This document shows, piece after piece, positions 1-64,000 of a DNA stretch of 64,000 bases. The stretch is from positions 434,001-498,000 of the forward strand of contig NZ_CP088017.1 of assembly GCF_021049285.1 (NCBI RefSeq), written 5' to 3'. Made by a program: the position numbers and the translations under genes. The notes beneath the pieces were generated by a model, which was given only the letters and a program-made list of their open reading frames with translations, was not told the origin of the DNA and searched no databases. This DNA is from Ruania halotolerans (GTDB lineage: Bacteria > Actinomycetota > Actinomycetes > Actinomycetales > Beutenbergiaceae). Position 1 is the stretch's first letter. Each line of letters starts with the position of its first letter.

Positions 1-974
1 CCCGGCGTCAGCACCTCCCGAAGTTGCAGGCCATCGATGGCGTCGAGGTGGTGGCCGTCGCCAACCGGAGCAGGGAGTCGGCGAGCCGGGTAGCTGAGGA
101 GTTCGGGATTCCGGTGGTGTACGACCACTGGCAGGCGCTCGTGGGCGAGGCTGAGGTGGACGCCGTGGTGATCGGGACCTGGCCGAACATGCACGAGCCG
201 GTCACCGTGGCCGCGTTGGAGGCGGGGCGCCATGTGTTGTGCGAGGCGCGGATGGCGCGAGACCTGACCGAGGCACGCCGGATGCTCGCCACGGCGCGCA
301 TGTGCCCGAAGCAGACCGCGCAACTGGTGCCGGCGCCGTTCACGCTGCCGTATGACGATGCCATCTCTCGTCTGATCGGCGAGGGCGCGATCGGGGAGTT
401 GGTCGGCGTGGACGTGACGATGCGGACCGGGTACGCGGAGCGGCAGTCGCCGCGCAGCTGGCGTCAGGACGTCGGTCTCAGTGGCCTGAATACGATGACC
501 CTGGGGATCTGGTACGAGCAGGTGGTGCGCTGGGTCGGGGAAGCGACGCGAGTCTCAGCCCTGGCGCGCACACTCGTGCCGCTGCGCCCGGATGGTGCCG
601 GGGGGAGGGTCGCCGTCGACGTGCCGGATCACGTGGATCTCATCGCAGCACTGGCCGGAGGCGGCCAGCTGCGGATGACGATCAGCCAGGTGAGCCAGTC
701 GAGTGCGAATGGCGTGCAGATTCTCGGAACTGACGGCACGCTGACCTTCGCCGACGGGGAACTGACGATCCAGCGGCGGGACGCTGAACCGGAGACGGTT
801 CCGCCCGACGCCGCTGCCGGTTGGCGGGTCGAAGAGGAGTTCGTGGCAGCGATCCGCGGCACCGAGCCCGTGCGCCGGACGACCTTCGAGGACGGCGTGC
901 GCTACATGCGCTTCACCGAGGCCGTGCACCGGAGCGCGTGTGAGCACCGGCAGGTCTCGTTGAGCGAGTTGTGA
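1..974 (+). CDS. Gfo/Idh/MocA-family oxidoreductase, 5'-truncated and active-site degenerate
   Basis: The frame is open through the left edge, so the true start and the Rossmann GxGxxG segment lie outside the window. The visible part begins just before the second strand (VVAVANRS) and keeps the rest of the NAD(P)-binding half and the C-terminal alpha/beta half. Members of this family oxidise or reduce hydroxyls of sugars and cyclitols. Two signature sites are altered. The EKP triplet that carries the catalytic lysine reads Glu-Ala-Arg (243-251). The usual glycine-rich stretch ending in H-x-x-D reads LSGLNTMTLGIWYEQ, with no histidine. I infer a non-catalytic or chemically different member. 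It converges with the LacI regulator at 1007 and probably belongs to the sugar locus that fills the first 21.8 kb, but its promoter is not visible. Confidence 0.85.
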   Translation, partial: RRQHLPKLQAIDGVEVVAVANRSRESASRVAEEFGIPVVYDHWQALVGEAEVDAVVIGTWPNMHEPVTVAALEAGRHVLCEARMARDLTEARRMLATARMCPKQTAQLVPAPFTLPYDDAISRLIGEGAIGELVGVDVTMRTGYAERQSPRSWRQDVGLSGLNTMTLGIWYEQVVRWVGEATRVSALARTLVPLRPDGAGGRVAVDVPDHVDLIAALAGGGQLRMTISQVSQSSANGVQILGTDGTLTFADGELTIQRRDAEPETVPPDAAAGWRVEEEFVAAIRGTEPVRRTTFEDGVRYMRFTEAVHRSACEHRQVSLSEL

Positions 975-1006
975 CGTGCGGCGCAGAGTCGTTCAGGGAA
1001 CCTAGC

Positions 1007-1984
1007 TCACACCCTCCCCGTCGTCCCCCGCGACGCGTACACCCCGGACAGCTTCTGATTCCCGGGTGCACCACCGGCGCTGACCTCGCTGAGCATCGTG
1101 ACCGCGCGGGCACCCAGTTCTTCGAATGGAGCTGTCACGGTGCTCAGCTGCGGGGTCAGGGTGCGCGCGAGGAGCACGTCGTCGCAGCCGATGATGCTGC
1201 GATCATCCGGGACGGACAGGCCCTGCTCGGCGAGCCCGCCGACCACACCGCAGGCGAGGTAGTCGTCGAAGGCCATGATCGCCGTTGCCCCGCTGGTGGC
1301 GATTGCCTCCGCGGCGTACCAGCCGGCCTCATACGTGGCTTCGACGGGACCCAGCTCGACGAGTTCGACATCGGCCGAGGTCTGCTGCGCCCAGGATCGG
1401 ACGGCATTCGTACGCTGGCTCGCCGCCCAGGATCCTGCGGGTCCGCGAAGCAGCAGGATCCTGCGGTGACCGAGCTCGACCAGGTGGTCGCCCGCCTCTC
1501 GCAGAGCGGCGGAGTTGTCACAGGTCACCGACGGGATGCCCCGGACCGACCGGTTGACCAGCACCGTCGGCGTCGACCCCACAGCTGCCTGCAGGTCCTT
1601 GGTGGCCAGCCGCGGTGAAGCGACGATGAGGCCGTCGACCTGGGCGCTGAGCCGCTTGAGCTGGTCGGCCGCCTTCTGGCCGCCGGACTCGGCGTCGAGC
1701 AGCATCACTGACGCATCCGACTCGCTCGCGGCGCGCTCGACGGCGCGGACCAGGGGCGGGAAGAAGGGGTTGGTGATGTCCAGCACGACCAGGCCGATCA
1801 GCCCAGTACGCCCGGTGGCGAGCCCTCGGGCGGCGCGGTTGAGCTCGTATCCCTGAGCCTGCGCGGTAGCCAGAATCCGCTCGCGGACCTTCGCGTTCAC
1901 CATGTCCGGCCGGGAGAAGGCGCGCGAGACAGTCGATGCCGAGATGTCGAGCTCTCGCGCGATCGAGTAGATGGTCGCCTTCAC
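1007..1984 (-). CDS. LacI-family transcriptional regulator of the sugar locus
   Basis: The product of 325 aa has an N-terminal helix-turn-helix (ATIYSIARELDISASTVSRA), the hinge helix (AARGLATG) that inserts into the central CG step of LacI-type operators, and a periplasmic-binding-protein-like effector domain. I chose the GTG that places VKATIYSIAREL at the N-terminus, because the longer ATG at 2020 adds a basic tail not found in the family. It is the last gene of a leftward unit with the DUF4127 protein and the alpha/beta hydrolase, 51 bp after the latter. That unit is headed by a TGCAANCGNTTGCA operator, and three related sites precede other units of the locus. I infer that this protein is their repressor and is autoregulated. 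The effector is unknown, probably the imported sugar or a derivative. Confidence 0.9.
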   Translation of the reverse strand: MKATIYSIARELDISASTVSRAFSRPDMVNAKVRERILATAQAQGYELNRAARGLATGRTGLIGLVVLDITNPFFPPLVRAVERAASESDASVMLLDAESGGQKAADQLKRLSAQVDGLIVASPRLATKDLQAAVGSTPTVLVNRSVRGIPSVTCDNSAALREAGDHLVELGHRRILLLRGPAGSWAASQRTNAVRSWAQQTSADVELVELGPVEATYEAGWYAAEAIATSGATAIMAFDDYLACGVVGGLAEQGLSVPDDRSIIGCDDVLLARTLTPQLSTVTAPFEELGARAVTMLSEVSAGGAPGNQKLSGVYASRGTTGRV

Positions 1985-2035
1985 ACGCGCGCCCCCTGTC
2001 CGTCGTCGGTTCATCGGCACGATACTCCCGCAAGG

Positions 2036-2953
2036 TTAGTTCAGGTGGTCGGTGAGCCAGGAAGCACAGGCGGCGAAGACGTGGTCGGGAAGCGGGTGGC
2101 CCGTGTTGTGCATCAGCACATCGAAACCCGGACTGGGCCAGTGCTGGTGCGCACGCTGGGCGACGTCGGCGTTGTGTGTTCCATCCGATGCGCCGCCGCC
2201 GGCATAGAGCAAGGAGCGCGGTGCGATGAGCCCAGCGAGTTCATCCAGATCGCGAAGCTGGGGTACGCGGTCGCCGAGGTACCACGGGTCGCGCCAGTTC
2301 GAGTGCGCGAAGCCCAGGCCCGGTTCGTGCACCACGGCGGCGCGGATCCGTGGATCGAGGGCGGCGAGGAACAACGCGTGCTTGCCGCCGAGGGAGTGGC
2401 CGAATGAGCCGATGCGGTCGATGTCGATCCCCGGGATCTTGGTGAGTGCATCGACTGCGAGCAGCAAGTCGGCGACGCTGCGGCCCAGACCGGTGACGCC
2501 GGGATGCTGCGCGGCGTGCGTCGCTGCCGGTGGGCCATATCGCGCGGACAGATCGGTGGGGCCCTCGCGCTCGGCGAGCATCTCCGCCCACCAGGGCACG
2601 GCGAGCACTCCGAGGCCGCGTGCGGCCAGGCGTAGCGCATAGTCCCTGCCCGGCCCCGGGCGGCCCGCCGGATAGAGGGGGCTCGGCCGGCCCAGCAGGG
2701 TGTCCGTGTCGTAGAACGGCACCACCACGACGGCGCAGGGCGGGTTGGCATCCGGCGTGAGCAGTACCGCCGTGAGGTCCGTTCCGAAACTGCGCAGGTG
2801 CAGCTGGCGCTGCACGCTGGCGTGGGGGCCGGGTTCCGCTTCGCCGAGCCGCCAGGATCCATTGACGGCGCGGCGTGCCCCGATCAGGTCGATCCAGTCG
2901 GTCCGGTCAGTGGGGCCGGTAGCGTGAACAGATCCGTGGCCGGGGGTGCTCAC
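2036..2953 (-). CDS. Alpha/beta hydrolase (dienelactone-hydrolase-like)
   Basis: This 305-aa protein has an alpha/beta-hydrolase core with the nucleophile elbow GHSLGG (Ser in G-x-S-x-G) about two thirds of the way along, followed by a late acidic residue and a C-terminal TGHPLPDH segment that can supply the histidine. There is no signal peptide, so it is cytoplasmic. The start is the GTG whose first bases overlap the stop of the upstream DUF4127 gene (GTGA overlap), which implies translational coupling; a longer in-frame ATG at 3055 would lie inside that gene. Related proteins hydrolyse esters or acetyl groups. Deacetylation of an imported, decorated sugar is a reasonable guess from the context, but the substrate cannot be read from the sequence. 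Confidence 0.8.
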   Translation of the reverse strand: MSTPGHGSVHATGPTDRTDWIDLIGARRAVNGSWRLGEAEPGPHASVQRQLHLRSFGTDLTAVLLTPDANPPCAVVVVPFYDTDTLLGRPSPLYPAGRPGPGRDYALRLAARGLGVLAVPWWAEMLAEREGPTDLSARYGPPAATHAAQHPGVTGLGRSVADLLLAVDALTKIPGIDIDRIGSFGHSLGGKHALFLAALDPRIRAAVVHEPGLGFAHSNWRDPWYLGDRVPQLRDLDELAGLIAPRSLLYAGGGASDGTHNADVAQRAHQHWPSPGFDVLMHNTGHPLPDHVFAACASWLTDHLN

Positions 2954-4428
2954 CGGACCCGTTCCAGGTCGAAGTCCACGGTGAACAGGTAGTTCCAGGG
3001 CCAGCGCACATTGCGCACCCGCCATCCGCTGAGCGCATCGATGCCGGATGCCCACTTGTTGAGGTCGTCCTCGACGCGCCGCCCAAGATCGGCGATCTCC
3101 TCCAGTGGCGGATCTGTCAGCCCACGCTGCTTGAACTCCTGCTGCAGTCGTGGGCGCAGCACCGGCAGGTAGTGGCCGTCCTTGATGATCTTGTTCACCA
3201 GGAACTGCTCACGTTCACCGCACGCGTCGTCGGAGTCATCGATAATCGCGCTGACTGCGGCCGCGAGGGTCGTCCCCAGGGTGTTCCCTGCCGTGTTCCA
3301 GCCGCCGTAGGCGACCACGCGGTGCAGCAGATTCGCATCGTCGAGGGCGTCGAGCAGCAGCGGGTCCGAACCGTTCGCGTAGCGCACGTCAGCGAGTGCG
3401 ACGCGACGACCCTCGGCGAGCTGCGCCTCGAGCTCGGCGACGAGCCCGTCACGCTGGGCCGCCGTGCTCGGTTCTGGCGCCTGGCCGGTCCAGTCGCCAG
3501 GCGTCGTGGACGGTGGATGGACCACGAGCACGACGTCCGCATCGGCGGGATCGTCCACGCGGGCGGCTCCGAGCGCGCGAATCTGGTTGCCGATGCCGTC
3601 GGCGAGCGGGCGGTCCTCGTACGGTGCCGTACGGTCGAGGCCGTCCGGTTCCGGGCACCGAACGCAGATCCGTGGCGTCACGCCCTTTGCTTCGGCCGCC
3701 ACCCGGGCCGTGAGCACGCTCGGCACCTCGTCGGCGCCGGGGTAGAACAGGGCGCGCGTGCCGAGGCGATTGTTCCATCGGTCCAGGGCGCGCCGGTCGG
3801 ATGCAGGAAGTCCCCGGGGCGCGGTGTCATCGGACGTGATCGCGAGCGTCGCGACCGTGCCGTCGGCGAGCAGGGACAGGGCCGTGAGGTTGATCGTGTG
3901 GTTGCGCAGGCGCCGCTGAACCAGATCTGCCACCGCTTCGGTTGGCACGGCCGCCCGGGCAGCGCTCACCTGGCCGGCATCGGCTTCGCCGTGTTCGACA
4001 TTGTCCCAGGCCTGGGACAGCTCGAACAGGCGACGCCCGTGGGTCGCCCAGTACTCGGGCTCTTGCCGGCTGCGCGTGTTGTTGTCGTAGTGGGGCAGGC
4101 GGGTCACCACCTGGTACGCGGTGACCGGGGAGGTGAGTCCCCGGAGCACCTCCAGCCGCGGCAGCGCATCGAGGATCCCGTCGGGCGTGTTCCGCGATGG
4201 GATGAGTCCGCCGTGCACCAAGAGGTCGAGTGAGAGGACGACGGCATCGACGTCCTGGTCGACCTCACGGAGCCACACGGCAAGCCCGGCCGTGTTGGCG
4301 CCCTCGCGGAAGCGCGGCATCAGGTGCCGCGGAGGCAGGAGAACGTCGACGCCGCAGCACCGGCCGATCCACTCGGCGTAGCCGGCGGTGTTCGGACGCT
4401 CGTCCGGTGGGAGCAGGGCGATGCGCAT
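2950..4428 (-). CDS. DUF4127-family protein
   Basis: The 492-aa product matches DUF4127 from its N-terminal signature (MRIALLPPDERPNT) and the later LLPPR, LDLLVHGGLI and YGGWNTAGN motifs; the length is normal for the family. The function of DUF4127 proteins is not established. There is no signal peptide or membrane segment. I chose the ATG at 4428 because GAGGAG lies just upstream; a GTG at 4446 is an alternative. It heads the leftward unit with the alpha/beta hydrolase (GTGA overlap) and the LacI regulator. The divergent promoter region to 4720 contains a LacI-type operator at 4575. Conserved acidic and His residues in PPDERP and similar motifs would suit metal binding, but that is inference. 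Confidence 0.85.
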   Translation of the reverse strand: MRIALLPPDERPNTAGYAEWIGRCCGVDVLLPPRHLMPRFREGANTAGLAVWLREVDQDVDAVVLSLDLLVHGGLIPSRNTPDGILDALPRLEVLRGLTSPVTAYQVVTRLPHYDNNTRSRQEPEYWATHGRRLFELSQAWDNVEHGEADAGQVSAARAAVPTEAVADLVQRRLRNHTINLTALSLLADGTVATLAITSDDTAPRGLPASDRRALDRWNNRLGTRALFYPGADEVPSVLTARVAAEAKGVTPRICVRCPEPDGLDRTAPYEDRPLADGIGNQIRALGAARVDDPADADVVLVVHPPSTTPGDWTGQAPEPSTAAQRDGLVAELEAQLAEGRRVALADVRYANGSDPLLLDALDDANLLHRVVAYGGWNTAGNTLGTTLAAAVSAIIDDSDDACGEREQFLVNKIIKDGHYLPVLRPRLQQEFKQRGLTDPPLEEIADLGRRVEDDLNKWASGIDALSGWRVRNVRWPWNYLFTVDFDLERVR

Positions 4429-4574
4429 AGGTCTCCTCGTGGTCACGTCGTTCTCGCTCTACGCCGATGAGGACTGTGACCGGATGTCTGTGGGTTCGCG
4501 GTTCGGCCATCGCCGACTTCGTATCGGGGTTGTGCTGAGGCGGTGAGCCACGATACCTTCAACGAAAGCGGTCG

Positions 4575-4588
4575 TGCAACCGATTGCA
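4575..4588. promoter_or_regulatory. LacI-family operator (site 1)
   Basis: TGCAACCGATTGCA is an imperfect palindrome with the central CG expected of LacI/PurR-type operators. It lies in the 292-bp divergent region, 147 bp upstream of the DUF4127 start and 133 bp upstream of the propeller gene at 4721, so it can serve both. Three more copies occur at 7732, 14997 and 18604. The rest of this intergenic stretch shows no gene. Confidence 0.75.
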
Positions 4589-4720
4589 ATTCGTGACAAC
4601 ACCTGCATGACTGCTCGTCGATACACACGTAACACGAGCGTTGCTCCGGACTCTGATGGAGTTCGCCCGAGCATCCTCGGTCGATGAGAGCACGACGCCG
4701 ACGTCGCGCTCGGAGGAGAG

Positions 4721-7681
4721 ATGACCATGGCAAAGTCCAGAACGCTGGCTGCACGCGCAGCGGCCGTCCTGCTGGCGGGGGCGATGATCACCGCGGCGGG
4801 GAGCTCCGCATATGCGGACGGTGACCCGCCTGCCGAGTCGCCGAATCCGCTGACCAACGCGAGTTTCGAAGAGGGCGCGGACGCTACCAACGCGCCAGGC
4901 TGGGCGCCCCTGTGGGGGAGAAACGAGCTCGTCTCGTTCACCGACGAGCGCGCGAGTGACGGCGTACGCAGCCTGCACATCGTCAGGGAGGAGACGATGC
5001 GCACCGGCGGGATGATCTCAGATCCGGTGCCGGCAGATGCCGGTGAGACATACGAGTTCAGCTTCGACCAGTATCGAGTCGGCGGTGCACTCAGCGTCAC
5101 ATTCTATTTCGACGACGCCGACGGGAATGTGATCAGTCAGCCGTATGAGATGGTGCGTTCTGCCACGGATGTGTGGGAGCGTACGGCGGTCCGTTTTGAG
5201 GCTCCCGAGGGCACAGTCTCGGCTCGTCTGCTCTTCTATGCCGTCTCCGGGTCGACGCTCGACACCTTCATCGACAAGGCGCATTTCGGGGTGGCCGTGG
5301 GAGAGCCGGAGCCCGAGGAATCTCGCGTCGAGACGATTCTCGCGCAGGATGAGAACATCGAATACCTCGGTACTCCCGTGACGACTCAGATCCCGAGCCA
5401 AGCGGCTCATGGCGTCGAGGATGGCAGGCATGTGTCATACCAGGCGTTCAAAGGGTCGCCGGACGCCGGGTATCCCGCGACCTTCGCGGTGACCGATGTG
5501 GCCACCGGCGAGCAGGTCCGCACCTGTGTGATCGACGGCGCCGAGCACTCGCGGAACCTGAACATCGCTGACGACGGCCGCGTCTACTGGGGTACCTACC
5601 ACGACTCCAAGCTGTGGCGCTACGATCCTGCCACCGGTGAGTGTGAGGATCTCGGCCGGATGAGCGATCAGAAGGACTCCACCTTCGGCCTTTCTCCCGG
5701 TCCCGACGGATCGATGTACATCGGGGCATACCCCGGTGGTCGCCTCCTGCAGGTGGACCCGGTGACAGACGAGGTGGAACTGCTGCGCGAGATCGATCCG
5801 AATGCGGACTACATCCATTCGATCGCCTATCACGAGGAGACCGACACGGTCTATGTCGGCTCGGGCGGGCAGGTTCCTCAAATCTGGAAGATCACCGATG
5901 CCGGACGTGGTGAACAGACACTGATCGCCGACGACTCCACGGCGCCAGGCCTGAACGATGGCGCGACCTTCGTGGGCCGTATGGACATCGTCGGTGACCG
6001 GATCTTCGCTCAGGTCGGGTTGCGGATGCTGGTCCTGGACCTGGACGGGAACGTCATCCACTGGGACGCAGACCAGACGCGCTACTTCTTCGGGCACCAC
6101 CTCATCGCTGGTGCTGACCCCGGTACCGCGATCTTCTCGACCGCTGGCGGGACGCTGGTGGAGTACGACATCGCCACCAACACCTTCGAGCCGACGAGTA
6201 TCAGCATCGGCGGATACCTCTCGAACGGCGTGGTCGACGACTCCAGTGGCACGCCCCTGCTGTATGGCACCTCCGCATCGGGAGTATTCGTTGCTGATCT
6301 CGAGAGCGAGTCGCTGGTCTCGGAGAATGCGATCGACTTCGCACAGCCCACGCTGATCCAGAAGCTGTTCGCGGGGCCCGACAACTCGGTGTGGGCCTCG
6401 GGCTACATGGTGGGTCTGGCCCAGGTGGACAAGAACGGTGCCGACCACGGCCCCACGATGCAGCGCGGTCAGTATGAGTCGGCCGCAGTGCGCGACGGGA
6501 AGCTCTATCTCGGCGCATACGGGCATGCCAAGCTCGAAGTTCTTGACCCCGAGACGTACGACCCCGCAGATGGGAATTCGGTGCCGCGGCTCTTCGACGG
6601 CTTGGCGCAGGGGCAGGACCGGCCGTTCGGTATGGCGTACAACCCCGAACGTGACGAGATCTACATGGGCGCGGTCGCCATCTACGGGCAGACCCAGGGC
6701 GGGCTCGCGATCTGGGACGGTGCCACCGGAGAGCACGAGTGGCTCACCTCCGAGATCGGCCAGGACGAGAACATCGTCTCGATCGCCTACAACCCCACCG
6801 ACGGCCTCGTGTATATCGGTACCACCGTCGATGGCGGCTTGGGGTCGGACCCGAGCGGCAACACGGCCGGCAAGCTGATCGTCTTCGATCCGCAGACCCG
6901 TTCTGTCGTCACGACCATCGACCCTGCCGGGGAAGAACGTGAGGGCGTCACCGGGCTGATGGTCGATCCCGATGGTCTGGTCTGGGGCGTCGCCGAGGAG
7001 GCACTCTTCGTCTACGACCCCACGACCGGTGAGTCGGAGGTCAGGGGAACCGTAGGCGGCCGCTACAGCGCCGGAACCACGTACTGGGCCTATGGGACCG
7101 TCACGAGGTCAGACGCTGATGGAAGGATCTATGTGACCGCCGGCCATCGGTTCAGCGTCCATGATCCAGCCACCGGAGAAACGACGCGGATCGCGAACGG
7201 ACTGCAGTGGAGCGCCGCTGATGAGGACGGCGACATCTATCTCAGCGCGGGTGCTCACCTGTTCCGGTACAACGTGGCCGGCTCACAGGAGGCATTGACC
7301 TGCAGCGAGACCGTTACCAGTCGGGTGAACGATGGTCTCGTCGTCGCTGAGGATGAGGTGGTGTGCCTGGACGGGGCCCGGGTGAACGGGGGCGTGTCGG
7401 TCGAGGCTAGTGGCGCGCTGCTCGTCGAGGGCGCGAGTGAGATCCGTGGCGGCCTGACCGCATCGGATGCCGTGAGTGTGCAGGTGCGCGACAGCCAGAT
7501 CCGCGGTGCCGTGACGGTAACTGGCACGACCGACGAGTTCGTGTTCGCGGGCAACGAGGTCCACGGCTCGGTGCAGTGCTCCGACAACGCCTCCGATCCG
7601 GACGATGAGGCCAGCGTGAACACGATCACCGGTTCGGCCGATGGTCAGTGCGCCGGGCTCGTCGTGGCGGGTGGCGGCTGA
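4721..7681 (+). CDS. Secreted beta-propeller protein with N-terminal jelly-roll and C-terminal repeat domain
   Basis: The 986-aa protein starts at an ATG preceded by GGAGGAG. A signal peptide (basic start, hydrophobic core, cleavage after Ala30-Tyr-Ala32) sends it outside. Residues about 40-190 look like a CBM4/9-type jelly-roll (N-x-SFEEG start, aromatic strands). About 200-860 is a large propeller of repeated blades of the form G-x-x-Y-x-G-x-Y...L-x-x-Y-D-P-x-T-G. About 870-985 is a repetitive segment of V-x-G-x-V turns resembling a small parallel beta-helix. It has a paralogue immediately downstream (7816). There is no anchor motif. Propellers of this sort occur among polysaccharide lyases and lactonases, but I cannot assign catalytic residues. 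Position behind the LacI operator suggests a role in extracellular glycan binding or cleavage. Confidence 0.8.
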   Translation: MTMAKSRTLAARAAAVLLAGAMITAAGSSAYADGDPPAESPNPLTNASFEEGADATNAPGWAPLWGRNELVSFTDERASDGVRSLHIVREETMRTGGMISDPVPADAGETYEFSFDQYRVGGALSVTFYFDDADGNVISQPYEMVRSATDVWERTAVRFEAPEGTVSARLLFYAVSGSTLDTFIDKAHFGVAVGEPEPEESRVETILAQDENIEYLGTPVTTQIPSQAAHGVEDGRHVSYQAFKGSPDAGYPATFAVTDVATGEQVRTCVIDGAEHSRNLNIADDGRVYWGTYHDSKLWRYDPATGECEDLGRMSDQKDSTFGLSPGPDGSMYIGAYPGGRLLQVDPVTDEVELLREIDPNADYIHSIAYHEETDTVYVGSGGQVPQIWKITDAGRGEQTLIADDSTAPGLNDGATFVGRMDIVGDRIFAQVGLRMLVLDLDGNVIHWDADQTRYFFGHHLIAGADPGTAIFSTAGGTLVEYDIATNTFEPTSISIGGYLSNGVVDDSSGTPLLYGTSASGVFVADLESESLVSENAIDFAQPTLIQKLFAGPDNSVWASGYMVGLAQVDKNGADHGPTMQRGQYESAAVRDGKLYLGAYGHAKLEVLDPETYDPADGNSVPRLFDGLAQGQDRPFGMAYNPERDEIYMGAVAIYGQTQGGLAIWDGATGEHEWLTSEIGQDENIVSIAYNPTDGLVYIGTTVDGGLGSDPSGNTAGKLIVFDPQTRSVVTTIDPAGEEREGVTGLMVDPDGLVWGVAEEALFVYDPTTGESEVRGTVGGRYSAGTTYWAYGTVTRSDADGRIYVTAGHRFSVHDPATGETTRIANGLQWSAADEDGDIYLSAGAHLFRYNVAGSQEALTCSETVTSRVNDGLVVAEDEVVCLDGARVNGGVSVEASGALLVEGASEIRGGLTASDAVSVQVRDSQIRGAVTVTGTTDEFVFAGNEVHGSVQCSDNASDPDDEASVNTITGSADGQCAGLVVAGGG

Positions 7682-7731
7682 TTGCCCTGCGGCTGTATCG
7701 GCCCTGCGTTGCGCTGAGTTGCTACGCCGCT

Positions 7732-7745
7732 TGCAACCGCTTGTA
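7732..7745. promoter_or_regulatory. LacI-family operator (site 2, imperfect)
   Basis: TGCAACCGCTTGTA differs from the TGCAANCGNTTGCA pattern at one base near its right end. It lies 71 bp upstream of the second propeller gene and downstream of the first, so it should control the propeller 2 plus enolase unit separately. Confidence 0.6.
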
Positions 7746-7815
7746 GGCGGGGTCGGCCGCAAGGTCGACTCCGCCCTCCTTCCGGTCCGACCGATCAATG
7801 GTGAAGAGGTCACTC

Positions 7816-10332
7816 ATGACATCCCAAGGATCTGCTGTACTTGCCCGCCCGTTCATTCGCTCGGCGCTGGTGGCGCTCGTCTGCCTGGCGTTGCTTGCGG
7901 TGAGCATGGCGGGGCAAGGCACTGCCCGAGCCGACTCGTCGGGCAGTTCGCGAGTCGGCCCGATCAACGGAGGCTTTGAGGAGCCGGTCGTGGACGGCCA
8001 GATTCCCGGCTGGGACCAGCGGGGCGGCGCAGCCGGCGGCTCCAGCGTCGTGACCGATCCTGTGCACTCGGGTCAGCACAGTCTTCGCTTGGACGACCCG
8101 GAGAGTGACCGGTCGTATGGGCTGATGAGTGATCGGATGCCGGTACGTGCCGGGCATTCGTACCAGTTGTCCCTGCGAGCGCTGATCGAACGTGGCGCGC
8201 CGACCCTCTACGTCTACTTCTACGACGCGGACGGTCGCCAGCTCGATGTGGAGTCCGCGAACTACACGGATGAACCGGCTGGGGAGTGGACGCAACTGCG
8301 CCTGGATGTCAGCGCACCCGAGCAAGCCGCTACTGCATCGATCTATCTCTACTCGAACATCGCCCGGATCTCGACCTTCTACGTCGATGAAGTCAACCTC
8401 ACCCACACGCACGCCCCACTCGAGGTCACGGATCTGGGCACTGCGTTCCACAGCCCGAACGTCCGCCTGGCCGAAACCGACGTCCTCAGCGATGGCACCC
8501 CGGTGGGCTATGTCTTCTCCGACGGCGAACCGGTGAGTTTCAACGTCGTCGATCTGCGCACCGGCGAACTGCTGGACAGTCATGACATGGACGCCTACTC
8601 CATCGCTGCCTCAGTGGTGGTCGATGATGACGACAGCGTCTACTTGAGCGTGCGTGGACCGAACGACGGTTCTCTGTGGCGCTATGACCCCGCATCCGCT
8701 GAGATGGAACGGCTCGCGAGCAGGATCGCGGGGGAGCGCATGCTGCGCAGCCTCGTCATCGCCGATGGGATGCTCTTTGGCACGACCTACCCGAACGCCA
8801 AGGTGTTCTCCTACGACCTGGATACCGGGGCGATCCACGACTATGGAAGTGTCGTGGACGATGGTTCGTACGCCTGGGGCTTCGGCATGATCCAGGACAA
8901 CCTCTGGGTGGGCACCGGCACCAATCCGCACCTCATGGTGCTGGATCCGGACACGGCCGCCTTGGCGGAGATTCCGCTGCCCGAGGAGGTCACCCAGGCT
9001 GCGGACTTCATCACACGGGTGCAGCAGCTGGGTGATCTCGTGCTCGTCAGCTTCTCGCCCGGAGGCGCGCAGAACACCGCGATCTACGACCTGGCGACCG
9101 AGCAGTGGATCGGCAGCATCGGGGGAACTGTCGGTCCGTGGACGGCGGCTTCCTCGGACGGCCTCTCCTACTACGTGGGTGATGGGACGGTCCGGGCGTT
9201 CGACCCTGACTCCAGGCAGAGCCTGGACATCGGCTGGACGGAGAGCGGCCTTGCCGAGGAGTTGGACGGTACCAACGCCATGTCCCTGGTCGAGCTCGGC
9301 ACTGAGGCATTCCCGGGCGAGACCCTGATCGGCTACCGCGCAGACGGGACGATCTGGCGTTACAACCTCGCCCATGGTGCCGGGGACGTCATCGACTCGG
9401 GAATCGTGGGCGCCCCTGCGACGGTCCATTCAGTCGGTACCGGTGGCGACGGTGATATCTACTTCGGTGCGTACCTGAGCGCTGGGGTGATGGCCCGGTT
9501 GGATCCCGTCACGGGTCAGCTCGAACAGCTGGCCGGTCCGAAACAGGCTGACAGCATCACGGCGCACCACAACCGCACGATCGTCGGGACATACCCAGGT
9601 GCCGACTTCCACGTCGCGCTCGGAAATCGGGACTGGGAATGGGGGCAGAATCCGGCGCACGTGCTCGGCCTCGGCCGGGATCAGTACGGGCAGGACAGAC
9701 CCGTCTCCCTGGTCTCAACCGGCGCTCGCGTGGCGGCGGCAACGATCCCGAACTACGGGGAGCTCGGGGGTGCCCTGACGTTGTTCGAACCGAACAGCGG
9801 GACATACCAGGTGCACCGCAACATCGTCGAGGACCAGAGCATCACCGAACTGGCCTACCGCGACGGCCTGGTCTACGGCGGCACCAGTATTCACGGTGGC
9901 CTATCGTCGGAGCCCACCCAGGACGAGGCGGAGCTGTTCGTGTGGGACACCCGCCGAGACCGACTAGTCTCCAGCAGCGTGGTGGTCCCGGGAGCAGAGG
10001 TGATACACGCTCTCGCGTTCGATCACGACGGCGATCTGTGGGGCTTTGCCGATAATGGGGTCTTCTTCGAGTACGACGTCGAACGAGGCGAGGTGGCCCG
10101 CACGGTCTCGACCCCGGCCCGGGTGAGCAGCAACTGGGGGCGGCTCAGCGAGCTCTATCTCCATCCAGATGGTCGGTTCTACGGGGACTCCGGTGGCAGG
10201 CTCTTTCGCTTCGACCCCGAGACTGACGAGTTCGTGACGCTCATGACTGATGGCGCCTTCCACTCCACGCTCGATACGGCCGGGAACATCTACTTCGCCG
10301 ACGAGACCAACATCTACCGGTACGTTCCCTAG
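7816..10332 (+). CDS. Secreted beta-propeller protein, paralogue of the 4721 gene
   Basis: The 838-aa product has a signal peptide with probable cleavage after Ala37-Arg-Ala39, a jelly-roll domain of CBM4/9 type (about 48-200, NGGFEEP start) and a long propeller (about 210-835) with blades ending in W-R-Y-D-P or V-F-S-Y-D-L-D-T-G. It shares layout and local phrases with the 986-aa protein, including the IYFGAYLSAG / VYWGTYHDS type blades and the GGLSSEP / GGLGSDP segment, but lacks the C-terminal repeat domain. The ATG at 7816 is chosen because GAAGAGG lies about 7 bp upstream; an ATG at 7798 is also in frame. No catalytic motif is recognisable. It is followed by the enolase-superfamily gene after 75 bp with no clear terminator, so the two probably form one unit under operator site 2. 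Confidence 0.8.
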   Translation: MTSQGSAVLARPFIRSALVALVCLALLAVSMAGQGTARADSSGSSRVGPINGGFEEPVVDGQIPGWDQRGGAAGGSSVVTDPVHSGQHSLRLDDPESDRSYGLMSDRMPVRAGHSYQLSLRALIERGAPTLYVYFYDADGRQLDVESANYTDEPAGEWTQLRLDVSAPEQAATASIYLYSNIARISTFYVDEVNLTHTHAPLEVTDLGTAFHSPNVRLAETDVLSDGTPVGYVFSDGEPVSFNVVDLRTGELLDSHDMDAYSIAASVVVDDDDSVYLSVRGPNDGSLWRYDPASAEMERLASRIAGERMLRSLVIADGMLFGTTYPNAKVFSYDLDTGAIHDYGSVVDDGSYAWGFGMIQDNLWVGTGTNPHLMVLDPDTAALAEIPLPEEVTQAADFITRVQQLGDLVLVSFSPGGAQNTAIYDLATEQWIGSIGGTVGPWTAASSDGLSYYVGDGTVRAFDPDSRQSLDIGWTESGLAEELDGTNAMSLVELGTEAFPGETLIGYRADGTIWRYNLAHGAGDVIDSGIVGAPATVHSVGTGGDGDIYFGAYLSAGVMARLDPVTGQLEQLAGPKQADSITAHHNRTIVGTYPGADFHVALGNRDWEWGQNPAHVLGLGRDQYGQDRPVSLVSTGARVAAATIPNYGELGGALTLFEPNSGTYQVHRNIVEDQSITELAYRDGLVYGGTSIHGGLSSEPTQDEAELFVWDTRRDRLVSSSVVVPGAEVIHALAFDHDGDLWGFADNGVFFEYDVERGEVARTVSTPARVSSNWGRLSELYLHPDGRFYGDSGGRLFRFDPETDEFVTLMTDGAFHSTLDTAGNIYFADETNIYRYVP

Positions 10333-10407
10333 CCCCCCCGGGCTGCTGCCCTGTCGCGGGAATCGGTCGTGCCGTCAGCCGAACTGAGAAGAGGTACGCA
10401 AGCCACT

Positions 10408-11721
10408 ATGGCCGAGACTGACATCCGGGTACTCGACACTGCGATCGCCTACCGTGACGTTCAGCTTGCGTCGCCGCTGACGATCAGCGGGGGATCGATC
10501 ACACATTTCACCGTGGCCGAAGTCGACGTGGAGGTCGTGAATCGTTCGGGCGGGCGCGGGATGGGGCACGGTGAGAGTGTGCTGTCGGTGCCGTGGGCAT
10601 GGCCCGGAAGTGACCTCTCCATCGCAGCACGGGACGGGGTGCTGCGTGAGCTGGTGCGTGTCTATGCGCTGCGGGCCACAACGCTGGACCACGCCGATCC
10701 GATCGCGATGTGGGGCCACCTGGCCGCCGACATCGAGGAGGTTCTCCGGGCTGCCGGGCCTGCGCGATCACGAGAGCGGGTCCCGAAGCTGGGAGGAGCC
10801 CTGGCCCTGGGCGCCGTCGACAATGCGCTGCATGATGCGTGGGCGAATGCGGCAGGTCTCGACGTCTTCGAGATGTACACGGCGGACCACGTGGCCGATG
10901 ACCTCGGTGCCTACGGCCTGCCCGGCCGCTACCCCGGCGACGGCGTCGAACCCTCGCCGCGGCAGCTGTTGCCTGTGCAGCACGTTGTCGGCATCTCTGA
11001 CCCGCTGGCCGCTGAGGCGGCAGGTGATGGAGCGATCACACTTGCCGACTGGATCGCGCAAGAGGGGATCAGCCGTCTCAAGATCAAGGTGGCAGGAGCC
11101 GATCCCGTGCTCGACGCTCAGCGAATCTCGGACGTTTACCGCGTCGCGAGAGCACAGGGTCTCGCCCCGCACCTGGCAGTCGACCCGAACGAGGGGTACG
11201 CGGACGCCCGCCTCGCGGGGACCATGCTCGATGAGCTGTCGGCTTCCGATCCGGACGCCGCCGCTGTGCAGTATCTGGAACAGCCGATCCCACGCTCAGC
11301 GGTTGCCGACCCAGTCCAGTTGCGACGCCTCTCCGAACGAGTGCCCACGATCATGGATGAGGGCTTCACCTCCCTCGCGCGGCTGCCGCAGCTTCGCGCC
11401 GAGGGATGGTCCGGTGTGGTGATCAAGGCAGGCAAGGGGCAGACTCCTGCGGTGATCGCCGCGGCGGCGGCGCATCACCTCGGATTCTTCGTTGTCGTCC
11501 AAGACCTCACTGCCACCGGACGCGCCTACGTGCATTCGGCGCGGATCGCCAGCGCCTTGCGCGTGAGCATCCCGCAGCTTGAGTACAACAGCAGACAGTA
11601 CGCGCCGTCAGACAATGACGGGCTCCGGTGCGCATACCCACGGTTGGCGAACGTGCACGACGGTCACGTGGCGCTGGACGGGCTCAACGGGGCGGGGCTC
11701 TACGGGGCGGAGGTGTGGTGA
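10408..11721 (+). CDS. Enolase-superfamily enzyme (MR/MLE type)
   Basis: The 437-aa protein has the full residue set of the muconate-lactonizing-enzyme subgroup: K225-x-K227 (LKIK), metal ligands D259 (DPNEGY), E291 (YLEQP) and D317 (MDEG), and K340 (VIKAGKG) opposite. Such enzymes abstract an alpha proton from a carboxylate and then racemise, cycloisomerise or dehydrate. No His-Asp dyad of the mandelate racemase type is visible. I chose ATG 10408, with a GAGAAGAGG about 15 bp upstream; an in-frame GTG at 10369 would add 13 residues without family character. It is cytoplasmic and probably co-transcribed with the second propeller gene. Its presence suggests that the imported sugar carries or acquires a carboxylate (uronate, aldonate or lactone), which is inference. 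Confidence 0.85.
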   Translation: MAETDIRVLDTAIAYRDVQLASPLTISGGSITHFTVAEVDVEVVNRSGGRGMGHGESVLSVPWAWPGSDLSIAARDGVLRELVRVYALRATTLDHADPIAMWGHLAADIEEVLRAAGPARSRERVPKLGGALALGAVDNALHDAWANAAGLDVFEMYTADHVADDLGAYGLPGRYPGDGVEPSPRQLLPVQHVVGISDPLAAEAAGDGAITLADWIAQEGISRLKIKVAGADPVLDAQRISDVYRVARAQGLAPHLAVDPNEGYADARLAGTMLDELSASDPDAAAVQYLEQPIPRSAVADPVQLRRLSERVPTIMDEGFTSLARLPQLRAEGWSGVVIKAGKGQTPAVIAAAAAHHLGFFVVVQDLTATGRAYVHSARIASALRVSIPQLEYNSRQYAPSDNDGLRCAYPRLANVHDGHVALDGLNGAGLYGAEVW

Positions 11722-11789
11722 TCGCCGGTGGCGAGACGATGAGCGCACTCTGATCTTGTGACGTCGCGCGCGTGGCCCACCCTTGCCTT

Positions 11790-12683
11790 CTACTTCATCC
11801 CGGACATCATGACGCCGCGGACGAAGTAGCGCTGCAGCAGGATGAAGATGATGAGAGTCGGGATGAAGCTGACCACTGCCGCGGCCATCATCGTCGCGAG
11901 CGGCACCTGCTGTTCCTGCAGCGTGTTCAGCCCCACGGTCAGTACGTAGTTCTCGGGGGACTGTTGCGAGATCATCGGCCACAGGAAATCGTTCCAGTGC
12001 CAGAGGAAGACGAACGTGCCCAGGGTCGCCATGATGGGCTTGGTCTGGGGCAGCACGATTGACCAGTAGACGCGGAACTCGCTCGCGCCGTCGATCTTGG
12101 CTGCATCGAGCATCTCGTCCGGGATGCTGTAGATGAACTGCCGCATCAGGAACATTGCCTGGGCGTTCGCGATCGTTGCGGCGATCATCCCCCACATCGT
12201 GTCGAGGCCGTTGAGCTGACCGACGATGAGGTACTGCGGGATGATCGTGAGGTGGTAGGGGATCATCAGCATCGCGATGAAGACCCAGAAGATGACCTCT
12301 CGTCCCGCGAAGCGCTTCTTCGCAAAGGCGTATCCGGCCATCGACGCGAACAGCAGGACGATCACGACTGACACGATCGAGTAGATCGCCGAGTTCAATG
12401 CCCACTGCGGGATGTTCTGGCTGTTGAGAGCGTCCTGAAAGGCAGCGAGGGAGAGAGTTTCCGGGAACATCGAGTCCGGCAGCACGATCGCTTGCCCCGG
12501 TTGGAACGCGATCATCACCATCGCGTAGAACGGGAAGGCGGTCACCACAGCGACAACCACGAGCAGCGCGTGCATCGGAACGAGCCGACGAGCTCGGATC
12601 AGCTGGCGCTGTGCGGGCATGGGGGCGTTCGTGCGGCGCGGCGACGGAGCGGTGGCCTGCGGCAGATCATGTGTCGCGGACAT
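11790..12683 (-). CDS. Carbohydrate ABC transporter permease (MalG type)
   Basis: The 297-aa inner-membrane protein has six predicted membrane segments and the cytoplasmic EAA loop (KIDGASEFRVYWSIVLPQTKP) that docks the ATPase. GGGAGGGA precedes the ATG by six bases. It is the last gene of the importer operon; its start overlaps the stop of the MalF-type gene by one base. The gene converges with the enolase gene and about 68 bp without an obvious terminator separate them. No ATPase gene is in the operon. In actinobacteria a shared MsiK-type ATPase from elsewhere commonly energises such transporters, and that is the likely case here. Confidence 0.93.
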   Translation of the reverse strand: MSATHDLPQATAPSPRRTNAPMPAQRQLIRARRLVPMHALLVVVAVVTAFPFYAMVMIAFQPGQAIVLPDSMFPETLSLAAFQDALNSQNIPQWALNSAIYSIVSVVIVLLFASMAGYAFAKKRFAGREVIFWVFIAMLMIPYHLTIIPQYLIVGQLNGLDTMWGMIAATIANAQAMFLMRQFIYSIPDEMLDAAKIDGASEFRVYWSIVLPQTKPIMATLGTFVFLWHWNDFLWPMISQQSPENYVLTVGLNTLQEQQVPLATMMAAAVVSFIPTLIIFILLQRYFVRGVMMSGMK

Positions 12684-13621
12684 CAGTCGTCCCTCCCGAC
12701 CAGGCGGCGTTGGATGAGTGAGAAGACCAGGGCGATGATCAGCAGAACGACTCCCACGGCGCTGGCGTAGCCGAAGTCGAAGTAGCCGAACCCCTGGTCA
12801 TAGAGCATGAAGGTGAGGGTGTAGCTGGCCCGTACGGGGCCACCGCCCGTCATCACGAAGATGGTGTCGAAAGTCTGGAACGACTTGACCGTCTCGAGCA
12901 CGAGCACAAAGAACAGTGCGGGGCGCAGGGACGGCAACGTGATACGCCAGAAGCGCTGCCAGGCGTTCGCGCCGTCGATGGACGCCGCCTCGTAGTACTC
13001 CTGCGGGATCGCCAGCATGCCGGCCAGCAGGATGAGCATGTTGTAGCCGAAGTTCATCCACGCACTCACCAGGGCGAGCGCCGGGAGCACCCAGAAGCTG
13101 TCTTGTAGCCAGCTGATCGGTGCGAGCCCGACGGCGCTGAGGAGGCGATTGATCGGGCCCGATTCGGAGAAGATCCACACGAAGATGAGGCCAGAGAGCA
13201 CCGGCGAGGTCACCGCGGGAAGGAAGAAGATTGAACGGTAGAACGCCATACCGCGCATCATCCGGTTGCACAGCTGCGCGATCGCGAGAGAGAGCACCAC
13301 TGTCAGCGGCATGGCGATCGCTGCGTATCTCAGTGTGACCCAGAGCGAGTCCCAGAAAACGGGGTCATCGAAGAGCTTGACGTACTGATCGACACCGATG
13401 AATTCGAACGCACCTGCGAGGCTGTACTCGCCGAAGCTGAGACCGATCCCGTAGATCGCGGGCAGCACGCGAAACACCATGAAGAACACCACATAGGGCG
13501 CAATGAAAATGTACGCCGCGATAGCGCTCTTCGACTTCCACCATTGTCGCCGGCGGACGGGTGGTTGCGGTGCCTTCTGCGCCGCCTCATCCACCGACGC
13601 GGATCCCGTGGCTACTGCCAT
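12683..13621 (-). CDS. Carbohydrate ABC transporter permease (MalF type)
   Basis: The 312-aa product has six membrane segments and the EAA loop (EAASIDGANAWQRFWRITLP). The ATG is preceded by AAAGGGA at six bases. It lies between the substrate-binding lipoprotein and the MalG-type permease on the same strand, with a one-base overlap to the latter. Together they form a CUT1-type importer, which usually carries di- to oligosaccharides. Confidence 0.93.
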   Translation of the reverse strand: MAVATGSASVDEAAQKAPQPPVRRRQWWKSKSAIAAYIFIAPYVVFFMVFRVLPAIYGIGLSFGEYSLAGAFEFIGVDQYVKLFDDPVFWDSLWVTLRYAAIAMPLTVVLSLAIAQLCNRMMRGMAFYRSIFFLPAVTSPVLSGLIFVWIFSESGPINRLLSAVGLAPISWLQDSFWVLPALALVSAWMNFGYNMLILLAGMLAIPQEYYEAASIDGANAWQRFWRITLPSLRPALFFVLVLETVKSFQTFDTIFVMTGGGPVRASYTLTFMLYDQGFGYFDFGYASAVGVVLLIIALVFSLIQRRLVGRDD

Positions 13622-13698
13622 GATCGATCCCTTTCTGAGAGTGAGCGTGGGGCAGCGTTGCGGCTGGCCCCACGCAACAGGGAACTTCTGTCTCGGGG

Positions 13699-14949
13699 TC
13701 AGAGAGCCCCGTTCACCTCATCGGCGGCTGCATCCAGCGCTTCCTGCGGATCAGCGCCCTCGAGCAGCACGCTCTGGATGTGCGGGCGGATCATGTCGAT
13801 GATCTCGCGAGCCTTGGGGTGCTGGACGCCGGTGCGGAGGTGCTCGAGGTAGTCCGCTCCTTCGGCGATCTGCGGGTCATCGGCGAACAATCCCTCGATG
13901 TCAGCGCGCGGTGAGAGGTATCCCGACTCGCTCAGGAAGTCCTCAAGGAACTCCGGCTCGCCAAGGAACCGAACCCAGGCCTGAGTGGCCTCGGGGGACT
14001 CGGTGGTGTTGAAGATCGACCATGCGCCCACTGAGCCAGAGGCAACCTGCTCGACGTTGCTCATCGGCGGGACGGTCTCGATGACGTCGGGGTCGATGAA
14101 CTGACGGGTGGACGCCAAGTTGGACCCCATCACGTATCCGAGGTTGCCTTGCCCGGCATCGGTCTGTTCGAAGGGCTCAGCGATGCTCAACGGCTCCTGT
14201 GGAACCCACTCGTTGTCCACCATCTCCTGGATGAACTCCAGCGCCTGCAGACCCTCCGGGCCGTTGAATGTCGCCTCGGTCATGTCCTCGTTCAGCACCT
14301 CACCGCCTGCTTGCCAGAGGTAGAGGTAGAAGGTGTGGTTCAGTGTGGAGACGCCGTTGTACTCGGTCGCGTAGTAGCCGGCCTCCTGGATGGCTGGCGC
14401 GGCTTCGCGGAACTCGTCCCAGGTGGTCGGGCACTCGGCGACACCTGCTTCGTCCAGCACATCGGTGTTGCAGTAGGACGTCTGCAGCTGCATCAGCATG
14501 GGCTGTCCGTAGAGAGTGTCGTCCCAGGTCATGGACTCGAGCGAGGAGTCATAGAACTGGTCCCAGTCCTCCCGCAGATCATCCATCGGGAGCAGCAGAT
14601 CCTGGTCGGCGTACTTCGGCACGAAGTCCGGATTGAAGTAGACGACGTCTGGTGCGTTGTTGCCGGTGATCGCAGTGACGAGTGACTCCTCACGCCCCTG
14701 CCAGGCCTGCATCACAACCTCGATCTCGACGTCTGGGTACTCCTCGTTGAACTCGTCCACGTACGGCTGCCACCACGACGCCTCGGTGATCGTCGAGAAC
14801 GGATACGTCCAGAACGTCACCGTGCCGGAGACGTCCTCGGGGGCGGCGCTCTGCTCGTCGGGGGTCTCACCCTCGCCACCACATGCCGCGAGCAGCAGCA
14901 GTGCGCTCGTTGCAGCCGCGCTGGCGGCGGCCTTGGCCTTGTGCTTCAT
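13699..14949 (-). CDS. Sugar ABC transporter substrate-binding lipoprotein
   Basis: This 416-aa lipoprotein has a short lysine-rich start, a hydrophobic stretch and the lipobox LLAAC with Cys23 as the lipidated residue. The mature part is a cluster-B binding protein (VSGTVTFWTYPF, then DAPDVVYFNPDF-type segments) of the family that binds oligosaccharides. GGAGGG lies three bases before the chosen ATG; the frame extends upstream to 15030 but that segment holds the promoter and operator. It heads the three-gene import operon. TTGACA at 15038-15043 and a TACGTT -10 are followed at once by the LacI operator, so repression in the absence of the sugar is expected. Confidence 0.92.
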   Translation of the reverse strand: MKHKAKAAASAAATSALLLLAACGGEGETPDEQSAAPEDVSGTVTFWTYPFSTITEASWWQPYVDEFNEEYPDVEIEVVMQAWQGREESLVTAITGNNAPDVVYFNPDFVPKYADQDLLLPMDDLREDWDQFYDSSLESMTWDDTLYGQPMLMQLQTSYCNTDVLDEAGVAECPTTWDEFREAAPAIQEAGYYATEYNGVSTLNHTFYLYLWQAGGEVLNEDMTEATFNGPEGLQALEFIQEMVDNEWVPQEPLSIAEPFEQTDAGQGNLGYVMGSNLASTRQFIDPDVIETVPPMSNVEQVASGSVGAWSIFNTTESPEATQAWVRFLGEPEFLEDFLSESGYLSPRADIEGLFADDPQIAEGADYLEHLRTGVQHPKAREIIDMIRPHIQSVLLEGADPQEALDAAADEVNGAL

Positions 14950-14996
14950 GAGCCCTCCATTGGGTATCGAGTGATCAGCATCGAGAGCAAGGAAAC

Positions 14997-15043
14997 TGCA
15001 ATCGGTTGCACGCAACGTAACGATCGGCACGATGCCCTGTCAA
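14997..15043 (-). promoter_or_regulatory. ABC-importer promoter with LacI operator (site 3)
   Basis: On the minus strand a perfect TTGACA (15038-15043) is followed after 18 bp by TACGTT (15014-15019). The operator TGCAATCGGTTGCA (14997-15010) lies immediately downstream, over the expected transcription start and about 47 bp before the lipoprotein ATG. This is the classic geometry for a repressor that blocks RNA polymerase. Confidence 0.75.
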
Positions 15044-15076
15044 GGGACGTGGTGTCCGTATCCGAACTGTGATCTG

Positions 15077-16519
15077 TTACGCCGTCCGTTCGATCGGCGT
15101 GATACCGCGGGAGCGTGTCCAGACCCGCATGTTCCGGGTGCGCATCCGGGTCTGGTACATCAGGCGCAGCGCAATGCGTCCGGTACCCAGCAGGGGTCCG
15201 TAGTTCTGGTGCGGATCGTCCAGACCGTCGACCACCCATACGCCGTCGATCGCTCCGCGCAATCGTCCACCTTCCTGGACGAACAGCAACTGATGCCAGT
15301 CGCCAACTGTCAGCGGAGCAGAGGCTGAGAGGGCGAGGTTTCTCGCCCATGGGTTTTTCACAAGCGTGTGCGACGCGACGTGTTTGGGAGTGGTCGGAGT
15401 GCGCCGGAAGAATCCCCAGTAGTAGTTCCGAAGCCGGTGACGGGTGATGACCTCCATCGCGCCGCGGGCCAGGTCACCGGGTTCGGCGAGCACGTCCTCT
15501 CGCTGCATTCCGCACGCCTGAGTCACGAGCATGGCGAATCCGCTGTCCAGCTCCATGCGGAAGTCGATAGCCACGGCGAGATCTCCTTCGAACATTCGGG
15601 GGCTCCACAAGTACATGCGGGACTCCTCGGCCACCTCCTCCGGTGTGTGCAGCAGCAGACCTTCCGGCGTCGCGCGGAACTCCTTCATCTCATGCGGCGC
15701 CCGCTGGCAGCCGTGCAGCGCCCACCCATCCAGGTCGTCCGGCCGAGTGAAGTCGGTCTCGAGCTGCAGATCCCACTCAGAATCTGCCTCCCAATCGACT
15801 GGTCGGCGAGGTTGTGGTTCGAACAGTGGCCGGATTCGTTCTGCAGCATTCTCGCTGCGGGTGGAGGCAGAGGCTGCGAAATCGGCTCGCACCTGCTCTG
15901 CGGTCAGTTCACACGGGTGCACCGCGACCGACGCGAACGCCATCGCCGGGTTGCCGATATGGAGCCGTTCGCCTGCCCGGTCAGCGGTGAAGTCGAACTC
16001 GCTGATACCCGCCAGCACCCCGTTCACCCACAGGCACATCCGCTTCTCAGGTTCGGAGAAGGTCAGCACCAGGTGATACCAGGTGCCCGCCTCGAGCGGG
16101 AGGTGCTCCACCTGGGTCGAGGCGGGTAGCTGTCCTGGATCAGGGGTGCCATGGACCACTTTCGCGAACATGGCCGGTCGCAGTTGTGAGGTCCAATACC
16201 AGCCGAGCACCGTGCCGCCGAGTCCTCCCGACGGCGGAGCATCCGTCACGAGCGGATAGCGTGCCGCCTCCGGGTCATGTTCAGTGATCCAGCTCAGCGG
16301 AGAAGCGACGTCGAGGTCGTCGAGAGGACATACCCATAGCGCCAGCGACCAGTGCGGACTCCTGACCGCGTCGGTCTCTACTGTCAGTTCAGTGGTGCGG
16401 GTCGTTGGGTGGTACCCGGTACGCCCGTCGGCAGTGATGAAGCGGTGCGGACCGTTCTGACGCACTGCGGGCCCGGCCTGATTCAGAGCCGCTGGACCGG
16501 TCAGGACGAGTGTCATCAT
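15077..16519 (-). CDS. Cytoplasmic protein with two concanavalin-like (LamG/DUF1961-like) domains
   Basis: The 480-aa protein lacks a signal peptide. Residues about 20-210 resemble a LamG-type jelly-roll (WSLALWVCP, WYHLVLTFSEPEKRMCLWVNG). About 245-475 is a second beta-sandwich resembling DUF1961/DUF1080-type domains (LETDFTRPDDLDGWALHG, GDLAVAIDFRME, GDWHQLLFVQEGGRLRGAIDG). GGAGG lies eight bases before the first of two ATGs. It follows the two leftward Gfo/Idh/MocA dehydrogenases after 27 bp and so belongs to the operator-18604 unit. Concanavalin-fold DUF1080 proteins are known as 3-keto-disaccharide hydrolases that act after sugar 3-dehydrogenases. I infer a similar intracellular step here; sequence alone does not prove it. 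Confidence 0.7.
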   Translation of the reverse strand: MMTLVLTGPAALNQAGPAVRQNGPHRFITADGRTGYHPTTRTTELTVETDAVRSPHWSLALWVCPLDDLDVASPLSWITEHDPEAARYPLVTDAPPSGGLGGTVLGWYWTSQLRPAMFAKVVHGTPDPGQLPASTQVEHLPLEAGTWYHLVLTFSEPEKRMCLWVNGVLAGISEFDFTADRAGERLHIGNPAMAFASVAVHPCELTAEQVRADFAASASTRSENAAERIRPLFEPQPRRPVDWEADSEWDLQLETDFTRPDDLDGWALHGCQRAPHEMKEFRATPEGLLLHTPEEVAEESRMYLWSPRMFEGDLAVAIDFRMELDSGFAMLVTQACGMQREDVLAEPGDLARGAMEVITRHRLRNYYWGFFRRTPTTPKHVASHTLVKNPWARNLALSASAPLTVGDWHQLLFVQEGGRLRGAIDGVWVVDGLDDPHQNYGPLLGTGRIALRLMYQTRMRTRNMRVWTRSRGITPIERTA

Positions 16520-16546
16520 GGATCTGGCCTCCAGGCCCTCGGCGTT

Positions 16547-17536
16547 TCACCAGTGGCGTTGCTCGCCACCGTGGTCCGCGCTCTCTTGCGCGAGCAGCGC
16601 CACGCGCGTGGCGAGCAGGCTTTGTGCGGTGGTGATCTCGGGCTCACTGCCCGTGGCGACTGCATCAAAGAAGAACGCCGCGGGGCGGACCGGATCCGGG
16701 AGGTCGATGGCGCGACGGGCTCGCCCGTGGGTCTCGACCGTCAGCGAGCCGTAAGCCCAATCGAGCTCGGCGGTGCCCTCAGAGCCGGTCAGGCGCATCC
16801 GGTAGTGACCGTGCACCTCGGAGGCCTGCGGGGCAAGCCAGTTCGCCTCGATCGTCGCTGTCGTGGCTCCTGCCCGCAGGAGAACGGCCACGTGGTCGTC
16901 GAAGTTCGGATGCTCCGCCCGTCGTGCATTGCCGGTCTGGGCGCAGACTGTGCCTGAGGTCGCTCCGGCGAGAAGGAGCGCCAGATCGATGTCGTGCACC
17001 GGCAGGTCGCCGGCGATGCCACCGTACGTCTGCCGCTGCAAGAACCACGGTGGGCGGCTCGGAAGATTCAGCTTGTGCGGCCCGGTACTCGCGATCAGGG
17101 CCAGCTCACCGAGCTCGCCCTCCCCGAGCAGCCGGCGGACCGCGCGCGTGACGGGATGGAAGCGCTTCTCGAACACGATGCAGACGTGTCGATCTGTCTG
17201 CGCAGCGCGTTGCTCGATCAGATCGAGCTCGTCGAGTGAGGTGCACAGCGGCTTGTCGGCGATCACGTGTGCGCCCGCTTCCAGTGCCGCGAGCACGGCG
17301 GAACCCCGCTCGCGGTAAACCCCGGCAACGAGCGCGACGTCCACAGCACGATCGGCTAGCAGGTCGGCGGGAGAGTCGTAGAGGGGCGCGCCGCCGAGGC
17401 CGGGCAGGTACGCGGCGCGCATGGCTGGATCGGGTTCGGCCACCCCGGCGAGCACGCAGTCCTCGCGCGCGGCCAGTTCATCGAGTGCATAGGAGACGTG
17501 CGGATGTGCGGCACCAAGAATCGCGACCTGGATCAT
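16547..17536 (-). CDS. Gfo/Idh/MocA-family sugar oxidoreductase
   Basis: The 329-aa protein begins with the strand and loop VAILGAAHPHVSYAL in place of the usual GxGxxG, has the catalytic triplet as DKP (HVIADKPLCTS) and the late histidine in LPVHDIDLAL. These support NAD(P)-dependent redox chemistry on a sugar hydroxyl. Its ATG overlaps the stop of the preceding dehydrogenase by four bases, so the two are translationally coupled. The LamG-like gene follows. The altered N-terminal nucleotide loop (A-H-P-H) is shared with a subset of the family that also includes the 18662 gene (TENSHTDH). Confidence 0.88.
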   Translation of the reverse strand: MIQVAILGAAHPHVSYALDELAAREDCVLAGVAEPDPAMRAAYLPGLGGAPLYDSPADLLADRAVDVALVAGVYRERGSAVLAALEAGAHVIADKPLCTSLDELDLIEQRAAQTDRHVCIVFEKRFHPVTRAVRRLLGEGELGELALIASTGPHKLNLPSRPPWFLQRQTYGGIAGDLPVHDIDLALLLAGATSGTVCAQTGNARRAEHPNFDDHVAVLLRAGATTATIEANWLAPQASEVHGHYRMRLTGSEGTAELDWAYGSLTVETHGRARRAIDLPDPVRPAAFFFDAVATGSEPEITTAQSLLATRVALLAQESADHGGEQRHW

Positions 17537-18573
17537 GCCGACACCGCCGTTCGCTCGCCCGACTCGGCCGCCCGGTAGATCGCGTCCAACAGGTGCACGG
17601 TGCGGGCGGCTTCAGTGGCGTCGATCGCGCATCGACGCCCGCCCCGCAGGGCTGCGGTGACCTCATTCCACATCGCGACATGTCCGGCTACACCGATCGC
17701 AGCGGGGTCGGCGGAGCCGCTGGTCACCGACGCCGATGACGCGGGTCGCGGCGTGTCCGGCATGTCCCATCGCACGATCTCGCCCTGACCCAGCTCGACG
17801 ACTCCGCGGCTGGTGTGCAGCGTCAACGTGGCGGGTGTACCTGGCGGTGTGGCGGTCGATGTGCTGATCAGGCCCAGTGCACCGGAGGTGAACCGCACCG
17901 TTGCGGCAGCGGTGTCCTCCGCCGTCATGTCATGTCCCACCGTCGCGACTTGCGCCGTGACTTCAGCGGCCGGCCCGCACAGCCACTGAAGCAGGTCGAC
18001 GTTGTGTGCCCCCTGGTTCATCAGCGACCCACCGGCAGGCATCGAGGACCGCCACGGTGCCGCGCGGTAGTAGTCCTCCCCCCGGAACCAGTGCACCTGC
18101 GTGACCGCCAACCGGACCGTGCCCAGCTGACCAGCGTCGAGTAGTCGTTTCACGGCAACGACCTCGGGTTCGAATCGCCGCTGGGCGACCATGGCGATCA
18201 GGACGCCGTGGTCTCGCTGAGCTCTCACGAGTTGGTTCGCTTCACCGCTGGTTGTGGCGAGGGGCTTCTCAACAACCGCGTGTTTTCCCGCTGCTGCGGC
18301 TGCGAGGGCGAGCCGGGCGTGCGTCTGCGACGGCGTACAGACGGCGACTGCATCGACGTTCGGGTGGGCGATCACTTCCTTGACCGCACGCTGTTGCGCT
18401 CCGGGCCAGCCACAGTCGGCCATGGCATCTGCCGATCCGCCGCTGAAGGCGGTCACCTGCACGTTCTCAATTTCCTGGAGAGCGCGTGCGTGCGTGGTGC
18501 CGATAGTGCCGAGTCCGACGATGCCGATCCGGATCGCCCCGTTGATCGATTCTCCCGGCCCTCGCTGCTCCAT
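17533..18573 (-). CDS. Gfo/Idh/MocA-family sugar oxidoreductase
   Basis: The 346-aa product has a canonical Rossmann start (IGIVGLGTIGTTHA), EKP in HAVVEKPLATT and the active-site GGSLMNQGAHNVDLLQW with its His-x-x-Asp. This is the most orthodox dehydrogenase of the locus. I chose ATG 18573, which places the Rossmann strand about 15 residues in; longer starts would run through the operator at 18604. It is the first gene of a leftward unit of three. The divergent unit at 18662 shares the operator. Confidence 0.9.
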   Translation of the reverse strand: MEQRGPGESINGAIRIGIVGLGTIGTTHARALQEIENVQVTAFSGGSADAMADCGWPGAQQRAVKEVIAHPNVDAVAVCTPSQTHARLALAAAAAGKHAVVEKPLATTSGEANQLVRAQRDHGVLIAMVAQRRFEPEVVAVKRLLDAGQLGTVRLAVTQVHWFRGEDYYRAAPWRSSMPAGGSLMNQGAHNVDLLQWLCGPAAEVTAQVATVGHDMTAEDTAAATVRFTSGALGLISTSTATPPGTPATLTLHTSRGVVELGQGEIVRWDMPDTPRPASSASVTSGSADPAAIGVAGHVAMWNEVTAALRGGRRCAIDATEAARTVHLLDAIYRAAESGERTAVSA

Positions 18574-18597
18574 GCGGTCACCATACGGGCACACTCC

Positions 18598-18623
18598 TTG
18601 AACTGCAATCGATTGCATGTCAA
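18598..18623. promoter_or_regulatory. Divergent promoter with LacI operator (site 4)
   Basis: The perfect palindrome TGCAATCGATTGCA (18604-18617) is flanked by TTGAAC on the left and TGTCAA on the right, extending the dyad. TTGAAC reads as a rightward -35 with CAAGAT as a weak -10 at 18621. The complement of TGTCAA is a perfect leftward TTGACA. The operator therefore fills the promoter spacer for both directions, 30 bp before the leftward gene and 44 bp before the rightward one. Confidence 0.72.
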
Positions 18624-18661
18624 GATGAGCCGAACTGTGGAATGAGACGACGGGACTGCAC

Positions 18662-19534
18662 GTGACACGTATCGGCTTCATCGGGACCGAGAACTCCCAC
18701 ACCGATCACTTCATCCGATTCCTGAACGACGAGATCAGGCATCCCGGTGTGTCCGCCGTCGCCCTCTGCGGTGGCCGCACGGAGCGTAACCTTGCGCTGG
18801 CCAAGGCCGGCGGCATCGAGATCATCGTGGACGAACCTGCCGATCTGCTCGGCGTCATCGACGCCGCGATCATCTCTACGCGTGACGGCGCTCGGCACCG
18901 GGAGCAGGCCGAACCGCTGCTCGAGGCCGGCTTGCCGGTGCTCGTGGACAAGCCGCTGGCGACGACGGTTCCTGATGCGGAGGCCATCTTCGCCGCTGCG
19001 GCAGCCTCGGGGGTACCGGTGTACTCCGCATCCGCGCTGCGCTTTGTGCCACAGGTCGCCGAGCTCGTCAAGGATGGAGCCGGCGCTGGAGCCTTGCGAA
19101 GCCTGCACATCGTCGGTCCCGGCGACCCGGACAGCCCCTATTCCGGCCTGTTCTTCTACGGTATTCATCACGTCGAGACAGCCTTGGAGATGCTCGGCAA
19201 TCCCGTGGTGGCAGCCGGGAACGTCCCCGCAACGGTTCGCCGCAGCGGCGATACCACGACGGCGTTGCTGCGGGTGGCGAACGTCGACCTCACCCTGACG
19301 TTCGTGGCGCCGACCGAGAATGAGCGGGTGCCCTTCCACGCCACCGCCGTGCACACCCATGGCGTTCTGACCCGCACCCTCGTGCTCGAGAAGGATTACA
19401 ATGCTCCCGCACTGGCGGCCTTCGTGCAGGCGATCGCAACCGGCGTCGCTCCGGCCTCGAACGAGACGCTGATCGCACCGGTTGCGGTACTGAGCGCCGT
19501 CGTGGACGCACTGCCCGGACAGGTGCGGTCATGA
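18662..19534 (+). CDS. Gfo/Idh/MocA-family oxidoreductase (short form)
   Basis: The 290-aa protein starts at a GTG with little ribosome-binding sequence. It has a modified nucleotide loop (IGFIGTENSHTDH), DKP in PVLVDKPLATT and a histidine pair in FFYGIHHVETAL at the active-site position. It is shorter than the other dehydrogenases because the C-terminal beta-sheet domain is reduced. The stop overlaps the ATG of the next dehydrogenase by four bases. The unit continues to the AGE epimerase. Confidence 0.85.
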   Translation: MTRIGFIGTENSHTDHFIRFLNDEIRHPGVSAVALCGGRTERNLALAKAGGIEIIVDEPADLLGVIDAAIISTRDGARHREQAEPLLEAGLPVLVDKPLATTVPDAEAIFAAAAASGVPVYSASALRFVPQVAELVKDGAGAGALRSLHIVGPGDPDSPYSGLFFYGIHHVETALEMLGNPVVAAGNVPATVRRSGDTTTALLRVANVDLTLTFVAPTENERVPFHATAVHTHGVLTRTLVLEKDYNAPALAAFVQAIATGVAPASNETLIAPVAVLSAVVDALPGQVRS

Positions 19535-20517
19535 CGCCCGTCCGCTTCGGCGTCATTGGCGTCGGTATCATCGGTCGCCAGCACGTGGCCCGGCTGCTTG
19601 CGGACAACGGGACCGCCGAGCTGGTGGCGATCGCCGACTCGTCCGAGGACGCCGCGCGAGCCGTGGCAGCGGAGTACGGCACCGAGGCGATGCCGCTTGG
19701 CTCCCTCCTGGCTCGTGCGGACGTCGATGCGATCGTCATCGCGATCCCGTCCGGGCTGCACGCCGATGTGGCAGTCGCGGCTCTCGAGGCGGGCAAACAC
19801 GTCCTCCTCGAGAAGCCCATTGACGTCACCGTCGAAGCAGCCGATCGCATCATCGCTGCCGAGCGGCGCTCCGGCAGAGTGCTCAGTGTGGTGAGCCAAC
19901 GTCGGTTCTTGCCCGAGTCCCAGTTCCTGCACCGATCGATCCGGTCGGGTGTGTTTGGCTCGATCACCTCGGCAACTGTGGAGATCGCGCTCTGGCGCAC
20001 ACAGGAGTACTACGACTCCGGCGCCTGGCGCGGCACGTGGGCCCTGGACGGCGGCGGTGCACTGATGAACCAAGGCGTGCACATGGTCGACATGATCCTG
20101 TGGCTGCTCGGCGAGGTGGAGGAAGTGCACGCCTATGGCGGCCTGTTGGCACACGAGAACATCGAGGTGGAGGACACCATCTCGATCACGGCTCGCTTCG
20201 CGAGCGGTGCCGTGCTGACCTTCCTCGCGAGCACGACCGCGTTCGGTGACCTCCCGATCCGGGTGGCCATCATGGGCGACGGCGGCACTGCCGTGACGGC
20301 CGCAGGAAAGTTCGAGCACTTCGTGTCGGCGCAGGGCAGCGAGCCTCCGGAGTTCGCGTCCCGGGATATGGAACGGGAGCAGCTGGTCGATTTCGTCGAG
20401 GCGATTCAGTGTGATCGCGAACCTCTGGTGACCTCGAGCCAAGCGCGCGCCGCAGTCGCCTTCATCGAAGCGGCGTACGAATCCATGCGCACCGGCAGGG
20501 CGGTGCGGCCACGATGA
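19531..20517 (+). CDS. Gfo/Idh/MocA-family sugar oxidoreductase
   Basis: The 328-aa protein has the canonical GVIGVGIIGRQH nucleotide loop, EKP in HVLLEKPIDVT and the catalytic GGGALMNQGVHMVDMILW. It is inositol-dehydrogenase-like in layout, but the sugar cannot be read off. It lies between two ATGA overlaps, with the 18662 dehydrogenase upstream and the AGE epimerase downstream, which makes a strictly coupled three-gene unit. Confidence 0.9.
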   Translation: MTPVRFGVIGVGIIGRQHVARLLADNGTAELVAIADSSEDAARAVAAEYGTEAMPLGSLLARADVDAIVIAIPSGLHADVAVAALEAGKHVLLEKPIDVTVEAADRIIAAERRSGRVLSVVSQRRFLPESQFLHRSIRSGVFGSITSATVEIALWRTQEYYDSGAWRGTWALDGGGALMNQGVHMVDMILWLLGEVEEVHAYGGLLAHENIEVEDTISITARFASGAVLTFLASTTAFGDLPIRVAIMGDGGTAVTAAGKFEHFVSAQGSEPPEFASRDMEREQLVDFVEAIQCDREPLVTSSQARAAVAFIEAAYESMRTGRAVRPR

Positions 20518-21815
20518 CCGGGTTCCCGGGAGGTGGCGCGGTGCGTGAGGTGCCGCTCGACATGGCCGCTGCGCAAGCACGGGAACACCTGGAGCAGGTC
20601 GTGCTGCCGTTCTGGTTGGCGAACGGGATCGACCACGCGCACGGTGGATTCCACACCTGCTTCGACAACCGCGGGCGCATCCGCGTCAGTGACGACAAGT
20701 TCACCTGGTCGCAGGGACGGTTCGTCTGGACGCTTGCGCACGCCAGCTCGCTGGTGCGCACCGGGCTGCTCCAGCCGGTCGACGGCGTGGGCGCCGACGA
20801 GTTGGCAGCGTGCGCAGTGCGCGGAGCTCAGTTCCTTGCGGATCATGCGCTCCGCTCAGACGGCACGTGTGCCTTCGCGCTCGTACGCGATGGTTCCGCC
20901 GAGGCGGCCGGCCAGCCTGCGCGAAGTGTCTATGCCGACCTGTTCGTCGCGATGGGATTCGCGGAGGTCGCCCGCCAGAGCGGGCAGACGCGATGGCTTG
21001 GGCCCGCACGCCGCATCATTGACCGAGCCCACGACGATATCCACCAGCGGGTAGCGCCCACTCCGCCGTACGCCATCCCGAGCGGGCACAACGCCTTCGG
21101 GCCGCACCTGATCCTGTTGAACGCCCTCGTCGTGATGACTCGGGCAGAACGAGACGTCGCCGTGGTGACCTCGCGCGAGGAGGCTCTCGCCGCCGAACTG
21201 GACGCAGTGATGTCCTTTCACGACGGCGCTCACGGCTTCCGTGAGATGCCGCCACTGGATGCCTCCCAGCACGGCGGCGACTCGGGGCCGCCTGGCTCGA
21301 ACCTGATTGCCTCGCACCGTGTTCCCGGCCATGCGCTGGAGGCGATGTGGATCGCACTGGAGGCGATGGAACTGCTCGGTGATGCGACTCATCGAGAGAG
21401 AGCGCTGGCGAGCATCGCGCCGCTGTGCGAACTCGGGTGGGACGGTGAGCACGGGGGACTGTTCCGGTACGTGGACGAGGCAGGTGGGGCTCCGCGAGGG
21501 ATGGCCGGCGAATCTGAGTACGAGCAACTCGTGCGCCGTACCTGGGATATGAAGCTGTGGTGGGTGCACACCGAAGCGGCAGCCGTCACCGCGACGGCCG
21601 CGCACCGATACGGTCGGGCAGAGTGCGCCGAGTGGTTTGAGCGGATCTGGCGGTACACGCTCGGCACCTTTCCCGGGCGGTCGGCCGGCGAGGAATGGGT
21701 GCAGATCCGCAACCGTGACGGATCGCCACGCGATGAGGTGGTGGCGCTGCCGGTCAAGGATCCCTTCCACATCACGCGGAACTTGATGCAGATCGTCGAA
21801 CTCAACCTCACATGA
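20514..21815 (+). CDS. AGE-family (N-acylglucosamine 2-epimerase-like) epimerase/isomerase
   Basis: The 433-aa protein is an (alpha/alpha)6-barrel of the AGE family: WSQGRFVWTLAH near residue 65, HRVPGHALEAMW near 270 and MKLWWVHTEAA near 350, which bring the histidines expected in the barrel. Members interconvert aldoses and ketoses or epimerise C2 of free sugars. It is the last gene of the rightward unit (ATGA overlap) and is followed by a strong hairpin. It probably acts on the monosaccharide released at the end of the pathway. Confidence 0.88.
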   Translation: MTGFPGGGAVREVPLDMAAAQAREHLEQVVLPFWLANGIDHAHGGFHTCFDNRGRIRVSDDKFTWSQGRFVWTLAHASSLVRTGLLQPVDGVGADELAACAVRGAQFLADHALRSDGTCAFALVRDGSAEAAGQPARSVYADLFVAMGFAEVARQSGQTRWLGPARRIIDRAHDDIHQRVAPTPPYAIPSGHNAFGPHLILLNALVVMTRAERDVAVVTSREEALAAELDAVMSFHDGAHGFREMPPLDASQHGGDSGPPGSNLIASHRVPGHALEAMWIALEAMELLGDATHRERALASIAPLCELGWDGEHGGLFRYVDEAGGAPRGMAGESEYEQLVRRTWDMKLWWVHTEAAAVTATAAHRYGRAECAEWFERIWRYTLGTFPGRSAGEEWVQIRNRDGSPRDEVVALPVKDPFHITRNLMQIVELNLT

Positions 21816-21863
21816 GGGGCAGTCTTGCCGCCTGTAGCACGCACTGCTGACGGGGTAGGTGAG

Positions 21864-21905
21864 CAGGGCCCGCCGCGCGCGATTGCTCACGATCGGCGGG
21901 CCCTG
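21864..21905. terminator. Bidirectional hairpin terminator
   Basis: A perfect 12-bp GC-rich stem (21864-21875 with 21894-21905) with an 18-base loop lies in the convergent gap between the AGE epimerase and PhoX. There is no U-tract, which is normal for high-GC genomes. It marks the right border of the sugar locus. Confidence 0.75.
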
Positions 21906-21948
21906 ACGTCACACCGGTTCTGATCGGATCGGGCCGCTTCTCATGCGG

Positions 21949-24015
21949 TCAGGAGCCCTGACCGATCCGGCCACCCCGCTCGTTCCAGACCACCGCGACG
22001 GACGGGCGTGGAACGGCGGAGCCGCCGTCGGGCCAGTGCGAGGAGGGGTTCGCAAACGTGGAGCCGTCGGTCTCGCCCGGGTGCTGGACGTTCACGAACA
22101 CCTGACGATTGTCCACCCATGGGCCACACGTCTCCGCGCCGAGTGGCACGGTGAGGAACTGCTTCACCTGGCCGCGGTACGGACCCTCCACGGCCACCCC
22201 GAACAGGCCGTCGTTCGTGCCGAGAGCGTTGCCGTCGGTGCTGATCCACAGGTTCCCGAACGAGTCGAAGGTGAGGTTGTCCGGGCAGGAGATCGGGGAG
22301 ACCTGCGCCGGGTCGAAGCCGCCGAAGTAGGTGCCCGGATCCCCGGGGTCCCCACACACGAGAAACAACGACCACGCGAACGTCTCGGCAGCGGCGTCGT
22401 TCCCGGCCTCGATGAGTTCGAGCACCTGACCGTGCTTGTTGCCCACTCGCGGGTTCGCCTCATCGACGCCAAGGTTCGTGCCGGTGCCGCGGCGGCTGTT
22501 GTTGGTCAGCGCCACGTACACGTGCCCCGACGTCGGGCTCGGCTCGACGTCTTCAGGTCGATCCATCGCCGTGGCGCCCACCATGTCCCCGGCCTGGCGA
22601 GTGAAGAGGAGGACCTCCTCGGCACTCATGCCCTCCACGAACGACTCTGTTCCCGAGACGAGCGGGATCCACTCACCGGAGCCGTCGAAGGCGCCGTCTG
22701 CGGGCAGCTCACCGGTGCCGGTGATCTCCGCAGCGGGGGAGTTGCCGGTGAATCGGGCCACGTAGAGCGTGCCCTCGTCCAGGAGCGTGGCGTTGTGCGC
22801 CTTGGCGGCGGCCGAGTTGCCGGGCCGGTACGTCCCGGAGGAGACGAACTTGTAGAAGTAGTCGAACCGTTCGTCATCACCCATATACACGGCGACGCGA
22901 CCGTCGTCGGTGATCCGCGGCTCGGCGGCCTCGTGCTTGAACCGGCCGAGCGCCGTCCGCTTCTTGGGGGTGGAGGTGGGATCGTACGGGTCGATCTCCA
23001 CCACCCAGCCGAATCGGTTGGCCTCGTTCGGCTCCTGTGCGAGGTCGAACCGGGGGTCGAACTCCTCCCAGCGGCGGCCGGTGGTCCCACCGCTCATGCC
23101 GTAGCGGGCGAGCCGGCCGGAGACGACCGGGTCGCTCACCTGGTTCGCGTTCGCGAAGTACTGGTTGAAGTTCTCCTCGGCGGTGAGCCAGGTGCCCCAC
23201 GGGGTGAGGCCGCCTGCGCAGTTGTTCAGGGTGCCCAGCACGGTCCGACCCTCAGGATCGGCGGTGGTGCGCACGAGCTCGGAACCCGCGACGGGGCCGG
23301 TGAGTTCGAACGGGGAGGAGGTGTGGAAGCGCCGGTTCAGCTCGTGCCCGACCACCGGCTGCAGCCCTGCCGGGCGCCCTCGCGGCGGCTCCACGACCAC
23401 CACGCTCAACCCGTGTGCCGCCCACGCGACCTGCACCTGCTCCTCGGTGGGATTCACCGGGTCGTAGTCGTCGAACATCATTTCCTCGCTGGTGTACTCG
23501 TGGTTGCTCACGAGCAGCTGCTGGCGGCCGCGTAGCGGGAGGAAGCCGAGGTAGTCGCAGTTGTAGCCGAACTGGCGCAACTGCTTCTCGGGGGTCTGGT
23601 CGAACGGGTCGAACTCGTCGTCGGCGTCGAAGAGCGGGTCGCCCCAGCGGATCACCACATCCCACGCGTACCCGTCCGGCACGGTGAGGGTGTCGGCCGT
23701 GTTCGGCGCAACGGGTGTGAACCGAAGACCGGGGGCAGCGCTGGACCCGCGGTTGCCGGGGCTAGCGGCCGCCGGTGCGGCGGTACCCAGCACGCCGGCG
23801 GTGCCGGCCCCGGCGAGCACCATGCTGGCGCGCAGCACCGAACGGCGAGAGAGGGCGGTGGCGACCAGATCGCCGAAGTAGGGGTTCCCGGAGGTGTTCG
23901 GTGCCTCCTGGAAACAAGCATCGCCGCACTTCGCGCGGCAGGTCATGGCGGATCGCCCGCCGGAGTGGGTGATCAGCGGGAGAGAACGGCGCACCACGAG
24001 TGTGCTCCTTCGCAT
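21949..24015 (-). CDS. phoX: PhoX-type alkaline phosphatase, Tat-exported
   Basis: The 688-aa protein contains the family N-terminal segment with MTCRAKCGDACF and PNTSGNPYFG, then a twin-arginine motif (S56-R-R-S-V-L61) and hydrophobic stretch ending near APAAAS. The mature part is the PhoX/DUF839 propeller with its acidic Ca/Fe-binding segments (GYNCDYLGF, SNHEYTSEEM, TAEENFNQYF). It releases phosphate from organic esters outside the membrane. The start has no clear ribosome-binding site, but the N-terminal block is conserved in the family. A run of 11-bp-spaced TGAAC-like repeats lies 62-88 bp upstream, consistent with PhoP control under phosphate starvation. Confidence 0.93.
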   Translation of the reverse strand: MRRSTLVVRRSLPLITHSGGRSAMTCRAKCGDACFQEAPNTSGNPYFGDLVATALSRRSVLRASMVLAGAGTAGVLGTAAPAAASPGNRGSSAAPGLRFTPVAPNTADTLTVPDGYAWDVVIRWGDPLFDADDEFDPFDQTPEKQLRQFGYNCDYLGFLPLRGRQQLLVSNHEYTSEEMMFDDYDPVNPTEEQVQVAWAAHGLSVVVVEPPRGRPAGLQPVVGHELNRRFHTSSPFELTGPVAGSELVRTTADPEGRTVLGTLNNCAGGLTPWGTWLTAEENFNQYFANANQVSDPVVSGRLARYGMSGGTTGRRWEEFDPRFDLAQEPNEANRFGWVVEIDPYDPTSTPKKRTALGRFKHEAAEPRITDDGRVAVYMGDDERFDYFYKFVSSGTYRPGNSAAAKAHNATLLDEGTLYVARFTGNSPAAEITGTGELPADGAFDGSGEWIPLVSGTESFVEGMSAEEVLLFTRQAGDMVGATAMDRPEDVEPSPTSGHVYVALTNNSRRGTGTNLGVDEANPRVGNKHGQVLELIEAGNDAAAETFAWSLFLVCGDPGDPGTYFGGFDPAQVSPISCPDNLTFDSFGNLWISTDGNALGTNDGLFGVAVEGPYRGQVKQFLTVPLGAETCGPWVDNRQVFVNVQHPGETDGSTFANPSSHWPDGGSAVPRPSVAVVWNERGGRIGQGS

Positions 24016-24076
24016 CAGAGGGGGTGGACGCCCCTGACGCTACGAAGTGCGACCCCGCGAGAACCTGGCGAGTGAA

Positions 24077-24103
24077 TGAACGAGACGTGAAAACTCGTTG
24101 ACC
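24077..24103 (-). promoter_or_regulatory. PHO-box-like direct repeats before phoX
   Basis: On the minus strand the pentamers GGTCA, TTTCA and GTTCA recur with an exact 11-base period (plus-strand starts 24077, 24088, 24099). Actinobacterial PhoP boxes are 11-bp direct repeats around GTTCA. A possible -10 (TAGCGT) lies at 24037-24042, so the repeats sit at and just above the -35 region, as expected for an activator. The remaining bases up to glpD at 24239 show no gene. Confidence 0.6.
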
Positions 24104-24238
24104 ATCAACTCCCGATGCTGGCGCAACGGCCAGTCAGGCGTTAAAGAAAGAGTCATCGTGCGTAAATCGTTGGCTGTTCGCCCTTGTCGGTCGATCCGGC
24201 AGTTCGGCGGCGACCGGGTCGACGAGTACCCCGGAGGG

Positions 24239-25972
24239 TCAGTTCTCCAGTTCGGCCAGCGGCACCACGTCGGCCACGGCGAGCCGAGCCGCTTCGGCCT
24301 CGGCGTCGGTCATCGTGCCCAGTGCGGCCTCCTCGGCGGCAGCCATCTCGGCGTAGGCGCTGACTTCACGGCGTACGGTCTGCTCATCCCACTCCAGCAG
24401 TGGAGCGACGAGCAGGGCGACCTCCTCCACGGCGCTCACACCGCGGTCGCGGTGCTCGAAGAACAGCCGAACCCGCCGCATCAGGATGTCTTCCAGGTGC
24501 AGGGCGCCCTCGTACTGAACCGCCATCGTCACCTCGGCGCGTAGGTAGGCCGGAGCGGACTCCAATGGCTTGCCCAGCTCCGGGTCGTCGTCAACGAGTG
24601 CCAACAGGGTGTCCAGGTCGGAGCCGTAGCGGCCGAGCAGGTGCTCCATCCGAGCCTTGTCCCAGCCGTATCGTGCGGCGATCTGCGGCGCCTGCCGGGT
24701 GATCGCTTCCAGGCGAGGCGCGCCGATGAGCGGGGTGTCGGGGGTGACCGAGGGCTTGCGCTTCGCTTCGTCGCCCAGAGCGTGATCCACGGCGTGCTCG
24801 GCCATCAGCCGGTAGGAGGTGAGTTTGCCGCCGGAGATCACCGTGAGCCCGGGAGCGGACTCGACGACTGTGTGGTCGCGGGAGACCTTGGTGGAGGCAG
24901 TGCCGCCGTCCTTCGTTCCGGGTTGCACCAGCGGGCGCAGGCCGGCGTAGACGCCGATCACGTCCTCGAAGGTGAGGTTCGAGGAGAGGACGTCATTGGC
25001 ATGCTCGAGGATGTAGTCCACATCGGCGCGCGTGGCCACCGGGTGCAGCCGCTCCTCATCCCAGGGCGTATCGGTGGTGCCGATGATCCAGTACCGCTGC
25101 CACGGGATGATGAACAGCACCGACTTCTCGGTGCGCAGGAACAGACCGACGTCGCCGGAGATCCGATCCTTCGGGATCACCACATGGGCGCCCTTCGAGG
25201 CGAGCACCTGCAATCCGCCCTCAGTGCCACCGAGTGCCTCGGTCTCCTCGGTCCACACGCCGGTCGCGTTGATCACTCGCGTGGCGCGGATGGTGTGCCG
25301 GGTGCCGGTCTCGAGGTCGATCACCTCGGCACCCACCACACGCCCGCCCTCTTTGACGTAATCCACCACCTGAGTGCGGGCGGCGGCATGCGCCCCGAAA
25401 GACTGCGCGGTCCGCACCAATGTCATCACCAGGCGGGCGTCGTCCACCCGGGCGTCGTAGAACCGGATTCCGCCCACCAGCTTGTCGGCGCGCACATCGG
25501 GGAACAGCTCCTGCACGCCGGCGCGGGAGTAGTGCTTCTGAATCGGCACCGCCATCCCGCGGTGGCCGATGACGGCCATCGCATCGTAGAGCCCGATGCC
25601 CAGGGCGCTGTACACCCGCTCGATCACGGGCTGTTTGAGGGGCCAGAGGAACGGTTGCGCCTTCACCAGGTGCGGGGCCGTCTTGGTGAGCAGGAGCCCG
25701 CGTTCACGCAACCCCTCGGCCACCAGTTTGAAGTCGAGGTTGTACAGGTAGCGCACGCCACCGTGGACGAGTTTGGAGGACCACGACGACGTCCCGGCGG
25801 CCCAGTCCTGCATCTCCACGATTCCTGTGGTCAGGCCGCGCGTGACCGAGTCGAGCACGATGCCCGCCCCGGTGATACCGCCTCCGACGACGAGGACGTC
25901 CAGCGGTTCGCCGGTGGTCATCGCCTCCAGGGCGGCGGCGCGGCTGTGCTTCGTCAGCGCTGAGCGTGTCAC
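24239..25972 (-). CDS. glpD: Glycerol-3-phosphate dehydrogenase, FAD-dependent
   Basis: The 577-aa protein has the FAD-binding GGGITGAG loop near the N-terminus, the family SSWSSKLVHGGVRYL motif, the IIPWQRYWIIGTTDTPW substrate strand and the C-terminal helical cap. It oxidises glycerol-3-phosphate to dihydroxyacetone phosphate at the membrane and feeds the quinone pool. The GTG start is supported by AGGAGA four bases upstream; the frame stays open to 26059. It lies downstream of a LacI regulator on the same strand, with a perfect 26-bp palindrome in the gap. A related FAD enzyme acting on another polyol phosphate (for example EryB on erythritol phosphate) cannot be fully excluded. Confidence 0.92.
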   Translation of the reverse strand: MTRSALTKHSRAAALEAMTTGEPLDVLVVGGGITGAGIVLDSVTRGLTTGIVEMQDWAAGTSSWSSKLVHGGVRYLYNLDFKLVAEGLRERGLLLTKTAPHLVKAQPFLWPLKQPVIERVYSALGIGLYDAMAVIGHRGMAVPIQKHYSRAGVQELFPDVRADKLVGGIRFYDARVDDARLVMTLVRTAQSFGAHAAARTQVVDYVKEGGRVVGAEVIDLETGTRHTIRATRVINATGVWTEETEALGGTEGGLQVLASKGAHVVIPKDRISGDVGLFLRTEKSVLFIIPWQRYWIIGTTDTPWDEERLHPVATRADVDYILEHANDVLSSNLTFEDVIGVYAGLRPLVQPGTKDGGTASTKVSRDHTVVESAPGLTVISGGKLTSYRLMAEHAVDHALGDEAKRKPSVTPDTPLIGAPRLEAITRQAPQIAARYGWDKARMEHLLGRYGSDLDTLLALVDDDPELGKPLESAPAYLRAEVTMAVQYEGALHLEDILMRRVRLFFEHRDRGVSAVEEVALLVAPLLEWDEQTVRREVSAYAEMAAAEEAALGTMTDAEAEAARLAVADVVPLAELEN

Positions 25973-26048
25973 TGCATCTCCTGTGATGGTTCGTTCGACC
26001 TCGAGGTGCTTCCGATCTGATCGTCCCGCGCGGAGCACTGACGTGCAA

Positions 26049-26074
26049 CGCAGGTGCACGAACGTGCACCTGCG
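26049..26074. promoter_or_regulatory. Perfect 26-bp palindrome upstream of glpD
   Basis: Arms of 12 bp (CGCAGGTGCACG and its complement) flank AA. It is centred about 90 bp upstream of the glpD start and about 50 bp after the end of the LacI regulator gene. Such a perfect dyad in a promoter region is most likely an operator, either for the adjacent LacI protein or for the DeoR protein nearby. Confidence 0.65.
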
Positions 26075-26111
26075 CCGGTCACGTCCGCACGATGCGCGCG
26101 CCGGTCATTGC

Positions 26112-27116
26112 TCACCATGGTGGGGCACCGACAGACTCTCGCCACACGATCCGGGTGATCGGTTCAGGGTCCGGGATGTGCTCGGTCTTGCGAACGGCCG
26201 CCAGGAGCGAGTGCATCGCACCCCGCCCCAGCCGGACGTGGTCGATGGCGACACTGGTCAGCCCAGGCGAGAGCCACTCCCCGAGCGGGTGGTTGTCCCA
26301 CCCGGTCACGCTCAACCGGCCCGGCACGTCCCAACCGCGTTCACGGGCGCCGCGCGCCGCACCCGCCGCCACCATGTCGTTCGCGGCCACCACTGCCGTC
26401 GGTCCACGGTCCTCCGGTAGGTCCAGGACGGCGCTACGGCCGGCATCACCGGTCCAGTCGCCGTCGACCACGCGGTAGGTCAGGCCGAGCCGCCGGGCCG
26501 AGGCAATGAACTCGTCTCGGCGGCTCCGGGCGGAGGTATGCCGGTAGTTCCCGGAGACGTGCAGGACATCGCGGTGGCCGAGGGTGGCCAACCGATCGAG
26601 CAGATCGCCGATTCTGGAACCCTCGGCCAGGGTGCCGATGCTGCGCATCTCGGCGTCGTAGTCGGGGGAGACGATCAAGGGGACGAGAGCGGAGGCGACC
26701 GTCTCGGCCGGGATGGGTGTCAGGCAGAGAACGCCTTCGAAGAGGGTGGACTCGGCGATCGCACGCAGCCGATTGTGCCGGTCGCTGTCGCCGCCGCCAA
26801 GCAGTACCACCTCCACGTCGTAGCCCTGCTCCCGGGCTGCGTCGGTCGCACCGTTGAGGACCTCCAGGGAGCTGACCGCGTTCCCGGAGGGCAGGACGAG
26901 GGCGAGGCGGCCGGTCCGCCGACCTCGCATCGCCTGCGCCACCAGGCTGGGCCGGTAGTCGAGGTCGGCCACGGCCGCCCGGATCCGTTCCAGGGTGGCG
27001 GCCTTCATCCCGGCGCCGTCGTAGCGCAGGAACCGCGAGACTGTCTGGTGGGAGACCCCGGCGGCCCGGGCCACATCGCGGATCGTCGCCCGGGTGGTGG
27101 GCTCGGTCGCCGTCAC
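26112..27116 (-). CDS. LacI-family transcriptional regulator
   Basis: The 334-aa protein has a helix-turn-helix (ATIRDVARAAGVSHQTVSRF), the hinge region (VAQAMRGRRTGRLALVLP) and an effector domain ending in the LGRGAMHSLLAAV segment. The GTG start is chosen because AAGGAGG lies eight bases upstream and it puts the HTH at residue 11. It reads leftward into glpD and diverges from the DeoR regulator at 27301. Glycerol or polyol metabolism is the likely target from its position. The 184-bp divergent gap to 27301 holds only a weak dyad (TACTG...CAGTA at 27249-27268). Confidence 0.9.
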   Translation of the reverse strand: MTATEPTTRATIRDVARAAGVSHQTVSRFLRYDGAGMKAATLERIRAAVADLDYRPSLVAQAMRGRRTGRLALVLPSGNAVSSLEVLNGATDAAREQGYDVEVVLLGGGDSDRHNRLRAIAESTLFEGVLCLTPIPAETVASALVPLIVSPDYDAEMRSIGTLAEGSRIGDLLDRLATLGHRDVLHVSGNYRHTSARSRRDEFIASARRLGLTYRVVDGDWTGDAGRSAVLDLPEDRGPTAVVAANDMVAAGAARGARERGWDVPGRLSVTGWDNHPLGEWLSPGLTSVAIDHVRLGRGAMHSLLAAVRKTEHIPDPEPITRIVWRESVGAPPW

Positions 27117-27300
27117 GTTCGGTGCCTCCTTGCTGGTGTCCGCGGGCGGGCGGTGCGGTGCCGGCGAGCGTGAAGCGAGCGGCCCACGGCGTACTGCATC
27201 GTTGCCCGGTGGTCCCGCCACGTGTGTTCGCCGGCTAGTTCATCGACCTTACTGTGCCGCCGCCGGCAGTAGGGTCGAGACGGAGAATGGGAGGTGACCA

Positions 27301-28122
27301 GTGTCCCCAGGCGTGCAGGATCGCCGGTCGTCGGGCCGTGGCCGTGCTCCCGCGGAGGCGACCAGACGTCGCAATCGCATCGTGGACCTGGTGCTGCGCG
27401 ACGGCGCTGTCAGCGTGGATGAGCTCGGCTCCGCCTTCGGTGTGTCTGCGGTGACCATCTACCGGGACCTCGCCGACCTGGAGTCTCTCGGCATGGTGGT
27501 GCGCCACCGCGGTGTGGTCACGGCTGCCGGATCGAACCTGCAGGAAGCGCCCGCGCGTTTCCGGCTCGGTCAGCACGAGGCGGCCAAACGTGCCATTGCA
27601 CGCCATGCTGCCGCCGCCGTGCCGCGCGGAAGCGCCGTGATGCTGGACGACTCCACCACTGGTGTCCTGACGGCCAGGGAGCTGCGCGAGCAGACCCCGC
27701 TGACCGTGGTGACCAACTCCCTCCTCGTGGCCGAGGAGGTGCGTGGCCGGCCGGGTGTGCAGCTCGTGCTCACCGGCGGCGAATACGAAGCCTGGGCGGA
27801 GGCGCTGCTGGGTCCTGTCACCGCGTCCGTGGTGGGGTCCCTGGCCGCCGATGTGTGCATGGTCTCCGTCTCCGGGATCACCGACGGCGTCACCTACCAC
27901 CCGTATGCGGAGGTGGCGGCCGTGAAGAGGGCCATGATGGCGGCCTCTGCGCGCAGTGTCGCGCTGATCGACCACACCAAGTTCCGCCGTCGGGCACTGC
28001 ATGAGGTGGCACCACTGACGGCGTTCGATGCAGTGATCACCGACGGCGCCACACCCCAGGAGGTGCTGGACGATCTGCGCCAGGCGGGAGTTCAGGTGGA
28101 GGTCGCATCGGCCGTGTCGTAG
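27301..28122 (+). CDS. DeoR-family transcriptional regulator
   Basis: The 273-aa protein has the N-terminal DeoR winged helix (IVDLVLRDGAVSVDELGSAFGVSAVTIYRDL), followed by a sugar-phosphate-binding domain with the family segments PRGSAVMLDDSTT, LTVVTNSL and LIDHTKF. The GTG start is preceded by GGGAGGTGA. Such regulators respond to phosphorylated sugars. It heads the polyol/sugar operon that follows (isomerase, phosphatase, kinase, dehydrogenase), with an AT-rich gap of 90 bp to the isomerase that may contain its operator. Confidence 0.9.
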   Translation: MSPGVQDRRSSGRGRAPAEATRRRNRIVDLVLRDGAVSVDELGSAFGVSAVTIYRDLADLESLGMVVRHRGVVTAAGSNLQEAPARFRLGQHEAAKRAIARHAAAAVPRGSAVMLDDSTTGVLTARELREQTPLTVVTNSLLVAEEVRGRPGVQLVLTGGEYEAWAEALLGPVTASVVGSLAADVCMVSVSGITDGVTYHPYAEVAAVKRAMMAASARSVALIDHTKFRRRALHEVAPLTAFDAVITDGATPQEVLDDLRQAGVQVEVASAVS

Positions 28123-28128
28123 TTCTTC

Positions 28129-28170
28129 TCACTATCTATGGAGTTTTTTGCATCAACACTGATAATCTTT
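28129..28170 (+). promoter_or_regulatory. AT-rich promoter pocket before the isomerase operon
   Basis: The stretch is strikingly AT-rich for this genome and includes a GATAAT hexamer (28161-28166) that fits a -10 box, with a T6 run upstream. No strong -35 is evident at 17 bp, which fits an activated or DeoR-controlled promoter. Confidence 0.4.
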
Positions 28171-28212
28171 GAGTAAGTCGAGGCGCAGGTGCGCCGGAAG
28201 GACAGGTAGGTC

Positions 28213-28671
28213 ATGGGTTTGCGGATCATCGTCGGCGCCGACAGCGCTGGGTTCGACTACAAAGAGAAGATCAAAGCGGATTTCGCCGCCGATGACAGGG
28301 TGGACTCGGTGGTCGACGTCGGAGTCGGCTCTGGTGAGGACGTCGACTACCCGCACGTGGCCGTGGATGCTGCCCGCAAGGTCGCCGCCGGTGAGGCGGA
28401 CCGGGCCTTGCTCATCTGTGGCACCGGCATGGGCGTGGCGATCGCAGCGAACAAGGTGCCGGGGATCCGCGCCTCGGTGGCGCACGACAGTTTCTCCGTG
28501 GAGCGCCTGGTGAAGTCGAACAACGCGCAGATCCTCACCTTCGGTCAGCGGGTGATCGGGATCGAGTTGGCTCGCAAGCTCGCTGGTGAATGGCTCGAGC
28601 ATGTCTTCGACCCGACCTCCCCCTCGAAGCAGAAGGTGGATGCCATCTGCTCTTACGAACCCACCGACTGA
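28213..28671 (+). CDS. RpiB/LacAB-type sugar-phosphate isomerase
   Basis: The 152-aa protein has the RpiB fold: [12 protein letters not shown] at the N-terminus (where RpiB usually has G-x-D-H-A-G), YPHVA, the catalytic Cys69 in [17 protein letters not shown] and a modified [14 protein letters not shown]. It interconverts an aldose and a ketose phosphate. Ser replaces the usual His in the first motif, and C69 is kept as the proton-transfer residue. RpiB paralogues are used for ribose, allose, galactose-6-phosphate (LacAB) and erythrulose phosphate. Here it is the first enzyme gene after the DeoR regulator, so a dedicated sugar rather than the general pentose pathway is likely. Confidence 0.88.
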
Positions 28672-28686
28672 CCAGGAGCGCCACCG

Positions 28687-29547
28687 ATGACGCATGGGAC
28701 GCAGGCGGCGGAGCCCACGCAGCTGTACGACGCCTACGTGTTCGACATGGACGGCACGATCTACCTGGGCGACGATCTCCTGCCCGGTGCCGCGCGGATG
28801 ATCCACGAGCTGCGCCGCCGGGACATTCCGGTGCGGTTCCTCTCGAACAATCCCACCAAAGATCCCCATCAGTATGCCGAGAAGCTGGACCGGCTCGGAC
28901 TGCCCACAGCGGTGGAGGAGATCGCCAACACGGTCGTGGTGATGGTGCGCTGGTTGCAGGCGAACCACCCGGGTAAGACGGTGTTCCCGATCGCCGAAGA
29001 ACCGCTCGTGCGGGCGCTGCGCGAAGCCGGGATCGCGATCAGCGAGGACCCGGCTGAGATCGACATCGTGATCGCCAGCTACGACCGCACCTTCGAGTAC
29101 CGCAAGCTGCAGATCGCCTTCGACGCCATCTGGTACCACCAGCGGGCCATCCTGGTGACGACCAACCCGGACAGGTACTGCCCGTTCCCCGGGGGGCGAG
29201 GCGAACCCGACGCGGCCGCCATCGTGGCCGCCATCGAAGCATGTACCGGAACCACGTTGACCAAGAACGTGGGCAAGCCGGATCCGGACATGCTGACCGC
29301 GGCACTTGCTGGCCTGGACGTCGATCCGCGCCGGTGCATGATGGTGGGGGACAGGCTCGGCACCGATATCCAGATGGCGGTCAACACCGACATGGTCTCC
29401 ACGCTCGTACTCACTGGGGACTCCACCCGGGACGAATCCGAGGCGCTGCCGGAACTGAACCGGCCCACGTTCGTGCTCGAGCGGATCGACCACCTGATCC
29501 CGGCCGAACTACGTCGGGAACTCGAGTGGACCGACGAGGACGAATGA
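28687..29547 (+). CDS. HAD-IIA phosphatase (AraL/NagD-like)
   Basis: The 286-aa protein shows HAD motif I (FDMDGTIYLG), motif II (FLSNNPTK), the HAD-IIA cap (PDRYCPFPGG) and motifs III/IV (KNVGKPDPDM, MMVGDRLGTDI). It dephosphorylates sugar or triose phosphates. An AGGAG precedes the ATG by eight bases. It starts 15 bp after the isomerase and ends four bases before the kinase. In Bacillus subtilis the equivalent AraL is encoded next to the dehydrogenase AraM within the arabinose operon; here the same two families flank a kinase. Confidence 0.88.
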   Translation: MTHGTQAAEPTQLYDAYVFDMDGTIYLGDDLLPGAARMIHELRRRDIPVRFLSNNPTKDPHQYAEKLDRLGLPTAVEEIANTVVVMVRWLQANHPGKTVFPIAEEPLVRALREAGIAISEDPAEIDIVIASYDRTFEYRKLQIAFDAIWYHQRAILVTTNPDRYCPFPGGRGEPDAAAIVAAIEACTGTTLTKNVGKPDPDMLTAALAGLDVDPRRCMMVGDRLGTDIQMAVNTDMVSTLVLTGDSTRDESEALPELNRPTFVLERIDHLIPAELRRELEWTDEDE

Positions 29548-29551
29548 GTCG

Positions 29552-31135
29552 ATGACCAGCGCAGTCGACGGCCCAGGACCGTACGTGCTCGGCATCGACT
29601 TCGGCACGGAGAGCTGCCGCGCCGCCGTGATTGATGCACGCGGACAGGTCGCAGGCGTCGCCAGTTCCGGGTACGCCACCACTCACATCCGCCCTGGATG
29701 GGCCACCCAGAGCCCCGACGACTGGTGGTCCGCCCTGTGCGCAGCGACCGCGCACGTCATGGGTACCACCGGGCTGGCTGGTGACCAGATCGCCGGAATC
29801 GGCTATGCCGCCACCACCATGACTGTGGTGCCGATGACTGCCTCCGGCGAGCACCTCGACGATGCGATCCTGTGGATGGACGTGCGTGCCGTGGAGCAGG
29901 CGGGCCGTGCGGCCTCCTCCACCTCGGTGGCGTTGCGCTATATCGGTGACGGTGCAGCACCGGCGAGCGCCGAGTGGTTCCCGTTCAAGGCCGCCTGGCT
30001 CGCCGAGAACCACCGTGACCTCTTCGATCACGCCGATTACCTGGTGGACGCCGCCGACTGGCTCACCCACCAGCTCACCGGAGCGTGGACGCAGAACATC
30101 AACTCCGCCGCCTTGCGGATGTTCCACAATCGCGACGAGGGCGGGTGGCCGACCGATTTCTATGCCCACGTCGGAGCGGCCGAGGCGCTCGCCAAGGTGC
30201 CCGAGCGCGTGGTGGATCTGGGTACCCGGGTCGGTTCGCTGACCGCGGATGCCGCCCATGCGCTGGGGCTGCGGGCAGGAACGCCCATTGCTCAGGGCTG
30301 CGGGGACGCGTGGGCCGGGCAGATCGGGCTCAACGCGCTCCGACCCGGCCGAATGGCACTGATCACCGGCTCCTCACACGTGCTCACCGGGCAGAGTGCC
30401 ACGCCGATCAGCGGGCCGGGCTTCTTCGGCGCGTACACCGATGCGGTGCTACCCGGGCAGTACACCGTGGAGGGCGGGCAGGTCTCCACCGGCTCGGTGC
30501 TGAAGTGGTTCGTGGAGAACTTCGCCCGCGATGTGAGTGCAGAAGCCGAGCGCCGAGCAGCAGATGGCACCAGTGCCTGCAGTCCCTACGAGCTCCTGAA
30601 CGAGCGCTCACGGCACCTGCCTCCCGGTGCGGAAGGCCTCGTGATGAACGAGTACTTCCAGGGCAACCGGACGCCCTACACCGACGGGCAGGCCCGCGGA
30701 ATCCTGTGGGGGATGAGCCTGCGGCACACCCGTGAGCACCTGTACCGGGCCATCCAAGAGGCCGTCTGCTACGGCACCGAGCACAACCTGCGCACCATGC
30801 GGCAGGCGGGGCTGGATGTCACGACGCTCGTGGCCTGCGGTGGTGTCACGAAGAGCCGTGACTGGATCCAGATGCACGCCGATGTGACCGGCGTGCCGAT
30901 CGAACTGACCGAGGTGGGTGACGCCGTCGTGCTCGGTGCGGGCATCCTCGCGGCCACGGCCGCCGGCCTGTACCCCAGCGTGAGCGAGGCGGCCGAGGCG
31001 ATGGTGCATACCGCCGTCGTGCTCGATCCTGACCCGGCCCGGCACGAGGCGTACCGCCCGTACGTGGACGCCTATATCGAGACCTACCCCCTCCTGCGCG
31101 ATCCGATCCACCGGATGCAGGACCATCTCGCCTGA
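29552..31135 (+). CDS. FGGY-family carbohydrate kinase
   Basis: The 527-aa kinase has the N-terminal phosphate-binding strand (LGIDFGTESCRAAVID), the substrate-facing VDAADWLTHQLTG, the GCGDAWAGQIGL segment, MALITGSSHVLTG and the C-terminal ATP-binding ACGGVTKSRDWIQ. The layout matches the ribulokinase/xylulokinase group; polyol kinases such as EryA are also close. It lies between the HAD phosphatase and the AraM-like dehydrogenase on one transcript. A ketose or polyol is the probable substrate; I cannot fix which one. Confidence 0.9.
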   Translation: MTSAVDGPGPYVLGIDFGTESCRAAVIDARGQVAGVASSGYATTHIRPGWATQSPDDWWSALCAATAHVMGTTGLAGDQIAGIGYAATTMTVVPMTASGEHLDDAILWMDVRAVEQAGRAASSTSVALRYIGDGAAPASAEWFPFKAAWLAENHRDLFDHADYLVDAADWLTHQLTGAWTQNINSAALRMFHNRDEGGWPTDFYAHVGAAEALAKVPERVVDLGTRVGSLTADAAHALGLRAGTPIAQGCGDAWAGQIGLNALRPGRMALITGSSHVLTGQSATPISGPGFFGAYTDAVLPGQYTVEGGQVSTGSVLKWFVENFARDVSAEAERRAADGTSACSPYELLNERSRHLPPGAEGLVMNEYFQGNRTPYTDGQARGILWGMSLRHTREHLYRAIQEAVCYGTEHNLRTMRQAGLDVTTLVACGGVTKSRDWIQMHADVTGVPIELTEVGDAVVLGAGILAATAAGLYPSVSEAAEAMVHTAVVLDPDPARHEAYRPYVDAYIETYPLLRDPIHRMQDHLA

Positions 31136-31152
31136 TCTGAAGGGATCCCTGG

Positions 31153-32508
31153 ATGACTGAGAACCTGATCGAGACTGCGCTCGCAGACGCCACCGACACC
31201 CGCGCGATCGTGATCGGCACGGACGTGCTGGCGCGTACGGGCGCGGTCTACACGGAGTTGTTCGGTACCCGCACGGCCATTGTGGTGGCCGACGAGAACA
31301 CCTGGGCAGTGGCCGGTGAGGCAGTGACGGCATCGTTGCGGGCTGCCGGGGTGCCGCTCGCTGAGCCGTATGTCTTCCCCGGCGTGCCCACGCTCTACGC
31401 GAGCTATGACAACGTCACGACGTTGCGTGAACACCTGCGCCCCCTCGATGCGATCGCCGTCTCCATCGCCTCGGGCACACTGAACGATCTCACCAAACTC
31501 GCCTCCGGGGAGCTTGAGCGCGAGTACCTGAATGTCGCTACTGCAGCCTCGATGGACGGGTACACGGCCTATGGTTCCTCGATCACCAAGGACGGCTTCA
31601 AGCAGACCATCTTCTGCCCCGCGCCGGCCGGTCTGGTGGCGGACCAGCGGGTCCTCGCCGCCGCACCGGCCCGGCTCACCGCCACGGGGGTGGGGGACCT
31701 GATCGAGAAGGTGCCCGCCGGTGCGGACTGGATCATCGCCGACGAACTGGGTATCGAGCCGATCGACCACGGAGTGTGGGACCTCGTGCAGGGGCCACTG
31801 CGGGCCTCGCTCAGCAATCCGGAGGGGTTGCGCGACGGTGACGTGGCTGCGATCTCCGGCCTCACCGAGGGCCTGATCATGTCCGGGCTGAGTATGCAGG
31901 CGTACCAGTCCTCGCGGCCGGCTTCCGGGGCCGGGCACCAGTTCTCCCACCTGTGGGAGATGGAGAAGCTCGGGATGGACGATGAGCCGCCGCTCTCGCA
32001 CGGGATGAAGGTGGGGCTCGGAACCATCTCCCTGTGCGCGCTGTATGAGGTGGTGCTCCGCCGCGACCTGACTGCCGTGGACATCGACGCTGTTGTCACT
32101 GCGTGGCCCACCTGGGACGAGCGTGAAGAGCAGATCCGGGCCACCTTCCCCGACGACCTGGTCGAGGCGACCGTGGCGCAGAGCAAGGCCAAGCACCTCG
32201 AGCCCGAGCAGCTGCGGGAGCGATTGGCGCTGGTGAGGCAGAAGTGGCCGCAGATCGCCGAGCGGGTGCGTGAGCAGTTGCTCCCGGCCGCCGAGATCGA
32301 GCGGATCCTCGGCGTGGTCGGCGCGGTGACGCATCCGGGGCAGATCGGAGTGGACCGGGCGAGGTTCCGCGAGACCTACCTCCGTGCGCAGGCCATCCGC
32401 AGCCGGTACACCCTGCTCGATCTGCTGTTCGAGACGGGCCTGCTCACCGAGTGCGTGGACGAGCTGTTCGCCGACGGCGGCTTCTGGGCCACCCGCCCCT
32501 GGTCCTGA
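31153..32508 (+). CDS. AraM/EgsA-type glycerol-1-phosphate dehydrogenase family protein
   Basis: The 451-aa protein belongs to the iron/zinc alcohol-dehydrogenase-like superfamily: nucleotide segment IASGTLNDLTK, ATAASMDGYTAYGSSI, the metal ligand region (GHQFSHLWEME, LSHGMKVGLG) with its two histidines, and a helical C-terminus. Family members reduce dihydroxyacetone phosphate to sn-glycerol-1-phosphate (bacterial AraM) or act on related polyol phosphates. A G-G-A-T-C spacer with AAGGGAT before the ATG serves as ribosome-binding site. It closes the DeoR operon, and a C-rich tract and a long palindrome follow. Confidence 0.88.
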   Translation: MTENLIETALADATDTRAIVIGTDVLARTGAVYTELFGTRTAIVVADENTWAVAGEAVTASLRAAGVPLAEPYVFPGVPTLYASYDNVTTLREHLRPLDAIAVSIASGTLNDLTKLASGELEREYLNVATAASMDGYTAYGSSITKDGFKQTIFCPAPAGLVADQRVLAAAPARLTATGVGDLIEKVPAGADWIIADELGIEPIDHGVWDLVQGPLRASLSNPEGLRDGDVAAISGLTEGLIMSGLSMQAYQSSRPASGAGHQFSHLWEMEKLGMDDEPPLSHGMKVGLGTISLCALYEVVLRRDLTAVDIDAVVTAWPTWDEREEQIRATFPDDLVEATVAQSKAKHLEPEQLRERLALVRQKWPQIAERVREQLLPAAEIERILGVVGAVTHPGQIGVDRARFRETYLRAQAIRSRYTLLDLLFETGLLTECVDELFADGGFWATRPWS

Positions 32509-32557
32509 CCCACCCCCGCCCCCCGCCCCCTCCACCCCCCCGAACCACCACCCCCCT
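32509..32557 (-). repeat. C-rich tract (G-quadruplex potential on the minus strand)
   Basis: Just after the AraM-like stop codon come five runs of five to seven cytosines or close to it. On the minus strand these are G-runs able to form a G-quadruplex. It may aid transcript ending or simply be low-complexity sequence. Confidence 0.6.
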
Positions 32558-32561
32558 AGCG

Positions 32562-32617
32562 CGAGTGCGGCCGATTCCTCTCACTTCTTGAGATATGCGC
32601 GAGATCGGCCGCACTCG
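32562..32617. repeat. Intergenic palindrome, 14-bp perfect arms
   Basis: CGAGTGCGGCCGAT (32562-32575) and its exact complement (32604-32617) flank a 28-base spacer. It lies between the AraM-like gene and the luciferase-like gene. It could be a terminator, but its length and position resemble dispersed palindromic repeats. The rest of the 228-bp gap shows no gene. Confidence 0.7.
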
Positions 32618-32736
32618 GTGCGCGGTGAGTGCGGTCGTGCGAGGAATGACGCTGTGCGTGGAATGACAGAGCCGGGCCGCGGTGTTGCCGTCTAAGACAG
32701 TCCACCGTCGCCCGCCGTTTCCCGGAAAGGCCACCC

Positions 32737-33711
32737 ATGTCCGTTCTCTCCCTGCTGGATCTCGCCGTCGTCGGACGGGAGCAAACCACCCGGGAGAGTC
32801 TGGAGGGAACGGTGGCCCTCGCACGGGCCGCGGAACAGGCCGGCTACCGGCGCGTCTGGTACGCCGAGCATCACAACAACCCGGCGATCGCATCCTCGGC
32901 CACCAGTGTGCTGATCGCACACGTGGCAGCGAACACCCGCTCGATCCGGCTCGGAGCCGGCGGGGTGATGCTTCCCAACCACGCGCCACTGGTGATCGCC
33001 GAGCAGTTCGGCACTCTCGCCACGCTGCACCCGGACCGGATCGACCTGGGCCTGGGCCGGGCGCCAGGTACCGACCAGAACACGATGCTCGCGCTGCGCC
33101 GGGATGCGCGCGCCGCAGAGACCTTCCCCGCCGATGTTGCCGAGCTGGACGGGTACTTGCGTGGCAAGACCACGATCGAGGGCGTGAACGCTTATCCGGG
33201 GATTGGCACCAATGTGCCGCTGTACATCCTCGGTTCCTCGCTGTTCGGTGCACAGCTCGCCGCGAAACTCGGACTGCCCTACGCCTTCGCCTCGCACTTC
33301 GCTCCGGCGGCGCTGGAGCAGGCGGTGGCCATCTACCGGGAGGAGTTCACCCCCTCGGAACAACTCGCCGAACCGTACGTGATCGCCGCCGTCGGCGCGG
33401 TGGCGGCGGACTCCTCGGCCGAGGCGGCTGACCAACTGTTGACGGCGCAGCGCCGCCGCGTGGGCCTGCTGCTGCCGCCCGGGCGCACGGTCACCGACGA
33501 CGAGGCGGACATGGTGCTCGCCTCACCGCAAGGCCGGAGCTTGTTGGAGATGATGCGGTACACCGCCGTGGGCACGAAGGACGAGGTGGGGGATTACCTG
33601 CGCGAGTTCGCCCGGCATGCCGACGCCGATGAGTTGATGGTGGCCCTGCACGCCGATGGTGTGGCCGAGCGGGTGCGGGCGGCGCAGATCATCGCCGAGG
33701 CGATGGCGTAG
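32737..33711 (+). CDS. LLM-class flavin-dependent oxidoreductase
   Basis: The 324-aa protein is a luciferase-like TIM barrel ([43 protein letters not shown]) of the single-component group whose members often bear the name MsnO8 or similar. GGAAAGG precedes the ATG by six bases. Flavin (FMN or F420) and substrate are not predictable. It stands alone between two palindromes. Confidence 0.88.
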
Positions 33712-33759
33712 GAACCCCACCTCGCCACCAACCCCATCCCGTATCGCCGTCACCTGGTG

Positions 33760-33819
33760 GCCGAACGCTGACTTCTGCGGCGTGTGGGCCGGCGGATGCC
33801 GCAGAAGTCAGCGTTCGGC
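33760..33819. repeat. Intergenic palindrome, 22-bp perfect arms with 16-base loop
   Basis: Bases 33760-33781 are the exact reverse complement of 33798-33819, with a 16-base loop. It lies between two genes read in the same direction. It is far longer than needed for termination. Two other palindromes at 41.0 and 41.6 kb also have exactly 16 bases in the loop. Confidence 0.8.
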
Positions 33820-33855
33820 GCTGAAGACTGAGGGTGGTGATGGCATGCTGGTGAG

Positions 33856-34704
33856 GTGCCCGCCGACCCGTCCGCCAGCCTGCCTACATCCCTCCCAGCC
33901 ACGGATCGAGCCGGGCTCTCCCTGACGACTGTGCTTCCCGCCGTCGGGGTCTCACTTTCCGCTTTCCTGCTGTTCGGACTGATGCTGCCCGGGTGGGGGC
34001 ACGGCCTGCTGGCGGTGAGCCTGGTCGCGGCGTGGTGGGTCTCTCGTGAGCTGGGCAAGGACCTCAGCCTCATCGGGGTCGGGATCGCGATTGTCTCGAT
34101 CACATCCGTGGAGGCGGACGTGCACTGGGACCGGTTCTTCACGATCGGCATCGTGCTCATCCTGGCGGTCCTGACCCCCTCGCTCATCGACCGCCTCGTG
34201 TACAAGCGCCATGCCATCCGGTTCCCGTGGCGGACCGGGCAGAAGTGGAGCCGGTTGGAGAAGAGTTACCTGGTGGCCGTGCCGGTCCTTGGCTGGCTGC
34301 TCCTGCCGTTCTACTTCATCACCTCGGGTGCGTACCTGAACTGGCCGCACATCACCGACGGCAGCGAACTCGCGAGGTTCTTCGTCGGGGTGAACTTCGT
34401 GGGCACCTGGGACGAGCTGTTCTTCATCTGCACGTGTTTCGCGCTGCTGCGGCGGCACTTCCCGGTGTGGCTGGCGAACCTGCTGCAGGCAACGATCTTC
34501 GTCTCGTTCCTCTGGGAGCTTGGCTACCGGGAGTGGGGCCCGTTCCTGACTGCCCCGTTCGCGCTGCTGCAGGGGTGGATCTTCACCAAGACCGGTTCGC
34601 TCACCTACGTGCTGATCGTGCACCTGCTGTTCGACGTCCTGGTGTTCCTCTCGATCGTGCACGCGCACAACCCTGGAGTGATGGGTTTCTTCCTGGTGGG
34701 CTGA
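33856..34704 (+). CDS. CPBP-like intramembrane protein
   Basis: The 282-aa protein has about seven hydrophobic segments. The C-terminal half resembles CPBP (CAAX-protease/bacteriocin-processing) membrane proteins: GTWDELFFICTCFALLRR in the place of the EExxxR motif, LLQATIFVSFLWELGY and LIVHLLFDVLVF with the late histidine. The first glutamate of the motif is Asp and the arginine spacing is changed, so protease activity is uncertain. The start is a GTG with weak ribosome-binding sequence. Confidence 0.65.
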   Translation: MPADPSASLPTSLPATDRAGLSLTTVLPAVGVSLSAFLLFGLMLPGWGHGLLAVSLVAAWWVSRELGKDLSLIGVGIAIVSITSVEADVHWDRFFTIGIVLILAVLTPSLIDRLVYKRHAIRFPWRTGQKWSRLEKSYLVAVPVLGWLLLPFYFITSGAYLNWPHITDGSELARFFVGVNFVGTWDELFFICTCFALLRRHFPVWLANLLQATIFVSFLWELGYREWGPFLTAPFALLQGWIFTKTGSLTYVLIVHLLFDVLVFLSIVHAHNPGVMGFFLVG

Positions 34705-34726
34705 GCGGTGCCGCGAGAGCACGCAC

Positions 34727-35893
34727 TCAATGACGATCGGGTACGCCGCCGAAGGCGGCCCCGGGGGCGAAGACGCGCTCCGCAAAGCGTCGACCGATGA
34801 GGTCGTGTGCTTCAGCATCTGGGTGTAGGCCATCGGGGAGCGGCAGAGTGTCCGCATCGACGGGGCCGTAGAGTTCAAGGCCGTCGAGGAAGTGGAGATT
34901 CGAGTCCTCGGATCGGTGCTCCACCACTGAGCGGAGCGCGCCCCGGATCACCTCCAGCGTCAGTCGCCCGTGGGCAGTGTCCCCGAGTGACCCGGTGGCG
35001 ATGAACTGGACGTGGTCTGTGCCCAGGGTGGCAGGATCGACCGCCCCAGGACCGGGGGTGTTCTCGTGGATCCCGCAGAAGATGGGCGATACGAGAACCA
35101 GTGGCGTATCGGGGTGCCCCTCGCGGATGGTGTCCACGAAGCCGTGGATTGCCGGAACGAAGGACCGTAGCCGCATCGAGTCGAGGTTCACGACGTTGAT
35201 GCCGAGCTTGATGCTGATCGCATCGGCAGGGGTGTCGCGGATGACTCGAGCGAGAAACGGGTCGACGAGGGCGCTGCCGCCCAAGCCCAGGTTGCGCAGT
35301 TCGACACCACCTGCCGTTCGCGCGGCGACCACTGGCCAGATCTCGGTCGGGGCGAGGGCGTTGGACCCGTGGCTGATGGAACTGCCGTGGTGTACCCAGA
35401 CCGGGCGGGGACTGTGCTCGGGGACGACAGGCTCGTCGGTGAGGAGGTCGATGAGCTCCACGGTTTCATTGTGTGGCAGCCACATCTCAACCTGTTTGTT
35501 GCCCGGGGGCAGGCCCGCTACCACGGTGCGATGTGCCGGGCCCGGGTGAGCGCTCGAGGTTCCGGTCTGCAAGTCGATCTCGTTGCGGTCGCCCCCGGTG
35601 AGCTCGTCCCGCGTGTGCAGGACGCCGTCGATGAAGATATCGATACGCCCTCGCGCGCGGTCGGCGCCACGATAGGTGATCCGCACCGGATGGGTGGCGA
35701 GTTCGATACGTGAAGCGGTCGTGCTGAAGATCAAGCGGGCACCGGAGGGCTGGGCTTGCATCGCGAGTAGCTGAGGATCGGGAAACTGTTGACGGACCCA
35801 CGCGGGCAATCGGTGAGGCGTGATGCCGCGTGGTGTCGGTTCAAGTTCGGCGACTCCGTGGAGGAGGTCGTTGGTGAGCGGGGTGGCGATCAT
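34727..35893 (-). CDS. SGNH/GDSL-family hydrolase
   Basis: The 388-aa cytoplasmic protein has an N-terminal beta-rich domain (about 1-140) and a C-terminal SGNH hydrolase domain. The nucleophile block reads GSSISHGS, an oxyanion glycine follows in LGLGGSALVD, and the Asp-His pair is in LPDGLHPDAEAHD. It hydrolyses an ester, such as an acetyl group or lipid. The ATG overlaps the stop of the TetR gene by four bases, so the TetR protein probably controls it directly. Confidence 0.88.
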   Translation of the reverse strand: MIATPLTNDLLHGVAELEPTPRGITPHRLPAWVRQQFPDPQLLAMQAQPSGARLIFSTTASRIELATHPVRITYRGADRARGRIDIFIDGVLHTRDELTGGDRNEIDLQTGTSSAHPGPAHRTVVAGLPPGNKQVEMWLPHNETVELIDLLTDEPVVPEHSPRPVWVHHGSSISHGSNALAPTEIWPVVAARTAGGVELRNLGLGGSALVDPFLARVIRDTPADAISIKLGINVVNLDSMRLRSFVPAIHGFVDTIREGHPDTPLVLVSPIFCGIHENTPGPGAVDPATLGTDHVQFIATGSLGDTAHGRLTLEVIRGALRSVVEHRSEDSNLHFLDGLELYGPVDADTLPLPDGLHPDAEAHDLIGRRFAERVFAPGAAFGGVPDRH

Positions 35894-36471
35894 GAGCGGA
35901 CTCCTTTCGCAGGCCAGGTGCGTAATGCGCGGTCGAGGGCGTCGATCGTGGCCGTCCAGGATTCGTCTTCAGCTTCTGAGCGGTGTGCGAAGGCGTCGAC
36001 TCGACTGAGTGTGAGGAAGCCGTTGATCGTCGCACCGATGAGGCGCGCGGCGTGGATGAGAGCGTCGGAGGGGATCGGATATCCCCTCACGACCGCGAGA
36101 GTGAGGGATGCGGCTCGTCCCGCCTCGGGCGATTGGGCGGTCTGCGCGGATGCGCGGCGTTCGATTGCGGCCCACGCGCCCGGGCGCTCGCGGGAGTAGG
36201 CGCGGTGGGCGTCAGCGAGCCCGCGGAGAGCCTCACTCCCAGCGCGCCCTGCGACGCCGGCACTGATGCGCGAGCTGAGTTCGCCGAGAGCGAGCCGCTG
36301 GATCCCGTCCAGGAGCGCCTCTCGCCCCCGCACGTGCTCGTAGAGACTGGCGGGTTGCACGCCGAGAAGTCGGGCAACGGCTGAGACTGTCACGGCGGCA
36401 AAGCCCTCCCGGTCCGCGAGGTCCGCAGCCGCTTCGAGGACGGTGTGTTCGTTGAGATTCGCGCGGGGCAT
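35890..36471 (-). CDS. TetR-family transcriptional regulator
   Basis: The 193-aa protein has a TetR helix-turn-helix (VTVSAVARLLGVQPASLYEHVRG) and a C-terminal WHG-like domain (GYPIPSDALIHAARLIGATINGFLTL). It reads into the SGNH hydrolase gene with an ATGA overlap. A dyad (CCTACA-CTC-TGTAGG at 36502-36516) lies 30-45 bp upstream of the start and is the likely autoregulatory site. Confidence 0.92.
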   Translation of the reverse strand: MPRANLNEHTVLEAAADLADREGFAAVTVSAVARLLGVQPASLYEHVRGREALLDGIQRLALGELSSRISAGVAGRAGSEALRGLADAHRAYSRERPGAWAAIERRASAQTAQSPEAGRAASLTLAVVRGYPIPSDALIHAARLIGATINGFLTLSRVDAFAHRSEAEDESWTATIDALDRALRTWPAKGVRS

Positions 36472-36501
36472 GAATGAGACCCTACGCCCATTAGGCTAAA
36501 A

Positions 36502-36516
36502 CCTACACTCTGTAGG
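36502..36516. promoter_or_regulatory. Candidate TetR operator
   Basis: Six-base perfect arms (CCTACA/TGTAGG) flank three bases immediately upstream of the TetR gene. A second half-site TAGG at 36492 suggests a longer site. Confidence 0.5.
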
Positions 36517-36610
36517 CAAGAGGCGATCATCGCCATGACGCCGTACCTGCTTGCACTGGTCCCGGCTGCCGCTCCTGGCGCCCCGCGCCAAGGATCGAGC
36601 TCGCCGATGA

Positions 36611-37375
36611 TCACTGGCGGTGCGTGGCACCGCCGTCCACGTGTAGCACCTGGCCGGTGATGTGCCCGGCGCGGGGTGAGGCGAGGAACCCGACGGCGGC
36701 AGCGATGTCGTCCGGACGACCCGGGCGTTTGGTCATCGTGGCCGAGACCAGTCGCTCGTGTCGTTCGTCGGTCATGGAGTCGCCGAAGAACTCGGTCTCG
36801 GCAACGAAGCCCGGAGCAACGACGTTCGCGGTGATGCCTCGCGGACCGAGCTGGCGAGCCAGTCCCACCACCCACGATTCGAGTGCGGCCTTCGCGCCAC
36901 CGTAAGAACCGCTGCCCTGGGCGGCGGCGATCGAACCGATCACGATGAGGCGTCCGTCCGTTCCCAGGCGGTCGGTCAGGGTGGTCACGGGCACGACGGC
37001 GGTCAGCACGTTGCGGGCGAAGGTCGCCATCCAGACGGAGGCGGTCTTGCGCGCTGCCATCTCGGCGGGGTTGAGTCGCTCACCTTCTTGGCTCATGGAG
37101 GACTCGTTCGGCGACGAGGGAATCCCACCGGCGTTGGCGACCAGCACGTCGATCTGTTCGGGAAGGGAGGCGCCAAGCTGCGCCACCGCTGCCGGGTCTT
37201 CAAGATCGGCGACGGCGGCACGAACGCCGAGATCGGTGGCCGTCTGTTCGAGAACGTCTGCGCGCCTCCCGATGATCGTGACGTCATGGCCGCTTGCGCT
37301 GAGATCGGCAGCGATCGCGCGGCCGATGCCCGTACCGCCACCGGTGACGACGGCGGTGCGTCTGGCTTCTGGCAT
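36611..37375 (-). CDS. SDR-family oxidoreductase
   Basis: The 254-aa classical short-chain dehydrogenase has the cofactor motif TGGGTGIG, NAG in VLVANAGG, a catalytic Ser in VIGSIAA, and YGGAK for the Tyr-Lys pair, ending in HITGQVLHVDGG. The TGxxxGxG followed by GRR suggests NADP preference. The ATG is preceded by a strong AAGGAGGAG. A perfect dyad overlaps this ribosome-binding site, and the MarR gene diverges from it. Confidence 0.92.
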   Translation of the reverse strand: MPEARRTAVVTGGGTGIGRAIAADLSASGHDVTIIGRRADVLEQTATDLGVRAAVADLEDPAAVAQLGASLPEQIDVLVANAGGIPSSPNESSMSQEGERLNPAEMAARKTASVWMATFARNVLTAVVPVTTLTDRLGTDGRLIVIGSIAAAQGSGSYGGAKAALESWVVGLARQLGPRGITANVVAPGFVAETEFFGDSMTDERHERLVSATMTKRPGRPDDIAAAVGFLASPRAGHITGQVLHVDGGATHRQ

Positions 37376-37383
37376 CTCTCCTC

Positions 37384-37397
37384 CTTTAGGGCTAAAG
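37384..37397. promoter_or_regulatory. MarR operator between SDR and MarR genes
   Basis: CTTTAG-GG-CTAAAG is a perfect dyad in the 29-bp divergent gap, overlapping the SDR ribosome-binding site and lying 7 bp before the MarR start. MarR-type regulators usually bind such short dyads and are displaced by aromatic or oxidising ligands. Confidence 0.65.
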
Positions 37398-37404
37398 TAG
37401 TGTC

Positions 37405-37989
37405 ATGATGGCACATGAGGAGCCCGTTCGCGACGCCGTCGATGAGATCGCGGAGGCGTGGAGCCGGGAGCTCCCCGGTGCTCCGGTGGAGTCGATCGGT
37501 GTGATCACACGGATCTGGCGGATCGCGCACCTGCTTGAGAACGACCGCCGCTCCACCATGCAGCGCCTCGGAATGGAGGTGTCCACCCGGAGCTTGCTCG
37601 CCACGCTGCGCCGAGCGGGGGAGCCGTATGTGCTGGCGCCTTCGGAGATCGCTCGCCGGGCCGGGGTCAGCGCCGGCGCCGTCTCGCAGTGGGTATCGCG
37701 GGCCGAGCGGGACGGGTGGGTGGTGCGCCGGCGCGGTGGCGGTTCTGACGGCCGTGCGGTCGAGGTGGCGCTCACCGACGCGGGGAGAACGCGCATCGAT
37801 GATGTGGTCGGTGAGTTGCTCGAGCACGAGGCAGGACTGGTGGCGGCACTCGATGACGAGGAGGTGGCGCAGCTGAGCGGGCTGCTCCGGCAGCTGATGG
37901 CGGGGCTCGGGAAAAGAGCAGGAGAACGGGCAACATCTCCCGAATCGTCCGCGGGTGGTCCCGTGCATCGGCGAAGTAGCGGCAGATAG
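37405..37989 (+). CDS. MarR-family transcriptional regulator
   Basis: The 194-aa protein has the MarR winged helix: LLATLRRAGEPYVLAPSEIARR, AGVSAGAVSQWVSRAERDGWV and the wing RRRGGGSDGRAVEVALTDAG. A disordered tail follows from about residue 165. The start lies only 7 bp from the operator with no ribosome-binding site, so a leaderless mRNA is likely. It diverges from the SDR gene, its probable target. Confidence 0.9.
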   Translation: MMAHEEPVRDAVDEIAEAWSRELPGAPVESIGVITRIWRIAHLLENDRRSTMQRLGMEVSTRSLLATLRRAGEPYVLAPSEIARRAGVSAGAVSQWVSRAERDGWVVRRRGGGSDGRAVEVALTDAGRTRIDDVVGELLEHEAGLVAALDDEEVAQLSGLLRQLMAGLGKRAGERATSPESSAGGPVHRRSSGR

Positions 37990-37998
37990 AGTGCAGCG

Positions 37999-38496
37999 AT
38001 GTCGATCGAAGCGCGAACGCCGTGTGACATCCGCACCTACCGAAGCCCCGATGACGCCACAGCGACTTTCGACGTCTTCCAAACCGCGATTCGCCAGACA
38101 GCCGCTTCGGTCTACGAGCCTGACCAGGTGGAGGCCTGGGCCGGCCCCGCTCGCACTGACCTGAGCAACTGGGACACGCGGCGGCGAGAGGCGGCGACAC
38201 TCGTGGCAGAGGTCGAAGGCGCCGTCGTGGGGTTCGCGGACCTGACGTCGGACGGGTTGGTCGATATGGTGTTCGTCCATCCACGAGTTGGAGGCAAGGG
38301 CATCGCCCGCGCCCTCCTGACCGCCGTCATCCGCGCCGCACGTGCCCGGGGTCTGACCGAACTACGGACCTTTGCCAGTCGGAGTGCGCAGCCGGCGTTC
38401 GAACGTCTCGGATTCGTTGTGGTGGCCGATCGCCCGGACAATATGGTCCGTGGCGTAGCCGTTCCGAACGCGGAAATGCGCCGGAACCTCGCCTAG
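37999..38496 (+). CDS. GNAT-family N-acetyltransferase
   Basis: The 165-aa protein has the GNAT fold with acetyl-CoA loop RVGGKGIARALL, beta-bulge strand VDMVFVHP and the C-terminal AQPAFERLGFVVV. Its layout matches YafP-like acetyltransferases. It starts 9 bp after the MarR stop, so the two are probably co-transcribed. Confidence 0.9.
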   Translation: MSIEARTPCDIRTYRSPDDATATFDVFQTAIRQTAASVYEPDQVEAWAGPARTDLSNWDTRRREAATLVAEVEGAVVGFADLTSDGLVDMVFVHPRVGGKGIARALLTAVIRAARARGLTELRTFASRSAQPAFERLGFVVVADRPDNMVRGVAVPNAEMRRNLA

Positions 38497-38500
38497 TCCC

Positions 38501-39538
38501 TCAGTGCCAGCCGAGCGAGGGCGCGACGTGGGTGAGAATCGACTCCAGGACGTGAGCGTTGTAGTCCACGCCGAGCTGGTTTGGCACCGTCAGCAGCAAT
38601 GTGTCCGCCGCTGCGATCGCTTCATCGCCGGCAAGTTGTTCGACGAGCGCCTCGGGTTCGTCGGCGTACGAGCGGCCGAATACTGATCGCGTGCTGTCGA
38701 TGTACCCGAACTGATCATCGCGATCCCCGCTGCCGAGGAAGTAGCGCCGATCCCGATCGTCGACGATCGCGAAGATCGACCGCGATACCGACACCCGCGG
38801 CTCGAAACCGTGATCGTGCTGTGCCCACTCCGTACGGAATGCCTCGATCTGCTGGCGCTGCTGCACATGAAAGGGTTCGCCGGACTCGTCATACTTGAGA
38901 GTCGAGGACATGAGATTCATGCCCTGCTGCGCCGCCCACCGTGCCGTTGCATCGGAACCTGCGCCCCACCAGATGCGCTGGCGCAGGCCCTGCGAGTACG
39001 GCTCGATGCGCAGCATCCCCGGGGGGTTCGGGAACATCGGCCGGGGATTCGGCTGAGCGAACTGCTTGCCCGAGATCATCTCCAGTGCCACCTCGGCGTT
39101 CTTGCGTGCCATGTCGGCGTCGGACTCGCCCTCGGCGGGTTCATGGCCGAAGTGCCGCCAGCCGTCGATCACCTGCTCCGGCGACCCCCGTGAGATCCCG
39201 AGCTGGAGCCTTCCTCCGCTGATCAGGTCTGCCGCTCCGGCGTCCTCAGCGAAAGCCAACGGGTTGGTGTAGCGCATGTCAATGACGCCAGTGCCGAGCT
39301 CGATGCGGCTCGTCTTCGCGCCTGCTGCGGCCAGTAGCGGGAAGGGCGAGCCGAGTTGGCGAGCGAAGTGGTGCACGCGGAAGTACGCTCCGTCCGCGCC
39401 GAGTTCCTCAGCGGCGACCGCGAGATCAATACTCTGGAGCAAGGCGTCCGCTCCGGTCCGGGTGGCGGAGGTGGGATGCGGATTCCAATGCCCGAAGGAC
39501 AGGAAGCCGATGTTCTTTCGAGCGCTCACCTGCTCCAC
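38501..39538 (-). CDS. LLM-class flavin-dependent oxidoreductase
   Basis: The 345-aa protein is a luciferase-like TIM barrel (GADGAYFRVHHFARQLGSPF, LGTGVIDMRYTNPLAFAEDAGAADLISGGRLQLGISRGSPEQ). It converges with the GNAT gene with only four bases between stops. The start is either of two GTG codons (39538 or 39529). Substrate and cofactor are not predictable. Confidence 0.87.
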   Translation of the reverse strand: MEQVSARKNIGFLSFGHWNPHPTSATRTGADALLQSIDLAVAAEELGADGAYFRVHHFARQLGSPFPLLAAAGAKTSRIELGTGVIDMRYTNPLAFAEDAGAADLISGGRLQLGISRGSPEQVIDGWRHFGHEPAEGESDADMARKNAEVALEMISGKQFAQPNPRPMFPNPPGMLRIEPYSQGLRQRIWWGAGSDATARWAAQQGMNLMSSTLKYDESGEPFHVQQRQQIEAFRTEWAQHDHGFEPRVSVSRSIFAIVDDRDRRYFLGSGDRDDQFGYIDSTRSVFGRSYADEPEALVEQLAGDEAIAAADTLLLTVPNQLGVDYNAHVLESILTHVAPSLGWH

Positions 39539-39618
39539 AACTATGTGGCGGGTTGTGCTATTCCGCGACGGGCTGGGGAAGAGCTCTCGCCCTCACCCAG
39601 CCCGTTCAGCGATTCAGC

Positions 39619-40476
39619 TCAGCCCATCGTCGCTCGCAGCCCGTCGATCAGTGGCGTCGTCGGACGGCCGATGAGGCGGCTCAGGTCGTCGGTCACCTCG
39701 GCGAGTAGCCCAGCCTTGATGTTCTGGTCCAGCGCCACGACGAACCCGGCCGTCCCTTCGTCGAGGCCCGCCTCGCGCAGCATCGCCTCGTGCTCGGCGG
39801 GTGTCACATTGCGGAACGTCACCTCGCGGCCCACGACGGCGGACGCAGCCTTGGCGAGGTCCTCATGGGTCCACGCGAGGTCCCCGGTGAGCTCGTAGAT
39901 CGCGTCCGCGTGGCCATCGGTGGTGAGCACGGCTGCAGCAGCCTCGGCATAGTCCTGCCGGGAGGCGCTTGCCACCCGGCCCTCTCCCACGCTCGCCACG
40001 ATCTCGCCCGTCTGGTCCGCTCGGGCGACGGCGTCCGCGTAGTTTTCGGTGTACCAGCTGTTGCGCAGGATCGTGGTGGCGATCGGCGCTGCGGCGAGCA
40101 GCTCCTCGGTGGCCTTGTGCTCGGGAGCGAGAACCAGGGCAGAGGTGTCGGCATGTGGCGCCGAGGTATACACGATGCGTTCCACCCCGGCGGCGACTGC
40201 CGCGTCGATCACGGCGCCGTGCTGGCGGACGCGCTGACCGACCGCGCTGCCGGAGACCAGCAGCAGGGTGCGCACCCCGGCCAGAGCAGGCGGCAGTGAG
40301 GTGGGGTCGTCATAGTCGGCGGCGACCGTGCGGACCCCGAGGCCGGCCAGGTCAGCGATCGACTCGGTGTTCCGTGCAGTCGCGACGATCTCCCCGGCGG
40401 GCACCCCGCGGTTGAGCAGGGCGCGCACGGTGAGGCGGCCGAGGTGGCCAGAAGCTCCGGTCACAGCGATGGTCAT
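39619..40476 (-). CDS. NmrA/QOR2-like SDR oxidoreductase
   Basis: The 285-aa protein begins with the atypical-SDR loop (IAVTGASGHLGRLTV), continues with RTLLLVSGSAVGQRV and VYTSAPHAD, and lacks the YxxxK pair at its standard place, as in NmrA-like quinone reductases. AAGGGAA lies seven bases before the ATG. It diverges from an HxlR regulator, a combination seen in quinone/electrophile-responsive loci (the B. subtilis YodB/CatR types). Confidence 0.9.
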   Translation of the reverse strand: MTIAVTGASGHLGRLTVRALLNRGVPAGEIVATARNTESIADLAGLGVRTVAADYDDPTSLPPALAGVRTLLLVSGSAVGQRVRQHGAVIDAAVAAGVERIVYTSAPHADTSALVLAPEHKATEELLAAAPIATTILRNSWYTENYADAVARADQTGEIVASVGEGRVASASRQDYAEAAAAVLTTDGHADAIYELTGDLAWTHEDLAKAASAVVGREVTFRNVTPAEHEAMLREAGLDEGTAGFVVALDQNIKAGLLAEVTDDLSRLIGRPTTPLIDGLRATMG

Positions 40477-40566
40477 GAGTAGGTTCCCTTCGTCGAGCGT
40501 CCTGCCGGGTCGGCCGGATCTGCTGATCGGATGAACGACAGTCACCGCCGAGTGCTTCCCCATCCA

Positions 40567-40593
40567 CAGTACCCACTTTGGAGTAAGGTACTG
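40567..40593. promoter_or_regulatory. Candidate HxlR operator
   Basis: CAGTACC (40567-40573) and GGTACTG (40587-40593) form a dyad with a 13-base spacer, ending two bases before the HxlR ATG. The internal AGTAAGGTACT resembles the TACT-AGTA motifs bound by HxlR-type regulators. Confidence 0.55.
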
Positions 40594-40595
40594 GT

Positions 40596-40988
40596 ATGGC
40601 GGTAAGTTCCCAGGTCACAGACCCAGCATCGCTGATTGCCGACATCGTCGATCTCGGCCCTGGCACGTTCACCCATCAGTGCCCCACGCGTGCCCTCCTC
40701 GATCACGTGACCAGCAAATGGGGCGTGCTCGTACTGGTCGCCCTCAGCAGCCGAAGCCTCCGATGGGGGGAGCTGCGCCGCGCCGTCGACGGGGTGAGCG
40801 AGAAGATGCTCGCCCAGACCCTACGGACCCTCGAACAGGACGGATTAGTGTTGCGCGAGGCGCAACCGACCATCCCGCCACGTGTGGACTACAGCCTCAC
40901 TGACCCCGGCCGGGAGCTCGCCGGGCATCTCGTTCCGCTGCTGCGCTGGGTGGCCGCGCACGCCGAAATCACGGGCGCCGACGTCTGA
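40596..40988 (+). CDS. HxlR-family redox/electrophile-sensing regulator
   Basis: The 130-aa protein has the HxlR winged helix: HQCPTRALLDHVTSKWGVLVL, LRWGELRRAVDGVSEKMLAQTLRTLE, then a wing with PPRVDYSLTDPGREL. The single cysteine before helix 1 matches the sensing Cys of YodB/QorR regulators. It is divergent from the NmrA-like reductase with an operator between, so it probably represses that gene until the Cys is modified. Confidence 0.9.
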   Translation: MAVSSQVTDPASLIADIVDLGPGTFTHQCPTRALLDHVTSKWGVLVLVALSSRSLRWGELRRAVDGVSEKMLAQTLRTLEQDGLVLREAQPTIPPRVDYSLTDPGRELAGHLVPLLRWVAAHAEITGADV

Positions 40989-41004
40989 CGCACCGCCGTT
41001 GGCC

Positions 41005-41064
41005 CGCGAGGGTGCCCTGGATGTCGCAGATTGCCGAGAATTCGACACCCATGCCACCCTCGCG
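41005..41064. repeat. Intergenic palindrome with 16-base loop (copy A)
   Basis: Ten perfect outer base pairs (CGCGAGGGTG with CACCCTCGCG) continue inward imperfectly to GTCG/CGAC, leaving a 16-base loop at 41027-41042. The loop and inner stem share 20 of 26 bases with copy B at 41.6 kb on the other side of the SRPBCC gene. Confidence 0.7.
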
Positions 41065-41088
41065 AGCCGGCAGGAGCAATTCCGATGC

Positions 41089-41553
41089 TCAGAGTGAGTC
41101 GAGCACCTGCGGATCACGGCAGCCCGCCGCGAACCCGGCGATCCGACGGCGGATATCGCGTCCGAGCACCCACGTCCCGATCCGCTCGGCCACCGGGGCG
41201 AGCCAGCGTGGCCGGCACGTGAAGGAGTACTTCCACACCGCCCGGGTGCCGGATCCGACGGCCTCGAAGCGCCACCCGCCGGCGAGGTTGGCGAAGAACC
41301 ACGGCCCCTGCACCATCCGCATCCCCACATTGCGCGGCGGCGCGTAGGAGACGTACTCGCTGATCATCCGGATCCCGCTGCGGTGCACTGTCAGCGTGCG
41401 TACGCCCTTGGCAGGCGCCGCCGCCTCGTCGAGGAATCGCTGACGGCGGATGAACGGGTCCCAGCGCAGGCGCGCCTGGCCCGTGGTCTGGGAGACGGCA
41501 AACGCCGTCGCGGGGTCGACCTCAACCATGACTTCCGCCTGCACTACGGGCAT
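41089..41553 (-). CDS. SRPBCC-family protein
   Basis: The 154-aa protein is a START/Bet v1-like hydrophobic-pocket protein (VQAEVMVEVDPATAFAVSQT at the N-terminus, WFFANLAGGWRFEAVGSGTRAVWKY mid-protein, a long C-terminal helix). Members bind lipids, polyketides or hydrophobic ligands. I chose ATG 41553 because it puts the first strand at the start. Palindromes of one family lie on both sides. Confidence 0.8.
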   Translation of the reverse strand: MPVVQAEVMVEVDPATAFAVSQTTGQARLRWDPFIRRQRFLDEAAAPAKGVRTLTVHRSGIRMISEYVSYAPPRNVGMRMVQGPWFFANLAGGWRFEAVGSGTRAVWKYSFTCRPRWLAPVAERIGTWVLGRDIRRRIAGFAAGCRDPQVLDSL

Positions 41554-41595
41554 GGATGCAGTCTGCCAGGCCCACGGGAGCCGCGCGGGGGTGCG

Positions 41596-41633
41596 GGTGA
41601 GTGTCGCGAACAGCGGAGAATCCGACACTCACC
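41596..41633. repeat. Intergenic palindrome with 16-base loop (copy B)
   Basis: GGTGAGTGTCG (41596-41606) and its exact complement (41623-41633) flank a 16-base loop containing AGCGGAGAAT, close to GCCGAGAAT in copy A. It lies in the divergent gap between the SRPBCC gene and the amidohydrolase. Confidence 0.7.
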
Positions 41634-41679
41634 ACACCCACGTGAGTCGCCGGAGCCGGACGGGCTCTAGGCTCGCCAG

Positions 41680-43221
41680 GTGAGTGAACCGCCCCTGCTG
41701 CTGCGGCGCGTGCGCCGCCCTGGCAGCGACGACCTGCTGGACGTGCTGATCGCCGACGGGCGCCTCGCCCGGATCGCACCCACCGGTACCGACCTCACGT
41801 CAGCGTCGGCCTCGAGGCGGCTGGAATCGACCGCTCAGCCGATCGACGCCGATGGCGCGGTTCTCATCCCGGGTCTGTGGGACGCACACGTGCACTTCCA
41901 CCAATGGGCGCTGCGCCGCGAGCGCCTCGACCTCAGCCAGGCCGAGGACGCCGGCGCCGTACTTGACGTGGTCCGCTCCCACTCGCGCCAGGATGCCCCA
42001 CTCGTGGGCTATGGCTTCCGGGACGCCACCTGGCCTGAGCCGCCCAGCCAGGCTGGCCTTGACGCCGTCGCCGGTGAACGCCCGGTAGTGCTGATCGCCT
42101 GGGATCTGCACTGTGCGTGGCTGTCTACTGCGGCCGCCCGCTGGCTGGGTGTCCATCCGGACCCTGACGGCGTGGTGCGCGAGGCGGAGTGGTTCGCCGC
42201 CTCCCGCCGCCTGGACGCCGCGACCGACAGCGATGACGTGGGCGCCGCCGGTAGGGCAGCTACCGCTGCCGCGGCGCGAGGCGTGGTCGGCATCGTGGAC
42301 CTCGAGATGGCCGACAACCTCGCCATCTGGCCCGAGCGGATCGCACGTGGAGTCGACACGCTGCGGGTACGAGCGGGCTTCTACCCCGACCGCCTGGACG
42401 CCGTCATCCGCGCCGGGCTGCGCTCCGGTGACGTCCTTGATCGCCTCGGCCTGCTCACCGTGGGCCCGCTGAAAGTGATCGCGGACGGTTCCTTGAACAC
42501 ACGGACGGCGTACTGCCGGGATCCGTATGAGGCCCCCCTGCCCAAGGAGCCTCAGGAGCACGCCAGCACCGACGGCGTCCATGGTCACCTCGAATATGAC
42601 GTCGCCGCCCTCACCCACCTGATCGCCCGCGCCCGGAGCGCGGGCCTGGGCACCGCCGTCCACGCCATCGGGGACGCGGCCGTGACGGCAGCCCTGGACG
42701 CCTACGCAGCCGCACGGCCTACCGCTGGGCAGGTGCCGGGACTGCCGGCCAGCATCGAGCACGCCCAGCTGGTGCACCCCGACGATCTGGACCGGTTCGC
42801 CGAGCTCGGCGTCACGGCCAGCGTGCAGCCCGAACACGCGATGGACGATCGAGACATCGCCGAGGAGTACTGGCCCGGGCGCACCGGCTGGGCCTTCCCC
42901 GTGCGGAGCCTGCTTGATGCGGGCGCACGGGTCAGGTTCGGATCTGACGCCCCCGTCGCGCCCCTGGACCCATGGACGGCGATCGCTGCCGCCGTCACCC
43001 GCAGCCGCGACGGACGCCCGCCGTGGCACCCCGAGCACCGGATCGCCCCTGCCCAGGCGCTCGCGGCCAGCACTGCCACCCGCGGGCTCCTCCGGCCCGG
43101 AGATGTAGCCGACCTCGCGCTCCTGGACGAGGACCCTGTGCGCTGCGACCCCGCCGTCCTGCGCACGATGGGTGTGCGGGGAACCCTTCTGGGCGGCCGC
43201 TGGACGCACAGCGACTGGTGA
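41680..43221 (+). CDS. YtcJ-like metal-dependent amidohydrolase
   Basis: The 513-aa protein is an amidohydrolase-3 type TIM barrel: metal-binding HxH in DAHVHFHQW, a lysine/Asp strand GPLKVIADGSLNT, HAIGDAAV, SIEHAQLV and FGSDAPV carrying the remaining ligands, and a C-terminal beta-sandwich. YtcJ relatives hydrolyse formamide-like or cyclic amide substrates; the actual one is unknown. The start is a GTG. It is monocistronic. Confidence 0.88.
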   Translation: MSEPPLLLRRVRRPGSDDLLDVLIADGRLARIAPTGTDLTSASASRRLESTAQPIDADGAVLIPGLWDAHVHFHQWALRRERLDLSQAEDAGAVLDVVRSHSRQDAPLVGYGFRDATWPEPPSQAGLDAVAGERPVVLIAWDLHCAWLSTAAARWLGVHPDPDGVVREAEWFAASRRLDAATDSDDVGAAGRAATAAAARGVVGIVDLEMADNLAIWPERIARGVDTLRVRAGFYPDRLDAVIRAGLRSGDVLDRLGLLTVGPLKVIADGSLNTRTAYCRDPYEAPLPKEPQEHASTDGVHGHLEYDVAALTHLIARARSAGLGTAVHAIGDAAVTAALDAYAAARPTAGQVPGLPASIEHAQLVHPDDLDRFAELGVTASVQPEHAMDDRDIAEEYWPGRTGWAFPVRSLLDAGARVRFGSDAPVAPLDPWTAIAAAVTRSRDGRPPWHPEHRIAPAQALAASTATRGLLRPGDVADLALLDEDPVRCDPAVLRTMGVRGTLLGGRWTHSDW

Positions 43222-43305
43222 GGTTCGCCGTCGGCGGTTGAGACGCTCCGACCTGCACCGGCGGGTCTGGCTACGGTGGAGCGCACTGCTGTGCGGGAGG
43301 GAGCA

Positions 43306-43848
43306 ATGAACGATCTGCTGTTGATCACGCCGACCCAGGCGCTCGCCGTCGTGCTCGGGACAGTGGGCATGTACGTGGCGATGGTGCTGCTGGTGAAGCT
43401 GATGGGCCAGCGCATGCTGGCCACCATGTCCAGTTACGATCTCGCCGCCGTGGTGGCCTTCGGTGCCGTGATCGGGCGCGCCAGCCTGGGGGAGTTCCCG
43501 CGCCTGGCCGCCGGGATCGTGGCACTGGCCACCCTGATCGTGCTGCAGGCGGTGGCCGGCCTGGTGCGTACGCATCGGATCGGCCGGCAGGCGATCGCCG
43601 TGCCGCCGGTACTCCTCATGGCCGGGGCCACCGTGCTGGAGGAGAACATGCGGCGCTGCCACGTGGTCGATGCCGAGCTGGCCTCACGACTGAGGCAGGC
43701 CGGGGTGCGGCACCGCAACGAGGTGGCAGCCGTGATCTTCGAACCCTCGGGGGCCATCAGCGTGCTGCGCCGCGGCGACGGGATCGAGCCCGAGCTGCTC
43801 GACGGCGTCCGGGGTGCCGAGGAGATCCCGCCCGAGCTCCTTCGATAG
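43306..43848 (+). CDS. DUF421/YetF-like membrane protein
   Basis: The 180-aa protein has three N-terminal membrane helices (about 5-85) followed by a soluble YetF domain (RQAIAVPPVLLMAGATVLEENMRR, VIFEPSGAISVLRRGDG). GGGAGGGA precedes the ATG by three bases. Function is unknown; relatives are linked to spore or envelope stress. Confidence 0.85.
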   Translation: MNDLLLITPTQALAVVLGTVGMYVAMVLLVKLMGQRMLATMSSYDLAAVVAFGAVIGRASLGEFPRLAAGIVALATLIVLQAVAGLVRTHRIGRQAIAVPPVLLMAGATVLEENMRRCHVVDAELASRLRQAGVRHRNEVAAVIFEPSGAISVLRRGDGIEPELLDGVRGAEEIPPELLR

Positions 43849-44013
43849 GCGCGTCTGGCCCAACGGCTGTTCACGAACCGATCGGGCGGAGGTATCCGCG
43901 CGGTCAAGAGATGTTCACCTGCCGCTGTTGGGGTGGTTCTCGTCCCCGTCTGGCAGGTCCTGGACGGCGCACGTCTGTTTGGTGCGCCGGCAGGTTCGAG
44001 AGCAAAGGTCGTC

Positions 44014-47000
44014 ATGCCCTCCGCACACCCTCGCACCTTCGTGCGCTCTACGTCTCGTCGCCGGCCCGCGCGGCTGATCGCGTCCGCCCTGTCCACCGCA
44101 CTCGTGGCTGGGCTCGCCGCGGCCGCCATCGCGACACCGGCAGCGGCGGACGATATCGCCCCGTTCGACGCGGTCGACCCGTTCATCGGCACCGAACTCG
44201 ACCTGAGCGAGAACAAGAGCAACGACGCCTACGGCAACACCTTCCCCAGCGGGGCATTGCCGTTCGGGATGGTCCAGCCCAGCCCGACGACGTACAACAC
44301 CGATCCAGATGCGCATGATCTGGTCCGGGACAAGGGTGGTTACGAGTACACCGCGGACCAGATCCGCGGCTTCGGCATGACCCGCTACTCGGGTACGGGC
44401 TGTCACGAGCGCTTCGGTGGCTACGAGTTCCCCACCACGCCGTATGCGGGTGCGCTCGACGAGGGTGTTCTCCCGGTCAGCCCGGCCGTGGACCACCGCA
44501 GCTACTTCCTCGACTTCAGCCACGACAATGAGGTGGCGCAGCCGGGCTACTACTCGGTCGAGACCGATAACGGCGTGCTCAGCGAACTGAGCTCGACCAC
44601 ACGGACCGCCGTCAGTCGCTACACCTTCGATGAGAACGGTGACAGCGCGACCCTTCTCCTTGACGCATCCGGGGCCAACAATCGGATTCACGACGTCGTG
44701 ATCGACATCGACCCGGAGAACCAGACAGTCAGCGGCTGGACCTACGGGGCCGATGTCTGCGACGACGGCACCCACTACCGTGCCTACTTCTCCACCACGT
44801 ACGACCAGCCGTTCGAGTCCTGGGGCATCTGGGACGGGGCAGAGATGACCGCGGAGGGCACCGCTGCCGAGCGGGTCACCGGCGATGAGGGAGTCGACTT
44901 CCGGCACCAGGTCGGCGGCTGGGTCACTTTCGCCGACGGCGCCGAGGTCACTGCTCGCACTGGCTTCAGCTACGTGAGCGCCGAGAACGCGGCCGAGAAC
45001 CGCGAGGTCGAGGCCGAAGATCTGAGCTTCGACGAGATCCGCTCCCAGGCGCAGGCCGCCTGGGAGGACGCCCTCGGCCTGATCGACGCCACCGGTGGCG
45101 CCGAGGATCAGCGCGTCCAGCTGTACACGGCGCTCTATCACGCACTGCTGCACCCCAATATCCATCAGGACGTCAATGGTGAGTACCGCGGCAAGGACGA
45201 CGAGATCCACACCGTCGAGGCCGGCCGGAACCACTACAAGATCTTCGCCGGCGGCGGCTGGGACATGGTCCGCAGCCACGCCCAGCTCCTCGCGATGCTC
45301 TACCCCGAGGTGGCCGACGACATCAATCAGACGATCGTGGACCAGGTGGAGCAGCGGGGGTCCTGGGAGGCCTTCCGCGGGGTGGACAGCTACCAGAATC
45401 TGATCAGCACCCTCGACGCCTTCGGCGCCACCGACTACGACCGTGAGGCTGTACTCGCTTCCATCGTGGAGAGCCAGGGACTGCCATCCGAGGACTCCAG
45501 CCGCTTCCACGCCTTCCAGTACTTCGCCACCGGCATGATCGAGAACGGCAAGGGTGGAGACGCGACTTCTCGCATTCTCGACCACGCCCTCACCGACTTC
45601 TCCGTGGCACAGCTGGCCGCACGCCTTGGCGACGAGGACGCCTATCAGACCTTCATGGCCCGGGCACAGAACTGGCGGATGGTGTTCGACCCCGAGACGC
45701 AGGAGATCCGGCCACGCTCGCGCAACAGTTTCGACCGCGGCTTCAACCTGCAAGAGCGCGGCAACCAGTTCCACCAGTCCACCGGCCACCAGTGGAACTG
45801 GCATGTGCAGCACAACCTGGGCACGCTCATTGAGATGCGCGGCGGCGCTGAGGCATCGGAGGTCGTGCTCGACCGGCTCATGACTGACCTCGACGCCGGT
45901 GCCTACGACCAGTCCGGGAACTATCTCTCGAACCAGCCCGCACTGAGCACGCCCTGGGTCTATCACTGGCTCGGTAAGCCGCACGAGACCACGGACGTGC
46001 TGTACCGGGCGATGGACGAGATGTACGGAACCGACCCTGCCGGCCTGCCCGGCAACGACGATCAGGGCTCGCTCAGTTCCTGGGCCGTATTCGCCCAGCT
46101 CGGCATCTACCCGGCGATCTACGGGACCGCGAACCTCCTGGTGACCGCGCCGATGTTCGATGCCGTCACGATCACCAGCGCCGATTCCGACCGGGTCTAC
46201 CAGCTCGACGCTCCGGGCGTCTCCGACGGCGCCCGCTACACCACGGGCCTGAGCGTGAACGGCACGGAGCAGACCGCCTCCTGGGTGGGGGAGGACTTCG
46301 CACGCGACGGCGGCACGCTCGCCTTCGAGATGTCCGCCACCCCGGGTGACTGGGGCAGCGGCGAGGGCGATGCCCCGCCGTCCTACACCGACGGAACCGA
46401 CGCCCGCAACAACGCCGGCACCGTCCCGCACGGCGCCGCGAACATGGGGTCGATGGACCTCAGCGACTGGGCGTTCTCCCGGGACGGACTGGCCGCCGAG
46501 GGTGCCGAGCCGGGTGGGCAGCTCCCGCATCCCGACCACGAAAGCCTCGTCTTCACCTGGCCCGAGACCGAACCCGGTGAGCCGGACAACTGGATTCCGC
46601 ACGGTCAGCGGGTGGAGGTCGAACCGCAGCAGGCGGCGACCGTCTCCTTCCTCGGCCTGGCCACGAACGGCCCGTCCGAGGGCGATGCCACGGTGGTCTA
46701 CACCGATGGCTCCACCCAGGAGGTGCCGGTCTTCCTGACCGACTGGGCGCAGAGCCCCGGTGGCGGCAACGCCACCGTCTTCGAGGTCGGTAACAGGGTG
46801 AACCGCAACGGAGGCATCGGCAGTGGCACTTTCCGGGTGTTCGCCACTCGCCCGGCGGCCATCGATCCGGACAAGACAGTCGAGGCCGTGACCCTGCCGG
46901 GTGCCGATCATGGCGGCCTGATGCACATCTTCGACGTCGCACTCTCACCGGAGGCGTGGACGGATCCGAATGCGCCGCTCGGTGATCCCGAGCGGGTCGT

Positions 47001-49593
47001 GCTCAACCCGAGCGCGGACCCGTCGAGTTCGCAGTATGTGACGTGGCGCTCGCGCAGCCAGAACCCGCTCACGGGTTCGGTCGAGGTGCGCCCGGCTGAC
47101 GGCGGCGAGACGCAGACGGTGACCGCGGAGCAGAAGCCCGAACGTTCCGTGGGCGGCTACCCGGCCCGGAGCCACAGTGCGCTGCTAGACGGGTTAGAGC
47201 CGGACACCGCCTACGAGTACCGGGTGGCCTCGGGAGATCGATGGAGCGAGTGGTTCACCTTCACCACTGCCGCCGAGTCCTTCGAGCCGTACACCTTCCT
47301 CTACTTCGGTGATGCGCAGAACGGCATCCCGACGATCTTCCCGCGTGCGATCGAGGCGGCGACGACCGAGCACCCGGATGCCGAGCTCGGCCTTTACGCC
47401 GGGGACCTGATCGACCACGCGCCGAACGATCAGCAGTGGACCGACTGGTTCGACGCGACGGAGCCACTGCGCACCGATCGTCAGGTACTGACCACGCTCG
47501 GCAACCACGAGATCGGCGGCCAGCCGTTCATCGAGAACTTCACGGACAGCTTCGAGTACGACGCCAACGGTCCGATTCCCGCCGATGCGCGTGAGTACGC
47601 GTCCACCCACGGTGAGCACCTGGCCGAGGTGCTCAAGGACACGGTCTACACCACGGATTACCAGGGCGTGCGGTACATCACGCTGAACGCCAACCACGAT
47701 GACATCTGCCCGATCTCGCGCCCTGCGGGGCAGCCGGACGACTGCGAAGTGAACCGGCAGGCCTGGTTCACGGCGCAGGCGCACTGGCTGGAGCGAGTGA
47801 TCCAGGAGAACCCGCACCACTGGACCGTGGTGCTGGCCCACCAGCCCATCTTCTCTGTCGGGGTCTCCGGCGGTGGCCTGCGCGACGAAGTGATGTACCG
47901 CGAGCACATCGTTCCCGTGCTGGAACGCAATGACGTGGACCTGGTGCTTCAGGGGCACGACCACACCTATGGTCGCGGCGTCCACAACGACTCCCGTACC
48001 GACACCGACGGCGTGAGCGCCGGACCGGTGTACGTGGTCGCCAACGCGGGCGAGAAGATGTACGACCTGCCCTCCGATGAGGACAACCGCTGGACGCAGA
48101 ACAACGCCGACCTGCAGGTCAGGGTCCAGGATGTGGCGACGTACCAGTCCATCCAGGTCGAGGAGAACACGCTGACCTACGAGTCGGTCGCCACGTGGGT
48201 CGCACCCCGGGGCGCGGACGGACCGGTCCAGGAAGGAGACACGGTCGATTCGTTCACTGTCACGAAGTACGAGGACGGGACCACGTGGGTCACCGATGAG
48301 GGCGTGGACGTGCCGGGCCCGGACGAGCCGGCACAGAACCTCCCGCTGCCCACGCCGGACCCCTTCGACGCCGACACCTACGGAGAGGTTGCCTGGGAGG
48401 ACGACTTCTCCGAGGACCGGCTCGAGGAGTACACCGTCTATGACGCGGGCTCGGAGCCTGCGGCCGACGTCTCGGTCGACACCGATGCAGGCCTGCTGAC
48501 GACCTCCGCCGACGATCGGGCGTGGACGCAGCTCGCGCTGCCGGCGGAGGCGGGCGAGCAGTTCGCCCTCGTGGTCGAGCCCGGAACCTTCCTCGGCTCC
48601 GGTGTGGACGAGGACAGCCTCTTCCTGGGCCTGACTGCCGGCCCGGACGAGCGGGTGCACTCCTGGTACAACCACAGCCGGGGCGAGCACGGGATCGACG
48701 TGCGGCTCGGCGGCGGCAACGACCAGCTAGCGGCCGGACCTGGCCGTCCCTATCCACTCACGTGGGAGCCCGGCGACCGGTTCGCCGTCCGGGTCGATCA
48801 CGGCGAGCTGACGGTCTGGCTTGAGCAGGACGAGGAGTGGGAGCTGATCCGGCGCGGTCTGCTCGACCTCACGATCGATGCCGAGGCCTACTCCGAGTGG
48901 GCTCCGTCCGTGGCGCTGCGCCAGGATGGTGGCGAGATGAGCCTGGACCGGATCACGCTGCTGCAGCCCTCGGACGAGACCGACCCGACCGATCCGACTG
49001 ATCCGACCGATCCCACGGACCCGACGGACCCGACTGATCCGACCGATCCGACGGACCCGACCGATCCGACAGACCCGACTGACCCGACAGACCCGACTGA
49101 CCCGGATGACGGCGATGAGCCGGGGGCCGGCGGTCCGTCCGAACAGGATCTTGTTGACGACCTGTTCGGCGCCATCGAGGCCCCGGCCACGATCGTGCGT
49201 GGTGCGGACTTCACGGTGACGGTGGGCGAGGCGCATACCGGTGCGGACGTTGCGGCGTACCTGTTCTCGGACCCGGCCGCACTCGGAACTGCCACAGTGG
49301 GCCAGGACGGGACCGCCGTGTTCATGGTGCCGGCGGATGTGTCACTGGGGGAGCACCGGCTCGCCGTCTATGGCGCCGACGGCGGTCTGATCGGCTGGGC
49401 GGTGACCACCGTCGTGGACCCCGCTGCTGACGCGGAGGATCCGGTCGACGAGAACGACTCGGGCCTGCCGCTTCCCTCCACCGGTACCGAGCTCGCCAGT
49501 GTCCTCGGCGCGGTGCTGCTCCTCCTCGTTGCCGGGGCCGCCCTCCTGGTGTGGCGCCGCCGCGGCATGGGCTCGGTGATCCGGCGCGGCTGA
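44014..49593 (+). CDS. Cell-wall-anchored GH92 mannosidase-metallophosphoesterase fusion
   Basis: The 1,859-aa protein has a signal peptide cut after A43-A-A45. Residues about 47-760 are a GH92 module (VDPFIGT, YGNTFPSGALPFGMVQPSP, GGGWDMVRSH, GNDDQGSLSSWAVF with D682/D683 as base region). About 778-982 is a linked beta module. About 985-1085 is a purple-acid-phosphatase-type Fn3 domain, and about 1090-1400 a metallophosphoesterase with D1100, GD1131, GNHE (1163-1166), H1276 and GHDH (1314-1317). A concanavalin-like module, 14 TDP repeats (1656-1697), an Ig-like domain and the sortase signal LPSTG (1820-1824) with membrane helix and basic tail follow. At the GH92 acid position (family EGNxWQY) the sequence is STGHQWNW, with Thr590 for Glu. 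GH92 enzymes that uncap mannosyl-1-phosphate-6-mannose do not need a strong acid, which fits the fused phosphatase. Confidence 0.9.
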   Translation: MPSAHPRTFVRSTSRRRPARLIASALSTALVAGLAAAAIATPAAADDIAPFDAVDPFIGTELDLSENKSNDAYGNTFPSGALPFGMVQPSPTTYNTDPDAHDLVRDKGGYEYTADQIRGFGMTRYSGTGCHERFGGYEFPTTPYAGALDEGVLPVSPAVDHRSYFLDFSHDNEVAQPGYYSVETDNGVLSELSSTTRTAVSRYTFDENGDSATLLLDASGANNRIHDVVIDIDPENQTVSGWTYGADVCDDGTHYRAYFSTTYDQPFESWGIWDGAEMTAEGTAAERVTGDEGVDFRHQVGGWVTFADGAEVTARTGFSYVSAENAAENREVEAEDLSFDEIRSQAQAAWEDALGLIDATGGAEDQRVQLYTALYHALLHPNIHQDVNGEYRGKDDEIHTVEAGRNHYKIFAGGGWDMVRSHAQLLAMLYPEVADDINQTIVDQVEQRGSWEAFRGVDSYQNLISTLDAFGATDYDREAVLASIVESQGLPSEDSSRFHAFQYFATGMIENGKGGDATSRILDHALTDFSVAQLAARLGDEDAYQTFMARAQNWRMVFDPETQEIRPRSRNSFDRGFNLQERGNQFHQSTGHQWNWHVQHNLGTLIEMRGGAEASEVVLDRLMTDLDAGAYDQSGNYLSNQPALSTPWVYHWLGKPHETTDVLYRAMDEMYGTDPAGLPGNDDQGSLSSWAVFAQLGIYPAIYGTANLLVTAPMFDAVTITSADSDRVYQLDAPGVSDGARYTTGLSVNGTEQTASWVGEDFARDGGTLAFEMSATPGDWGSGEGDAPPSYTDGTDARNNAGTVPHGAANMGSMDLSDWAFSRDGLAAEGAEPGGQLPHPDHESLVFTWPETEPGEPDNWIPHGQRVEVEPQQAATVSFLGLATNGPSEGDATVVYTDGSTQEVPVFLTDWAQSPGGGNATVFEVGNRVNRNGGIGSGTFRVFATRPAAIDPDKTVEAVTLPGADHGGLMHIFDVALSPEAWTDPNAPLGDPERVVLNPSADPSSSQYVTWRSRSQNPLTGSVEVRPADGGETQTVTAEQKPERSVGGYPARSHSALLDGLEPDTAYEYRVASGDRWSEWFTFTTAAESFEPYTFLYFGDAQNGIPTIFPRAIEAATTEHPDAELGLYAGDLIDHAPNDQQWTDWFDATEPLRTDRQVLTTLGNHEIGGQPFIENFTDSFEYDANGPIPADAREYASTHGEHLAEVLKDTVYTTDYQGVRYITLNANHDDICPISRPAGQPDDCEVNRQAWFTAQAHWLERVIQENPHHWTVVLAHQPIFSVGVSGGGLRDEVMYREHIVPVLERNDVDLVLQGHDHTYGRGVHNDSRTDTDGVSAGPVYVVANAGEKMYDLPSDEDNRWTQNNADLQVRVQDVATYQSIQVEENTLTYESVATWVAPRGADGPVQEGDTVDSFTVTKYEDGTTWVTDEGVDVPGPDEPAQNLPLPTPDPFDADTYGEVAWEDDFSEDRLEEYTVYDAGSEPAADVSVDTDAGLLTTSADDRAWTQLALPAEAGEQFALVVEPGTFLGSGVDEDSLFLGLTAGPDERVHSWYNHSRGEHGIDVRLGGGNDQLAAGPGRPYPLTWEPGDRFAVRVDHGELTVWLEQDEEWELIRRGLLDLTIDAEAYSEWAPSVALRQDGGEMSLDRITLLQPSDETDPTDPTDPTDPTDPTDPTDPTDPTDPTDPTDPTDPTDPTDPDDGDEPGAGGPSEQDLVDDLFGAIEAPATIVRGADFTVTVGEAHTGADVAAYLFSDPAALGTATVGQDGTAVFMVPADVSLGEHRLAVYGADGGLIGWAVTTVVDPAADAEDPVDENDSGLPLPSTGTELASVLGAVLLLLVAGAALLVWRRRGMGSVIRRG
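48979..49104 (+). repeat. 14 tandem TDP codon triplets (linker)
   Basis: Fourteen in-frame 9-bp units encode Thr-Asp-Pro, with silent variation at third positions. They form a rigid acidic spacer between the enzymatic modules and the wall anchor. Number of units is likely variable between strains. Confidence 0.95.
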
Positions 49594-49598
49594 ACCTG

Positions 49599-49634
49599 CG
49601 AGGGGCACCGGTGCAGCTGTGCCGGTGCCCCTCG
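49599..49634. terminator. Hairpin terminator after the GH92 fusion gene
   Basis: A perfect 13-bp stem (CGAGGGGCACCGG with its complement) and a 10-base loop begin six bases after the stop codon. There is no U-tract. Confidence 0.8.
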
Positions 49635-49666
49635 GAGTGGACCGATGGCGGGCTAGGCTCAGTGAT

Positions 49667-50530
49667 ATGAGTAGGCGCATCCGACCGGTCTGGCTCGCCC
49701 TCACGGCGGCGGCAGTACTACTGCCGTCCGTCGCCGGATGCAGCGTGATCGGCCTGGAACCGACCGAACCGCTCGCCTGCGAAGGGGAGAGCGCCCCCAC
49801 GACGGCGCCCGGTGAGGCCGGTGTATTGCTCACGGTGGCCGAGGGCACGAGCGCCTGGGACCTGGTGACCGTCGTCTACGCCGACGGCGTGGTGGTGCGC
49901 GCCGCAGGGGGCTCCAGTGCCGCCGATGTGGAGGCAGCTGAGGCAGCGGCGTCGTCGGCGTCGGGCAGTTCCGACCAGTCCACGGACAGTGCAGCGAGTT
50001 CTGGGGATCCCGCGAGCCCGTGGACCACAGGATATCTGCTGCCCTGTGCAGTGGCGGAGCTGCGTGAGCGTGCGGAGAGCTCCCTCTTCGGTAGCCCCGA
50101 GTTCGGGCGTGTGGGGGTGCCCGACCAAGAGTGGACCTACTTCCGGTATGACAACGGCATCTCGTCGGCCTCGGCCGAGGTTCATGCGTACGGTCTTGGT
50201 CTCACCGAGGGGCTCGAGTGGTCTGAGCGCCGCGCGCGGGACGATCTTGACGCTCTCACCGAGGTGTTGCGGGTCAATCTGGTGCTGACCGATGAGCCAG
50301 TTCCGGTCGCCGCCGTGCAGGTGGACGGCGAGATGCCCGAGGGGGCGCAGTTGCCCTCCACCTGGCCGGGTCCCCCGGCCACCGAGCTACTCGGCGACGA
50401 CGGCTGCGGTGTGGTCGCCGAGGACGGTGCGATCAAGGCATGGGCCTACGCCCTCACGGACGGCCTCGGGGACGCCGGAGCGGAGCTGCACGCGCGTGCC
50501 CTCCCGCCGGGTGTCACCGGTTGCGAGTGA
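49667..50530 (+). CDS. Predicted lipoprotein, unknown function
   Basis: The 287-aa protein has a basic start, a hydrophobic stretch and the lipobox SVAGC with Cys25 as lipid site. The body shows no domain that I recognise; a Ser/Ala-rich stretch (about 80-115) links two beta-rich parts, and two later cysteines (in LPCAVAEL and GDDGCGVV) may pair. ATG 49667 is chosen because it starts the signal; a GTG at 49619 lies in the terminator. Confidence 0.75.
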   Translation: MSRRIRPVWLALTAAAVLLPSVAGCSVIGLEPTEPLACEGESAPTTAPGEAGVLLTVAEGTSAWDLVTVVYADGVVVRAAGGSSAADVEAAEAAASSASGSSDQSTDSAASSGDPASPWTTGYLLPCAVAELRERAESSLFGSPEFGRVGVPDQEWTYFRYDNGISSASAEVHAYGLGLTEGLEWSERRARDDLDALTEVLRVNLVLTDEPVPVAAVQVDGEMPEGAQLPSTWPGPPATELLGDDGCGVVAEDGAIKAWAYALTDGLGDAGAELHARALPPGVTGCE

Positions 50531-50637
50531 GCGCGAACACACGGGCACCCCTGCCCATAGGCGCGGCGCAATGGCGGCCATACCCTCAGATCAACCGTTG
50601 AGCGCCGGGCCAGACCTGGCAGAGGGAGAGAACACCG

Positions 50638-51309
50638 TTGAAGAACGTCACCATGATCCGGGTCCGTCACGCTGCCGCGGTGGCGGGGGTGGGCTCGTTG
50701 CTGGCGCTGACCGCGTGCAGCGAATCTCCGGCCGAGGACGAGACCTCGGCTGGATCCCAGGAGGCCACGCAGGACGAGTCCGGGGCGGAGGGTAGCGATG
50801 GTGACGAAGGTGCCGTAGCCGAGGACAGCACGGCACAGGAGGAGTCAGCCGATGACGAAGGTGAGGCTGGCGCGGCTGCGGGTGTGGTCGCCCCCGCCGA
50901 GGACTTCGACCCGTGCAGCGTCGTCACAGCGGACCAGGTGAGCGGTGTCGTCGACTTCGCCGTGAGCGAGGGGACGGCCGATGACCTGATGGGCTCCCTC
51001 ACCTGCACTTTCGCCCCGAGCGACGGCCAGGCTGCCAGCGTGCTCTTGCAGTGGGTGCCCGTGGCCAGCGACCTGGACGAGATGATCGTGGCTGCCACCG
51101 GCGCCTACGACAACACCAGCGACCCCGAGGACGTCACCGTGGCCGGTACCAGCCGCGCGGTCGCACTCACTGGGGAGACGATGGGCATGACCGCAGCAGT
51201 CGTCATCGCCGAGGTGGAGGGTGGCTTCTTCCAGGTGGTGGTCCTCGGTGAGGGCAGCGAGGCCGATCAGGCCGTGGCGCTGACCGAGCTGACCGTCGAG
51301 CACGCCTGA
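50638..51309 (+). CDS. DUF3558-like lipoprotein
   Basis: The 223-aa lipoprotein has the lipobox LTAC with Cys27, an acidic disordered linker (about 30-85) and a C-terminal domain beginning FDPCSVVTADQVSGVV, typical of DUF3558 lipoproteins of actinobacteria; a second Cys in SLTCTF probably forms the disulphide. The TTG start follows a GAGGGAGAG by seven bases; an ATG at 50653 is possible. The function is unknown. Transcription ends at a hairpin right after the stop. Confidence 0.78.
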   Translation: MKNVTMIRVRHAAAVAGVGSLLALTACSESPAEDETSAGSQEATQDESGAEGSDGDEGAVAEDSTAQEESADDEGEAGAAAGVVAPAEDFDPCSVVTADQVSGVVDFAVSEGTADDLMGSLTCTFAPSDGQAASVLLQWVPVASDLDEMIVAATGAYDNTSDPEDVTVAGTSRAVALTGETMGMTAAVVIAEVEGGFFQVVVLGEGSEADQAVALTELTVEHA

Positions 51310-51315
51310 TCCCGG

Positions 51316-51351
51316 CGTCGGGGAGTTGCCGTCAGCGGCATCTCCCCGACG
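51316..51351. terminator. Hairpin terminator (bidirectional)
   Basis: A 10-bp perfect stem (CGTCGGGGAG with its complement), a T-T mismatch and five more pairs close a four-base loop, in the convergent gap between the DUF3558 lipoprotein and the photolyase gene. Confidence 0.8.
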
Positions 51352-51354
51352 TGC

Positions 51355-52716
51355 TCATGACCGTTTGATCACCTCGTACTCGTCGAGCGCCGCGCGCCTG
51401 CTCTGCCCCAGATCGACCATCGGATCCGGATATTCGTCCGTTCCGGCCTCGGGCACCCAGCGGCGCACGTAGGCGCCGTCCGGGTCGAACTTCTTCTGCT
51501 GGGTCAGGGGGTTGAAGATCCGGAAGTACGGCGAGGCGTCGGCACCCGAACCGGCCACCCATTGCCAGTTTCCGGGGTTGTTCGCCTCATCGGCGTCCAC
51601 CAGCGTGTCCCAGAACCATTGTTCGCCGACGCGCCAGTCCACCAGCAGGTTCTTCACCAGGAAGGACGCAGCGACCATACGCACGCGGTTGTGCATGTAG
51701 CCGGTGTGCCACAACTCGCGCATCCCCGCATCCACCAGCGGGAAGCCGGTACGCCCGTACCGCCAGCGGTCCAATTCGTCCTTCTGGGGTCGCTCCCAGC
51801 CGAAGTCGTCGAACTGCCGTTTCACATTCACCTGCGCGAGATCCTCGGCATGGAAGGCCACATGGTTGTGGAACTCCCGCCATCCCACCTCGCTGAGGAA
51901 CTTCCCGCTCTGCTGTGTGGCCGCCGGGGAGAGATCGCCGTGCAACCGGTGCCAGATCTGGAACGGGCTGATCTCCCCGAACGCCAGCGAGGGGGAGAGG
52001 TGGGAGGTGACGTCCTGGGCCGGCTCGTCCCGGCGCCCGTACTCGGCCAGCGTGCCGTCGGCGAACTCCTCCAGTCGGCGGCGTGCGTCCACCTCACCCG
52101 GCACCCAGGTCTCCCGCAGGCCACCGGCCCAGTCTGGGCGGGTGGGCAGCAATTCCCAGGAGTCGAGTTCCTCGGAGCGGATCTCGGGCCCCGGGGCGGC
52201 GATCTCACGTGGCTCCGGGACGGGTACGCGAGGGTCTGCCGCCCCCAGGCAGGCTCGCCAGAACGGGGTGAACACCTGGTACGGAGTGCCCGACCCGGTG
52301 CGGATCGTCCACGGCTCGACGAGCAGGTTTGCCTGGAAACTCTCCACCTGCAGGCCGTCCTCGCCCAAGGCAGTTTTCAACGCGGCATCCGCATCCCGGC
52401 TGCCCCGGCCGTATCGACGGTTCCAGGTGACGGCGCCGGCGCGGGACTCGGCCACCACAGCCGGGACCACATCGGCGGCAGCTCCCCGGCGGAGTACCAG
52501 CCGCCCCCCGCGCTCGGCCAGCCGATCCGCCAACTCCGCCAGACTGTGGTGCAGCCACCACCGCGAAGCGCCGCCAAGCGGCCGCACACCCGGAGTGACT
52601 TCGTCGAACACGTACAGCACCACGACGCCTTCACCGCGATCGACAGCGGAGCGAAGTGCCGGGTTGTCGGCCAGGCGTAGGTCGTTGCGCAGCCAGAGCA
52701 GAGTGGGCGCAGTCAC
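51355..52716 (-). CDS. phrB: Deoxyribodipyrimidine photolyase
   Basis: The 453-aa protein has the N-terminal antenna domain (LLWLRNDLRLADNPAL) and the C-terminal FAD domain with GRTGFPLVDAGMRELWHTGYMHNR, RMVAASFLVKNLL and ANNPGNWQWVAGSG, all matching class I CPD photolyases. It repairs UV-induced pyrimidine dimers with blue light. The start is uncertain: the GTG at 52716 places the first strand at residue 3, and another GTG at 52755 is in frame. Confidence 0.93.
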   Translation of the reverse strand: MTAPTLLWLRNDLRLADNPALRSAVDRGEGVVVLYVFDEVTPGVRPLGGASRWWLHHSLAELADRLAERGGRLVLRRGAAADVVPAVVAESRAGAVTWNRRYGRGSRDADAALKTALGEDGLQVESFQANLLVEPWTIRTGSGTPYQVFTPFWRACLGAADPRVPVPEPREIAAPGPEIRSEELDSWELLPTRPDWAGGLRETWVPGEVDARRRLEEFADGTLAEYGRRDEPAQDVTSHLSPSLAFGEISPFQIWHRLHGDLSPAATQQSGKFLSEVGWREFHNHVAFHAEDLAQVNVKRQFDDFGWERPQKDELDRWRYGRTGFPLVDAGMRELWHTGYMHNRVRMVAASFLVKNLLVDWRVGEQWFWDTLVDADEANNPGNWQWVAGSGADASPYFRIFNPLTQQKKFDPDGAYVRRWVPEAGTDEYPDPMVDLGQSRRAALDEYEVIKRS

Positions 52717-52810
52717 CGGTTCAGTCTGCACCGCTGCACGGGGAGTTGTCTCCACAGACGTCCGGCCCGGTGCGCTCTATCCTTGGCTGACCAGCCCCGG
52801 AGGAGGCCGC

Positions 52811-52903
52811 GTGAGACGCATCGCCCGGCATCTCCGCGTGCTGACGGCGTGGGAATGCCAGTGTCCGGTCTGTGGTTGTTCGGGCCATGACACTTCACGG
52901 TGA
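52811..52903 (+). CDS. Cys-rich small ORF overlapping the DDN gene
   Basis: A 30-codon reading frame starts with GTG, four bases after a near-perfect AGGAGG. Its product has a basic first half (RRIARHLRVL) and four cysteines in seven residues (CQCPVCGC), then GHDTSR. It overlaps the first 17 bases of the next gene in another frame, so its translation can be coupled to that gene. Comparable Cys-rich leader ORFs in mycobacteria act as cysteine-responsive attenuators. No annotation is likely to exist. It could also be a small metal-binding or redox peptide. Confidence 0.6.
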   Translation: MRRIARHLRVLTAWECQCPVCGCSGHDTSR

Positions 52904-53336
52904 GTACGAACCCAGTCCGAGCGCGTGGGTCCGCGAGCAGGTCGAGGCTTACGAGGCCAGCGGAGGACGCGAGGCCAACACCCTGAGGGACCGCCCGGAG
53001 TGGCCCATCGTGGTGATCACCTCCCGGGGCGCGCGCACCGGCAAGCTGCGCAAGAACCCTGTGATGCGGGTGGAGTCCGGCGGTGTCTACGCGGCCGTGG
53101 CATCGAAGGGCGGCGCCCCTGAGCATCCCGTCTGGTACTACAACTTCCTGGCCCACCCGGTGGTCGAACTGCAGGACGGGGACACCCCGCACCTCTACCG
53201 TGCCCGGATCGCCGAGGGTGCGGAGCGCGCCGAGTGGTGGGACCGGTGCGTGGCGCTGTACGCGCCGTACGCCGAGTACCAGGAGAAGACCGACCGCCTG
53301 ATCCCGGTGTTCCTATTGGAGCCGGTCACCGAGTAG
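52887..53336 (+). CDS. DDN/nitroreductase-family deazaflavin-dependent oxidoreductase
   Basis: The 149-aa protein has the split-barrel fold of the Ddn family: VREQVEAYEASGGREANTL, VVITSRGARTGKLRKNPVMRVE, APEHPVWYYNFLAHPVVELQDG. Members bind F420 (or FMN) and reduce nitro groups, quinones or aflatoxin-like enones. The ATG at 52887 lies inside the upstream Cys-rich frame and has no ribosome-binding site of its own, which supports translational coupling. Confidence 0.9.
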   Translation: MTLHGEYEPSPSAWVREQVEAYEASGGREANTLRDRPEWPIVVITSRGARTGKLRKNPVMRVESGGVYAAVASKGGAPEHPVWYYNFLAHPVVELQDGDTPHLYRARIAEGAERAEWWDRCVALYAPYAEYQEKTDRLIPVFLLEPVTE

Positions 53337-53355
53337 GCGGCCCGGACGGCGGACA

Positions 53356-53401
53356 CGTCGCCTCATACATCGTCGCGCGTGGCTCGGTGCATGAGGCGTC
53401 G
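53356..53401. repeat. Imperfect intergenic palindrome
   Basis: Arms of 17 bases (53356-53372 and 53385-53401) match at 14 positions around a 12-base loop, in the convergent gap between the DDN gene and the dihydroxyacetone kinase gene. It may be a terminator for both. Confidence 0.6.
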
Positions 53402-53407
53402 ATTGCG

Positions 53408-55093
53408 TCAGCTCATCGCCGTGCGCATCACCAGGGCGAGGGAGATGGCGCCTGGGTCTGGGTGACCGATGCTGCGCTCGGCCAGCGGCCGGGCGCGCCC
53501 GATCCGGGGGGTGAGGTCCGCCGTCGCCTTCGCATGTTCGGTGGCTGTGGCGGCCGCGTCCGCCCACGCCTCCCGCAGTTCGCGGGTGTCCTGCTCAAGC
53601 GCTTCGGTGAACGGGATGAGAGCGTCGAGCATCGTCTTGTCCCCGCGTTCGGCCTTGCCGTAAGAGAGCACGTGGTCCAGTGCCGCACGGACGGCGGCCC
53701 GCACCGCCGCACCCGACGGCGCCTCCTCGTCCGAGAGGGCACCGGCCGCGGCCCGTAGGCCTGCTCCCCACAGGGCACCAGAGGTTCCACCGGCCCGGTC
53801 ACCCCACGCGTCCCCGGCAGCAGCCAGGGCCGAGGCAACGCCCGCACCCGAGGAAACGGCTGCTGTCAGTGCCGCGAGTGCGGCATCAGCTCCGTTCGTC
53901 ATGCCGCGGCCATGGTCGCCGTCCCCGGCGATCGCGTCGAGCTTGCCGAGCTCGTCCTCGTGCTCGTGCAGCATGGCGGCGACCCGGGTACCGATCTCGG
54001 TGAGACGTTCCGCGCTCGCTCGGGACTCCTCGCTCGCGGGTGGGTAGGTGACCTCGGCCTTCGCATCGGTTGCGGACCGGGCGCGCCGGGTGGTCGCCAC
54101 GGCCGCGCCGCGCCGGAACCCGGGGGTCTGCGCCGGGGCGAGCCAGAGTTCCTCCAGCTCGGAGTCCAACCAGAACAGGGTCAGGGATACCCCGGTCATG
54201 TCCAGGCTGGTGATCAGCTCCCCGACCTCGGGAGCCACCAGCTCCACTCCGGCTTCCTCGAGCAGCGGGGCGACGCTGTTCCAGAGCACGAACATCTCTT
54301 CGTACTTGGTGCCGCCGAGCCCGTTCACCAGCGCCGCCGCCTTCGCGGCGCCCTCGGGGCGTTCGGTGAGCAGCTTGTCCACGAGCATCCGGGCCAGGTC
54401 GGAGGCCGGCACAACATCCTGCTCACCGATCCCGGGCTCGCCGTGCACCCCCATCCCCACGCCCATCCGACCGGCCGGCACCGTGAACAACGGCTCGGCG
54501 TCCCCGGGCAACGTGCACCCGGCGAATGCCACGGCGAAGGAGAACGTCGCATCGTTCGCACGCTGGGCCACGTCCACCACACCGTCGAGGTCGTACCCGG
54601 CCTCCGCGGCCGCCCCGGCGATCTTGAACACCACGAGGTCGCCTGCCGTCCCCCGGCGCTTGTGGCGCTCGTCGGCGCTCGCGGACGTGATGTCATCGGT
54701 GACCACCACGGTGCGGGTGGGGATCCCGTCGGCGTTCAGCCGCTCCTGGGCGAGGTCGAAATTCAGCACGTCCCCCGCGTAGTTGCCGTAGGAGAGGAAC
54801 ACTCCGCCGCCGCGCTGGGCCGCCGTGGCCACCGCGTGCACCTGCTGGGTGGAGGGCGAGGAGAAGACATTCCCGACGACGGCCCCGTCAGCCATCCCAG
54901 GGCCGACCCAGCCGACAAAGGCCGGGTAGTGCCCGGAGCCGCCCCCGATTACCACGGCCACCTTGCCCTCGGGGGTTTCCGTGGCCCGGATCGCGCCGCC
55001 GGTCACCGGCTCCACGGAATCGGCATGCAGTCGGCAGAAGCCGGCGAGCATGTCCTGGGCGAACTGGGTGGGATCGTTGAACACCGTCGTCAT
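53408..55093 (-). CDS. Fused dihydroxyacetone kinase (DhaK-DhaL)
   Basis: The 561-aa protein fuses the DhaK substrate domain (about 1-335) and the DhaL nucleotide domain (about 360-561). The His217 in GVHGEPG forms the covalent hemiaminal with the keto substrate, and the DhaL motif GDGDHGRG supplies Mg-binding Asp residues. AAGGAG precedes the ATG by six bases. This ATP-dependent fused form phosphorylates dihydroxyacetone, glyceraldehyde or tetruloses; D- and L-erythrulose kinases of M. smegmatis belong to the same family. Substrate may tie in with the polyol operon at 28 kb, which is inference. Confidence 0.92.
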   Translation of the reverse strand: MTTVFNDPTQFAQDMLAGFCRLHADSVEPVTGGAIRATETPEGKVAVVIGGGSGHYPAFVGWVGPGMADGAVVGNVFSSPSTQQVHAVATAAQRGGGVFLSYGNYAGDVLNFDLAQERLNADGIPTRTVVVTDDITSASADERHKRRGTAGDLVVFKIAGAAAEAGYDLDGVVDVAQRANDATFSFAVAFAGCTLPGDAEPLFTVPAGRMGVGMGVHGEPGIGEQDVVPASDLARMLVDKLLTERPEGAAKAAALVNGLGGTKYEEMFVLWNSVAPLLEEAGVELVAPEVGELITSLDMTGVSLTLFWLDSELEELWLAPAQTPGFRRGAAVATTRRARSATDAKAEVTYPPASEESRASAERLTEIGTRVAAMLHEHEDELGKLDAIAGDGDHGRGMTNGADAALAALTAAVSSGAGVASALAAAGDAWGDRAGGTSGALWGAGLRAAAGALSDEEAPSGAAVRAAVRAALDHVLSYGKAERGDKTMLDALIPFTEALEQDTRELREAWADAAATATEHAKATADLTPRIGRARPLAERSIGHPDPGAISLALVMRTAMS

Positions 55094-55248
55094 CGAGCAC
55101 TCCTTGTGGTGAGCGACGACGCCGGACGTCCCGCGGCACCGTCGCGCATGGTTCGTGGTGTGAACGCTGCCATCCTGCCCTGTTCTGGCCTCAAGGGCAC
55201 CTGCCGTACTCATGGTGAGATGGCGGGCTGGTGCGCGAGAGACCGTGG

Positions 55249-55656
55249 TCAGAGGATGAACTCAATCATGGCCGGTCCGATCAATCCGATGAACACACTG
55301 AGCACGGCGGTCGCTCCCAACGCCAGGCCCGCAGCCGCCGCCCGCTGCGGAGCATCCCGGCGGCGCAGGCCCAGCCCGCCGGCGATGCACGCGATCAGGC
55401 CGAGAACACCTGTCGCGACCGTGAGCGGCAGGAAGAACAGGGAGAGAGTACGAGCCGGGATGTCGAGCGTGGCCATCAGATGCGGGAACGCGAACGAGAA
55501 CGTCTGCTGCCCCAGTCCAATCACCGTCACCGCGATGCCGACGGCCAAGGCCACCGACCCTGGGGTGTTCCGCACCCGGGCCGATGGCGCGACGGCACCG
55601 TACTCACCTGGCTTCGGCTCCTGATGCGGTGGCGGCGTGGGTTCGTGATATGCCAT
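55249..55656 (-). CDS. Small membrane protein (DUF4190-like)
   Basis: The 135-aa protein has a Pro-rich cytoplasmic head and three hydrophobic segments (about 35-55, 70-95, 105-130), with GLGLRRRDAPQRAAAAGLALG between the last two, typical of DUF4190-type proteins. The function is unknown. Its start is uncertain (55656 or 55674). Confidence 0.7.
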   Translation of the reverse strand: MAYHEPTPPPHQEPKPGEYGAVAPSARVRNTPGSVALAVGIAVTVIGLGQQTFSFAFPHLMATLDIPARTLSLFFLPLTVATGVLGLIACIAGGLGLRRRDAPQRAAAAGLALGATAVLSVFIGLIGPAMIEFIL

Positions 55657-55710
55657 GAGGCGAGTTTCGCTCATCGCAGGTCCGTTCGCCAGGCCCGGCG
55701 ATGGGGAGAA

Positions 55711-58131
55711 CTACCGCTGCGGGCGTCGCCGGGTGGGCCCCCGGCGAGCCGGCTGGGTCACGGGCTCCACCTGGGGAGCCGGTGGAACTGCCCTCTGCAC
55801 GGAACCGGAGCCGACGAGTTCGACCGGTTCCCCGTGGTGAGTGGTCGTGAACGTCTCACCCTCGATGAGGCGGTAGGTGGCGAGTTCCTGACCATCGATG
55901 CGGGTGACCTCCACCTCGATCACGCGCTTCTCGCTGCGGATCCGGAATCGGAGTCGAGTCAGGGCCTCGGGCAGGCGCGGGGCGAACGAGACGTACCCCC
56001 CGTGATCGCGCATGCCTCCGAAGCCGCACGCGGCCACCTGCCAACTGCCACCCATCGCGGCGATGTGCAGGCCGTCATCGACGTTGCCGTGCAGGTCGCC
56101 CAGATCCACCAATGCCACTTCGGCCCAGTAATCGTAGGCGAGGTTCAGGTGCCCGGTCTCGGCCGCGAGCACCGCCTGGGTGGCCGCCGAGAGGGAGGAG
56201 TCTCGCACGGTGCGCGCCTCGTAGTAGGCGAAGTTGCGGGATTTCTGCTCCGGAGTGAAGAGATCACCGCGCAGCTGCATCGCGAGTACGAGGTCTGCCT
56301 GCTTGACCACCTGCTTGCGATAGATCTGGAAGTACGGGTAGTGCAGCAGGAGCGGGTAGAACTCGTCCGCCGTCTTCTCGAAGTCCCATTCGTCCTGTTT
56401 GGTGAAGTCCTCGGATTGGGCATGCACGCCGAGCTCGTCGTCGTACGGGATCGCCATCTCAGAGGCGGCACGGCGCCACATCGCGATCTCGCTCGCCGTG
56501 ACACCCAGCGCCGACGCTGTGCCCGGATTGCGTTCGCACGCGTGGGCCGCCTCGGTGAGATTCGCCTGAGCCATGACGTTCGTGTAGAGGTTGTCGTCCA
56601 CGATCGCGGTGTACTCGTCCGGGCCGGTCACGCCGTCGATGTGGAAGGCGCCGTCGAAGTGCCCCAGCGAGATCCACAGTCGTGCGGTTTCAGTGAGCAG
56701 TTCGGTGCCCGGGCCGGCATCGAACTCGTCGTCTCCGGTGGCTGCCACGTACCGCGCCGTGGCGTTCGCCACGGCGGAGTTCACGTGGAATGCCGCCGTG
56801 CCCGCGGGCCAGTATCCGGAACACTCCTTGCCGGTGATGGTCCGCCATGGGAACGCCGCTCCCGCCAACCCGAGTTCGGTGGCCCGTGCCCGCGCCTCTG
56901 GCAGCGTGTCCCGCCGCCAGAGCAGGTGGTCCCGGGCCGCCGAGGGCATCGTGTAGGTGAGCATCGGCAGGGCGAACAGGTCGGCATCCCAGAAGGTGTG
57001 CCCGTCATAGCCGATCCCGCTCAAGCCCTTGGCGCCGAGACCCTGGCCTTCCGCACGGGCTGAGCACTGCAGCACGTGGAACATCGAAACCCGCACCGCC
57101 TGTTGCAGGCCCGGATCGCCGTCGATCTCGACATCGGCGTGCTGCCAGAAGTCGTCCAGGTAGGCACGCTGCTTCTCCAGCAGTTCGTCCCACCCGATGA
57201 GCTTTCCGACGGCGAGCGCTGCTTCCACCTGATCGCGCAGCGCCGGGGTGGACCTGCGGTGCGACCAGCCGTAGGACAGGTACTTGACCATGCGCAACTT
57301 ACTGCCCTTGGGCAGCTGAGCAGTGACCGTATACCGGGCAAGGTCCCCGCTCGCCTCGATCGTGGTCTGTGCCCCCTGGGGAACTTCAAGCACATGATCC
57401 ATCCCGGCCGCCATCCGCAACTTGCTGCGCCGGGTGCGGTGCATCAACACGGCCTGCTGCCCGCGGGCGCCCGAACCCTCAGACTTCAGCGGCCGGTCCA
57501 GTACGGCGGCATCACGCGGATCTGAGGACGGAGTCGCGTTCTGCTCGTTGGCCAGCAGGTCGGAGTACAGGGCGAGGTAAACGTTGTCGTCGAGGGCCTC
57601 CACCTCGTAGTGGATGGCGGCCAGCGAGCGGTGCGCGAAGGAGACGAGGCGCCGAGAGGTCACCCGCACCGACTGCCCGTTCGGTGAGGTCCATTCCGTG
57701 CTCCGGTCGAGCGTGCCGCTGCGCAGATCGAGGGCTCGCTCATGGCTGTGCGTGGTGCCGTAGCGCAGGTCGAACGGGGAGTCCCCGACGAACAGTCGGA
57801 TCAGCTTGCCGTCGGTGACGTTGACGACGGTCTCACCGGATTCGGGAAATCCGTAGCCGGCTTCGGCGTGCGGGAGCGGTCGCTGTTCGTAGAAACCATT
57901 GATGTAGGTCCCCGGTTCCACCCGCGGTTCGCCCTCCTCGAGGGAACCGCGCATTCCGAAGTGGCCGTTGGAGAGGGTGAAGAGGGTCTCACTGGCGGCC
58001 ACATCGTCGAGCAGCAGACCGCTTCGGGTGAGCTTCCATGGATGGATGCCGTATCCGCGGCGATGGTCGGCGTACTCGGTGGAATCCCCCGCCTCGCCGG
58101 TGTGCGCGTGCTGGCCGTGTCCATTCGTCAT
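55711..58131 (-). CDS. GH65 disaccharide phosphorylase
   Basis: The 806-aa protein contains the GH65 N-terminal beta-sandwich, the (alpha/alpha)6 barrel (GYDGHTFWDADLFALPML) with the catalytic acid E506 in GPDEY, the phosphate-binding HGNVDDGLHIAAMGGSW, and the C-terminal sandwich. It cleaves an alpha-glucoside such as trehalose, maltose or kojibiose with phosphate, to give beta-glucose-1-phosphate. The overlap of four bases with the beta-phosphoglucomutase gene confirms the pathway. A BCCT compatible-solute transporter follows upstream on the same strand. Confidence 0.92.
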   Translation of the reverse strand: MTNGHGQHAHTGEAGDSTEYADHRRGYGIHPWKLTRSGLLLDDVAASETLFTLSNGHFGMRGSLEEGEPRVEPGTYINGFYEQRPLPHAEAGYGFPESGETVVNVTDGKLIRLFVGDSPFDLRYGTTHSHERALDLRSGTLDRSTEWTSPNGQSVRVTSRRLVSFAHRSLAAIHYEVEALDDNVYLALYSDLLANEQNATPSSDPRDAAVLDRPLKSEGSGARGQQAVLMHRTRRSKLRMAAGMDHVLEVPQGAQTTIEASGDLARYTVTAQLPKGSKLRMVKYLSYGWSHRRSTPALRDQVEAALAVGKLIGWDELLEKQRAYLDDFWQHADVEIDGDPGLQQAVRVSMFHVLQCSARAEGQGLGAKGLSGIGYDGHTFWDADLFALPMLTYTMPSAARDHLLWRRDTLPEARARATELGLAGAAFPWRTITGKECSGYWPAGTAAFHVNSAVANATARYVAATGDDEFDAGPGTELLTETARLWISLGHFDGAFHIDGVTGPDEYTAIVDDNLYTNVMAQANLTEAAHACERNPGTASALGVTASEIAMWRRAASEMAIPYDDELGVHAQSEDFTKQDEWDFEKTADEFYPLLLHYPYFQIYRKQVVKQADLVLAMQLRGDLFTPEQKSRNFAYYEARTVRDSSLSAATQAVLAAETGHLNLAYDYWAEVALVDLGDLHGNVDDGLHIAAMGGSWQVAACGFGGMRDHGGYVSFAPRLPEALTRLRFRIRSEKRVIEVEVTRIDGQELATYRLIEGETFTTTHHGEPVELVGSGSVQRAVPPAPQVEPVTQPARRGPTRRRPQR

Positions 58132-58964
58132 CGGCTCTCCCGGTTGGTCTCGGCGGAGTCGGCCAGGTCTGCCCCGGTGGCAGGAATCGCGCCGCCGGGC
58201 GGTTGTTCCAGCGACGATCGGTCCGGGATGAGTTCGCCCAGGTCGCCGACCACGAGATCGGCGCCCGCTTCGGAGAGGGCATGCGCGTGGCCGAGCCGGT
58301 CCACGCCGATCACGTAGCCGAACTCGCCAGCCCGGCCGGCTTCGACTCCAGCGATCGCGTCTTCGATCACCACGGCGTGCTCAGGAGATATGTCGAGCGC
58401 CGCGGCACCGGCGAGGAAGGTATCCGGTGCCGGTTTGCCCGGCAGGGAGCGCTCCGCGGCCACCACGCCGTCGATCCGGGCGTCGAACTGATCGATCAGA
58501 CCGGCCGCCGTGAGCACGGCGACGGCGTTGGCAGAAGCGGTGACGACCGCCGTCGGGATCCCGGCCTCGCGCACGGCGGCGAGGTAGGCAACGGAACCGG
58601 GGAAGGTCTCCACGCCGCGCTCATCCAGGATGCGCCGCACGTCCGCGTCCTTGCGGTTGCCGATGCCGCACACGGTCTCCGCGGACGGCGGGTCGTCGGG
58701 GGAGCCCTCGGGTGGGGTGATACCCCGCGACGTGAGGAAGGTGCGCACCCCGTCGTACCGCCGCCGGCCGTCCACATGGGCGGCATAGTCCGACTCGGTG
58801 AACTCGGCGAGCCCTTGTGCGGTCAGGATCGCATCGAAGGTCTGCTTCCACGCCGCGTAGTGGAGCGTGGCGGTCCTGGTGAGCACGCCGTCCAGGTCGA
58901 ACAGGCATGCCCGGATGTGCGAGGGCAGGCCGAGACGACGGAGCGTTTCGGGGAGAGGGCTCAT
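58128..58964 (-). CDS. pgmB: Beta-phosphoglucomutase (HAD-IA)
   Basis: The 278-aa protein is a HAD phosphatase fold with nucleophile D23 and acid D25 in FDLDGVLT, VVTASAN, GKPAPDTF and EDAIAGVEAG, as in PgmB. It converts beta-glucose-1-phosphate to glucose-6-phosphate. The stop overlaps the GH65 ATG by four bases, so phosphorylase product is passed directly into glycolysis. The C-terminal 25 residues are a Pro/Ala-rich extension. Confidence 0.9.
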   Translation of the reverse strand: MSPLPETLRRLGLPSHIRACLFDLDGVLTRTATLHYAAWKQTFDAILTAQGLAEFTESDYAAHVDGRRRYDGVRTFLTSRGITPPEGSPDDPPSAETVCGIGNRKDADVRRILDERGVETFPGSVAYLAAVREAGIPTAVVTASANAVAVLTAAGLIDQFDARIDGVVAAERSLPGKPAPDTFLAGAAALDISPEHAVVIEDAIAGVEAGRAGEFGYVIGVDRLGHAHALSEAGADLVVGDLGELIPDRSSLEQPPGGAIPATGADLADSAETNRESR

Positions 58965-59044
58965 TCACGAAACGCTACTGGCGCGAGCCCTCCAGGGTCG
59001 AACTCTCCGGTGCTGTGGCGGGTTGCAGTCTGGTGACGGTTTCG

Positions 59045-60718
59045 TTACCGGGGGCGTCGCCGCTCCGCCGGCCGTGCCGCCCCGCGCGCGGGTTCGACCA
59101 CCTTGGCCGCCTTCACCTCCGTCTGGATGCCCCGGAACAGCGCGAACGCCATGGCGAACACCATGATGAAGATGGGCAATCCGATCACGGTGATCACTTC
59201 TTGGAGGGCTTTCAATCCGGCGTCCCCGGCGAGCACGATCAGTGAGGCGGCCAGGGTGCCCTCGGCGATCCCCCAGAACATCCGCTGGCGGACCGGACCA
59301 GCATCGACGTCACCGGTGCACAGCATGTCCACCACGAGCGAGGCCGAGTCGGAGGAGGTGGCGAAGAAGACCGCCACGATCAGCACGGCCAGCCCTTGGA
59401 TCAGTGTGATCACCCCCTCCGGAACCGTGAATTGGTCGAAGAAGGTGAACATCGCCAGTGGCACGTTCTCCTCGGTGACAACCCGTTGTGTGATCTCTCC
59501 GCCGCTGCCGCCGATTCCGTCGAAGTCCATGGCGGACCAACCGAAGATGGCGAACCAGACGATGGTGAACATCGTCGGCGCCACGAGCACGCCGAGCACG
59601 AACTCGCGGATGGTGCGCCCCTTGGAGATGCGGGCGAGGAAGATTCCCATGAATGGTGCCCAGGTCACGGTCCAGGCCCAGTAGAAGACGGTCCAGGTGG
59701 CCTGCCAGCCCCACCCTTCTTCGGTGTAGCGGGACATGGCGTCGTTCCAGAACGAGAGCGGGATGATCGAGGTGGCGTAGATGCTGATTGTCTCCACGAT
59801 CTGCCGCGCCAGAAACACGGTGGAACCGGCGATGAACACGAAGACCATGAGTCCGACGGCCGCTCCGATGTTGATATTCGAGAGCCGTTTGATGCCCTTG
59901 TCCAGGCCGGCCACGATGGAGCTGACGGCGACTGTGGTCAGCACCGCGATGATGATGACCTTCACCAGGACCGAGTCGGGCACGCTGAGCAACTCGGTGA
60001 GGCCGGCGTTGATCTGCTGCGTGCCCAAACCGATGGAGACGGCAACTCCGAAGAGCGTGCCGAGGATCGCGAAGATATCGATCGTCCGGCCGATCGGCCC
60101 GTAGATCCGGTCCTTCAGCAGGGGGTAGAAGACCGAACTGACCCGCATGGGCAGCTTGAACCGGTAGACGAAGAAGGCGAACGCGAGGCCAGGCAGGGTG
60201 AAGATCGCCCAGGTATGCAGACCGAAGTGGTAGATGGAGAATCCCATCGCCTGTTCGGCCGCCTCGATCGTGAATGGCACGACCTCATCGCGTGGCGGTT
60301 GGGAGAAGTGGTAGATGGGTTCGGCCACTCCCCAGAACATCAGGATGGTGCCGATTCCGCCGGCGAACAACATCGTGAACCAGGAGACGTTGCCGTAGGT
60401 GGGTTTGGCGTCGTCGTCACCCAGCCGGATCCGACCGTAACGGCTCACGGCCAGGCCGACGAGGAAGATCAGCCACGCCGAGACCCCGAAGATGAAGAAC
60501 CAGCCGAGGTTCGTCACGATCCATTCGCGGCCGGCGGTGAACGTCTCACCGGTCTGATTGGGGAAGATCACCAGCAGGATCAGGAAGAGAACCATCAGGC
60601 CGGCCGCCACGAAGAAGATCGTGGGATCGGTTCTCAGGCCAAGCCGGTCGGCCCAGGACTGGAACGTGCGGGACAGGCCCGAGCGCGGTTCGCTCTGGCC
60701 GGTCGACTGGTCCGTCAT
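59045..60718 (-). CDS. BCCT-family transporter (betaine/carnitine/choline type)
   Basis: The 557-aa protein has twelve membrane helices, the Gly-rich helix (FAGGIGTILMFWGVAEPIYHF) and the conserved Trp box (WTVTWAPFMGIFLARISKGRTIREF). The C-terminal tail is basic (ARPAERRRPR), as in osmotically regulated BetP. It takes up a quaternary ammonium solute with Na or H. It follows the GH65/PgmB genes but a gap of 80 bp separates them. Confidence 0.92.
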   Translation of the reverse strand: MTDQSTGQSEPRSGLSRTFQSWADRLGLRTDPTIFFVAAGLMVLFLILLVIFPNQTGETFTAGREWIVTNLGWFFIFGVSAWLIFLVGLAVSRYGRIRLGDDDAKPTYGNVSWFTMLFAGGIGTILMFWGVAEPIYHFSQPPRDEVVPFTIEAAEQAMGFSIYHFGLHTWAIFTLPGLAFAFFVYRFKLPMRVSSVFYPLLKDRIYGPIGRTIDIFAILGTLFGVAVSIGLGTQQINAGLTELLSVPDSVLVKVIIIAVLTTVAVSSIVAGLDKGIKRLSNINIGAAVGLMVFVFIAGSTVFLARQIVETISIYATSIIPLSFWNDAMSRYTEEGWGWQATWTVFYWAWTVTWAPFMGIFLARISKGRTIREFVLGVLVAPTMFTIVWFAIFGWSAMDFDGIGGSGGEITQRVVTEENVPLAMFTFFDQFTVPEGVITLIQGLAVLIVAVFFATSSDSASLVVDMLCTGDVDAGPVRQRMFWGIAEGTLAASLIVLAGDAGLKALQEVITVIGLPIFIMVFAMAFALFRGIQTEVKAAKVVEPARGAARPAERRRPR

Positions 60719-60939
60719 GTGCGTTCCCTTCGATAGCTGCCACGAGTGCCATCAGCCGTGTGGGATCCGACTGCTCACCCCGTCCGAGCCGATCGATTCG
60801 CCCACTGTGGCCTGGATCACGTTCAGTAGCAAGCCGTAGGGGCGTTCGGTGTGTCATCGAGCCAGGAGGCCCCCGTGCCCGCCATCACGGGAGTGATCAT
60901 GATCTGAGCGCCCAGGACCTCGCCCGGGCCGGAGGTGGG

Positions 60940-62091
60940 TCACGCCGGAAGTCCGCCCCGGGCGCAGTGGGCGGCCCGCTTCAGCAGATGCCGGCGTTCG
61001 GGCTCGCTGGTAGCTGCCCGAGCGGCGAGGACGTACAGCTCTGCCGCGCGGGCGGTGTCGCCGGCTCGCTCAGACAGCCAGGCGGCCACCGCGTCCCGGC
61101 GAGGGACGCCGTCGGGCACCTCCTGCAGGGCACGCAGACCCGCCAGCGGGCCGTCGGTCTGCCCCACGGCCACGGCGCGGTTGAGCGCAACGACGGGGCT
61201 GGCACCGCTCAGTCGCATCAGCTCGTCGTACCAGCTGAGGATCTGCGGCCAGTCGGTCTCCTCGGCGCGTGGGGCGTCGTCGTGCAGGGCCGCGATCGCG
61301 GCCTGGACCTGGTACTCCCCGTGCCGGTCCTGGGCCAGCGCCCGCTGCAGGATCTCGACTCCTTCGGCGATCATCGCCGTGTCCCACCGCGAACGATCCT
61401 GCTCGTCCAGCGGCACCAGCTCCCCGGTCCCCGTGAACCGGGCAGCTCGGCGGGCATGGTGTAGCAGCATCAGGGCGAGCAGGCCGTGTGTCTCTGGTTC
61501 GCTCTCGGCGGCGGCGAGCTGTCGGGTCAGCCGGATCGCCTCCTCGGCCAGGTCCACCTTCCCGGTGAACCCCTCGTTGAACACCAGGTACAGCACGTGC
61601 AGCACGGTGGCGGAGGCGCCGAGCCGGTCGAACCGGGCCCCCGCCAGCGTGCGTTTCGCGCGGCTGATCCGTTGCGCCATCGTCGCCTCCGGCACCAGGT
61701 ACGCCCGGGCGATCTGCGCCGTCGTGAGGCCGCCGACCGCCCGCAGGGTGAGGGCGATCGCCGACGCAGGGCTCAGGTCCGGGTGGCAACAGCGAGTGAG
61801 GAGTAGCAGCGTGTCATCGTGTTCCTCGGTGGCGCCGGGAGGAGGGGCGACGGCGACTGTCACCTCCCGCCGCCGCCTCGCCTCGTCTGCGCGGACGGCA
61901 TCGAGGAACTTGCGCCATGCCACCCGCACCAACCACGCGGCCGGATCTGCCGGCCGCGCCTCGGGCCAGCGCCGCGCGGCCTCCAGCAGAGCCTCTTGCA
62001 CAGCGTCCTCGGCCGCCGTGAACTCGGCTCCACGGCGAACGAGAACAGCCAGGGTGCGCGGTCCCAGAGTGCGCAGCAGATCATCCATCAC
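60940..62091 (-). CDS. ECF42-type RNA polymerase sigma factor with C-terminal extension
   Basis: The 383-aa protein has sigma region 2 (AVQEALLEAARRWPEARPADPAAWLVRVAWRKFLD), region 4 (LTTAQIARAYLVPEATMAQRISRAKRTL) and a 190-residue C-terminal TPR-like extension with the FNEGFTG and RLSGASPVVALNRAVAVGQ signatures of ECF42. This group needs no anti-sigma factor; the extension controls activity. It lies 13 bp after a DGPF (YCII-like) gene, its usual partner. The start is GTG 62091 or ATG 62088. Confidence 0.92.
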   Translation of the reverse strand: MMDDLLRTLGPRTLAVLVRRGAEFTAAEDAVQEALLEAARRWPEARPADPAAWLVRVAWRKFLDAVRADEARRRREVTVAVAPPPGATEEHDDTLLLLTRCCHPDLSPASAIALTLRAVGGLTTAQIARAYLVPEATMAQRISRAKRTLAGARFDRLGASATVLHVLYLVFNEGFTGKVDLAEEAIRLTRQLAAAESEPETHGLLALMLLHHARRAARFTGTGELVPLDEQDRSRWDTAMIAEGVEILQRALAQDRHGEYQVQAAIAALHDDAPRAEETDWPQILSWYDELMRLSGASPVVALNRAVAVGQTDGPLAGLRALQEVPDGVPRRDAVAAWLSERAGDTARAAELYVLAARAATSEPERRHLLKRAAHCARGGLPA

Positions 62092-62104
62092 CGGGCCCGG
62101 ATGT

Positions 62105-62515
62105 TCAGCCGATCGCGGGTGGCTCGGTCAGGAACGGACGAACCTCGATCCACTCCTTGATCGTGCGGCCACCTGGCCCGGGCGCCGAGGAGAGGAACGC
62201 CGCGACTTCGTGGGCGCGCTCGGTGGAGTCCACATCGATCATCATCCACCCGGCGATCAGGTCTTTCGACTCCGCGAACGGGCCGTCGGTGAGCGGAGGC
62301 CGTCCTTCACCGTCATAGCGAACGAACGTGCCCTCGGGGGAGAGCGCCTGGGCGTCCACGAACTCGCCCCGCTCGCGGAGTGTGTCTGCCACGTGGTCCA
62401 TGAACGCGATGTGCGCGTCGATTTCCTCCGGTGCCCACTGCTCCATCGGAATGCTGCCCTCGGCGGTGGGCTGCGGGCCGCCGCGGTAATGCTTGAGCAA
62501 GAGGTATTTCGCCAT
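62105..62515 (-). CDS. YCII/DGPF-domain protein
   Basis: The 136-aa protein has the DGPF motif (PPLTDGPFAESKDLIAGW) within a YCII-like dimeric alpha/beta fold (KYLLLKHYRG, EEIDAHIAFMDHVADTL, WIEVRPF). DGPF proteins are the standard companions and targets of ECF42 sigma factors. AGGAGAAGGA precedes the ATG by three bases. A promoter matching the ECF42 pattern lies 52-78 bp upstream. Confidence 0.9.
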   Translation of the reverse strand: MAKYLLLKHYRGGPQPTAEGSIPMEQWAPEEIDAHIAFMDHVADTLRERGEFVDAQALSPEGTFVRYDGEGRPPLTDGPFAESKDLIAGWMMIDVDSTERAHEVAAFLSSAPGPGGRTIKEWIEVRPFLTEPPAIG

Positions 62516-62566
62516 TGTTCCTTCTCCTGTGATCCGTGCCGGCCAGTCTGCCGTCATCATCTCGAA

Positions 62567-62593
62567 GACGGAGCCGAAACCGACGTCTCGACA
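62567..62593 (-). promoter_or_regulatory. ECF42-type promoter
   Basis: On the minus strand TGTCGA (62588-62593) and CGTC (62567-62570) are separated by exactly 17 bases. From memory, ECF42 promoters read TGTCGA at -35 and CG(A/T)C at -10. It drives the DGPF-sigma unit, implying positive autoregulation. Confidence 0.65.
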
Positions 62594-62745
62594 TCGGCGC
62601 GAAGTTTTCGCCCTGGCGAACCCGCGAATTTCTTCGTACTCTCATTTTGTCTTGTCAATTCGCCCGCGGGTGCGCCGTTTCGAGCGTTCGCCGACGTGGT
62701 GGCAAAGGGCCACCATCCATCCCCCACGTGAGCTGGAGTCCTGCC

Positions 62746-64000
62746 GTGTCAACCATCCCCGAACTGGCCCCCCAGGAGGCGCCAGAGAGCGACGCGGCCA
62801 TCGTGGCCGCGGTGCGCCGAGGGCGAGTGGGCGAGTTCGCGGTGCTGTACGAGCGGTACAAGGACCAGGCCATGCGGATCGCCCGCCGTGATGCGGGACC
62901 AGACGACGCCCCCGACCTCGTCCAGGAGACGTTCGCTCGGGTGCTGCAGGCCATCCGCAAGGGCGGCGGCCCCACCGAAGACGTGCCCGGGTACCTGTTC
63001 CGCACGTTGCGCAACCTCCGTATCGACCGGGGCGGGCGCCGGGAGGCGCCTGCCGACGATGTCGAGTCGCTGGGACCCCCGGGATTGTGGGTGGTCGACG
63101 ATGACGCCGATGCGACCCTTGACCGCGGGCTTGTGTCCGAGGCATTCAAGGGGCTACCGCCGCGCTGGCGTGAGGTGCTCTGGCTCACGGAGGTCGAGGG
63201 CGCCGGCCCGGGTGAACTGTCCGAGCGGATGGGAATGCGCCCGACGGCGATCTCCACCCTCTCCGCACGCGCCAGGCAGGGCTTCCGGTCGGCCTGGCTG
63301 CAGGCACATCTGCGCTCCGACGGCGCCCCTGACGCGTGCCGTCCGGTGATCGCACGTCTCGGCGACTACGAGACCGGGCGCCTCTCCAGTCGTCGCCGGG
63401 CTGAGGTTCAGCGGCACCTGGCTACCTGCACGGACTGCCCGGTCCTGCTCACCGAACTGACCGCCGTCTCGGAACGGCTCGGCGCCATGTTGTTGCCGCT
63501 GGTGATCCTTGCCCCGAACGCCATCTGGTGGGTGTTCGGCGGTGGGGTGGCCAAGGCCGGCGTGCTCCTGGTCGGAGGGGTCCAGAGCGCGGGGCGCAGG
63601 CTCCGCAGTCCGAAGCTGGTCCTCGGTGCCGTGACGGGGGCGACGGCTGTTGTTGCAGTCGCGGTGGCCGCCTACGCATGGGACCCGCCTGGGTCCCCGC
63701 CGGACGGGCAGGTCCCGGGCGCCACGGCGACCGCCGATGCCACGCCACCCTCGAGCCCGGACCCATCAGGCGGGATTGCAACGAGCGGCAGCGAGACCTC
63801 ACCACAACCCGCCGAGGATGCGGAACCGACCGAGGGCCCTGCTCCGGAGCCGGCGCCTGGCGATCGCCCACCGGCTCCCGCGCCCGAGCCGGGCCTACCC
63901 GAGGCTGAGCAGGTACCCGGATCCGGGACCCGCCCCGCCCCCGAGCCTCAGCCGCAACCGACTCCCGCGCCCGGCCCCACACAGGAACCCGACCCGCAGG
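62746..64000 (+). CDS. ECF sigma factor fused to zinc-finger/TM anti-sigma-like tail (3'-truncated)
   Basis: The reading frame starts with GTG (GGAG seven bases upstream) and is open to the window edge, at least 418 codons. Residues about 15-90 are sigma region 2 (FAVLYERYKDQAMRIARR, DAPDLVQETFARVLQAI), about 125-185 region 4 (LPPRWREVLWLTEVEGAGPGELSERMGMRPTAISTLSARARQG). About 200-245 has a zf-HC2-like HLATCTDC segment, and about 255-315 two hydrophobic stretches. The rest is a Pro/Glu-rich tail (about 320 on). The arrangement puts sigma and anti-sigma functions in one membrane-tethered chain. The stop lies beyond the window. Confidence 0.8.
   Translation, partial: MSTIPELAPQEAPESDAAIVAAVRRGRVGEFAVLYERYKDQAMRIARRDAGPDDAPDLVQETFARVLQAIRKGGGPTEDVPGYLFRTLRNLRIDRGGRREAPADDVESLGPPGLWVVDDDADATLDRGLVSEAFKGLPPRWREVLWLTEVEGAGPGELSERMGMRPTAISTLSARARQGFRSAWLQAHLRSDGAPDACRPVIARLGDYETGRLSSRRRAEVQRHLATCTDCPVLLTELTAVSERLGAMLLPLVILAPNAIWWVFGGGVAKAGVLLVGGVQSAGRRLRSPKLVLGAVTGATAVVAVAVAAYAWDPPGSPPDGQVPGATATADATPPSSPDPSGGIATSGSETSPQPAEDAEPTEGPAPEPAPGDRPPAPAPEPGLPEAEQVPGSGTRPAPEPQPQPTPAPGPTQEPDPQ

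Follow-up and report, generated by a model that had tools for sequence, protein, structure and literature searches.

The described systems closest to the gene analysed here come from yeast-mannan degradation and from family GH92 itself. CcMan5 (GH92) of Cellulosimicrobium cellulans (PDB 2xsg, 4aq0) is reported, in an excerpt of the source, to target mannosyl phosphodiesters (PMC5930347), and in Bacteroides thetaiotaomicron, according to an excerpted review (PMC10154615), a GH38 enzyme takes off phosphate-attached mannose and phosphatases take off the phosphate. Our proposal for the present gene comprises the same two chemical steps, whereas in the yeast-mannan use excerpted there they fall to separate enzymes and the first of them to a GH38. 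To our knowledge, uncapping and dephosphorylation are known only as separate enzymes, and no description of a one-chain enzyme with both steps was found in the open-access literature searched. CcMan5 resembles the chain presented below in its GH92 fold, its Gln in the acid column and its base Asp, but it is distant in sequence, and its five full-length homologs each carry three CBM6 stretches and no phosphatase. Bt3990, BT3130 and NnGH92 share the fold, the base and the conserved -1 subsite residues; unlike the present chain they have Glu as acid, and the excerpts of their descriptions mention no phosphatase domain. Finally, stand-alone secreted actinobacterial PAP-type metallophosphoesterases are PF16656/PF00149-type chains related to the phosphoesterase studied here but without GH92, and some have an anchor of their own.

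A GH92-phosphoesterase fusion on the cell wall

The gene lies in a 64,000-nt stretch of Ruania halotolerans contig NZ_CP088017.1 (the window, to whose positions the coordinates in Table 1 refer) and forms a single uninterrupted reading frame from an ATG at 44014. Four Pfam domains in this one frame, together with LPXTG-type anchor matches, bear out the initial annotation of a GH92 domain and a phosphoesterase on one secreted, sortase-anchored chain. Both GH92 families (PF17678 and PF07971) score above their cut-offs, and the fusion gene is the sole GH92 of a genome assembled as one contig of 4.27 Mb. The C-terminal anchor signal matches TIGR01167 at 16.0 bits against a cut-off of 15.9 and NF058582 at 24.1 bits, under its cut-off of 27 (NCBIfam, residues 1819-1850 in both cases), and the same genome encodes two sortases. 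The beta-rich domain that follows the GH92 module also follows GH92 in other actinobacterial chains, and the C-terminal domain (1441-1640) may be lectin-like. Predicted structures were poor (mean pLDDT 53.5 for the phosphoesterase part and 52.5 for the GH92 part) and were set aside.

Table 1. Features of the fusion gene in the 64,000-nt window.
Feature	Position	Strand	Basis
Whole gene: anchored, secreted GH92-phosphoesterase fusion, 1859 aa	44014..49593	+	translation, Pfam, NCBIfam, orthologs
Signal peptide region, residues 1-45	44014..44148	+	translation, judged by eye
GH92 N-terminal beta-sandwich GH92N (PF17678), residues 54-319	44173..44970	+	Pfam
GH92 catalytic barrel (PF07971), residues 325-774	44986..46335	+	Pfam
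Gln588 codon, general-acid position (Bt3990 Glu533, CcMan5 Gln536)	45775..45777	+	alignments, profile comparison
Asp683 codon, general base (Bt3990 Asp644, BT3130 Asp637)	46060..46062	+	alignments; PMC10167667, PMC5930347 (excerpts)
Beta-rich domain after GH92, residues 791-985, no Pfam name	46384..46968	+	sequence comparison
Pur_ac_phosph_N (PF16656), residues 992-1085	46987..47268	+	Pfam
Metallophos (PF00149), residues 1099-1319, GDAQ/GDLID/GNHE/AHQP/GHDH	47308..47970	+	Pfam, motifs
200-residue C-terminal domain, residues 1441-1640, no Pfam match	48334..48933	+	sequence comparison
(DPT)n repeat stalk, residues ~1656-1697	48979..49104	+	sequence
LPSTG cell-wall sorting signal, residues 1819-1850	49468..49563	+	NCBIfam

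The phosphoesterase module has PF00149 above cut-off and the five metal motifs of a calcineurin-like metallophosphoesterase (GDAQ 1099, GDLID 1130, GNHE 1163, AHQP 1275, GHDH 1314). True purple acid phosphatases carry a Tyr ligand in motif II (GDxxY), where this chain reads GDLID, and it is thus not a purple acid phosphatase sensu stricto. The earlier statement that all metal motifs are intact is therefore right for a calcineurin-like phosphoesterase, but motif I has the form D-x-Q and motif II lacks the purple-acid-phosphatase Tyr. No significant relative emerged among the solved structures searched with the phosphoesterase sequence, and matches to this PAP-type family (E 1e-12 or better, fusions counted) occur in 25 of the 297 genomes of the order. 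Tandem pairs of PAP-type phosphoesterases were also seen (L204:4839-11755, L205:1-3812, L206:8324-13208 and L207:4702-10865), with an LPXTG motif near the C-terminus of one chain in three of the four pairs.

Ten window neighbours of the gene were scanned, among them an amidohydrolase, a YetF-like and a photolyase gene, and none is a mannan gene. A GH65 gene in the window adjoins a HAD-family gene (55711-58964, minus strand), an arrangement usual for a disaccharide phosphorylase and a beta-phosphoglucomutase. Farther away in the same genome, a tandem pair of GH76 genes stands beside ABC-transport genes (L243:8586-11010; contig C1 ~188.6-191.0 kb), a possible locus for alpha-mannan use at ~290 kb from the window gene.

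Acid and base residues of the GH92 module

The acid Glu was said to be missing from the GH92 module, with Thr590 in its place by hand alignment. Its absence is confirmed by alignment to solved GH92 structures, which puts no Glu at the acid position, but the residue found there is Gln588, within QFHQSTGHQW, two residues ahead of the one named. Gln588 stands opposite the structure's Glu in four of the five phmmer alignments listed (7zgm, 6f91, 2wvy, 2wvx); in the Bt3990 alignment F-T-E-G-N lies, free of gaps, opposite F-H-Q-S-T and hence Glu533 opposite Gln588, Glu533 being the general acid of Bt3990 according to excerpted sources (PMC10167667, PMC5930347). In the fifth alignment, to 6f8z (BT3130), the motif is gapped and the Glu faces a gap next to Thr590, and a gapped alignment of this type may have been the source of the error. 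A MAFFT alignment of 78 rows and a profile-profile comparison against 35 Glu-type chains, i.e. chains with Glu in the acid column, likewise place Gln588 at that column without a gap, which together with the four structure alignments rules out Thr590 as the acid position.

The Asp pair in GNDDQG, taken earlier to be retained, is so in part: Asp683 corresponds to the catalytic base of Bt3990 and BT3130 and is kept in all 81 rows of an extended set, but Asn681 replaces Bt3990 Asp642, as in BT3130. Trp416, Asp417 and Arg420 are each conserved in more than 97% of the 78 rows.

With Gln588 rather than Thr590 at the acid position, the parallel to CcMan5 becomes stronger. In 2xsg the segment is GLYQGTLWQYHW, in which Gln takes chain position 536 by manual count, and a profile comparison sets this Gln536 opposite Gln588; both enzymes thus combine Gln in the acid column with a retained base. 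CcMan5 itself is represented in the genomes by a near-identical homolog (L158/L166, 1664 bits to 2xsg). As the closest relative of the window GH92 it was rejected, with 107 bits against 244 for BT3130.

Across the 81 rows, which include class-wide relatives with near-duplicates removed by hand, the acid column reads Glu in 51 and Gln in 30 and holds no other letter. In the MAFFT set Gln occurs in 26/26 rows of the window clade and in 0/51 Glu-type rows, a 27th Gln row (L001) being the window itself, and the 26 Gln rows form one clade with 100% SH-aLRT. The 81-row tree, built with the acid column taken out, implies three Glu/Gln changes: in this clade, in the CcMan5 group and in a third Gln group of class-level relatives (L224, L233, L234 and L236; motif FAQGT[AS]ATYTW), which sits within the Glu types at 100% SH-aLRT. 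The window clade and the CcMan5 group stand apart in the trees; since an AU test does not reject a joint clade (p 0.302), we dropped the firm claim that their Gln residues had separate origins. Judged from these alignments and trees, Gln588 is the mark of a distinct GH92 clade.

Among other columns, Thr fills position 590 throughout the three Gln groups (24/24, 4/4 and 2/2) and is also present there in 11 of the 51 Glu-type rows. At position 92, two Gln groups have Thr and CcMan5 has Arg, and Glu types never have Thr and most often have Asp (23/51). Both patterns are exploratory, that at 590 having been picked among ~740 columns. Position 92 lies, by manual count, seven residues ahead of Trp67, the +1 roof residue of BT3130.

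Recurrent phosphatase fusions in the Gln-type clade

We counted 126 distinct GH92 domains among the matches listed, 89 of them Glu-type and 37 with Gln (28 in the window clade, 4 in the third Gln group and 5 CcMan5-like), leaving uncounted the fragments in genomes G123 and G564 and the split gene of G775. A complete chain was taken as a stop-to-stop open frame inside the fetched stretch; 21 domains, mostly of long chains, ran past it (20 Glu-type, 1 of the Gln clade), and scanning their whole chains left the outcome the same. By Pfam, 15 of the 28 complete chains in the Gln clade have a phosphatase domain, 14 times as Pur_ac_phosph_N plus Metallophos and once as PAP2, compared with 0/89 complete Glu-type chains (0/35, 0/34 and 0/20 in the successive sets). 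Of the new evidence, this contrast is the strongest. As Pfam finds no phosphatase domain in the remaining 13 of these 28 chains, the fusion is common, not obligatory. Nor did Pfam detect one in the five CcMan5-like chains, or in the four chains and five scanned neighbours of the third Gln group. Two Glu-type GH92 chains, among the 20 fetched whole, include a GH76 mannanase domain within their reading frame.

The fused phosphatases differ in kind. In L086 and L130 (genomes G264 and G569) the phosphoesterase is placed after an extra domain and is no more than distantly related to that of the window (42-56 bits between the L086 module and the window-type ones); in a phosphoesterase tree it joins stand-alone members of another lineage, in a group of nine rows with 98% SH-aLRT, long branches being flagged. 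In G445 (L131:6100-13500, minus strand) a PAP2 domain with the motifs KAAYNYKRP, PSGH and GFHYPLD lies upstream of a Gln-type GH92 in one 2507-aa frame. Because the L086/L130 phosphoesterase belongs to another lineage and L131 carries PAP2, phosphatases were fused to the Gln clade at least three separate times, from two PAP-type lineages and one PAP2, with L241 as a possible fourth case. In the 81-row GH92 tree, the Gln clade and its stem account for 20.3% of the total length, from which the chance of three fusions falling in this clade is ~0.008; this tree-length estimate is rough and takes no account of the query's own clade having been sampled most deeply. Since all fusions lie in one Gln clade, no second Gln origin replicates the link to phosphatases.

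The window-type fusion (GH92, beta domain and PAP-type module in one frame) is real and occurs in at least 12 species of at least two orders (G000, G003, G006, G012, G013, G285, G477, G767, G797, Phycicoccus L062, Myceligenerans L063 and L065), where loci found by the family, order and class searches are counted among the matches listed, some searches having scored the best 2 to 5 candidates per genome. Three of the eight genus-sample genomes, the window's own included, have the full-length chain. The C-terminal domain accompanies 11 of the 12 fusions, spread over two frames in G013 and missing in G797, and in G775 the same fusion gene is broken into several frames (L242:6650-10854 and upstream). 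Two of the species, G767 (76% identity across GH92) and G797, belong to the window's class but not to its order, so that the gene may move between lineages. Among three congeneric orthologs, dN/dS is 0.12-0.13 for the GH92 and 0.08-0.11 for the PAP-type module, indicating purifying selection on both.

In G797, the ortholog (L241:4489-11878, a Gln-type GH92-PAP fusion) is divergent to a GH81 beta-1,3-glucanase gene. No window-type PAP gene was seen around unfused genes in the fetched stretches of 2 to 10 kb on each side. G276, the one genome in which neighbours of Glu-type genes were scanned, has a stand-alone window-type PAP gene 3 kb from two Glu-type GH92 genes, and an unfused Gln-type GH92 elsewhere. 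This position near Glu-type genes ties the PAP-type module to mannan use, but its partnership with Gln types is not exclusive.

Proposed reaction and competing readings

Taken together, we consider it probable that the gene encodes a cell-wall-anchored bifunctional phosphomannan enzyme, whose GH92 module cleaves an alpha-mannosyl phosphodiester and whose PAP-type module then dephosphorylates the product. The GH92 module would be a CcMan5-like enzyme that hydrolyses alpha-mannosyl phosphodiesters with inversion, its Asp683 activating water against C1 of a Ca2+-held capping mannose. As the leaving phosphate ester would need no protonation, Gln588 could be tolerated in place of the acid Glu, while the intact base would still be required. 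The metallophosphoesterase on the same chain would dephosphorylate the freed 6-phosphomannose end, yielding neutral mannan for mannanases and inorganic phosphate. Uncapping followed by dephosphorylation in one chain had been put forward before; its Thr590 detail was wrong, but comparative support for the idea is strong, with the same Gln as CcMan5 and at least three fusions in the Gln clade as against 0/89 in Glu-type chains. The analysis itself establishes the domain architecture, the residue identities, conservation, purifying selection and repeated fusion; the two activities, the sequence in which they act and a fungal mannan substrate are what we infer from these comparisons.

The chain might instead carry out both steps on another alpha-mannosyl-phosphate polymer, e.g. 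a bacterial or algal glycopolymer, since no sequence feature fixes the +1 sugar and the GH92 +1 subsite is variable according to an excerpted source (PMC5930347). The GH81 gene beside one ortholog and the GH76 genes of the window genome point, circumstantially, to fungal walls, and we regard another polymer as unlikely.

We give little credence to a GH92 module that is a catalytically dead mannan-binding domain and merely brings the phosphatase to its substrate. Exchanging the acid Glu for Gln is a classical acid-killing change, and for the Ala and Gln acid variants of Bt3990 an excerpted source reports strongly reduced activity on alpha-1,2-mannobiose, with some left (PMC10167667). However, Asp683, Trp416, Asp417 and Arg420 are retained, dN/dS is ~0.12, the acid column allows E or Q only, and CcMan5, with the same Gln, is reported in excerpt to act on mannosyl phosphodiesters (PMC5930347).

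Very improbable, in our view, is an ordinary alpha-mannosidase that uses another residue as acid and became joined fortuitously to a phosphatase for general phosphate scavenging: secreted PAP-type chains without GH92 are indeed widespread (25/297 genomes of the order, fusions counted) and one stands beside Glu-type GH92 genes, but the separate fusions, at least three, fall in a Gln clade of ~20% of the GH92 tree length and none in the 89 Glu-type chains.

Least credible of all is the reverse order, in which the phosphoesterase, as a phosphodiesterase, frees alpha-mannose-1-phosphate and the Gln-type GH92 hydrolyses it, again with no need of an acid: the GH92 chemistry would be similar and metallophosphoesterases of this fold include phosphodiesterases, but PAP2, a family that consists mainly of phosphomonoesterases, supplies one of the fused partners, and some Gln-type GH92 chains have no phosphatase. 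CcMan5 is, moreover, reported in excerpt to act on the diester (PMC5930347).

Returning to the enzyme that uncaps and then dephosphorylates phosphomannan, we lean slightly towards a wider generalisation: a GH92 clade with Gln at the acid position, devoted to mannosyl-phosphodiester uncapping, may have recruited phosphatases of two folds (calcineurin-like and PAP2 being different folds) at least three times to give self-contained phosphomannan-clearing enzymes, with Q-x-T (Gln at the acid position, Thr two residues on) as a signature that would predict mannosyl-phosphate activity across GH92. If this is true, a one-letter rule, Gln for Glu, would pick out mannosyl-phosphate hydrolases from proteins annotated as alpha-mannosidases, and mannosyl-phosphate could be cleared from yeast glycans by a one-chain enzyme. 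CcMan5 is used to uncap yeast-made lysosomal enzymes, and the GH92 module alone would offer an alternative to it for this purpose. An excerpted source considers both acid and enzymatic uncapping (PMC5992200). Separate phosphatases repeatedly fused to one glycosidase clade would also be a clear example of how fused genes betray successive steps.
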